Positions 1 to 36,649 of a stretch of 36,649 nt of DNA are shown here, one piece after another (position 1 is the first letter of the stretch; each line of letters starts with the position of its first letter). The stretch is from NCBI GenBank assembly GCA_025353745.1, contig JANXOE010000128.1:1-36649 (forward strand). The letters are read 5' to 3'. Position numbers and translations under genes: made by a program. The notes under the pieces are model-generated. The model made no database searches and was not told the DNA's origin. It saw only the letters and a program-made list of their open reading frames with translations. This DNA comes from Hymenobacter sp. (GTDB lineage Bacteria; Bacteroidota; Bacteroidia; Cytophagales; Hymenobacteraceae).

Positions 1-488
1 GCCTGAGCTTCTACCAGAACGCCTGCGGCGGCACGCCGGGCCCCCAGGATTGCTTCCTGGTGCTGCGCGGACTCAAAACCCTGCACCTGCGCATGCAGCG
101 CCACTGCGAAAACGGCCGCGCCGTGGCCGAATACCTGCGCCAGCACCCCAAAGTGGAGCAGGTGTACTGGCCCGGCTTCGAAACCCACCCCAACCACGCC
201 GTGGCCGCCCGGCAGATGCGCGACTTCGGGGGCATGATTTCCTTCGTGCTCAAAGGCGATAAGAAGGAGGACGCCGTGGCGGTGCTGGAGAAATTCCAGC
301 TCTTCACGCTGGCCGAAAGCCTGGGCGGCGTGGAAAGCCTCAGCGGCCACCCCGCCACCATGACGCACGCCAGCATTCCGCCCGAGCAGCGCCGCAAGGC
401 CGGCCTCAGCGACTCGCTCATCCGCCTGAGCGTGGGCATCGAGGACGCCGAGGACCTGATCGACGACTTGGCCCAGGCCATCGGGTAG
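1..488 (+). CDS. Trans-sulfuration PLP enzyme, cystathionine gamma-synthase/lyase type (3' part)
   Basis: The reading frame is open from the first bases, so the gene begins upstream of the window and only about 162 C-terminal residues are visible. They follow the Cys/Met-metabolism PLP enzyme family closely: the GPQDCFLVLRGLKT stretch, the LHLRMQRHCENG helix, and the C-terminal SLGGVESL, HPATMTHASIP and LIRLSVGIEDAEDL blocks. Enzymes of this family make or cleave cystathionine or related thioethers in cytoplasmic methionine/cysteine metabolism. The Schiff-base lysine lies upstream of the visible part, and the C-terminal part alone does not separate gamma-synthase from gamma-lyase or beta-lyase, so no symbol is given. 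The stop TAG is at 486-488. Confidence 0.9.
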   Translation, partial: LSFYQNACGGTPGPQDCFLVLRGLKTLHLRMQRHCENGRAVAEYLRQHPKVEQVYWPGFETHPNHAVAARQMRDFGGMISFVLKGDKKEDAVAVLEKFQLFTLAESLGGVESLSGHPATMTHASIPPEQRRKAGLSDSLIRLSVGIEDAEDLIDDLAQAIG

Positions 489-497
489 GGGGCGTAG

Positions 498-659
498 AAC
501 GCCCGCCGCGCCGCGCCGGCCGCTGAAATCGTGCTGGACCCGGCCACGGCCTGGCAGCTTTTCACCTTTGCCCGGGCCCCGGCCGAGGCCCGGGCAAAGG
601 TGCTTGGCGATGAGAAACTTGCCATGCCCGCGCTGAGCCTGGTGGCCGTGATGGCCTGA
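498..659 (+). pseudogene. C-terminal remnant resembling a maleylpyruvate isomerase/DinB-like protein
   Basis: After the stop of the preceding gene and a second in-frame TAG at 495-497, the same frame is open to the TGA at 657-659. It encodes about 53 residues with a protein-like middle (IVLDPATAWQLFTFARAP, then AMPALSLVAVMA). From memory, the pattern AWxLFT...A.AR....GD..LA...L..VAVMA matches the C-terminus of the mycothiol-dependent maleylpyruvate isomerase/DinB-like family. The N-terminal four-helix domain is absent, and there is no ATG or ribosome site in a sensible place; the only candidate start is GTG 531. It is best read as a gene remnant. The rest of the 489-733 gap shows nothing else recognisable. 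Confidence 0.4.
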
Positions 660-733
660 GGGCCCCACCCGCCGCATCCAACCCGACCGGCCGCGCACGG
701 CGTAGATGGGCCCCGGCCACGAAACATCTTCCC

Positions 734-1429
734 ATGCGCTTCCTGCTGATATTTACCGCACTTTTGGCCGCCTGCGCCACCAATTCCATCGTCGCTCCCG
801 TGTCCGTTCCTGCTCCGGTGCCCGCCCACGGGGCCCCCTACCTGGCCCTTGGCGATTCCTACACCATCGGCGAAGGCGCGGCCGAGGCCGACCGCTGGCC
901 CGTGCAGCTGGCCCAGCTGGCGCAGCAAAGCGGGCTGGCCCTGGCTCCGCCCGACATCATTGCCCGCACCGGCTGGACCACCGCCGAGCTGCAGGACGCC
1001 ATCGCGGCCGCTCACAATTCGAACACCTACGGCCTGGTGTCGCTGCTGATCGGCGTCAACAACCAGTACCGGGGCCAGAGCCCGGCCGCCTACCGCACCG
1101 AATTCCGGCAGCTGCTGGCCACGGCGGTTCGGTTTGCCGGCGGGCGGCCCGGCCGGGTGGTGGTGCTCTCGGTTCCCGACTGGGGCCAGTCGCCCTACGC
1201 CCAGGGCCGCGACCGCGCCCAAATCGGGCTGGAAATCGACCAGTTCAACGCCGTAGCGCAGGACGAGTGCCGCCGGGCCGGCATTGCTTTCGTCGACATC
1301 ACGCCCCTGACCCGCGCTGCCGCCGATGACCGCGCGCAGTTCACTGCCGACGGCCTGCACTACACCGGCCCCCAGCTGCGGCTGTGGGCGCAGCGGGCCC
1401 TGCCCGTGGTGCAGGGCTTGCTGAAATAA
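734..1429 (+). CDS. SGNH/GDSL-family hydrolase, lipoprotein
   Basis: 231 residues. The N-terminus is a lipoprotein signal with lipobox LAAC and lipidated Cys14, so the protein is probably membrane-anchored outside the cytoplasm. The SGNH blocks are visible: GDSY with nucleophile Ser42, GVNN with the oxyanion Asn109, and DGLHY with the catalytic Asp206/His209 pair. This is the esterase/lipase fold that acts on acyl or acetyl esters of lipids or polysaccharides; the substrate cannot be read from sequence. The ATG at 734 is chosen because the signal peptide starts there. It is transcribed in the same direction as the barrel protein 98 bp downstream. Confidence 0.88.
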   Translation: MRFLLIFTALLAACATNSIVAPVSVPAPVPAHGAPYLALGDSYTIGEGAAEADRWPVQLAQLAQQSGLALAPPDIIARTGWTTAELQDAIAAAHNSNTYGLVSLLIGVNNQYRGQSPAAYRTEFRQLLATAVRFAGGRPGRVVVLSVPDWGQSPYAQGRDRAQIGLEIDQFNAVAQDECRRAGIAFVDITPLTRAAADDRAQFTADGLHYTGPQLRLWAQRALPVVQGLLK

Positions 1430-1527
1430 TTGGCTGCCAGCAAGGCCGGTGTGCAACCAAGGGCCGAGTGTACGGTATCTTGCCCAGGCGAGCTGCTCGT
1501 CGCGCACCCCCTGAACCGGCGTTTTTC

Positions 1528-2244
1528 ATGAAAAAACAACTACTGCTATTGCTGGCGCTGGCCGGGCCCGCCGCCGCCCAGCGCACCGAACTAAGCGGGC
1601 GGGCGGGCCTGAGCTTGTTTCAATTCCGGGGCCGGGACGCCGACGCCACCTCGCACGTCAACTACAGCAGCTTCAACGGCTACGAAGGCGGCTACACCAA
1701 CAACCCCTACGGCCGCCGGCTGGGCACGGGCTTCGCACTGGGCGGGCGCGTGCAGCACGTGGGCCGGCACCGGGAACTAGTGGCCTTCGACCTGGGCTAC
1801 GACTGGTCGCGGAGCCGGACGGCCATCACGGTGGTGGATTATTTCGACGGCCACGCGAACACCCCGCGCCCGGCCGACGGCACCACGTACCTGCGGACCC
1901 AAAACCTGACCGCCTTCCTGGGCCTGGGCCGCCGGTTCAATATAGCCGCGGTCGGGCTGGACGTGCTGGCTGGGCCGGAGATGGCTTACGTGTTCGGCCT
2001 GCGCGAACAAGGCCGCGGCACTTACGGCGGCGGTGCCGCCTGGGCGACGGAGTCCGAGCGTCGTACGTCGTCTGCCACCGACCTTCGCTTGCGGGCCGAC
2101 CTAACGGCCTGGTACCAGCGGGTGGGCGTCAACGCCAGCTACTCGGTGGGCTTCCTGAACTATTTTGCCGGCTACGTCGGCGGCCGGGTGCCGGAGGCGT
2201 ACTCGCGCACCCTGCGCCTGGGCCTGGCCTACCGGCTGCGGTAA
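1528..2244 (+). CDS. Putative outer-membrane beta-barrel protein
   Basis: 238 residues from ATG 1528, chosen because it opens a typical signal peptide (MKKQLLLLLALAGPAAAQ); upstream in-frame codons are intergenic in character. The mature part is rich in alternating Tyr/Gly/Arg strands (VAFDLGYDWSRSRTAI, FLGLGRRFNIAAVGLDVL, LTAWYQRVGVNASYSVGF) and ends in an aromatic, basic strand (LRLGLAYRLR). This looks like an eight-to-ten-stranded porin-like barrel. I do not recognise a named family and no ligand is predicted. It could form a unit with the GDSL lipoprotein upstream. Confidence 0.65.
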   Translation: MKKQLLLLLALAGPAAAQRTELSGRAGLSLFQFRGRDADATSHVNYSSFNGYEGGYTNNPYGRRLGTGFALGGRVQHVGRHRELVAFDLGYDWSRSRTAITVVDYFDGHANTPRPADGTTYLRTQNLTAFLGLGRRFNIAAVGLDVLAGPEMAYVFGLREQGRGTYGGGAAWATESERRTSSATDLRLRADLTAWYQRVGVNASYSVGFLNYFAGYVGGRVPEAYSRTLRLGLAYRLR

Positions 2245-2548
2245 GCCAGGCGGCTAGCGCGCCGCCCGCAGTGGGAAAACAATTGCGGAAAGCAAATTGT
2301 ATCTTGTGGCCTTGCGGTAGCACAAAGGAAGGAATTTATGCGTTGTTCAGCGGTCAGCTTTTGGTGTTGTCGCGGCCCGTGGGGCCGTGCTTGTTGCGGC
2401 TGAGCCGCCAGTGGGCCGTTGTGCCAGGCCATTTTTTGGTATTTTCTGGGAATTAACTATTGCGCTACGCGGTAGCGCATGTCCGCCGGGGCCCTCGGCT
2501 GGGCATCGGCTTTCAACATTTTTTGTTTTTCTCCCGAGTCTTTTTCTT
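2245..2548. promoter_or_regulatory. Leader region of the TonB-dependent receptor gene with an 8-bp hairpin
   Basis: This 304-bp gap has no convincing gene. Its clearest structure is a perfect 8-bp inverted repeat, TGCGCTAC-gcg-GTAGCGCA, at 2461-2479, about 70 bp before the receptor start codon. It could be an operator half-site pair or a 5' UTR hairpin. No good match to TAnnTTTG with a properly spaced TTG was found here. The last 40 bp before the ATG are T-rich. Confidence 0.35.
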
Positions 2549-5299
2549 ATGAAAAATATTCTACACCTGTGGCTGCTGACCTTGCTGGGGCTGCCCGCCC
2601 TGGCCCAGGCCCCAAAAATCACCGTGACCGGCCGCGTGCTGGGGGCCCAGGGCGAGGCCCTGCCCGGCGCCACCGTGCTGGAGCGCGGCACCGCCAACGG
2701 CACCGCCACCAACGCCGGGGGCGACTTTTCGCTCGGCGTGGCCCCCGCGGCTACGCTCACCGTGCAGGCCATCGGCTTCGCGCCGCAGCAAATTCCGCTG
2801 AGCGGCCGCACCCGCCTCGACGTGCGCCTGGTAGCCGCCGCTACCGACCTCAACGAAGTGGTGGTCACGGGCTCACGGGCCGCCGAGGGCCGCTCCAACA
2901 TCCTCACCACGTCGCCGGTGGACGTGATTTCGGCCCGCGAAATCAAGGCGTACGCCCAAACCGACGTCACCCAAATCCTGACCTACCTCGCGCCCTCGTT
3001 CCAAAGCACGCGCCAGACCGTGACCGACGGCACCGATTTCGTGGATCCGGCCACGCTGCGCGGCCTGGGCCCCGACCAGGTGCTGGTGCTCGTGAACGGC
3101 AAGCGCCGCCACACCTCGGCCCTGGTCAACATCAACGGCACGCCCGGCCGCGGCTCGGTGGGCACCGACTTGAACGTGCTGCCGCCCGCCGCCATCAAGC
3201 GCATCGAGGTGTTGCGCGACGGCGCGGCGGCCCAGTACGGCTCCGACGCCATTGCCGGCGTCATCAATATCCAGCTTAAAGACGACACCACCGGCGTGAG
3301 CGTGAGCAGCACCGCCGGCCAAACGGTGAAGCACGACGGCCAGCTGTTCCAGGCCGACGCCAACGCCGGCTTCAACCTGCGCCACCGCGGCTTTGTGGAC
3401 GTGAGCGGGCAGTTCAGCAACCGCGGCTTCGTCGACCGCAGCGGCCTCGACACGGCCCCGCTCGTCTACCTGGGCAGCGGCGGCGCCTACCCCAGCGGCT
3501 TGTCGGACGCCGACAAGCGGGCCCTCAAGGCCCAGGACGACGCCCTGGTGGCCCAGCGCGGCTTCAACCGGCAAGACATGCGGGTGGGCTCGGCGAGCAC
3601 GCGCACCTACGGCAGCTTCGTGAACGCGGCCTACACGCTGGTGCCGCGCCTGGGGCTGGAGGTGTATTTTTCGGGGGGCCTCACGCGGCGCGAAGGGCAC
3701 GGGGCCGCTTTCTACCGCTTGCCCAACCAATTCACCCAAAACGACGCGGGCATTTACCCCGACGGCTACCTGCCCTTCATCGACAGCAAGGTGAACGACG
3801 CCTCGGCCATCGTGGGCCTGCGGGGCCGGGTGCTGGGCTTCCAGGCCGATTTGAGCAACACCTACGGCCGCAACGCCCTGCGCTACAACCTGCACAACAC
3901 CCTCAACGCCTCGCTGCCCGCCGGCACCAGCCCCTCGGATTTCTACGCCGGCCAGCTCGCGTTTCAGCAGAACACGACCAACTTGGGCTTCACGCGCAAG
4001 TTTTTCGACCTGCCCGTGCTCAGCACGCTGAACGTGGCCTTTGGCGGCGAAGTGCGCTGGGATAACTTTCGGATTGCCGCCGGCGACCCCGATTCCTACG
4101 CCGCGGGCACCCGCACGGTGAACGGCAGCCGCGCCGCCTTCGGCTCGCAGGGCTTCCCGGGCTACCGGCCGTCCGACGTGACGAACCGCTCGCGCACCGA
4201 CGTGGCCGGCTACGTGGATTTGGAAAGCGACCTCACCGACAAGCTGCTCGTGGGCCTGGCCGGGCGGGCCGAAAACTACAGCGACTTTGGCTCGAACGTG
4301 AGCGGCAAAGTGGCCGCCCGCTACAGCCTCCTCGACGGGCTGGCCCTGCGCGGGGCCCTCAGCAACGGCTTCCGGGCCCCGTCGCTCCAGCAGCGCTACT
4401 TCACCAATTCCAGCACCCAGTTCACCAGCGGCGAGCTGCGCGAGGTGCGCACCGCCAACAACGACGACCCCATCACCCGGGCCTTCGGCATCGGGCCGCT
4501 GAAGCAGGAGAAATCGGTGAACTACAGCCTGGGCCTCACCGCCCGCGTGGCCCGCACCCTGACGCTGACGGTGGACGCTTACCAGATCAACATCAAGGAC
4601 CGGATCGTGCTCAGCAGCCAGTTCAACCGCAACAATAAGGCCGTCAACGCACTGCTCGACAGCTTGCAGGGGCCCAACCAAGTCATTCAGGGCGTGCAGT
4701 TTTTTGCCAACGCCGTGGATACCCGCACCCGGGGGCTCGACGTGGTGGCCAGCGAGCGCCTGAGCTTGGGCCCCGATAACCGCCTGACGCTGACGGCCGC
4801 CGCCAATTTCAACCGCACCACGGTGCAGAACCTGAAGGGCTCGTCCTTCATCGACGCCAACGCCAGCCTGCAAAACACGCTCTTCGACCGCGCCCAGCGC
4901 ACCCGCCTCGAAAGCGGCCAGCCGCGCAGCAAAATCATCCTGAGCGCCGACTACGGCTACAAAATTTTCGGCGCGAGCGTGCGCGCCGTGCGCTTCGGCG
5001 AAGTGCAGTCGGCCGACGCCGACCCGGCCCGCGCCTTCATCGACCAGACTTTTTCGGCCAAGTGGGTAACGGACCTGACCATCAGCGCCCAGGTTCTCAA
5101 AAACTTAGGTCTGAGCGTGGGCGTCAACAACCTGTTCAACGTGTACCCCGACCGCCTCTACCTCAACCCCAACGACAACGAAGGCAGCCTGGCCTACAGC
5201 ACGGCCGACGCCACCAACCGGGGCCGTTTCCCCTACGGCTCCAACCAGTTCGGCTTCAACGGAGCCTTCTACTTCGGCCGCGTGAACATCACGCTGTAG
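2549..5299 (+). CDS. TonB-dependent receptor with carboxypeptidase-like regulatory domain
   Basis: 916 residues from ATG 2549, which opens the signal peptide (LLTLLGLPALAQA). Order: signal (1-20); carboxypeptidase-regulatory-like domain (about 24-105: VTGRVLGAQGEALPGATV); plug (about 115-245: LNEVVVTGS, LRGLGPDQVLVLVNGKRR, IEVLRDGAAAQYGSDAIAG); and a long C-terminal barrel with GFRAPSLQQRYF and NLFNVYPDR. Such receptors use TonB-ExbBD energy to pull siderophores, oligosaccharides, peptides or metals through the outer membrane. No SusD-like partner follows, which argues against a SusCD glycan pair and towards a stand-alone siderophore- or cofactor-type receptor, but the ligand is unknown. Its stop is only 12 bp from the convergent OmpA gene. 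Confidence 0.95.
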   Translation: MKNILHLWLLTLLGLPALAQAPKITVTGRVLGAQGEALPGATVLERGTANGTATNAGGDFSLGVAPAATLTVQAIGFAPQQIPLSGRTRLDVRLVAAATDLNEVVVTGSRAAEGRSNILTTSPVDVISAREIKAYAQTDVTQILTYLAPSFQSTRQTVTDGTDFVDPATLRGLGPDQVLVLVNGKRRHTSALVNINGTPGRGSVGTDLNVLPPAAIKRIEVLRDGAAAQYGSDAIAGVINIQLKDDTTGVSVSSTAGQTVKHDGQLFQADANAGFNLRHRGFVDVSGQFSNRGFVDRSGLDTAPLVYLGSGGAYPSGLSDADKRALKAQDDALVAQRGFNRQDMRVGSASTRTYGSFVNAAYTLVPRLGLEVYFSGGLTRREGHGAAFYRLPNQFTQNDAGIYPDGYLPFIDSKVNDASAIVGLRGRVLGFQADLSNTYGRNALRYNLHNTLNASLPAGTSPSDFYAGQLAFQQNTTNLGFTRKFFDLPVLSTLNVAFGGEVRWDNFRIAAGDPDSYAAGTRTVNGSRAAFGSQGFPGYRPSDVTNRSRTDVAGYVDLESDLTDKLLVGLAGRAENYSDFGSNVSGKVAARYSLLDGLALRGALSNGFRAPSLQQRYFTNSSTQFTSGELREVRTANNDDPITRAFGIGPLKQEKSVNYSLGLTARVARTLTLTVDAYQINIKDRIVLSSQFNRNNKAVNALLDSLQGPNQVIQGVQFFANAVDTRTRGLDVVASERLSLGPDNRLTLTAAANFNRTTVQNLKGSSFIDANASLQNTLFDRAQRTRLESGQPRSKIILSADYGYKIFGASVRAVRFGEVQSADADPARAFIDQTFSAKWVTDLTISAQVLKNLGLSVGVNNLFNVYPDRLYLNPNDNEGSLAYSTADATNRGRFPYGSNQFGFNGAFYFGRVNITL

Positions 5300-5311
5300 C
5301 CTGGAACAGCA

Positions 5312-6343
5312 TCACTTTTTATTGCCGCTGCCCGTCGCCGCCCCGCTGTTGCTGTCCAGAATCTGAAACAGCTCGTCGAGCTTGGGGGTGAGGATGATTT
5401 CGGTGCGGCGGTTGAGGGCCTTGTTGGGGGCCGTGTCGTTGGGGGCCACGGGCACGTACTGGCTGCGGCCCGACGCCGTGACGCGGGCCGGGGCCACGCC
5501 GCCGGCGGTGAGCAGGCGGGCAATGTCGGTGGCGCGCAGCGCGCTCAAATCCCAGTTGTCGGTGATGCCGGCCGTGCCGTGCAGGATGGGCACGCTGTCG
5601 GTGTGGCCTTCCACCACCACGTTCACGTCGGGCTGCTCTTGGAGCACGGTGGCCAGCTTTTTCAGGGCCTCCTGGCCTTTGGGGTCCACCTTGGTCGAGC
5701 CCGACTTGAAGAGCAGCTGTTCGGAGAGCGACACGTACACCTTGCCGTCTTTGAGCTTCACCTGCAAGTCGTTGGCGTTGAAGCTGAGCAGGGCCTTGCT
5801 CACGCGGGCTTTGAGGTCGTTCACGGCCTTGTCTTTGTCGGCCAGGGCTTGGGTGAGCTCGGCGAGGCGGGCTTCGCGGGTTTGGAGGTCGACGGCGAGG
5901 CGGTCGTTGTCGGCCTTGCTCTTGCGCAGGCTGGCGTCGAGGGCCCCCAGCTCGGCTTCGCGGCGGGCCAGGTCCTGGGCTACCTTGTTGTAGTCCGACG
6001 ACTTGTTGGCCAGCTCCTGGCCGCTGTTTTTGAGCAGGCGGTCGTAGCTCTCGTTCAGGTCGTGGTTGAGGCCCCGGGCCCGGCGCAGCGAGAGGCCGGT
6101 GGCCAGCGAGTCGTTTTCGAGGCGCCTGTTGTCGAGCCGCAGCTGGGCCAGGGCGTCGGTGGCTTTTTGCAGCGCGGCGGTGGCGGCGCGGTACTGGCGC
6201 TCGGCCTCGGTTTTGCCCTGGGCATCGGCCGACTGCCGGGCCTGGAGGTCGTCGTATTTTTTGGCGGCCACGCAGCCCGGCAGGGCGGGGGCGGCGAGCA
6301 AGCCCAGGCCGAGCAGGGCCGGGGTTAAATTTTTCAGGCGCAT
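5312..6343 (-). CDS. OmpA-family lipoprotein with coiled-coil stalk
   Basis: 343 residues. The start at 6343 (MRLKNLTPALLG) is preferred over longer in-frame extensions because it opens a lipoprotein signal with lipobox LPGC. The middle (about residues 30-200) is Lys/Asp/Leu/Ala-rich heptad-like sequence (DLARREAELGALDASLRK), predicted coiled coil. The C-terminal OmpA/MotB-like domain has LLFKSGSTKVD, VVVEGHTDSVP and NKALNRRTEIIL, the motifs used to bind diaminopimelate in peptidoglycan. The protein probably tethers outer membrane to cell wall. It is divergent from the aldolase gene and convergent with the receptor. Confidence 0.9.
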   Translation of the reverse strand: MRLKNLTPALLGLGLLAAPALPGCVAAKKYDDLQARQSADAQGKTEAERQYRAATAALQKATDALAQLRLDNRRLENDSLATGLSLRRARGLNHDLNESYDRLLKNSGQELANKSSDYNKVAQDLARREAELGALDASLRKSKADNDRLAVDLQTREARLAELTQALADKDKAVNDLKARVSKALLSFNANDLQVKLKDGKVYVSLSEQLLFKSGSTKVDPKGQEALKKLATVLQEQPDVNVVVEGHTDSVPILHGTAGITDNWDLSALRATDIARLLTAGGVAPARVTASGRSQYVPVAPNDTAPNKALNRRTEIILTPKLDELFQILDSNSGAATGSGNKK

Positions 6344-6492
6344 AATCGTAGCAGAAAATCCGTGGCGGGCGCTGCCGGCCGGGGGCCGCAATGCCGGGGC
6401 AAGGTAGCGCCGGGGCGGCACCCGGGGATTTTTTTCTTTCTTTAAGGCTGGATTGCGTACAGCCAGTTGCCCACCCATTTTTCTTCATTCGC

Positions 6493-7539
6493 ATGGCTAC
6501 TTCCCTGTCGATGAACGCCGAGCTGGCGCCCCTGCTCGCGCACCAGGCCCTTGTCAGCAAAGACTTGCTGCACGCGCCCGGCCCCGATTTTATCGACCGC
6601 TGCTTCGGGCCGGGCTCGCGGCCGCCGCAGGTGCTGCGCAGCCTGGGGGCCCTCTACGGCCACGGCCGGCTGGGGGGCACGGGCTACCTCAGCATCCTGC
6701 CCGTCGACCAGGGCATCGAGCACACGGCCGGGGCGTCGTTCGGGGCGAATCCCGCGTTTTTCGACCCCGACACGACGCTGCGGCTGGCCGTGGAAAGCGG
6801 GTGCAACGCCGTGGCCACCACCTTGGGCACCTTCGGGGCCGTGGCCCGGCGGTACGCGCACAAAATCCCGTTCATTGTCAAAATCAACCACAACGAGCTG
6901 CTGACCTACCCCAATAAGTTTGACCAGGTCCTGTTCGGCTCGGTGCGCCAGGCCTGGGATTTGGGCGCGACCGCCGTGGGGGCCACCATCTACTTCGGCT
7001 CGGCCGAAAGCAACCGCCAGATGGGCGAGGTGGCGGCGGCCTTCGAAGAAGCCCACCGCCGGGGCCTGGCCACCGTGCTGTGGTGCTACCTGCGCAACAA
7101 CGCCTTCAAAACCGCCGACCGCGACTACCACCTGGCCGCCGACCTCACCGGGCAGGCCAACCACCTGGGCGTCACGCTCGGGGCCGACCTCATCAAGCAA
7201 AAGCTGCCCGAGATCAACGGCGGCTTCGGGGCCCTCCGGTTCGGCAAAACCGTGCCGGCCATGTACGAAACCCTGAGCGCCGACAACCCCATCGACCTCA
7301 CGCGCTACCAGGTGCTGAACTGCTACGCCGGGCGCATCGGGCTCATCAACTCGGGCGGCGAAAGCCTGGGGGCCGGCGACCGGGACGCGACCGTGAAAAT
7401 GGCCGTGGTGAACAAGCGCGCCGGCGGCCACGGCCTGATTGTGGGCCGCAAGGCGTTTCAGCGGCCCTTTGCCGAGGGCGTGGCCCTGCTCCACGCCGTT
7501 CAGGACGTGTACCTTGACGCCCAAATCGGCCTTGCCTGA
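6493..7539 (+). CDS. fbaB: Class I fructose-bisphosphate aldolase (FbaB/DhnA type)
   Basis: 348 residues from ATG 6493; the longer open frame upstream overlaps the divergent promoter region and does not look like protein. The enzyme reversibly splits fructose 1,6-bisphosphate into glyceraldehyde 3-phosphate and dihydroxyacetone phosphate in glycolysis/gluconeogenesis through a lysine Schiff base. Family signatures are LPVDQGIEH (70-77), [32 protein letters not shown] and [11 protein letters not shown]; the likely Schiff-base lysine is K235 or K237. It matches the metal-independent archaeal/E. coli FbaB type rather than the zinc class II enzyme. accD follows on the same strand after 104 bp. 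Confidence 0.93.
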
Positions 7540-7571
7540 GCCCCGCCGCCGGCGGGCCGCCGCCGATGGCT

Positions 7572-7579
7572 TATTTTTG
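7572..7579 (+). promoter_or_regulatory. Candidate -7 element for accD
   Basis: TATTTTTG matches the Bacteroidota -7 consensus TAnnTTTG exactly and lies 64 bp before the accD ATG. No well-spaced TTG -33 element is present in the GC-rich sequence upstream, so this is half a promoter by sequence alone. Confidence 0.35.
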
Positions 7580-7643
7580 TCTTCCCGTTTACATTTTATC
7601 AAAGCTGGCGGCCCGCCGCTCACAGCTTGCAGCTCCCGAAGAA

Positions 7644-8561
7644 ATGGCTTGGTTTAAGCGCGAGGCAAAGGGCATCAACACCCCCACCGAACAAAAAAAG
7701 GAGACGCCCGACGGCCTCTGGTACAAGTGCCCTGAGTGCAAAACCGTGGCCACCACGGCCGAGCACAAGCGCCTGCGCTACGTGTGCGGCCACTGCGGCC
7801 ACCACGACCGCATCGACGCGGCCGAGTACTTTGAGCTGTTGTTCGACGACGGCCGGTTCGAAGAGCTGGACGCCCACCTGACCTCGGGCGACCCGCTGCA
7901 CTTCGTCGACACCAAGCCCTACCTGCAGCGCGTGCAGGCCACCGAAAAAAACACCGGCCTGAAAGACGCCGTGCGCACCGCCCACGGCCTGAGCGAGGGC
8001 CAGCCGCTGGTGGTGGCGGCCATGGACTTCAAGTTCATTGGCGGCTCGATGGGCTCGGTGGTGGGCGAGAAGATTGCCCGCGCCATCGACTACGCCCGCC
8101 AGCACCGCGTGCCGTTCCTGATGATCTCGCGCTCGGGCGGGGCCCGCATGATGGAAGCCGGCTACTCGCTGATGCAAATGGCCAAAACCTCGGCCCGCCT
8201 GGCCCTGCTCGCCGAAGCCGGCGTGCCCTACGTGAGCCTGCTCACCGACCCCACCACGGGCGGCGTCACGGCCTCGTTTGCCATGCTCGGCGATTTCAAC
8301 ATCGCCGAGCCGGGGGCCCTCATCGGCTTCGCCGGGCCGCGCGTCATCAAGGAAACCATCGGCAAGGACTTGCCCAAGGGCTTTCAGAGCGCCGAGTTTG
8401 TGCTTGAGCACGGCTTTCTGGACTTCATCGTCGACCGCCGCGACCTCAAGCACCGCCTGGCCGACCTGCTGCACCTGGTGCGGCCCGCCGCCGTGGCCGA
8501 AGAAGCACCGGCCGCGGCCGCCGGCGCGGCCCCGCGCCGCAGCCCGGCCAAGGCCCGCTAG
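7644..8561 (+). CDS. accD: Acetyl-CoA carboxylase carboxyltransferase subunit beta
   Basis: 305 residues from ATG 7644 (MAWFKRE, the usual AccD start). AccD pairs with AccA to move the carboxyl group from carboxybiotin to acetyl-CoA, the first committed step of fatty acid synthesis, in the cytoplasm. The N-terminal zinc ribbon is intact, with Cys29, Cys32, Cys48 and Cys51 (CPEC and CGHC). The crotonase-like core carries [43 protein letters not shown] and [13 protein letters not shown], which build the oxyanion holes and CoA site. The C-terminal about 20 residues are a low-complexity Ala/Pro/Arg tail. Length is normal for the family. Confidence 0.97.
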
Positions 8562-8593
8562 GGCCCCGGCCAGCGGTTCGGCACGCTTCTTGA

Positions 8594-8624
8594 AAAACCC
8601 GCTCCTAGCCCCGGTGCGGGTTTT
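8594..8624 (+). terminator. Hairpin terminator after accD
   Basis: AAAACCCGC and GCGGGTTTT form a 9-bp stem around a 13-nt loop, ending in a T run, 32 bp after the accD stop. Confidence 0.6.
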
Positions 8625-8670
8625 GCCGTATAATGCGGCAGTTTGATTCTTCAACCTTTCGTTTTTTCAC

Positions 8671-9414
8671 ATGACTACTCCTAAATCCCTGCTTTCGATT
8701 TTTATGGCTTGCGTGCTGTTGTTCAGCTCGTGCGCCTCGACGCGCCAGCCCGCCGGCCAGCCCGACCTGTCGAGCAACAACGGCACCGGCGCGCGCAAAA
8801 CCGGCATGAACAAAACCACCAAGGGCGGCTTGCTGGGCGCGGGCGGCGGCGCGGCGGCCGGCGCCCTGATCGGTGGCTTGCTGGGCGGCGGCCGGGGCAC
8901 GGCCATCGGCGCCATTCTGGGGGCCGCGGCCGGCGGTACCACGGGGGCCCTCATCGGCCGCAAGATGGACCGCCAAGCGGCTGACTTGCAGCGCGACATG
9001 CAAAACGCCAAAGTGGAGCGCGTGGGCGAAGGCATCAAAATCACCTTCGACTCGGGCATTCTCTTCGATACCAACTCGGCCACGCTCCGGCCCGCCTCGC
9101 AGGCCGACATCGTGAAGATGGCCGCCACGCTCCAGAAATACCCCGACACCAACGTGCTCGTGGAAGGCCACACCGACAACACGGGCAGCGACGCCATCAA
9201 CCTGCCGCTGAGCGAGCGCCGTGCCCAGTCCGTGGCCAACGCCACGGTGGCCCAGGGCGTGTCGAGCACCCGCATCACCACCAAGGGCCTCGGCTCGTCG
9301 GACCCCGTGGGCGACAACACGACCGCCGAAGGCAAGCAAGCCAACCGCCGCGTGGAAATCGCCATTTTCGCCAACGAGAAAATGAAGAAAGCCGCCGAGA
9401 ACGGTACGCTGTAA
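8671..9414 (+). CDS. Glycine-zipper OmpA-family lipoprotein (YiaD-like)
   Basis: 247 residues. The lipobox is LFSSC (Cys21). Residues about 50-97 are a glycine zipper (GAGGGAAAGALIGGLLGGG, GAILGAAAGGTTGALIG), a segment able to insert into or pack on a membrane. Residues about 120-235 form an OmpA-like peptidoglycan-binding domain with LFDTNSATL, VLVEGHTDNTG, LSERRAQSVA and NRRVEIAIF. The expected role is an outer-membrane lipoprotein clamped to the cell wall. It is a close paralogue of the gene at 10074: the two share long near-identical stretches such as KVERVGEGIKITF against TVERVGEGIKITF. A very strong hairpin follows. Confidence 0.9.
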   Translation: MTTPKSLLSIFMACVLLFSSCASTRQPAGQPDLSSNNGTGARKTGMNKTTKGGLLGAGGGAAAGALIGGLLGGGRGTAIGAILGAAAGGTTGALIGRKMDRQAADLQRDMQNAKVERVGEGIKITFDSGILFDTNSATLRPASQADIVKMAATLQKYPDTNVLVEGHTDNTGSDAINLPLSERRAQSVANATVAQGVSSTRITTKGLGSSDPVGDNTTAEGKQANRRVEIAIFANEKMKKAAENGTL

Positions 9415-9460
9415 GGCAGCGCCCACGGGGCAGCCGGTGCGCATGATTTTAGCAGCCGGC

Positions 9461-9522
9461 AAGCGCGTTTTCCCACAAAAAAACCGCTTCACGAAGCGGT
9501 TTTTTTGTGGGAAAACGCGCTT
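9461..9522. terminator. Perfect 30-bp inverted repeat, probable bidirectional terminator
   Basis: The arms 9461-9490 and 9493-9522 are exact reverse complements, 30 of 30, separated by only 2 nt. The hairpin has a GC core (ccgcttc/gaagcgg) flanked by A and T runs on both sides, so it can end transcription from either direction. It lies 47 bp after the upstream OmpA stop and 84 bp before the next gene. Confidence 0.8.
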
Positions 9523-9606
9523 TATTGCGGGGGGTAGCAACTCCCGCAACGCGGCTTGCGTTAAAATCAATAATCGGTTTATTTCCAATTTAACCGCACT
9601 TTTGTT

Positions 9607-9879
9607 ATGAAAACGCTCAAAATAGTATTTGCCTTCTTGTTGACGTTCTTCGTGTTGGCCAGTTCGGCGCAAGCCCAGGACCACCGCAAAGGCTGGAGCC
9701 ACAAAGCCAAAGGGGCCGCCATCGGCGGCGGCGCCGGAGCCGTGACCGGGGCCCTGCTGGGCGGCGGCAAGGGCGCTGTGATTGGCGCGGCGGCCGGCGT
9801 GGTGGGCGGGGGCCTGATTGGCCGCAACCAGGACAAGAAAAAAGACCCGGCCCGTTACAACGCCTACCGCAAAAAATAG
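9607..9879 (+). CDS. Small secreted glycine-zipper protein
   Basis: 90 residues: an N-terminal signal peptide (FLLTFFVLASSAQAQ), then a glycine zipper (GAAIGGGAGAVTGALLGGG, GAVIGAAAGVVGGGLIG) and a short basic tail (NQDKKKDPARYNAYRKK). It resembles the YMGG/glycine-zipper small envelope proteins. The zipper has the same pattern as those of the two flanking OmpA-domain genes, but no OmpA domain follows. It could be a partner or regulator of them or a separate periplasmic protein; function is unknown. The ATG at 9607 is the only sensible start. Confidence 0.75.
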   Translation: MKTLKIVFAFLLTFFVLASSAQAQDHRKGWSHKAKGAAIGGGAGAVTGALLGGGKGAVIGAAAGVVGGGLIGRNQDKKKDPARYNAYRKK

Positions 9880-9902
9880 TCAATTCGCCGGATTTTATGG
9901 GT

Positions 9903-9937
9903 AAAACCGTCTTGCCACGAGGCAAGGCGGTTTTTTT
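9903..9937 (+). terminator. Hairpin terminator
   Basis: AAAACCGtCTTGCC pairs with GGCAAGgCGGTTTT across an ACGA loop (one G-U pair), followed by more T. It lies 23 bp after the small glycine-zipper gene and shares the motif gcggtttttttgtgg with the hairpin at 9461-9522. Confidence 0.75.
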
Positions 9938-10073
9938 GTGGCCCGCGCGCCGCACCGGTCGGGTTTTTGGCAAGATGGTTGCGAATGGCGTATTTGCCGG
10001 CTCATTGCGGCTATCTCCTGCTCAATTGGGCAGGTTGCTACTTTTTCTGACTATCACCACTTTTTCTTTACCC

Positions 10074-10790
10074 ATGCAACACCTCCGTTCTTCTTTCACG
10101 TTTTTTCTGGCGCTGCTGCTGTTGGTGGGCCATTTTGGGCAAGCCCAATCCAGCACCGTTTCTACTGCTAAGCCCAAGGGCATGAGCAAAACCCTCAAGG
10201 GCGGGCTTATCGGCGGCCTGGGCGGGGCAGCGGGCGGGGCCCTGCTGGGCCGCGTCATCGGCGGCAAGTCGGGCACGGCCAAAGGCGCCATCCTGGGGGC
10301 CGTGGTGGGCGGCGGGGCTGGCGTGCTCATCGGCCGCAAGATGGACAAGCAAGCCGCAGAGCTGCGCCGCGACCTCGAAGGCGCCACGGTGGAGCGCGTG
10401 GGCGAAGGCATCAAAATCACCTTCGCTTCGGGCATCCTGTTTGCTACCAACTCGGCCACGCTCACGGCTGACGCCGCCGGCAACATCAGCCAGTTGGCCA
10501 CCACGCTGAAAAAATACCCCGACACGAGCGTGGTCGTCGAAGGCCACACCGATAGCTCGGGCTCCAACGCCATCAACCAGCCGCTGAGCCAGCGCCGCGC
10601 CCAGGCCGTGGCCAACACCATCACCGGCGAAGGCGTGGACACCGCCCGCATCACGGCCACCGGCTACGGCTCGACGCAGCCCGTGGGCGACAACGCCACC
10701 GCCGCCGGCAAAGCCGCCAACCGCCGCGTAGAAGTGGCCATCTTCGCCAACGAGAAGATGCAGAAAGCCGCCAAAAAAGGCCAGCTCTAA
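10074..10790 (+). CDS. Secreted glycine-zipper OmpA-domain protein (non-lipidated paralogue)
   Basis: 238 residues from ATG 10074; the longer open frame upstream runs through the preceding terminator. The signal peptide (FFLALLLLVGHFGQAQ) has no lipobox cysteine, so unlike its paralogue at 8671 it should be cut by signal peptidase I. The glycine zipper spans about residues 42-88 (GGLIGGLGGAAGGALLG). The OmpA domain follows with LFATNSATLT, VVVEGHTDSSG, LSQRRAQAVA and NRRVEVAIF. It should bind peptidoglycan; anchoring to a membrane would then depend on the zipper. The pair looks like a tandem duplication followed by change of the export signal. Confidence 0.88.
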   Translation: MQHLRSSFTFFLALLLLVGHFGQAQSSTVSTAKPKGMSKTLKGGLIGGLGGAAGGALLGRVIGGKSGTAKGAILGAVVGGGAGVLIGRKMDKQAAELRRDLEGATVERVGEGIKITFASGILFATNSATLTADAAGNISQLATTLKKYPDTSVVVEGHTDSSGSNAINQPLSQRRAQAVANTITGEGVDTARITATGYGSTQPVGDNATAAGKAANRRVEVAIFANEKMQKAAKKGQL

Positions 10791-10801
10791 GCTTGTTTGA
10801 A

Positions 10802-10954
10802 CCACGGATTTATTCGGGTCTTTCGGATTTTGGGGACAGATGCCTTGGTATCTCGCCTTTGAAATGATAAAAAATAAAAAGCCGCCCCTCCAGGCGGCTT
10901 TTTACGTTTAGGGAATTCGGCTACAAAACCCGTGCAATCCGAATAAATCTGTGG
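10802..10954. repeat. Imperfect inverted repeat flanking a terminator
   Basis: CCACGGATTTATTCGG at 10802-10817 is repeated in inverse orientation at 10939-10954 with 15 of 16 identities, and similarity continues weakly inwards for about 15 bp. The right arm contains the GTG start codon of the next gene. The sequence reads like an intergenic repeat present in two opposing copies; copy number in the genome is not visible here. Confidence 0.55.
10876..10903. terminator. Hairpin terminator
   Basis: AAAAAGCCGCC and GGCGGCTTTTT form an 11-bp stem with a 6-nt loop between the OmpA paralogue and the glycosylase gene. The A run before and T run after would let it act in both directions. Confidence 0.8.
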
Positions 10955-11727
10955 GTCAGACAATAGTTGCTTACGACGCGCCGGCCGCCGCCAAGGCCCT
11001 GGCCGACCACGAAATCCTCGACCGTTTCTACGGCCACTTGCCGCCGGTGGCGCGGCGCACGCCCATGCGCGAGCTGATTTCCACGGTGTTGTCGCACCGC
11101 ACCACCCACGCCGACGAGGAGCTGGCCTACGACCGGATGCTCGAAGCCTTCGGCGACTGGCCCGGCGTGCTGGCCGCGCCGCTCGATGGCCTCATTCACG
11201 CCGTCCGCACCACGCGCTGGCCGGCCACGCAGGCCCCGCGCATCCAGGAGATTCTGCGGCGGGTGCAGGCCGAAACCGGGGGCTCGTTCGACCTCGATTT
11301 TCTGGCTGCCTGGCCCACCGCACGCGCCATGGAGTGGCTCACCGACATGCCCGGCATCGGCCTGAAAACGGCGTCGCTGCTGCTGCTGTTCAACTTTCAC
11401 CACCCGGTGCTGCCCGTTGACGCCCACGTGCACCGCGTGGCCCAGCGCGTGGGTTTTCTGGGCCCCAAGGCGTCGGTGGAAAAAGCCCACGGGGCCCTGC
11501 TGGCCCTGCTGCGGCCCTCGCTCGACGCCGAAGGACTCTTCAACTTCCACAAGCACAACTACTGGCACGGGCAGCAGATTTGCTTTTTTCAGCACCCCAA
11601 TTGCCCGCGCTGCCCGCTGAAAGGCTTTTGCAGCTACTACCAGGAACACGTTGGCGACGCCACGCCCGGGGCCCTCGCCGCCACCCCGGCGCAATGGGAC
11701 GCCGCCTGGGGCAAGCTGCCGCACTAA
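10951..11727 (+). CDS. Endonuclease III-like DNA glycosylase/AP lyase with 4Fe-4S cluster
   Basis: 258 residues, with GTG 10951 as the most upstream plausible start: a stop lies at 10909 and no ATG occurs between. The HhH-GPD core has MPGIGLKTA with the catalytic lysine K139 and LPVDAHVHRV with the catalytic aspartate D157. The C-terminal cluster ligands C211-x6-C218-x2-C221-x5-C227 match the spacing of E. coli Nth exactly. This predicts a bifunctional glycosylase that removes oxidised pyrimidines and cuts the abasic strand. The protein is longer than classic Nth (about 211 residues), with extra N- and C-terminal sequence, so it belongs to a related subfamily and I do not assign nth. A radical SAM gene follows after 35 bp. 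Confidence 0.88.
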   Translation: MGQTIVAYDAPAAAKALADHEILDRFYGHLPPVARRTPMRELISTVLSHRTTHADEELAYDRMLEAFGDWPGVLAAPLDGLIHAVRTTRWPATQAPRIQEILRRVQAETGGSFDLDFLAAWPTARAMEWLTDMPGIGLKTASLLLLFNFHHPVLPVDAHVHRVAQRVGFLGPKASVEKAHGALLALLRPSLDAEGLFNFHKHNYWHGQQICFFQHPNCPRCPLKGFCSYYQEHVGDATPGALAATPAQWDAAWGKLPH

Positions 11728-11762
11728 CTTCGCCGCGCGGACCGTGTGGCCCGCGCCCCGCC

Positions 11763-12761
11763 ATGCGCCTCGTCAAGCACCCCGTTCTGTGCAATTACTA
11801 CGTCACGTACCGCTGCAATGCGAAGTGCGCGTTTTGCGACATTTGGGAAAAGCCCTCGCCCTACATCACGCTCGACGACGTGGCCGCCAACCTGCGCGAC
11901 CTCAAGCGCCTAGGCGTGTCGGTGGTGGACTTTACCGGCGGCGAGCCGCTGCTGCACCGCCAGCTGCCCGAGTTTCTGGGGTTGGCGCGGGAAATGGGCT
12001 TCATCACCACGGTGACCACCAACGGGTTGCTGTACCCCAAAAACGCGGAGAAGCTGCGCGGGCTGGTCGACATGCTGCACTTTTCGCTCGACTCGGCCGA
12101 CCGCGACACCCACGACCGGGGCCGCGGCGTGGCCTGCTACGATTTTGTGCTCGAGAGCCTCCGCGTGGCCCAGGCGCTGGGCGAGCGGCCCGACGTGCTG
12201 TTCACTGTTTTTCGCCACAACCTGAAAGACCTGGAGGCCGTGTACCGCGACATCACCCGGCCCAACGGCCTGGTGCTCATCCTCAACCCGGCGTTTGAGT
12301 ACGGCGCCGTGGAAACCGGCGAGCAGCTCACCGCCGCCGAGCTGGACTACCTGTCGGCCTTTGGCCGGCGCAAGGGCGTGTACCTCAACGAGGCCTTTAT
12401 TGCGCTGCGGCGCGACGGCGGCAACCACGTGGCGGCCCCCGTGTGCCGGGCCGCCAGCACCACGCTCGTCATCTCGCCCAGCAACGAGCTGGTACTGCCC
12501 TGCTACCACCTCGGCGAGCAGAAATTCCCCATCGACGGCCGCCTCTTCGACCTCTACCACGCGCCCGAAACCCAACGCCTCGCCGCCCTCGAAGGCCGCC
12601 TGCCGCAGTGCGAGGGCTGCACCATCAACTGCTATATGCAGCCGAGTTTTGCCGTCGAAACCAGCAAATACTTCTGGCAAGCCCTGCCCAGCACGCTGAA
12701 ATACAACTGGGAGAAGGGCACGTGGAAACGGCTCGTCAGGCAGCTGGCGGTGGGCGGCTGA
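11763..12761 (+). CDS. Radical SAM protein with C-terminal SPASM-like cysteines
   Basis: 332 residues from ATG 11763, where the TIM-barrel sequence begins (LVKHPVLCNYYVTYRCNAK). The cluster motif CxxxCxxC is Cys18, Cys22 and Cys25, followed by the SAM-binding FTGGEPLL (GGE at 59-61) and TTVTTNGLL. Five further cysteines near the C-terminus (C228, C247, C283, C286, C290) form a SPASM/Twitch-like set for an auxiliary Fe-S cluster. Such proteins modify peptides, sugars, lipids or RNA by radical chemistry; the substrate is not evident and no precursor peptide is seen nearby. It is probably co-transcribed with the glycosylase upstream. Confidence 0.88.
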   Translation: MRLVKHPVLCNYYVTYRCNAKCAFCDIWEKPSPYITLDDVAANLRDLKRLGVSVVDFTGGEPLLHRQLPEFLGLAREMGFITTVTTNGLLYPKNAEKLRGLVDMLHFSLDSADRDTHDRGRGVACYDFVLESLRVAQALGERPDVLFTVFRHNLKDLEAVYRDITRPNGLVLILNPAFEYGAVETGEQLTAAELDYLSAFGRRKGVYLNEAFIALRRDGGNHVAAPVCRAASTTLVISPSNELVLPCYHLGEQKFPIDGRLFDLYHAPETQRLAALEGRLPQCEGCTINCYMQPSFAVETSKYFWQALPSTLKYNWEKGTWKRLVRQLAVGG

Positions 12762-12779
12762 GTTGACAAGCCGTTGCCG

Positions 12780-12875
12780 GGCCGTCGTGCTGCCCGCAGG
12801 GAAGCACCTCTTTTACTTCATTGCTTAATTTGACTGCTGCGGAAGAAAAGCTTCCCTGCGGTCGGCACGACGGCC
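12780..12875. repeat. Long-loop inverted repeat between genes
   Basis: The 26-bp arms at 12780-12805 and 12850-12875 match in 24 of 26 positions as reverse complements around an AT-richer 44-nt centre. There is no T run after the stem, so it is not a standard terminator. The form (GC-rich inverted ends, AT-rich centre, intergenic) fits a REP/BIME- or MITE-like repeat. Confidence 0.6.
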
Positions 12876-12921
12876 TGTTTGTTCTGTTCTGATTCATTCA
12901 CCAACTGATAACTGCAAAAAA

Positions 12922-13470
12922 ATGCCCGCCCTCATCCTCCCCGTTCGCGGCATCTACCCCGAAATTCCGGCCGACTGCTTCGTGGCCGATAACGCGACCA
13001 TTGTGGGCGACGTGGTGCTGGGGCCTGGCTGCACGGTGTGGTTCACGGCCGTCATCCGGGGCGACGTGAACCGCATCCGCATCGGGGCCGCCACCAACAT
13101 CCAGGACGGGGCCGTGCTGCACTGCACCTACGAGCGGGCGGCCCTCACCATTGGCAGCCGCGTCAGCATCGGGCACCGGGCCCTGGTGCACGGCTGCACC
13201 GTGGCCGACGACGTGCTCATCGGCATGGGAGCCATCGTAATGGACCACGCCGTGGTGGGCGCCGGCTGCATCATCGCCGCCGGGGCCGTCGTGCTCGAAA
13301 ACACGGTGTGCGAGCCCGGCTACCTCTACGCCGGCGTGCCGGCCCGCCGCATCAAGCCCGTGACGGAGGCCCAACGGGAAGGCTTGCGCCGCACGGCCGA
13401 AAATTACCAGCTTTACGCCAGCTGGTTCGCTACTCCCTCTCCTTCCGCCGATGCGCCAGACGCTACGTAA
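12922..13470 (+). CDS. Gamma carbonic anhydrase family protein
   Basis: 182 residues. The sequence is a left-handed beta-helix of hexapeptide repeats (ATIVGDVVLGPGCTVWF, VADDVLIGMGAIV). The zinc-ligand histidines of the family are present at H67, H85 and H90 (AVLHCT, SIGHRALVHGC), as are the conserved RGD (46-48) and QD (61-62) positions. It therefore belongs to the YrdA/PaaY/CaiE-like gamma-CA branch; some members hydrate CO2, while others act on CoA thioesters or have unknown roles. It is a cytoplasmic trimer by family. Its 3' end overlaps the next gene by 20 bp. Confidence 0.92.
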   Translation: MPALILPVRGIYPEIPADCFVADNATIVGDVVLGPGCTVWFTAVIRGDVNRIRIGAATNIQDGAVLHCTYERAALTIGSRVSIGHRALVHGCTVADDVLIGMGAIVMDHAVVGAGCIIAAGAVVLENTVCEPGYLYAGVPARRIKPVTEAQREGLRRTAENYQLYASWFATPSPSADAPDAT

Positions 13471-14146
13471 TTTCTTGATCCGCCCGGTAGGTTTGCTGCT
13501 GACGTCGGCGTTGGCACTGGGGGCCTGCTCGCGGGTCGGCTACGTGTTTCAGCCGGCTCCGGGCTACGGCGCGCTGGCCGCTGGCAGGGCCCCGGCGGCG
13601 GCCGGCGAACCGGTGGTAGCGTTGGCGGAACCTGAACCTTCGTCGGACTTACCGTCTGCGCGGCCGGCCCCGGCCCGGGGGCCCTGGCAGCCGCTGCGCC
13701 GGGCCCGCCAGCAACCGGTTGCTGCCCGACCGCAGGCGGCAATGGCCCCGCTGCCGGCACTGGCCGTCTGCAAAATTCCGGCGGCCGCGCCGTTGCGGGT
13801 GCGGTACCGCACCCGGGGCATTGCCTTGGGGTTGGCCCTGGTGTTGGGTTTTTTCGGGGCCCACCGGTTTTACCTGGGCTATTACGGCGCGGGGGCCCTC
13901 TACCTGGTGGGCGCGGTGGTCGGCGGAACGCTGCTCGCCGTTGGCAGCGTCGGGCTGCTCTTCGGGGGCGTCGTCAGCGGGACGACGGGGTACCTAGTGG
14001 TAGGGGGCGCCATCGTCTTGGCGCTCGGCATTTGGGCCTTGTTCGACACCGTTCGCATCATCACCGGCGACCTCAAACCCAAAAAAGGCGAGTACTATCC
14101 CCGGCTGTTCCAACTGCGGGCCGATGCGGCGGGGCCCCAGCGGTAA
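13451..14146 (+). CDS. TM2-domain membrane protein with a lipobox-like N-terminus
   Basis: 231 residues from ATG 13451, inside the 3' end of the carbonic anhydrase gene but in another frame. The N-terminus looks like a lipoprotein signal (LLTSALALGACS, Cys26). An Ala/Pro/Arg-rich spacer of about 85 residues follows. The C-terminal half is a TM2 domain: GIALGLALVLGFFGAHRFYLGYYGAG, then further hydrophobic segments ending in IWALFDTVRIITGD. TM2 proteins are small inner-membrane proteins of mostly unknown role. A lipobox plus TM2 is an unusual pairing, and the N-terminal segment could instead be a plain membrane anchor. A later start is possible but would lose the hydrophobic segment. Confidence 0.72.
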   Translation: MRQTLRNFLIRPVGLLLTSALALGACSRVGYVFQPAPGYGALAAGRAPAAAGEPVVALAEPEPSSDLPSARPAPARGPWQPLRRARQQPVAARPQAAMAPLPALAVCKIPAAAPLRVRYRTRGIALGLALVLGFFGAHRFYLGYYGAGALYLVGAVVGGTLLAVGSVGLLFGGVVSGTTGYLVVGGAIVLALGIWALFDTVRIITGDLKPKKGEYYPRLFQLRADAAGPQR

Positions 14147-14265
14147 GGAAAAAGCGACGTGCAACGCGCTTTTAAAAGGCCAAATTCAGTGGATCATTGG
14201 TCCAACTATGGTTCGTGAGGATCCTTCGCAATTTGCTTTGCAAAGAGAAGATCTTCTCGAAAAAT

Positions 14266-14295
14266 AAAAAGCCCCGGTTTCGGCCGGGGCTTTTT
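14266..14295. terminator. Bidirectional hairpin terminator
   Basis: AAAAAGCCCCGG and CCGGGGCTTTTT form a 12-bp stem around a 6-nt loop between the convergent TM2 and small lipoprotein genes, with A/T tracts for both directions. Confidence 0.85.
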
Positions 14296-14317
14296 ATTCA
14301 AAAAGGAACGGTGCAAT

Positions 14318-14548
14318 CTACTTGCCTTGGGGCTTATAAATTGCGCCCGTAGCGAAATCTACAACGGCCCCGGGCCAGAAAAGAAGAATGTCGGCCACCA
14401 ACGCTCCTGTGCGAATGCTGCGCTGGGGCTGCCCTGCGGCAGGCTTAGTTTTTTGGAAGGTACTTACTGGGCCTCCAAAGATTGTGGCACAGCTAGATAC
14501 CATTACGGAAATCATGCCAAGAGCAAGAATTTGTCGAGTTTTGAACAT
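14318..14548 (-). CDS. Small lipoprotein
   Basis: 76 residues. The signal peptide ends in lipobox VSSC (Cys20), followed by ATIFGGP. A hydrophobic segment (TGALVADILLFWPGAVVDFATGA) and the ending AIYKPQGK resemble short Bacteroidota lipoproteins that begin CATIF and end in a VD..TGA.YK motif; that likeness is from memory. The function is unknown. An IS630 element lies just upstream but outside its likely promoter. Confidence 0.7.
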   Translation of the reverse strand: MFKTRQILALGMISVMVSSCATIFGGPVSTFQKTKPAAGQPQRSIRTGALVADILLFWPGAVVDFATGAIYKPQGK

Positions 14549-14573
14549 AAAGAGGAAAGGTTGAACAAAAAAA

Positions 14574-14608
14574 TCGGACGCAAATTACTGCCAATTTCCT
14601 TGATAACC
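14574..14608 (-). promoter_or_regulatory. Possible promoter of the small lipoprotein gene
   Basis: On the minus strand a TTG is followed after 22 bp by TAATTTG, close to the Bacteroidota -33/-7 pair (TTG / TAnnTTTG, here one base short). It ends about 30 bp before the start codon. The IS630 boundary lies about 30 bp further upstream, so the insertion would have spared it. Coordinates are approximate. Confidence 0.3.
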
Positions 14609-14637
14609 ACAACCATTTAGTTACTAACCTATCGTTA

Positions 14638-15647
14638 GAGCAATTTCGCAGTCAGTGTACGTGATAGCCACAGCGGTCAAACCAGTTTTGGGCATCCTCG
14701 GCCGTTATCCAGGCCACCGCCGCTTGCAAGGCGTCCGTCAGCGCCTCGCGGGTGCGGGTGGCGGCGGTGCGCAGGCTGGTTTTGAGCTTGCGGAAGGCCA
14801 ATTCAATGGGCGTAAAATCCGGCGAGTAGGGCGGCAGGTACAGGAGCCGCGCCCCGCGTGCTTCCACCAGTGCCGCCAGACCGGGCGCCTGGTGCACCCG
14901 CAGGTTATCCAGCACCACGACGTCGCCCGGCTGCAAGCCCGGCCCGAGCCCCTGCTCCGGGTACCCGGCGAAGCTGGCCGTGTACCCGGCCCCGTCCAGT
15001 TCCATGACCGCCTCCACCCCCTGCGCCGAGCGGGCGGCCACCATCGTCACACTTGGCCCGTTGTGCAGCGGCGCGGCCGCGTCCGCCCGCCGCCCGCCCG
15101 GGGCACGGCCGTAACGGCGGGTGTAGGTCAGGTGGACGCTGGTCTCGTCCACAAATTTGAAGCGGGCCACGTCTTCGTGCTCAAGGGCTTCGATAAAGTC
15201 CCGGCGCAGGCCCTTCGTGCGCGCGGTGTCGCGCGCGGCGGCGTGCAGACTCTTTTTTTACGCCGTAAGTTCAGCGCTTGCAGCGCCTGCCAGCGCACGG
15301 CCTGCCCCACCGCCGGACCGCCGGCGTTCCGCAACTGCTGGCCCAATTCGGCCAGGGTCGCATCGGGTTGGGCCGCCACGCAAGCCGCGAGGCGGTGGCG
15401 GTCAGCTTCTTGCAGGCGGGGCATGGGGCCACCGCGGTGGGGCAGGGCGGCCACTGAACCGCTGGTACGCTGGCGTTTGAGCAGCTTCTCCACAAACGGG
15501 GTGGAAACGGCAAAGCGGCTGGCTACCCGGCCGATCGTAAACTGCCCGGTTGCGTAAGCGGCCGCTACGCGCTGACGCAAATCATCCGAATAAGCTTGCA
15601 TAGCGCAAGCTACCCCCAAAACCCGTACACTCAGGCCGAAACCGCTC
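14638..15647 (-). mobile_element. IS630-family insertion sequence, complete
   Basis: About 1010 bp with imperfect terminal inverted repeats. The ends GAGCaaTTTCG...AGTGTACG (left) and the complementary right end match in roughly 22 of 29 positions when the flanking TTA is included. TA dinucleotides at 14636-14637 and 15648-15649 are the expected IS630/Tc1 target duplication. The transposase is in two frames on the minus strand. The element sits between the small lipoprotein gene and the RDD gene, 2 bp after the stop of the latter. Confidence 0.85.
14652..15601 (-). CDS. IS630-family transposase, two overlapping frames joined by -1 frameshift
   Basis: The first frame (15601 down to 15128) begins MQAYSDDLRQRVAAAY and encodes the helix-turn-helix DNA-binding part (IGRVASRFAVSTPFVEKLLK). 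The second frame, ending at 14652, encodes the DDE catalytic part: FVDETSVHL, VVLDNLRVHQ and SPDFTPIELAF supply the D, D and E residues. Continuous homology moves from one frame to the other at a run of seven A (minus strand; T at 15253-15259): after LNLRRKK the -1 frame continues SLHAAARDTARTKGL. Slippage on the A run, by ribosome or RNA polymerase, would give a fusion of about 317 residues. Either this is programmed control of transposition or the copy is disabled. Confidence 0.85.
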
Positions 15648-15651
15648 TAAT

Positions 15652-16026
15652 CTAATAGTTAATAAAAACCACCTTTGTTCCCGAAATAGCGTCGTGCCAT
15701 GCCAAACAGCGGCTGCTGAATACCAAACTTATTAGCTCTAAAGGAATTAGGCGGCAAAAGGTGCGCAGCATTAATCTGGTTGGGCTGGGAATCTCGTCGT
15801 TGTGGGTGGTAACCAAAGTGCGTGTCACGAATTTGCCTACGGTGCGTTGAAACGTTAATTCCATTGCCCCATAATAAACCAAGCTAACGCCCAGTACCCA
15901 AAGCCGGTAGTGTTCGACTTGAATGAGAGAGGCCGGTAAAACCCATAGTAGCAGCCAGAAAATTAAAAATATACACACTGTATCAATGACCAAGTTGGCC
16001 AGGCGCCGTAGCTTGGATGCTTCCAT
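15652..16026 (-). CDS. RDD-family membrane protein
   Basis: 124 residues from ATG 16026 (MEASKLRRLANLVIDT). The RDD pattern is recognisable: an N-terminal RRLANLVIDTV before the first membrane helix (CIFLIFWLLLWVLPA), a second helix (LWVLGVSLVYYGAMELTF), then QRTVGKFVTRTLV and a C-terminal hydrophobic stretch. RDD proteins are small integral membrane proteins with transport-like or unknown roles. The CorC-type gene lies 67 bp upstream on the same strand, so the two may be co-transcribed. The stop codon is almost at the IS630 boundary. Confidence 0.78.
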   Translation of the reverse strand: MEASKLRRLANLVIDTVCIFLIFWLLLWVLPASLIQVEHYRLWVLGVSLVYYGAMELTFQRTVGKFVTRTLVTTHNDEIPSPTRLMLRTFCRLIPLELISLVFSSRCLAWHDAISGTKVVFINY

Positions 16027-16093
16027 TGGGGTAAATGGGGGTGAAGGTTTTTGGCAGCAGAATACTGATTGTAAAAGCGAGGAATAAGTTTCA

Positions 16094-17428
16094 TTACATC
16101 TCTTCTGCGAGGTCGCCGCCGGGCTCGGTGCGCTCCTTGGGGCGCACCACGCGCAGCTGCACGAGGTCAATCACGCGGCGCGAGCGCTCCAGAATCCGGA
16201 ACTCGTAGGGGTCGAGCACGGCCACGTCGCCCACTTCCGGGATGCTGCCGTAGACCACGTTCAGCAGGCCGCCCACGCTCTCGTAGTCTTCGCTTTCGGG
16301 CAGCGGGTAGGGGAGGTACTCGTTGGCGTCGGGGATGGACGTGGCGGCGGCCACGCGGTACTCGTCGGCGGCCGTTTTTTCCACCACGGGCACCTCGTTG
16401 TCGTACTCGTCCTGGATTTCGCCCACCAACTCTTCCATGATGTCTTCGATGGTGACGATGCCCGACACGCCGCCAAATTCGTCGCTCACAATGGCCATCA
16501 CGGTGTGCTTGCGCTGGAAGTTGCGCAGCAAGCGGTTGATTTTCTTGGTTTCGGGCACGAAGTAGGGCACGCGCATGATGCGGGCCAGGTCGACGGGCTC
16601 GTTGCGGCGGATGATGGGTAGCAAGTCCTTCACGTTCAGGATGCCCACAATGTTGTCGATGTTGCCCTCGAACACCGGCAGGCGCGAATAGCCTTCGCTG
16701 AACACCGTTTCCAGGATTTGCTCCTCCGAGGCGTGCACATCGAGGGCCGCCAGCTTGGTGCGGGGCACCATGATTTGCCGCACCATGCGGTCGTTGAATT
16801 CGAACACGTTCTCGATCAGCTCGTGCTCCGAGTCCTGGATTTCGCCGCTCTGCATGCTCTGGTCGAGCAACAGGCGCAGCTCGTCCGAAGTGTGGGCTTC
16901 GGTGCCGTGGGCCGGGTTCACGCCCACGGCACCGAGCAGCACGTTGGACGCTTTCGACAGAAACCACGTCAGCGGCAGCGTGGCGAGGTAAAACGCCCGC
17001 AGCGGCAGCACCAGCGCCAAGCTCACAGCTTCGGGCCGCTGGATGGCCAGCGCCTTCGGAAACAGCTCGCCGAAGAGCACGTGCAGAACGGTGATGATGA
17101 TCAGGCCCACGACCACCGCCGTGCTGTGGGCCGCCGCCGGCGAGATGGCCAGACCCAGCCGGTTCACCGTGTTCAGAATGATTTCGGTGGCCACTTCTTC
17201 GCCCACGGCCCCCAGAACAAGCGAGGTGACGGTGACGCCCAACTGCGTGGCCGACAGGTAGCTGTAAAGCTTGTGCAGCACGCCCATGGCCTGCGCGGCC
17301 AGGCGGCTGCCCTCTTTGGCCTTGAGCTCGAGTTGCGAAAGACGGACGCGGATGAGCGAAAACTCCGCCGCCACAAAAAACCCGTTGGCTACGATGAGTA
17401 GCAGGGAGATAATAATTTTTAAACCCAT
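16094..17428 (-). CDS. CorC/HlyC-type membrane protein (CNNM family: DUF21, CBS pair, CorC_HlyC)
   Basis: 444 residues from ATG 17428, which opens the first membrane helix (GLKIIISLLLIVANGFF). Order: DUF21/CNNM membrane domain (1 to about 190: VAAEFSLIRVRLSQLE, GELFPKALAIQRPE); a CBS pair (about 205-330: VFEFNDRMVRQIMVPRT, GYSRLPVFEGN, GGVSGIVTIEDIMEELVGEI); and the C-terminal CorC_HlyC domain (VGGLLNVVYGSIPEVGD). Homologues handle Mg2+/Co2+ efflux or sodium-linked magnesium transport; the older hemolysin label is historical. The RDD gene follows on the same strand and the dsbD-like gene is divergent. Confidence 0.93.
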   Translation of the reverse strand: MGLKIIISLLLIVANGFFVAAEFSLIRVRLSQLELKAKEGSRLAAQAMGVLHKLYSYLSATQLGVTVTSLVLGAVGEEVATEIILNTVNRLGLAISPAAAHSTAVVVGLIIITVLHVLFGELFPKALAIQRPEAVSLALVLPLRAFYLATLPLTWFLSKASNVLLGAVGVNPAHGTEAHTSDELRLLLDQSMQSGEIQDSEHELIENVFEFNDRMVRQIMVPRTKLAALDVHASEEQILETVFSEGYSRLPVFEGNIDNIVGILNVKDLLPIIRRNEPVDLARIMRVPYFVPETKKINRLLRNFQRKHTVMAIVSDEFGGVSGIVTIEDIMEELVGEIQDEYDNEVPVVEKTAADEYRVAAATSIPDANEYLPYPLPESEDYESVGGLLNVVYGSIPEVGDVAVLDPYEFRILERSRRVIDLVQLRVVRPKERTEPGGDLAEEM

Positions 17429-17472
17429 GTCGGCGGCCCCGCGACGCGGACGGTCTGGGGGCCATTGTAGCA

Positions 17473-17480
17473 CAAAAGTA
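17473..17480 (-). promoter_or_regulatory. -7 element for the CorC/HlyC-type gene
   Basis: TACTTTTG on the minus strand is an exact TAnnTTTG match 44 bp before the start codon at 17428. No clear TTG lies 19-21 bp further upstream. Confidence 0.45.
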
Positions 17481-17544
17481 CGGACTTTGGCGCCGGGGGT
17501 TGGCCGAATGAACTTTTTGCCCGGCTGATTGTGCTTAGGAAGCC

Positions 17545-17552
17545 TAATTTTG
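17545..17552 (+). promoter_or_regulatory. -7 element for the dsbD-like gene
   Basis: TAATTTTG is an exact TAnnTTTG match 24 bp before ATG 17577. A TTTTTG at 17514-17519 lies 25 bp upstream, a little longer than the usual spacing. Confidence 0.45.
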
Positions 17553-17576
17553 TGGGCTTACGTTGATAAATTTGCT

Positions 17577-19736
17577 ATGAATATCCGCCAGCTTTTTAAA
17601 TTTCTGCTGCTCTGTTGGTTGCCGGCCCTACCGGTGGCCGCGCAGATTCTCACGCCTACCCACCTCAGCACGGCCCTGGGCCGGCCCATCACCAAAGTAG
17701 GCCAGGAAGTGGACTTGATCGTAAATGCCCGCATCGACGACAAGTGGCACCTCTACGCCACCGATTTTAGCGAAGACGTGGGCCCGGTGGTTTTTGCCCT
17801 GAAGTTTGTGCCCAGCGCGGCCTACGCGCTGGTGGGCAAGCCGCAGTCCGTGAAGTCGCACCACCAGATGGACGAGGTGTTCAAGGGCGAAGTGGCGTTT
17901 TGGGAAAAAACCGGCCAGATCCGCCAGCGCATCAAAGTGCTCCGGCCCGGCACGTTCACCATCAAAGCCGATGCCGACTACCAAAGCTGCACCGATGTGG
18001 ACGGCCGCTGCGTGCCCGGCAACGAGAGCCTGACCTTCGGGCCCCTGCAAGTGAGCGACTCGGCCGCGCCGGCCACCGGGGCCGTGGGGCCCTCCGCCAC
18101 GCCCCCGGCGGCCAAGCCAGAGGGCCCCGCGCCCACCGCCTTGGTCGCTCCCGCCGCACCGGCGGTCTCTCCGGCCACGGTTGGCACCGTAGATGCCCCC
18201 GCAGCCGCGACGGCCCCCGTCCAAGCCGCCGGGCCAGCGGTGGCCGCAGCGGCCATGCCCGTGGCCGACGCGGGCGGCTTGTGGAGCTTTGGGCTGCTGG
18301 CGTTCCTGTCGGGGCTGGCGGCGCTGCTCACGCCCTGCGTGTTTCCCATGGTGCCCATGACGGTTTCGTTCTTCACCGGGGGCCAGGACAGCCGCGGCCG
18401 CGGCATCCTCAAAGCCGTGGTGTACGGCCTGAGCATCATCGTGATTTACACCCTGATCGGGGTGGTGGTGGCCCGCCTGCTGGGCGAAGACGGCCCCAAC
18501 TTCATGGCCACGCACTGGCTGCCCAACCTGCTCTTTTTTGTGGTGTTCGTGGTGTTCGGGCTCTCGTTTTTGGGTCTGTTTGAAATCACGCTGCCCAGCG
18601 GCCTGGTGAACAAGGCCGATGCGCAGGCCGACAAAGGCGGCTGGCTGGGCGTGTTCTTTATGGCCTTTACGCTGGTGCTGGTGTCGTTTTCGTGCACGGG
18701 GCCCATCGTGGCCACGGTGCTGGGCCTGGCTGCCCGCGGCCAGACGCTGGCCCCCGTGGTGGGCATGCTGGGCTTTTCGCTGGCGTTTGCGCTGCCGTTC
18801 ACGCTGTTCGCCATCTTCCCGTCGTGGCTGAAAAGCCTGCCCCGCTCGGGCGGCTGGCTGAACACGGTGAAGGTGGTGCTGGGCTTCGTGGAGCTGATGC
18901 TGGCCCTCAAGTTCCTGAGCATGGTGGACTTGGCCTACCATTGGGGCATCCTCACCCGCGACGTGTACCTGGTGTTGTGGATTGTGCTCTCGGCTCTGTT
19001 GGGGCTGTACCTGCTGGGCAAGTTCCGCCTTTCGCACGACTCGCCCCTCGACCACCTCAGCGTGGGCCGGCTATTGCTGGCGGTGCTGGCCTTGAGCTTC
19101 ATGACGTACCTGGTGCCGGGCCTGTTCGGGGCCCCGCTGCCGCTGCTGGCCGGCTACCTGCCGCCCCAAAGCCGCCACGATTTTTCGTTGGCCGCCGGGG
19201 GCCCTGCCCCGGTGCAGCCCGCCAACGCGTTGGGCGAAACCCCGCGCTTCAGCGATTTTCTGGAGCTGCCCCACGGCTTGCAAGGCTACTTCGACCTTCA
19301 GCAAGCCGTTCGCGCCGCCAAGCGGCAGCACAAACCCATTTTTATCGACTTCACCGGCCACGCCTGCGTGAACTGCCGCAAGATGGAAGCCACCGTTTGG
19401 AGCGACCCGCAGGTGCTCAGCCAGCTACAAAACGACTACGTGGTGGTGGCCCTCTACGTGGACGATAAAACCGAGCTGCCCCGCAACGAGTGGTACACGT
19501 CGGCGCGCGACCACCAGCAGAAAACCAGCCTCGGCAAGCAAAATGCTGACCTGCAGGTGACCCGCTACGGTTTTAATGCCCAGCCTTACTACGTGTTGCT
19601 CAACCCCGACGATCCCACGGGTAACCCGCTCGTCAAACCCATCGCCTACGAACCCAACGTGGCGCAATTTGCGCAGTTTCTGCAAGCGGGGCGGCGCAGC
19701 TACCAGGCCCGGCACGCGGCCGTGGCAGCCCGGTAG
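17577..19736 (+). CDS. Thiol:disulfide interchange protein, DsbD type
   Basis: 719 residues from ATG 17577, which opens a signal peptide (LLLCWLPALPVAAQ). Order: N-terminal periplasmic DsbD-alpha-like domain (about 25-160) with Cys138 and Cys145; an Ala/Pro-rich linker (about 160-230); a transmembrane domain of about eight helices with the redox cysteines Cys254 (LLTPCVFPMVP) and Cys373 (SFSCTGPI); and a C-terminal thioredoxin-like domain with CVNC at 597-600. The family passes electrons from cytoplasmic thioredoxin across the inner membrane to keep periplasmic disulfide isomerases and cytochrome c maturation reduced. All six redox cysteines expected of full DsbD are present. A thioredoxin gene lies 1.2 kb downstream. 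Confidence 0.92.
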   Translation: MNIRQLFKFLLLCWLPALPVAAQILTPTHLSTALGRPITKVGQEVDLIVNARIDDKWHLYATDFSEDVGPVVFALKFVPSAAYALVGKPQSVKSHHQMDEVFKGEVAFWEKTGQIRQRIKVLRPGTFTIKADADYQSCTDVDGRCVPGNESLTFGPLQVSDSAAPATGAVGPSATPPAAKPEGPAPTALVAPAAPAVSPATVGTVDAPAAATAPVQAAGPAVAAAAMPVADAGGLWSFGLLAFLSGLAALLTPCVFPMVPMTVSFFTGGQDSRGRGILKAVVYGLSIIVIYTLIGVVVARLLGEDGPNFMATHWLPNLLFFVVFVVFGLSFLGLFEITLPSGLVNKADAQADKGGWLGVFFMAFTLVLVSFSCTGPIVATVLGLAARGQTLAPVVGMLGFSLAFALPFTLFAIFPSWLKSLPRSGGWLNTVKVVLGFVELMLALKFLSMVDLAYHWGILTRDVYLVLWIVLSALLGLYLLGKFRLSHDSPLDHLSVGRLLLAVLALSFMTYLVPGLFGAPLPLLAGYLPPQSRHDFSLAAGGPAPVQPANALGETPRFSDFLELPHGLQGYFDLQQAVRAAKRQHKPIFIDFTGHACVNCRKMEATVWSDPQVLSQLQNDYVVVALYVDDKTELPRNEWYTSARDHQQKTSLGKQNADLQVTRYGFNAQPYYVLLNPDDPTGNPLVKPIAYEPNVAQFAQFLQAGRRSYQARHAAVAAR

Positions 19737-19758
19737 CTGCGCAAAATAAAAAAATGCC

Positions 19759-19805
19759 AAAAGCTAAAGAGGCGACTTTGTTGAAAAGTCGCCTCTTTAG
19801 CTTTT
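19759..19805. terminator. Perfect 21-bp inverted repeat, bidirectional terminator
   Basis: The arms 19759-19779 and 19785-19805 are exact reverse complements around a GTTGA loop. The structure lies between the convergent dsbD-like gene and the tRNA-like gene, so it can serve both. Confidence 0.85.
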
Positions 19806-19808
19806 AGG

Positions 19809-19923
19809 CTGTAGCGGAAGGACTTGAACCTTCACGAAGTAGTTAGCCAGCCGGGGGGCCGATTTATCCCGAACCTTCACCCTCGAGAGAGGAGGGTGTG
19901 TCTGCCAGTTCCACCACACTACA
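19809..19923 (-). tRNA. Class II tRNA-like gene, leucine-type D arm, apparent anticodon CUC
   Basis: Read on the minus strand, the cloverleaf is: acceptor TGTAGTG (19923-19917) with CGCTACA (19816-19810), one T-G pair; TG; a D arm GTGGAACTGGCAGACAC of bacterial tRNA-Leu type; A26; anticodon stem CCCTC/GAGGG; a 7-nt loop CTCTCTC, giving anticodon CTC with T37; a variable region of about 46 nt; T arm GAAGG-TTCAAGT-CCTTC; and G73 followed by CC. The D arm says leucine, the anticodon would read Glu codon GAG, and G73 is typical of serine rather than leucine. The variable region can fold (GAAG/CTTC, GTT/AAC, CGGG/CCCG). GTGAAGGTTC occurs twice, 45 bp apart, at the start of the variable region and at the T arm. 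A -7 element and a terminator flank it. It could be functional, regulatory or decayed. Confidence 0.65.
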
Positions 19924-19958
19924 AGTTATCAGCGGGAGCCTTTTGCTCCGGCCGGGGG

Positions 19959-19966
19959 CAAAGATA
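19959..19966 (-). promoter_or_regulatory. -7 element upstream of the tRNA-like gene
   Basis: TATCTTTG on the minus strand matches TAnnTTTG exactly, 35 bp before the predicted tRNA 5' end. A small hairpin (GGAGC / GCTCC, 19935-19949) lies in the intervening leader. No strong -33 TTG is seen. Confidence 0.45.
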
Positions 19967-19995
19967 AAAACTTTTTCGCGCAGTTTCAGCCATGG

Positions 19996-20105
19996 AAATG
20001 TAAGAAAAACTATACAACAAACGATTGTTAGTTTATAATCTATTGATTATAAATAATATACTGTTCGCATTTTTTTAAATTTTATCTGTTTTCAACTGTA
20101 ATGGT
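19996..20105. other. AT-rich island with two dyads in the tRNA upstream region
   Basis: The 19924-20270 gap holds no gene. Its middle is strongly AT-rich in an otherwise GC-rich window. Two dyads stand out: AACAA-acga-TTGTT (20016-20029) and a perfect 9-bp TTTATAATC-tatt-GATTATAAA (20032-20053). It lies just upstream of the tRNA-like promoter, so it may act as an UP-like element or operator, or it may be foreign DNA. The 20106-20210 part shows nothing recognisable. Confidence 0.45.
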
Positions 20106-20211
20106 CGTTTAGGCGGTTTTGGGGCCGATGGCCGGCCGCTGTCGTGCAGTGGGCCGGTTAGGGCCCCACAAAGCCCTGCTCAGGCCGTCTGCCCCGTAAA
20201 ACCCCAGGCAC

Positions 20212-20247
20212 AAAAAAGCCCTTTCCTGCTCGGGAAAGGGCTTTTTT
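20212..20247. terminator. Hairpin terminator of the low-complexity protein gene
   Basis: AAAAAAGCCCTTTCC and GGAAAGGGCTTTTTT form a 15-bp perfect stem with a 6-nt loop, 23 bp beyond the stop of the minus-strand gene at 20271. Confidence 0.85.
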
Positions 20248-20270
20248 GCGTGCTAAAAGCCTCGGCCGAC

Positions 20271-20729
20271 TTACATCGACTTCTTGGTCGTCGTGGTCGA
20301 GGTTTTGTTGGCTTTGTAGCGCATGTCGGGCGTGCCGTCGGCCTTCATTTTGCCGTTGCCAGCCGCGCTGGTCGTGGTCATCTTGTTCTCTTTGTAGCGC
20401 ATGTCGGGCGTGCCGTCGGCCTTCATGTGGGTCGAGGTCGAAGTCGACGACATGCTGGTCATTTTGTGGCCATTGTGCTTGCCGTGCATGGCGCCGGTGG
20501 AGGAGGCCGACGAAGAAGTCGTGCCCATCATACCGGTTTGCGTGGTGGAGGTGTGCGTCGTCTTGGCCGGCGTTTGCGACATTTTCGTGGTCGACATTTT
20601 CGACGAGCTGGTGCTCATCGTGCCGGTGCCCGCGCCGGGGGTGGGAGTAGCGGCGGGAGCGGTTTGGGCGTGGGCGGCAGAAGCGCCTAGCAGGCTGAGG
20701 GAGAGTAGGAAACCGACAAGACGTTTCAT
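20271..20729 (-). CDS. Secreted Ser/Thr/Met/Lys-rich repeat protein
   Basis: 152 residues. The signal peptide (LLSLSLLGASAAHAQ) is followed by low-complexity sequence rich in Ser, Thr, Met and Lys with some His. Near the C-terminus the 15-residue unit MKADGTPDMRYK(E/A)NK occurs twice (residues 102-116 and 128-142). The underlying DNA has a perfect 36-bp direct repeat (20313-20348 and 20391-20426, period 78). I believe DGTPDxRYK-type motifs recur in other secreted Bacteroidota proteins, but I cannot name a characterised family. The Met and His content could suggest metal binding; that is speculation. Its own terminator follows, so it is likely monocistronic. Confidence 0.75.
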   Translation of the reverse strand: MKRLVGFLLSLSLLGASAAHAQTAPAATPTPGAGTGTMSTSSSKMSTTKMSQTPAKTTHTSTTQTGMMGTTSSSASSTGAMHGKHNGHKMTSMSSTSTSTHMKADGTPDMRYKENKMTTTSAAGNGKMKADGTPDMRYKANKTSTTTTKKSM

Positions 20730-20891
20730 AAAAAGGGGGAAAAGAAAAATGAGGAAAAAATGAAGATGGTTCGTGCGCCGGGGCCGTAGCCCAAAGCCGG
20801 CAGAAATGTAGCACCGCGGCGCTAATTTCCATAGCCAAGCACTTTATCCGGAAGCGTTTGCCCTTAGGCAAGCCCCGTGCCAGAACCACAC

Positions 20892-20923
20892 AAAAAGCCC
20901 GGACCACCGGGCCCGGGCTTTTT
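20892..20923. terminator. Hairpin terminator after thioredoxin
   Basis: AAAAAGCCCGG and CCGGGCTTTTT form an 11-bp stem with a 10-nt loop, 26 bp after the thioredoxin stop (minus strand). Confidence 0.8.
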
Positions 20924-20949
20924 GCACTGAAGAAAGAAGGTGCGGGCGC

Positions 20950-21279
20950 TTAGGCCGTTACCTGGGCTTCGAGTTTTTGGGCCAGCACGTGCTTGGGCAC
21001 GGCGCCTACTTGCTTATCAACGATCTGGCCGTTTTTGAACACCAGCAGCGTGGGAATGCTGCGGATGCCGAACTTGGCCGAGGTCTGGGGGTTGGCGTCT
21101 ACGTCGACTTTGCCCACAATGACCTTGCCTTCGTACTCGCCGGCCAATTCTTCCACTACCGGGCCCACCATGCGGCAAGGGCCGCACCACTCGGCCCAGA
21201 AATCGACCAGTACCGGCTTGTCGGAGTTGATGATGGACTCAAAATTGGCATCGGTAATCTCAATTGCTTTATGTCCCAT
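20950..21279 (-). CDS. trxA: Thioredoxin
   Basis: 109 residues from ATG 21279 ([13 protein letters not shown]); 15 further residues in frame upstream look non-coding. The active site is WCGPC with Cys32 and Cys35, and cis-Pro76 is in SIPTLLVF. There is no signal peptide, so it is the cytoplasmic disulfide reductase type kept reduced by thioredoxin reductase. It is the natural electron donor for DsbD-type proteins such as the one at 17577-19736, although the two genes are on opposite strands. dnaE lies 139 bp upstream on the same strand. Confidence 0.95.
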
Positions 21280-21418
21280 TGCAGTAAGGGTTGCGGTTAA
21301 AATAGCCTCTGGCGGTGCGGCCATCGGGGGCGCAAGGTAGCAGATTGAGGGCTAAACAACGGGCCCGTAGGAAAGTTCAGTCGGCGGCCCCGGGGCCCGG
21401 TTGCGCCGCCGCTGGCCG

Positions 21419-25102
<3,684 letters not shown>

Positions 25103-25458
25103 TTTTGTTCGGTTAACAGCCATCAATTAACACCGCGCAATTGATGGCTGAGGCGTGCGGCAAACGGGTATCGTAGTAAAGATAAGGCGGCCGGGGCCGG
25201 GTTCGTTCGCCAGCCGGGGCCGGATTTGACCGGTCGGGAATCCGGTATTTGGCCCAAATCCTGATCCTGCGGGCGTTGCGCCGCCGCCACCCGGGCCCGC
25301 ATTTTGAACTAGTTTTGTACGGTCGCGTTAGTCCAATCCTACGGGTGCCCCGGCCCCGATTTCCTCATTGCCTCCTTTGGGTCTGACGGCCTGTGGGTTC
25401 CTGGCCTGCAAGCTCCTATTGGTGTGCTGGGTAGCGAAAAAAGGCCGATTTCATTCTC
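25103..25458. promoter_or_regulatory. Divergent dnaE/desaturase intergenic region with start-site hairpin
   Basis: CAGCCATCAATT (25117-25128) and AATTGATGGCTG (25139-25150) form a perfect 12-bp inverted repeat with a 10-nt loop that contains the alternative dnaE ATG codons at 25126 and 25123. TATCTTTA on the minus strand (25184-25177) is one base from TAnnTTTG and could be the dnaE -7 element. TAGTTTTG at 25310-25317 (+) is an exact match and could serve the desaturase, 140 bp downstream. Neither has a convincing TTG at the right spacing. Nothing else is recognisable. Confidence 0.45.
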
Positions 25459-26526
25459 ATGAAAGACCTTGCTCCTTGCACCGACCCGGGCTACACCCGG
25501 GCCGTCGCCCCCACCCGTTTACACCGTTTTTTGCGGCGCTACGTGCAGGACGAGCGCGACCTGCCCTTCGCGTATCTGCTGCTGCAAATCACGGCCACGA
25601 TGCTGCCACTGGCGGTTTTGCTGTTCTCTTCTGTTTTCACGGGCGGGGCGTGGTGGGCCGCGGCGGGGCTGTACTTTTTCCTGGGCACGTTCTATTTCAA
25701 GGGGCCTTTCGGGTTGATGATGCACTGCACCACGCACCGGCCGCTGTTCAAAAAAACGCACAAGTGGGCCAATAAGTACACGCCGTGGGTGGTGGGGCCC
25801 CTGTTTGGCCAAACGCCGGAAACGTACTTCACCCACCACATGGGCATGCACCACCCGGAAAACAACCTGCCCGACGACGAAAGCTCGACCATGTTTTACC
25901 AGCGCGACTCGGTGTGGAGCTTTCTGCATTACCTCGGCGATTTTCTGGTGCTGGGCGTGGCGCGCCTGGTGGGCTACCTGGGCCGCACCCGCAAATTCAC
26001 GCTGCGCTACCGCGCCGTGCGCGGCGAGCTGGCCTACGCGGCCGTGGTGGGGGCCCTGGCCTTCGTGAACCTGCCGGCTACGCTGGTGGTGTTCCTGGGG
26101 CCCTTGCTCGTCACGCGCATCGTGATGATGCTCGGCAACTGGAGCCAGCACGCCTTCATCGACCGCCACGCGCCCGACAACTGCTACACCAACAGCGCGA
26201 CGTGCATCAACACGAAGTACAACCACAAGTGCTGGAACGACGGCTACCACATCAGCCACCACCTGCGCCCGGCCCTGCACTGGACCGAGCACCCCGCCAG
26301 CTTCCGCCAGAACGTGGACCAGTACGCCGACAACGATGCCGTGGTGTTCGACGGCATCCACTACCTGCACATCTTCGCGTACCTCATGCTGAAGCGCTAC
26401 GACCTGCTGGCCAAGCACTTCGTGAACCTCGGCGGCCGCTACGGCTCCGATGCCGAAGTGGAGGCCCTGCTGCGCGGCCGCACCCGGCGCATCGCCCGGC
26501 CGGTGGCGGTGCTGGCTATGGCGTAG
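25459..26526 (+). CDS. Fatty acid desaturase-family membrane protein
   Basis: 355 residues. Two hydrophobic regions (about 38-85 and 190-225) flank histidine clusters typical of membrane di-iron desaturases/hydroxylases: HCTTH (89, 93), HHMGMHH (126-132), NWSQHAF (231) and GYHISHH (264-268), followed by HWTEH. The enzyme would use O2 and an electron donor to desaturate or hydroxylate an acyl chain or a carotenoid-like lipid in the inner membrane. Regiospecificity cannot be told. ATG 25459 is accepted because it precedes the conserved N-terminal part. Its stop overlaps the convergent M20 gene by 11 bp. Confidence 0.85.
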   Translation: MKDLAPCTDPGYTRAVAPTRLHRFLRRYVQDERDLPFAYLLLQITATMLPLAVLLFSSVFTGGAWWAAAGLYFFLGTFYFKGPFGLMMHCTTHRPLFKKTHKWANKYTPWVVGPLFGQTPETYFTHHMGMHHPENNLPDDESSTMFYQRDSVWSFLHYLGDFLVLGVARLVGYLGRTRKFTLRYRAVRGELAYAAVVGALAFVNLPATLVVFLGPLLVTRIVMMLGNWSQHAFIDRHAPDNCYTNSATCINTKYNHKCWNDGYHISHHLRPALHWTEHPASFRQNVDQYADNDAVVFDGIHYLHIFAYLMLKRYDLLAKHFVNLGGRYGSDAEVEALLRGRTRRIARPVAVLAMA

Positions 26527-27985
26527 GGCCCTGGCCGTTGCGCAGCAGGGCCACGTAGAACCGAATCAGCGTTTGGTAGTCGGCCACCCGGATCCGCTCG
26601 TTGGTGCCGTGCAGGCGCCGGATGTCGGCCTCGGCCAGGGGCAGGGGCGAGAAGCGGTAAGTGTTGGGGCTGAGGCCGGCGTAGGCGCGGGCGTCGGTGG
26701 CGCCCACCAGCACGTAGGGGGCCACCAGGGCCCCCGGAAACACGCTGGCGATGGTGCGGTGCAGGGTTTGGAACGCGGCCGACCCGGTGCTGGAAACCGG
26801 CGCGGGCTCGCGGCCTTGCTTCAACAAACGAACCTCCACCCGGTCGTCGGCGACGATGCGCCGCACCGCGCGCACCACGCCGGCCACCGAGTCGCCGGGC
26901 AGGATGCGGAAATTCACGGTGGCCGTGGCGTCGACGGGCAGCACGTTGTCTTTGCTGCCCGCCCGGAAGATGGTGGGGGCCGTGGTGGTGCGCAGGGCCG
27001 CGTTGCCGGAGGCGGTGCCCACCAGCGTTTGCTTGATGAGGGGCCCGAACAGCCAGCGGTTGGCAAACACCAGGCGCTGGCCCGGCGGTACTTCCGCGGC
27101 CAGGTAATCCAGCAGGGGGCCCACCCCGCCGTCGAGCCGGGCCGGGAAGGGCTGGGCTTCCAGCCTGGCTACGGCCCCTGCTACCAGGCCGATGCTGGTG
27201 TGCGCCGGTGGCATCGAAGAGTGCCCGCCCTGGCCCACGGCGCTGATTTCCAGGCTTAAATAGCCTTTTTCGCTGGTGCCGACCAGGGCCACGGGTTTCG
27301 TTAGGCCGGCCACGCCGTCGGTTTTCACCAAGCCGCCTTCGTCGAGAATTATTTCGGGGTGAATGCCGCGCTGCCGGAGCGCCGCCGCCATGGCCCCGGC
27401 CCCGCGCAGGCCCAGGGTTTCTTCGTCCTGGCCGAAGGCGAGCAGCACGGTGCGCTCGGGCCGGAAGTCGGTGCCGAGCAGGTATTCCACGGCTTCGAGG
27501 ATGCCGAGCACGCTCATTTTGTCGTCCAGCGTGCCCCGGCCGTAGAGGTAGCCCCCGGCCACCACGCCGGCAAAAGGCGGCTGCTGCCACTGCGCGGCGC
27601 TGCCGGGCTGCACGGGCACCACGTCGTAGTGGGCCAGCAGCAAAATGGGCCGCAGGGCCGGGTTGCGGCCCCGCCACTCGTACAGCAAGCCGTAGGTGTT
27701 GAACGTCTGGCGGCGGAGCCGCCGCCGCACCCGCGGGAACGATTGCCGCAAAAATGCCACGAATCGCCCAAACTGGGCCGTGTCGGTCTGGGCGAAATCG
27801 GTGGTTGAGACTGTGGGGATGCGCACGGCCGCCGCCAGCCGCAGCACCGCCGAATCGGGCATGGCCATGGGCGCGGGCGGCGGCACGGCCCCCAGCTGGT
27901 GCCGGGGCACGCGCAGCGTGTTCACCACGAGCGCCAGTATTAAGCCCAACAACACCAGTCCTAACAGTCGCAGAACGACGCGCAT
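26516..27985 (-). CDS. M20-family metallopeptidase, membrane-anchored
   Basis: 489 residues. A single N-terminal hydrophobic segment (LLGLVLLGLILALVVNTL) probably anchors it with the catalytic part outside the cytoplasm. The di-zinc signatures are present: LLAHYDVVPV (His119, Asp121), GRGTLDDK (Asp154), GQDEE (Glu188 general base, Glu189), the aspartate in EIILDEGG, and a late histidine in RRLHGTNERI. A dimerisation lid domain sits between them. This is the carboxypeptidase/PM20D1-like branch, which cleaves small peptides or N-acyl amino acids. The LysM transglycosylase lies 23 bp upstream on the same strand, so the two probably form an operon. Confidence 0.9.
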   Translation of the reverse strand: MRVVLRLLGLVLLGLILALVVNTLRVPRHQLGAVPPPAPMAMPDSAVLRLAAAVRIPTVSTTDFAQTDTAQFGRFVAFLRQSFPRVRRRLRRQTFNTYGLLYEWRGRNPALRPILLLAHYDVVPVQPGSAAQWQQPPFAGVVAGGYLYGRGTLDDKMSVLGILEAVEYLLGTDFRPERTVLLAFGQDEETLGLRGAGAMAAALRQRGIHPEIILDEGGLVKTDGVAGLTKPVALVGTSEKGYLSLEISAVGQGGHSSMPPAHTSIGLVAGAVARLEAQPFPARLDGGVGPLLDYLAAEVPPGQRLVFANRWLFGPLIKQTLVGTASGNAALRTTTAPTIFRAGSKDNVLPVDATATVNFRILPGDSVAGVVRAVRRIVADDRVEVRLLKQGREPAPVSSTGSAAFQTLHRTIASVFPGALVAPYVLVGATDARAYAGLSPNTYRFSPLPLAEADIRRLHGTNERIRVADYQTLIRFYVALLRNGQGPTP

Positions 27986-28008
27986 AAGCTCTTGGAAAAG
28001 GTGGGTAA

Positions 28009-30222
28009 TCAGTGGGTCGGTGGGGCGTTCATCCGCAGCACTTCGCCGAGGCGCACGCTGGCGTCGGGTTTTTTATTCCAGGCTTGGAGGTCGGCCACGG
28101 TCACGCCGTAGCGGTGGGCCAGGCTGTAGAGGGTTTCGCCGATCAGCACGGCGTGCCACACGGTGGCGCTGGGCGCGCTTGCTGCCGGGGCGGCTGGTGG
28201 CTGGGGTTGGCTGGTGGCAGCGGCGGCCGGGGCCCCCGTGGTGGGCGGCGGGCTCAGCCGCAGCGACTGGCCCACGGCGAGGCCGGCGTTGGGCGGCAGC
28301 TGGTTCCAGGCCAGCAGGTCGGCGGGGCGCAGGTTGTAGCGGCGGGCAATGGCGTAAACGCCTTCGTGGGGCTGCACTTGGTAGAAACCGGCCGGCGCGG
28401 AGGGCCCCGGAGCTGGAGCCGTGGCCGGGGTCGCAACGGGACGCACGGGAACTGCCGGGCGGGGCGGAGCCGCGGCAGGCGGCACCGACGCGGGCGGAGC
28501 CGACGCGACGGGCACTGCTACCGGCCGGGGCCGGGCTGCTACCGGCGGAGCTACGGCTGCGGGCGGGGCAGGTGGCGGCTCCGGCCGTGGGGCGGGCGGT
28601 GATGCCGGCTGGGGCGCGGCTGCAACCGGCGCGGGGGCGGTGGCAGGAATAGGTTCCTCGTCCGGTTCAGGCTCAAGGGCCGGCTTCGGCTTTGGCGGGG
28701 CTGGCTGGTACACCACGGCAGGCGCGGGGGCCGGGGCCTCAGCTGGGGCGGGAAGCGGCGCGGGTGCGGCTGGCCGGGGCCTGCCCGGCAACGGAGCCGG
28801 CCAGCCGTTGAGCGAATCCACGGAGTCATCGTCGCCGGTGGTGTCGCGGTGGGGTTGCGGAGGGGCGGGGGCCGTCGGGCGGGGCGCCGCTTTGGTGGCC
28901 ACGGCAGGTGCCGGGCGGTTCAGGGGCACCGTTTCTTCCGGAGTGCGGTACTCGATGGCCACGTCGCGGGGGCGGGTGTGCCGCAGCCACAGCACCCGGC
29001 CGGGACGCAGCGCTTCGCTGCCGGCGAGGTGGTTTTTGGTGAGGACGGCGCGCTGGCGCAGGCCAAACTTTTGGGCGATGTCGGCCAGCGTTTCGTAGGG
29101 CTGCACCACGTAGTAGTCCACGTCGGCCTCGTCGCGCTTGCCTTCGAGGTAGTAGGGCCGGCCGGGCACGGCGGCGTCGAAGGGGCTCAAGTCGTTATCG
29201 CGCAGAAAGTGCGGCAGGTGGCGGTCCCCGCGCCGGGCCAGGTCGGCGGTGGTTTCGCCGGGCAGGGCGATGAGGGCGCGCAGGCCGTTCACGCGCACTT
29301 GGTCGGCGTGGCGGGCGTCGGGGGCGGGGCGCGCGGGCAGGGCCGGGTCGGCCCCGGCCCCCTGGCGGGCCAGCAGGGCGGCGGCCTGGGCATCGGTGGC
29401 CACGGGCACCACCAGGGTGTAGGCGTGGCCGTCGGCGGGCACGGCGGGGGCCAGCAGCCAGCGGTTTTGGGCGGCCAAGGCGGCGGGGTCCAGGCCCAGG
29501 GCCTGGGCCTGCGGAGCCAGGCCCTGGCCGGGCGTGGCCGGAAACTCGCGCAGCCGCGCCGCCGGCCGGGGGTTGAGGCCGCAGGCGGGCTCAAACGCCA
29601 GCTTCTGGGCCAAAAACATCAGCACGTAGGGCGACGTATCGGCCGTGATGGCCATCTCGGAGGCCCCGGCGTCGGTGGGCAAGGTGTAGGGCTTCACGCC
29701 GCCCAGGCCGGTGTAGTAGCTCAGCAGCGTGTCGAGCCAGTTGCGCAGCGTGGCGTTGTTCTGGGAAAGGTAGCGGGCGGCTCCGCGGGTGCTGGCCGCC
29801 AGGTGCTTGCGCTCGTCCACGTCTGCATCGACGCGCAAGCCCAGGCCGGTGGCGGTTTCGCGCTTGAACTGCCAGTAGCCCACCGCGCCGTGGGGGCTTT
29901 CGGCGTCGGGTATCAGCGCGCTTTCCTGCAAGGCCAGGTAGCGAAAATCGCGCGGCACGCCCGCCTGCTGCAGGTTTTGGTCGATGAGAGGAAACGCGGC
30001 GTCGGCCAGGTCGACCCGCGCCTGAAACGAGGGCTGGTGGCGGCACAGCGCATCGGCCTTGAGCTGCACCAGGCGTTGGGCCTCCTCGGTCAGCACGAGG
30101 TGCAGGCCGGCCACGTCCATTTCGGCGGGCACGTCGGGGTGGGCGCGGCTGGCCAGGGATTGGGCCGCCGCCGGCCCGCCGGCCAGCGCCAGCAGCCCCA
30201 GCAACAGAAAGCGGGTGTTCAT
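28009..30222 (-). CDS. Lytic transglycosylase with LysM repeats (MltD-like)
   Basis: 737 residues from ATG 30222 (MNTRFLLLGLLALAGG), the start of the signal peptide; the longer frame adds only 13 residues. The N-terminal half is an SLT domain with catalytic Glu100 in YLALQESALIP, then GAVGYWQFKRETA and SYYTGLGGVKPYT. A LysM-like segment (YETLADIAQKFGLRQRAV) follows, then a Pro/Ala-rich linker of roughly 190 residues, and two C-terminal LysM repeats (HEGVYAIARRYNLRPADL, GETLYSLAHRYGVTVADL). It should bind and cleave peptidoglycan glycan strands, forming 1,6-anhydro ends, in the periplasm. Confidence 0.92.
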   Translation of the reverse strand: MNTRFLLLGLLALAGGPAAAQSLASRAHPDVPAEMDVAGLHLVLTEEAQRLVQLKADALCRHQPSFQARVDLADAAFPLIDQNLQQAGVPRDFRYLALQESALIPDAESPHGAVGYWQFKRETATGLGLRVDADVDERKHLAASTRGAARYLSQNNATLRNWLDTLLSYYTGLGGVKPYTLPTDAGASEMAITADTSPYVLMFLAQKLAFEPACGLNPRPAARLREFPATPGQGLAPQAQALGLDPAALAAQNRWLLAPAVPADGHAYTLVVPVATDAQAAALLARQGAGADPALPARPAPDARHADQVRVNGLRALIALPGETTADLARRGDRHLPHFLRDNDLSPFDAAVPGRPYYLEGKRDEADVDYYVVQPYETLADIAQKFGLRQRAVLTKNHLAGSEALRPGRVLWLRHTRPRDVAIEYRTPEETVPLNRPAPAVATKAAPRPTAPAPPQPHRDTTGDDDSVDSLNGWPAPLPGRPRPAAPAPLPAPAEAPAPAPAVVYQPAPPKPKPALEPEPDEEPIPATAPAPVAAAPQPASPPAPRPEPPPAPPAAVAPPVAARPRPVAVPVASAPPASVPPAAAPPRPAVPVRPVATPATAPAPGPSAPAGFYQVQPHEGVYAIARRYNLRPADLLAWNQLPPNAGLAVGQSLRLSPPPTTGAPAAAATSQPQPPAAPAASAPSATVWHAVLIGETLYSLAHRYGVTVADLQAWNKKPDASVRLGEVLRMNAPPTH

Positions 30223-30457
30223 CGGGAAACGCGAAAGAAGAAGCAGACCAGCAAAGTACAAAGAACGGCCTTTGTCCGGCTTGCGCCCTAGCCGGCCCGG
30301 CCCCTGGTGCCGGTCAGTTCGGGGGCCCTCCGCCCAGCCCGCGGCCGCAACGCAAACGAGCGGCGCCCGTCACGAACCCGCCGGACCGCCGCCCCGCCGC
30401 GCTTTAAGCACGGGCCGGACGGCGGTTTTGCTCAGCGACGCCTTTCCCCACACATTT

Positions 30458-32935
30458 TCAGTGGCTGGCCAGCTTCTGGGCCAGCATCTTCATAAAGTAG
30501 CCGCCCACCACCGAGCGGGCTTGGAAGCCTTGCTGCCGGGCATCGGTGGTTTCGTGCCAGTCGGTGAGGGGCACGCGGCTGGGCGTGTCGTTGGCAAACT
30601 GCCACACCGGGGCCACCAGGGCCTCAAAATCGGCCCGGCTGTCGGCCAGGGTGGCGGTCCACAGGATCCAGTCCGACTTGGTGTAGGTCTTGCGGCTGTC
30701 GAGGGGCAGGCCGTAGCGTTGCTGGTGCCGGAGGTAAAAGGCGATTTCCTGCTGGGCCAGCTCGGGCGGAAACACGTTCAGGCCGAGGATTTTGTCCCAG
30801 GCCAGGTTGTATTTCTGGCTCCACGAGCCGGCGGGCTTGTCGAAGGTCAGGGCGTAATGGTCGTTGTCCCGGGCCATGCCCATCCAGCGCCGGGCCATGT
30901 CGCGGGCCAGGGCCGTGTACTCGTCGGCCGTTTTCTGGTCGCCGAGCTGCTGGGCCATCTGCCCGTAGCAGGCAATGCCCATGATGGCCTTCACCGAAAG
31001 GTTGGTGTTGCGGGCCAGGTGGCCGGCAAAGTCGTCGGTGCTGAGCTGGTTGGCGGGGTCGAAGCCGTCGCGCTTCAGAAAACCGACCCACTTGGTGAGC
31101 GTGGGCCAGTGCTCGCGGGCAAAATCCGGCTTGCCGTCCACCTTCACGGCGGCGGCGGTCAGGATCAGCATGTTGCCGGCTTCTTCCACGGGCATGCCTT
31201 CGCCGTAGGTCTGGCCGTTGGCGCGCGGGTAGGTGCCCAGGTCGTGGGCCGGAAAATCTTTGGTCCAACGCCCCGACTCGCTGTATTCGAAGATAAAGCG
31301 CAGCAAGCCCTTCGCCAGCTCGTTGTTATAGAGCAAAAACAGCGGGGCCGACGGGTACGTCACGTCCACGGTGCCGATGAAGCCGCCGGAGAAGTTTTCT
31401 TTCGAGAAAAACAGTAGCTCGCCCTTCTGCCCGGCCACGATTTCGTGGGCCGCTACGGCCTGCCGGTAGGCTAGCTGGCACAGGTCGGCGTACTTTTTGC
31501 CCCCCGCCGCCTGGGCGTCGGCGTACAGCTTCTGGTCGAACGCCGTGGCTTTTTGGCGCAGCCGGGCGTAATCGGCCTCGGCCGCTTGCAGGGCCTTGTC
31601 CATCGTGGTGGCGGGGTCGCGCCGCCACCAGGGGCGCAGGTTCTGGCCGAAATACTGCACCGCGTACAGGTCGTCGTAGCCCAGCAGCAGGTGCTGCTCG
31701 GCGGGCTGCGCGGCCACGGCCCCCAGGTCGAGCACGGCGGCCTGGGCCACGTGCTGCGCCTGGGCCGGCCGGGCCGGGCCGGCGGCGGGCAGGGTGCCGG
31801 TGGCGGCGAAGGCAGTTTTCAGGGCTTGCGGCGCGCCCGTGCCGAGCAGGGCGGCCCCCGGCGCGGCCAGGTAGGCGTAGCCCCAGTCGATGCGGGTGTT
31901 GTCGCCGGTCCGGGCCAGCACGGGCTGCGCGGTGGTGCCCACGGCCTGCCAACGCAGGCCGGCGGCCTGGCCGGCGCGGGCGGCTACTTCCTGGTAGGGC
32001 GTGTTGCTGGCCAGCGTGCCGGCCTCGGTCAGCAGCACCTGGGTGGGGTGCGCTTTGCCGTCGGTGGCGGTGGCGCTGAAGGTGACGTAGCTCACGGGCC
32101 GGGAAGCAATTTCCAGCTCGTCGAGCAGCAGCGGCGATAAAAAGTTGACCGTCAGCTGCACCGGGCCCGCGGCGAAGGTATAAGTCGTTTGCGTGGCCGT
32201 GACGGCGACGGCCGTTTGGCGGGCCGTGGCCGGGCGCGGCGTGCGGAGTTCTTCGTAGAGGCCGGCGTCGAGGTGGGCCCCGCCCTGCGGGTTGGCGCAG
32301 TGCATGGCCAGTACGTTGTTGCCCCGGCGCAGCGCGGCGCGGGCCGCGGCGGGCACGGCAAAGTGGTCGTACTGGCCGTTGGCGCCCGCTTGCTTGGCCA
32401 GCAGCACCCCGTTCAGGTATACTTCAGCGTCGTCGTCGTGCCAGAGCAGGAGCACGAGCTTGCCCGTGGGCGCGGCGGTCAGGCCAATGGTGCGCCGCGC
32501 CCACACGTCGCGCCCGGTCCAGGCCGTGCCGTTCCGGGGCTGGTCGTTGGTGAACGGGGCCGGGCCGGTTTTCCAGCCGGCAGCGGCGGCAAAGGCGGGT
32601 TTTTCCCAGCCCGCGGCCGGGGCCGCGAACGTGTAGCGGGCCGCGTAGGGCTTGTCCTCGGCCGTTGGGATGACGGCCCGGTACTCCGGCACGTCCTGGC
32701 CCAGAAACTGGTACGCCCGGCCGTCCACCCGCACCACGCCTTCCAGGGCCTGGGCCTGGCCGGTCCAGTGGCGGGTGGGCGCGGCGGGCAGCGTGTCCTG
32801 AAACGCCCACACGCTGAAATACGTGTTGTGGGCGAGCAGCGGGTAGGCCGGCGGGCGCAGCGCCTGGGCCTGGGCAGCGCCCAGGCCCAGGCCGCCCATC
32901 GACGCGAAAAATAGGAAGGCGGTTTTTCGCAGCAT
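30458..32935 (-). CDS. DUF4965/glutaminase A-like secreted protein
   Basis: 825 residues with signal peptide (FFASMGGLGLGAAQAQ). The order fits the Bacteroidota DUF4964-DUF5127-DUF4965-DUF1793 architecture: an N-terminal PPAYPLLAHNTYFSVWAF block, and a C-terminal alpha/alpha-barrel-like part with VTYPSAPLFLLYNNELAKGLL, HDLGTYPRANGQTYGEGMPVEEAGNML and DWILWTATLAD. Between them, about residues 130-230, is an extra beta-sandwich-like stretch (LVLLLWHDDDAEVYLNGVLL) resembling a carbohydrate-binding fold. Fungal relatives are called glutaminase A, but the fold resembles glycoside hydrolases, and here it lies downstream of GH125 and GH92, so a glycan-related substrate is at least as likely. Confidence 0.85.
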   Translation of the reverse strand: MLRKTAFLFFASMGGLGLGAAQAQALRPPAYPLLAHNTYFSVWAFQDTLPAAPTRHWTGQAQALEGVVRVDGRAYQFLGQDVPEYRAVIPTAEDKPYAARYTFAAPAAGWEKPAFAAAAGWKTGPAPFTNDQPRNGTAWTGRDVWARRTIGLTAAPTGKLVLLLWHDDDAEVYLNGVLLAKQAGANGQYDHFAVPAAARAALRRGNNVLAMHCANPQGGAHLDAGLYEELRTPRPATARQTAVAVTATQTTYTFAAGPVQLTVNFLSPLLLDELEIASRPVSYVTFSATATDGKAHPTQVLLTEAGTLASNTPYQEVAARAGQAAGLRWQAVGTTAQPVLARTGDNTRIDWGYAYLAAPGAALLGTGAPQALKTAFAATGTLPAAGPARPAQAQHVAQAAVLDLGAVAAQPAEQHLLLGYDDLYAVQYFGQNLRPWWRRDPATTMDKALQAAEADYARLRQKATAFDQKLYADAQAAGGKKYADLCQLAYRQAVAAHEIVAGQKGELLFFSKENFSGGFIGTVDVTYPSAPLFLLYNNELAKGLLRFIFEYSESGRWTKDFPAHDLGTYPRANGQTYGEGMPVEEAGNMLILTAAAVKVDGKPDFAREHWPTLTKWVGFLKRDGFDPANQLSTDDFAGHLARNTNLSVKAIMGIACYGQMAQQLGDQKTADEYTALARDMARRWMGMARDNDHYALTFDKPAGSWSQKYNLAWDKILGLNVFPPELAQQEIAFYLRHQQRYGLPLDSRKTYTKSDWILWTATLADSRADFEALVAPVWQFANDTPSRVPLTDWHETTDARQQGFQARSVVGGYFMKMLAQKLASH

Positions 32936-32977
32936 CTGCCAGAAAAAGTTAAGGGATGAGGGCCCCGGGCCGGCGGA

Positions 32978-34396
32978 TCAGGCCAGCAGCTGCGGCTTTT
33001 CCTGGTACACCTTCCACAGAAATTCGCCGAAAATGGTGTTGGCCCAGGCAAACCACGCGCGGCTGAATTTGGTCGCGTCGTCTTTGTGGAAGGATTCGTG
33101 CATGTAGCCCGTGCCGGCGTGGGTGGTTTTCAGCGCCTGCACGCAGGCCCGGATTTCGGCGTCGCTGGTGCTGGTGAGGCCGCGCACGGTGATGCCGATG
33201 GGCCAGATCATGTCTTGGCCCACGTGGGGCCCTCCGATGCCTTCGGCGGCCCGGCCCTTGAAAAAGAACGGGTTGTCGGGCGAGAGCAGGAACTTGCGGG
33301 TGTTCTGGTAGGTGGGGTCGGTGGCGGGCAGGGCCCCCAGGTAGGGCAGGGCCAGCAGGCTGGGCACGTTGGCGTCGTCCATCAGCACCTGGCTGCCGTA
33401 GCCGTCCACTTCGTAGGCGTAAACGTTGCCGTGCCTGGGGTGGCTCACCACGGCGTGCCGGTGCAGGGCGGCTTCCACCTCGTCGGCCAGGGCCGCCAGC
33501 TCGCCGGCGGTTTTGGAATCTTTGGCCAGGGCCGCCATCATTTCGCTCGCCTGGCGCAGGCTCACCACGGCGAAGAAGTTGCTGGGCACCAGAAACGAGT
33601 AGAGCGTAGCGTCGTCGCTGGGGCGGAACGACGAGGCGATGAGCCCCACCGGCCGCACCGGGTAGCCGTAGCCGCTCATGGGCTGGGTATCGGTGGAGTT
33701 GGTCGTCTGGCGCTGAAACTTGTAGGGCCCCGGGCCGTCCTTGCGCTGCTGCTCCCGAAAGGTTCGCAGCGTGGTGCGGATGGCCTGCTGCCACGCCGCG
33801 TCGAAAGGCGCGGGGTCGTTGGTTTTCTTCCAGTAATGGTAAGCCAGGCGGATGGGGTAGCACAGCGAGTCGATTTCCCACTTCCGCTCGTGCACGCCGG
33901 GCCGCATCTGGGTCAGGTCCGATTTCCATTCGCCCACCTTGGTGTCGTCGCCGTAAAAGGCGTTGGCGTACGGGTCTTTCAGCACGCAGCGCGTCTGGCG
34001 GTTGACGACGCCGGCCACCAGCTGCCGCAGCTCGGCGTCCTGGCCGATGAACTGGAGGTAAGGCCACACCTGCGCCGACGAATCGCGCAGCCACATGGCG
34101 TCGATGTCGCCGGTGATGACGTAGGTATCGGGCCGGCCCTCGCGCACCGCGTACGTAACGGTGGTGTCGAGCGTGCTCGGAAAGCAGTTTTCGAACAGCC
34201 AGCCCAGCTCCGGGTCCTTCACCTTCTTCTTAAACTCGGCGATGGCCGCTTCTACCGCCCGGCTGCGAAACCGGCGCTTGGCCGCCGCCGGCCGCACCAC
34301 CGCGAAGGCGGGGGCCGTGCCGGCGAAGGCCGCCGGCCCGAGAAAAAGGCCGCCGGTGAGGAGCGCGGTGCCTTGCACAAATGCTCTGCGATTCAT
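32978..34396 (-). CDS. GH125 exo-alpha-1,6-mannosidase
   Basis: 472 residues. The N-terminus has a Tat-like signal (NRRAFVQGTALLTGG). GH125 features are clear: DAMWLRDSSAQVWPYLQF (about 100-116), KWEIDSLCYPIRLAY with probable acid Asp176, a TDPTYQNTRKFLLS block, and GYMHESFH with probable base Glu434. The family removes terminal alpha-1,6-mannose by inversion without a metal. The gene sits 41 bp downstream of the GH92 gene and 42 bp upstream of the DUF4965 gene, so the three are almost certainly one operon. Catalytic residue assignment is by memory of the family, not by alignment. Confidence 0.92.
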   Translation of the reverse strand: MNRRAFVQGTALLTGGLFLGPAAFAGTAPAFAVVRPAAAKRRFRSRAVEAAIAEFKKKVKDPELGWLFENCFPSTLDTTVTYAVREGRPDTYVITGDIDAMWLRDSSAQVWPYLQFIGQDAELRQLVAGVVNRQTRCVLKDPYANAFYGDDTKVGEWKSDLTQMRPGVHERKWEIDSLCYPIRLAYHYWKKTNDPAPFDAAWQQAIRTTLRTFREQQRKDGPGPYKFQRQTTNSTDTQPMSGYGYPVRPVGLIASSFRPSDDATLYSFLVPSNFFAVVSLRQASEMMAALAKDSKTAGELAALADEVEAALHRHAVVSHPRHGNVYAYEVDGYGSQVLMDDANVPSLLALPYLGALPATDPTYQNTRKFLLSPDNPFFFKGRAAEGIGGPHVGQDMIWPIGITVRGLTSTSDAEIRACVQALKTTHAGTGYMHESFHKDDATKFSRAWFAWANTIFGEFLWKVYQEKPQLLA

Positions 34397-34437
34397 AAAT
34401 CAGGGTTGAATGTAGCGCGGACGGCCAAGTTCGCGCG

Positions 34438-36649
34438 CTACTTGGCTTTGGAGAACGAATACGGCGCGGCGTCGGGCGCCGTGCCGCGGGTTTTGTTGGG
34501 CGTGGGGGCCATGTCGAAATCCAGCACGGCGCCCTTCACCAGCTCCTCGTGGCCGAGCCAGTTTTTGTCGTAAGGCTTGCCGTTGAGGGTCAGCCCGTTC
34601 ACGTACCGGTTGGCCGACGAGTTCTTCGGCGCGTTCAGCACGATGTCCTTGCCCGAAGGCAGGTGCAGGGTGGTTTTTGGGAAGAGCGGGGCCCCCAGCA
34701 CGTACTGGTCGGTGGCGGGGCACACGGGGTAGAAGCCCATGGCCGAAAACACGTACCACGCCGAGGTTTGGCCGTTGTCTTCGTCGCCGCAGTAGCCGTC
34801 GGGCGTGGGCAGGTAGAGGCGGTTCATCACCTCGCGCGCCCAGTACTGCGCCTTCCAGGGCTGGCCGGCGTAGTTGTAGAGGTAAATCATGTGCTGGATG
34901 GGCTGGTTGCCGTGGGCGTAGTTGCCCATGTTGGCAATCTGCATTTCCCGGATTTCGTGGATCACCGAGCCGTAATACGAGGCGTCGAACACCGGCGGCA
35001 GCGTGAACACCGTGTCCAGCTTCGCCACGAATTTCTCCTTGCCGCCCATCAAATCCACCAGGCCCTGCACGTCGTGGAACACCGACCACGTGTAGTGCCA
35101 GCTGTTGCCCTCCGTGAAAGCATCGCCCCACTTAAACGGGTTGAACGGCTTCTGGAACGTGCCGTCCTGGTTTTTGCCGCGCATCAGCCCGGTTTGCTTG
35201 TCGAACAGGTTGCGGTAGTTCTGGCTGCGCTTGGCGTAAAGGTCGATTTCCTTCTTCGGCCGCTTCAGGGCCTTGGCCAGCTGGTAGATGGCGAAGTCGT
35301 CGTAGGCGTATTCCAGCGTGCGGGCCGCGTTTTCGTTGATTTTTACGTCGTAAGGCACGTAGCCCAGCTTGTTGTAGTACTGCACGCCCGAGCGGCCCAC
35401 CGCGTCGAGGGGCCCGGCGTTGTTGGCGCCGTGCGTCAGGGCTTCGTAGAGCACCTTCATGTCCTGCCCGCGAATGCCTTTCAGGTACGCATCGGCCACC
35501 ACCGAGGCCGAGTTGTTGCCCACCATCACGTTGCGCAGGCCCGGGCTGCCCCATTCCGGCAGCCAGCCGCCTTCTTTGTAGTCGTTGGCCAGGCCCTGCT
35601 GAATCTCGGCGTTGACGTCCGGGTACAGCAGGTTCAGGAACGGAAACAGCGCCCGGAACGTGTCCCAGAAACCCGTGTCGGTGTACATGTAGCCCGGCCG
35701 CGTTTGCCCGTTGAAGGGGCTGTAGTGCACCGCCTTGCCGGCGGCGTCCAGCTCGTACAGCTTGCGCGGAAACAGCAGCGCCCGGTACAGGCAGGAGTAA
35801 AACGTCCGGCGCTGGTCGTCGGTGCCGCCCGCCACTTCCACGCGGCCCAGGGCCCGGTTCCAGGCCGCCCGGCCCTGCTGCCGCACGGCCTCAAAGTCGC
35901 TGCCGCCGATTTCCTTCAGGTTCAGCTCCGCCTGCTCGGGGCTGATGAACGACGAGGCCACCCGGGCGTTCACCTGCTCGCCCTTGCGGGTTTTGAAGCC
36001 GACGACGGCCCCGGCGTGGTCGGCGAGGGCTTCGAGGGCCCCGGCGTCCAGGGTTTTGTCCTTGTAAACGGCCGTGCTGGCGAAGTCGTGGTCGAACTCA
36101 ATCACGAAGTAATTCTTGAAATTCTTCGGCACGCCGCCGCTGTTGCGGGTGGTGTAGCCCACGATTTTGCGCTCCTTGGGCAGCACCTTCGCGTAGGAGC
36201 CCTTGTTGAGGGCGTCGAGCACCACATAGGCGCTGTCGGTGCGCGGAAAGGTGAAGCGGAAGCGGGCGGCCCGTTCGGTGGGCGCGATTTCCGTCGTCAC
36301 GTCGTAGTCCGCCAGGTACACGCGGTAGTAGTTGGGCTCGGCCACCTCGGCCTTGTGCGAGTACCAGCTGGCGCGGGCGTCTTCTTCAAACACGCGCTTG
36401 CCCGTGGTGGGCATGATGGCAAACTGCCCGTAGTCGTTCATCCACGGCGAGGGCTGGTGCGTTTGCTTGAAGCCCCGGATTTTGTCGGCCCCGTACGTGT
36501 AGGCCCAGCCGTCGCCCATCTTGCCGGTTTGCGGCATCCAAAAATTCATGCCCCAGGGCCGGCAAATGGCCGGGTACGTGTTGCCGTTGGACAGGTCAGG
36601 CTTGGAATCGGTGCCGATGAGCGGGTTCACCCACTGCGCGGGGTCCGGG
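34438..36649 (-). CDS. GH92 alpha-mannosidase (5' end outside the window)
   Basis: The minus-strand frame is open to the window edge (about 736 residues visible) and starts PDPAQWVNPLIGTDSKPD, the conserved N-terminal block of GH92, so only the signal peptide and a few residues are missing. The GTG at 36630 is an internal Val codon, not the start. Further signatures are QTGKMGDGWAYTYGADKIRG, FWDTFRALFPFLNLLYPD, GGWLPEWGSPG and DGYCGDEDNGQTSAWYVFS; the last carries acidic residues used in calcium-dependent inverting catalysis. It trims exo alpha-1,2/1,3/1,4/1,6-mannose, probably in the periplasm, and leads the cluster with GH125 and DUF4965. Confidence 0.94.
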   Translation of the reverse strand, partial: PDPAQWVNPLIGTDSKPDLSNGNTYPAICRPWGMNFWMPQTGKMGDGWAYTYGADKIRGFKQTHQPSPWMNDYGQFAIMPTTGKRVFEEDARASWYSHKAEVAEPNYYRVYLADYDVTTEIAPTERAARFRFTFPRTDSAYVVLDALNKGSYAKVLPKERKIVGYTTRNSGGVPKNFKNYFVIEFDHDFASTAVYKDKTLDAGALEALADHAGAVVGFKTRKGEQVNARVASSFISPEQAELNLKEIGGSDFEAVRQQGRAAWNRALGRVEVAGGTDDQRRTFYSCLYRALLFPRKLYELDAAGKAVHYSPFNGQTRPGYMYTDTGFWDTFRALFPFLNLLYPDVNAEIQQGLANDYKEGGWLPEWGSPGLRNVMVGNNSASVVADAYLKGIRGQDMKVLYEALTHGANNAGPLDAVGRSGVQYYNKLGYVPYDVKINENAARTLEYAYDDFAIYQLAKALKRPKKEIDLYAKRSQNYRNLFDKQTGLMRGKNQDGTFQKPFNPFKWGDAFTEGNSWHYTWSVFHDVQGLVDLMGGKEKFVAKLDTVFTLPPVFDASYYGSVIHEIREMQIANMGNYAHGNQPIQHMIYLYNYAGQPWKAQYWAREVMNRLYLPTPDGYCGDEDNGQTSAWYVFSAMGFYPVCPATDQYVLGAPLFPKTTLHLPSGKDIVLNAPKNSSANRYVNGLTLNGKPYDKNWLGHEELVKGAVLDFDMAPTPNKTRGTAPDAAPYSFSKAK

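Follow-up and report, generated by a model that had tools for sequence, protein, structure and literature searches.

What is encoded on the minus strand at positions 19809..19923 of the 36,649-nucleotide stretch of DNA analysed here (the window), where a tRNA-like gene seems to carry the marks of several tRNAs at once? A sequence-only reading of this locus had described an intact cloverleaf with a CUC anticodon, a pyrimidine at position 37, G73 as discriminator and a 46-nt variable region, and had left three options for the product: a mistranslating tRNA, a tRNA with a role outside translation or a decaying gene. The structural description is borne out by the sequence and by a covariance-model match of 129.5 bits. 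The predicted RNA (referred to below as TLS, for tRNA-like RNA) is 115 nt long, from U1 (19923) to G73 (19809), and a DNA search found a single copy in the genome. The 5′ strand of the acceptor stem (UGUAGUG, with U1, G2 and U3; 19917..19923) pairs with positions 19810-19816; the outer pairs are invariant among relatives and the inner ones covary. The 3′ strand (CGCUACA) and G73 occupy 19809..19816, with no encoded CCA. Sequence and relatives together define a D arm (19898..19914) with a 3-bp stem and the leucine-like loop GAACUGGCAGA. The anticodon arm (19880..19896), delimited from the sequence, from covariation and from copies not selected by their loop, presents the loop CUCUCUC with the anticodon at 19889-19887. 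Alignments place a covarying outer stem, UGAAG/CUUCG, in the variable region (19834..19879), where it encloses GGGAUAAA ... GGCUAAC, and set the T arm at 19817..19833. The acceptor stem has 7 bp and the anticodon and T stems 5 bp each; position 37 is U.

Two flanking signals that the sequence-only reading had taken as hints of expression were recovered on the same strand. A promoter-like box of the TAnnTTTG type (TATCTTTG, 19959..19966) lies 43 nt 5′ of the RNA, and a terminator-like hairpin (20 or more perfect pairs, then a T-rich tail; 19759..19805) lies directly 3′ of it. Of 26 TLS copies examined, 19 have such a box no more than 75 nt upstream, where shuffled sequences predict about one. 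The gene is presumably transcribed, and would yield a stable tRNA-like RNA.

Standard tools do not recognise this RNA. ARAGORN called no tRNA anywhere in the window, and Rfam 15 at the gathering score gave no match in the window or in six other TLS loci. A permissive Rfam scan of positions 19700-20100 returned 19 sub-threshold matches, mostly to the terminator hairpin and none of tRNA type, and the locus is missing from the 34 RF00005 matches of its genome. TLS does not pass as an ordinary tRNA by these tools: RF00005 and ARAGORN pass it over even though it forms a four-arm cloverleaf with a conserved D-loop/T-loop core. When folded alone, the window TLS shows no gain in stability over its shuffled versions (z -0.16; 75 of 200 shuffles fold equally well) and its minimum-energy structure differs from the cloverleaf. 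Since the lone sequence is neither unusually stable nor a cloverleaf at minimum energy, the case for the cloverleaf rests on covariation among relatives.

Homologues were sought by DNA search in 59 genomes, that of the window included. Near-full-length matches (E < 1e-15) were found in 25 of the 36 other genomes of the genus and in one genome of another family (G052), and the same search gave a match in G056 whose E value fell slightly short of this. Aligned with one another, 25 distinct copies show pairing in 99.8% of the cells. Two-sided changes affect 8 of the 25 pairs and 61 cells, against a mean of 14.8 cells for shuffled controls (none of 500 as high) and a maximum of 8 for structures slid along the alignment. 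These changes involve four of the five helices, the T stem having one-sided changes alone; another set, of 16 more diverse copies, shows compensatory changes in 19 of 33 predicted pairs, one T-stem pair among them. The compensatory changes support the TLS cloverleaf. The sequence-only reading had proposed looking in relatives for homologues and for compensatory stem changes, and both were found, in many genomes. The feature in the window is confirmed to be more than chance, and the existence of a TLS family with a defined structure, maintained by selection, is well supported. A repeat noted in the earlier reading, GTGAAGGTTC, does occur twice, 45 bp apart, as described; the alternative fold proposed from it did not stand as a family trait. 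The repeat changes in relatives along with the covarying variable stem, and it is already disrupted in the closest relative found (G012), hence the alternative fold is not conserved.

Covariance-model matches fell, among those listed, into two score groups: TLS at about 80 bits or more and at least 108 nt, and ordinary tRNAs, shorter than 90 nt, at about 55-64 bits. This listing gave at least one true copy a low score (G703, 56.6 bits there and 87.5 in another scan). As read from the genome table, 285 of the 390 genomes examined from the order carry the long form of TLS (E no higher than about 1e-20). A further 11 genomes have scores in the range of a compact form described below, 2 are unclear and 92 have neither; the 92 include incomplete genomes, and G049 among them holds a partial copy at a contig end. 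Outside the order, the matches listed include families f23, f24, f27 and f67. A pattern scan of named species gave at least 120 stretches, of which 80 were listed, every title being recognised as Bacteroidota; they include Dyadobacter, Spirosoma, Runella, Emticicia, Cyclobacterium, Flammeovirga, Hymenobacter and Saprospiraceae. Copies often stand in tandem; the arrays noted hold 4 to 7, with five copies at L101, four at L157, five at L236 and seven at L155 (counting one copy with masked bases), as well as an array at L283. A search of open-licence PubMed Central returned no title describing such an RNA. Whatever its mechanism, a tRNA-like family that most genomes sampled from an order possess, and that Rfam 15 fails to match in the loci scanned, is of value for annotation, which at present misses the long form and labels the compact form tRNA-Asp.

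Nucleotide counts were made on 75 distinct TLS copies not selected by their loop, 74 of which have seven-base loops. U1-A72, U3-A70 and G73 are found in all 75, and G2-C71 in 74, the exception being a decayed copy. The pattern scan added two acceptor exceptions beyond this set, an A1 opposite A72 and an A3-U70 pair. All 74 loops have U35, C36 and C38. Position 34 varies, with 48 loops having G, 14 having C (as in the window), 10 having A and 2 having U. Decoding tRNAs have U33 and a purine at position 37. The window copy has U33 but U37; in the family, position 33 is U in 60 of the 74 loops and A, G or C in 14, and position 37 holds U 69 times, C three times and G twice. That TLS decodes or mistranslates GAG (GAC/GAU in the relatives) thus appears scarcely credible. 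The U33 and CUC of the window copy would fit such a tRNA, as would the name tRNA-Asp(atc) that ARAGORN gives to the compact form, but the replacement of U33, the lack of A37 in any loop and the freedom of position 34 speak against it, and the genome of the window already has tRNA-Glu(ttc) and tRNA-Asp(gtc). With position 37 a pyrimidine in 72 of 74 loops, the mistranslating tRNA of the earlier reading is unlikely, and its option of a non-translational tRNA gains the support of the family data.

The internal loop of the variable region bears an AAA motif on one side in 154 of 156 long copies and UAAC on the other in 131 of 156 (half of these copies coming from the pattern scan), and the size of the inner domain varies from a few bases to that of a long fold. 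In 47 of the 156 long copies it is larger and includes the conserved GGGUUGACCAC or a close variant, for example at L096, L098, L101, L104, L087 and L097. In six Hymenobacter genomes (L139-L144, one copy each) there is a compact, 76-nt class I form, from which the variable domain is absent; it keeps the TLS acceptor end and D-loop core and has the loop CUAUCUC.

A decaying gene had been the third option. The copy at L147:1444-1555 (G030) illustrates decay, with a broken acceptor pair, a six-base loop and an asnC-type gene still adjacent; the stems of the window copy, in contrast, all pair, and decay is not supported for it. A weaker version of this idea, that the window copy is a relic on its way out of a family functional elsewhere, draws on its C34 and on the lack of an AsnC orthologue in the genome and of an asnC gene alongside. 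We regard it as highly improbable, given that the stems are whole, that 129.5 bits is within the range listed for the genus, that promoter box and terminator are both present, and that the G012 homologue is 96% identical with its stems intact.

The leucine-type D arm reported in the sequence-only reading is real; the conflict of identity signals seen there is not, as the signals form a coherent set once relatives are compared. This set comprises U35, C36 and C38 of the Asp/Glu type with G73, a U1-A72 end of the type used by GatCAB, and a body with a tRNA-Leu-like D arm. TLS resembles tRNA-Leu in its class II layout and D-arm sequence, and no ordinary tRNA in the genome of the window scored higher with model R1 than the two tRNA-Leu genes scanned (47.1 and 45.8 bits). 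It departs from tRNA-Leu, which has A73, in having G73, U1-A72 instead of G1-C72, a different anticodon (CUC) and a far longer variable region. Class II layout and odd anticodons also recall allo-tRNAs and selC-like tRNA-Cys, GUC being one common anticodon of 8/4 allo-tRNAs according to PMC7609411. Assignment to these groups was rejected: TLS has a 7-bp acceptor and a 5-bp T stem, not an 8/4 or 9/3 arrangement.

What amino acid would such an RNA carry? As set out in PMC9976931, aspartate identity consists of G73, G34, U35, C36 and C38 with G1-C72 and G2-C71; U1-A72 is what allows GatCAB to amidate Asp-tRNA-Asn, and G1-C72 and U20a act as barriers. The window and the unselected copies keep G73, U35, C36, C38 and G2-C71, apart from the decayed copy at 2-71 and in the loop; G34 is kept in 48 of 74 loops, and G1-C72 is replaced by U1-A72 throughout. 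On the GatCAB side, U1-A72 is universal in the unselected copies and U20a is missing from the eight commonest D-loop types, which end in GGCAGA or GGCAGC with no U after GG. A simple reading of most of an aspartate set joined to U1-A72 without U20a is an RNA that AspRS could load and GatCAB could amidate, and that translation could not use. We therefore favour, as the best-supported function and with about an even chance of being right, a non-decoding RNA that would carry aspartate for conversion to asparagine by GatCAB. AspRS, or in loops that lack G34 perhaps another synthetase such as GluRS, would use G73 and the U35-C36-C38 loop to load aspartate, GatCAB would recognise the U1-A72 end and amidate the bound aspartate, and the anticodon loop, helped in the long form by the large variable domain, would exclude the RNA from translation. 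Release of asparagine would then supply the amino acid in bacteria without an E. coli-type AsnB. Against this role, 26 of 74 loops lack G34, that of the window included, and the G1-C72 of tRNA-Asp is absent from TLS.

The proposed chemistry, the use of GatCAB and the U1-A72 pair are shared with the tRNA-dependent route in which AspRS and GatCAB make asparagine on tRNA-Asn, known from Deinococcus, Thermus and Bdellovibrio (PMC4206432 and PMC9976931). The difference is that the known route uses tRNA-Asn and a relaxed AspRS (as PMC4206432 reports for Bdellovibrio), whereas the TLS carrier would be dedicated, with U35-C36 of the Asp/Glu type and no part in decoding. The same paper counts 18 genera, Bacteroidetes included, with AsnRS, GlnRS and GatCAB, no asparagine synthetase and U1-A72 in all tRNA-Asn. 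Similar gene sets are explained there by a relaxed AspRS acting on U1-A72 tRNA-Asn, which counts against the carrier role; TLS would meet the same need for asparagine in a different way.

Gene content was compared in a panel of 64 hand-chosen genomes, with AsnRS in all 64, GatB in 55 and GlnRS in 28. GatB is present in the genome of the window and in 33 of 33 panel genomes with long TLS, and none of the nine GatB-less genomes has TLS. Genomes with GlnRS do not need GatCAB for Gln-tRNA. Among the 28 such genomes, GatB is found in 15 of 15 with TLS and in 4 of 13 without (Fisher p 1e-4, a statistic that, like all the panel associations, ignores phylogeny). E. coli-type AsnB shows the opposite pattern: it occurs in 18 of the 390 genomes of the order, spread over five groups (genera g23 and g25 of family f1, and families f8, f12 and f16), and all 18 are without TLS. 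Within family f23, one genome (G416) has a short AsnB and neither GatB nor TLS, and two others (G548, G619) have GatB, TLS and a different AsnB relative. The longer AsnB relatives of TLS genomes are probably polysaccharide-type enzymes. AsnA was considered as a replacement for TLS and rejected, there being no exclusion: 28 of the 37 AsnA genomes among the 390 carry the long form. The need for TLS is therefore not confined to genomes lacking synthetases. In genus g23, both AsnA and E. coli-type AsnB are missing from the majority of genomes without TLS, so another asparagine route exists. Both observations weigh against the carrier role.

Two of the four genomes that combine GlnRS and GatB in the absence of TLS are peculiar in that a single reading frame of about 1,100 codons joins GatB to a complete bacterial AspRS (L159:5453-8770 in G304, L160:4254-7559 in G322). 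Both have a GatA-like gene just upstream of the fusion and a stand-alone AspRS, and neither has an AsnC orthologue at E 1e-45. A certain AspRS histidine, which we take to be a mark of the relaxed bacterial enzyme, is present in both fused AspRS and absent from 16 listed TLS genomes and from AsnB-bearing genomes without TLS; a literature check gave no confirmation of this marker, which carries little weight as evidence. The only tRNA-Asn obtained from the genome of the window (L118:1501-1577), from a tRNA list that is incomplete in missing tRNA-Phe and tRNA-Ile, has G1-C72 and not the U1-A72 to which GatCAB responds, and the tRNA-Gln of that genome has U1-A72, which counts in favour of the carrier role; this tRNA-Asn was also the sole one that ARAGORN found in 324 sequences. 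The same genome encodes an AsnRS-like protein of about 345 aa with no anticodon-binding domain (L161:3465-4499, contig C12). This protein might be an asparagine synthetase of the archaeal kind, which would count against the carrier role, but models of archaeal asparagine synthetase A match it weakly (82 bits, with a cut-off of 368).

Among the proteins encoded around 21 TLS loci, one family is common to 12 and every other to at most 4. Its members score 151-173 bits with the AsnC model, 60-81 with LrpA and 43-58 with Lrp; they are not formally AsnC, because the AsnC cut-off is 227 bits. Aligned regulators are 59-83% identical to the first sequence. Of the 87 loci fetched, which sample some genomes twice, 64 have the regulator gene within 1.5 kb of TLS, and in all 64 it is upstream and divergent (61 by script, 3 from the listed minus strand). 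In the named species it is divergent and upstream at 49 of 80 loci; 8 others have under 500 bp of upstream sequence, and the remaining 23 have no such gene. The E. coli asnC gene is divergent from asnA, and the TLS/regulator layout would mirror that arrangement; the regulator would set the level of TLS. The linkage has exceptions, which count against the carrier role: an AsnC orthologue (E 1e-45) persists in many TLS-free genomes and is missing from three TLS-bearing panel genomes, those of the window (G000), G012 and G041. As the genome has no orthologue, the window TLS, which no asnC gene adjoins, is an orphan of the TLS/AsnC pair. Relocation of asnC to asnB or asnA in other genomes was discarded, no AsnC match being found in 20 asnB or asnA loci; this too counts against the carrier role.

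A divergent regulator gene also recalls pairs of a regulator and a small RNA, of which GcvA-GcvB is an example. TLS could accordingly be a regulatory RNA in an AsnC regulon, acting as effector or decoy for AspRS or another tRNA-binding protein, or by base-pairing through its UCUC loop, and not a substrate of GatCAB. The free position 34 beside a fixed U35-C38, the fast-evolving variable domain and the varying copy number would suit that role. Regulation alone predicts neither the invariant U1-A72 and G73, nor the retention of GatB with TLS, nor the exclusion of AsnB, and the compact form, its variable domain gone, keeps the acceptor end; we consider a purely regulatory role rather unlikely. 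Donation of an aminoacyl group to some other non-ribosomal reaction (in cell wall, lipid or peptide modification) would account for the retention of the tertiary-core loops and acceptor end once decoding signals are gone. Staphylococci use a non-decoding tRNA-Gly in cell-wall synthesis, and TLS would be like it in being a tRNA withdrawn from translation; the two differ in the type of amino acid, in structure and in partners. No transferase or ligase is a constant neighbour, however, the families other than the regulator reaching at most 4 of the 21 loci, and such a donor seems improbable.

Returning to the aspartate carrier, its full form would be a dedicated RNA cofactor, found across much of Bacteroidota, that takes no part in decoding, accepts aspartate, stands in for tRNA-Asn as the GatCAB substrate and releases asparagine, under a neighbouring regulator that responds to asparagine; this we propose tentatively, as falling a little short of an even chance. 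If true, it would explain why GatCAB is retained in Bacteroidota having both GlnRS and AsnRS, would show how species that lack a classic asparagine synthetase could obtain asparagine with no decoding tRNA being mischarged, and would offer a clear case of a tRNA reserved as a biosynthetic cofactor. The asparagine supply of these bacteria becomes a directly testable question. As to the genes beyond the regulator, AspRS was rejected as a constant neighbour of TLS: it follows the AsnC-type gene once (L092), treated as chance, and was found in none of L002-L088 or L204-L283. An aspartokinase gene directly follows that of the regulator at one locus (L102).
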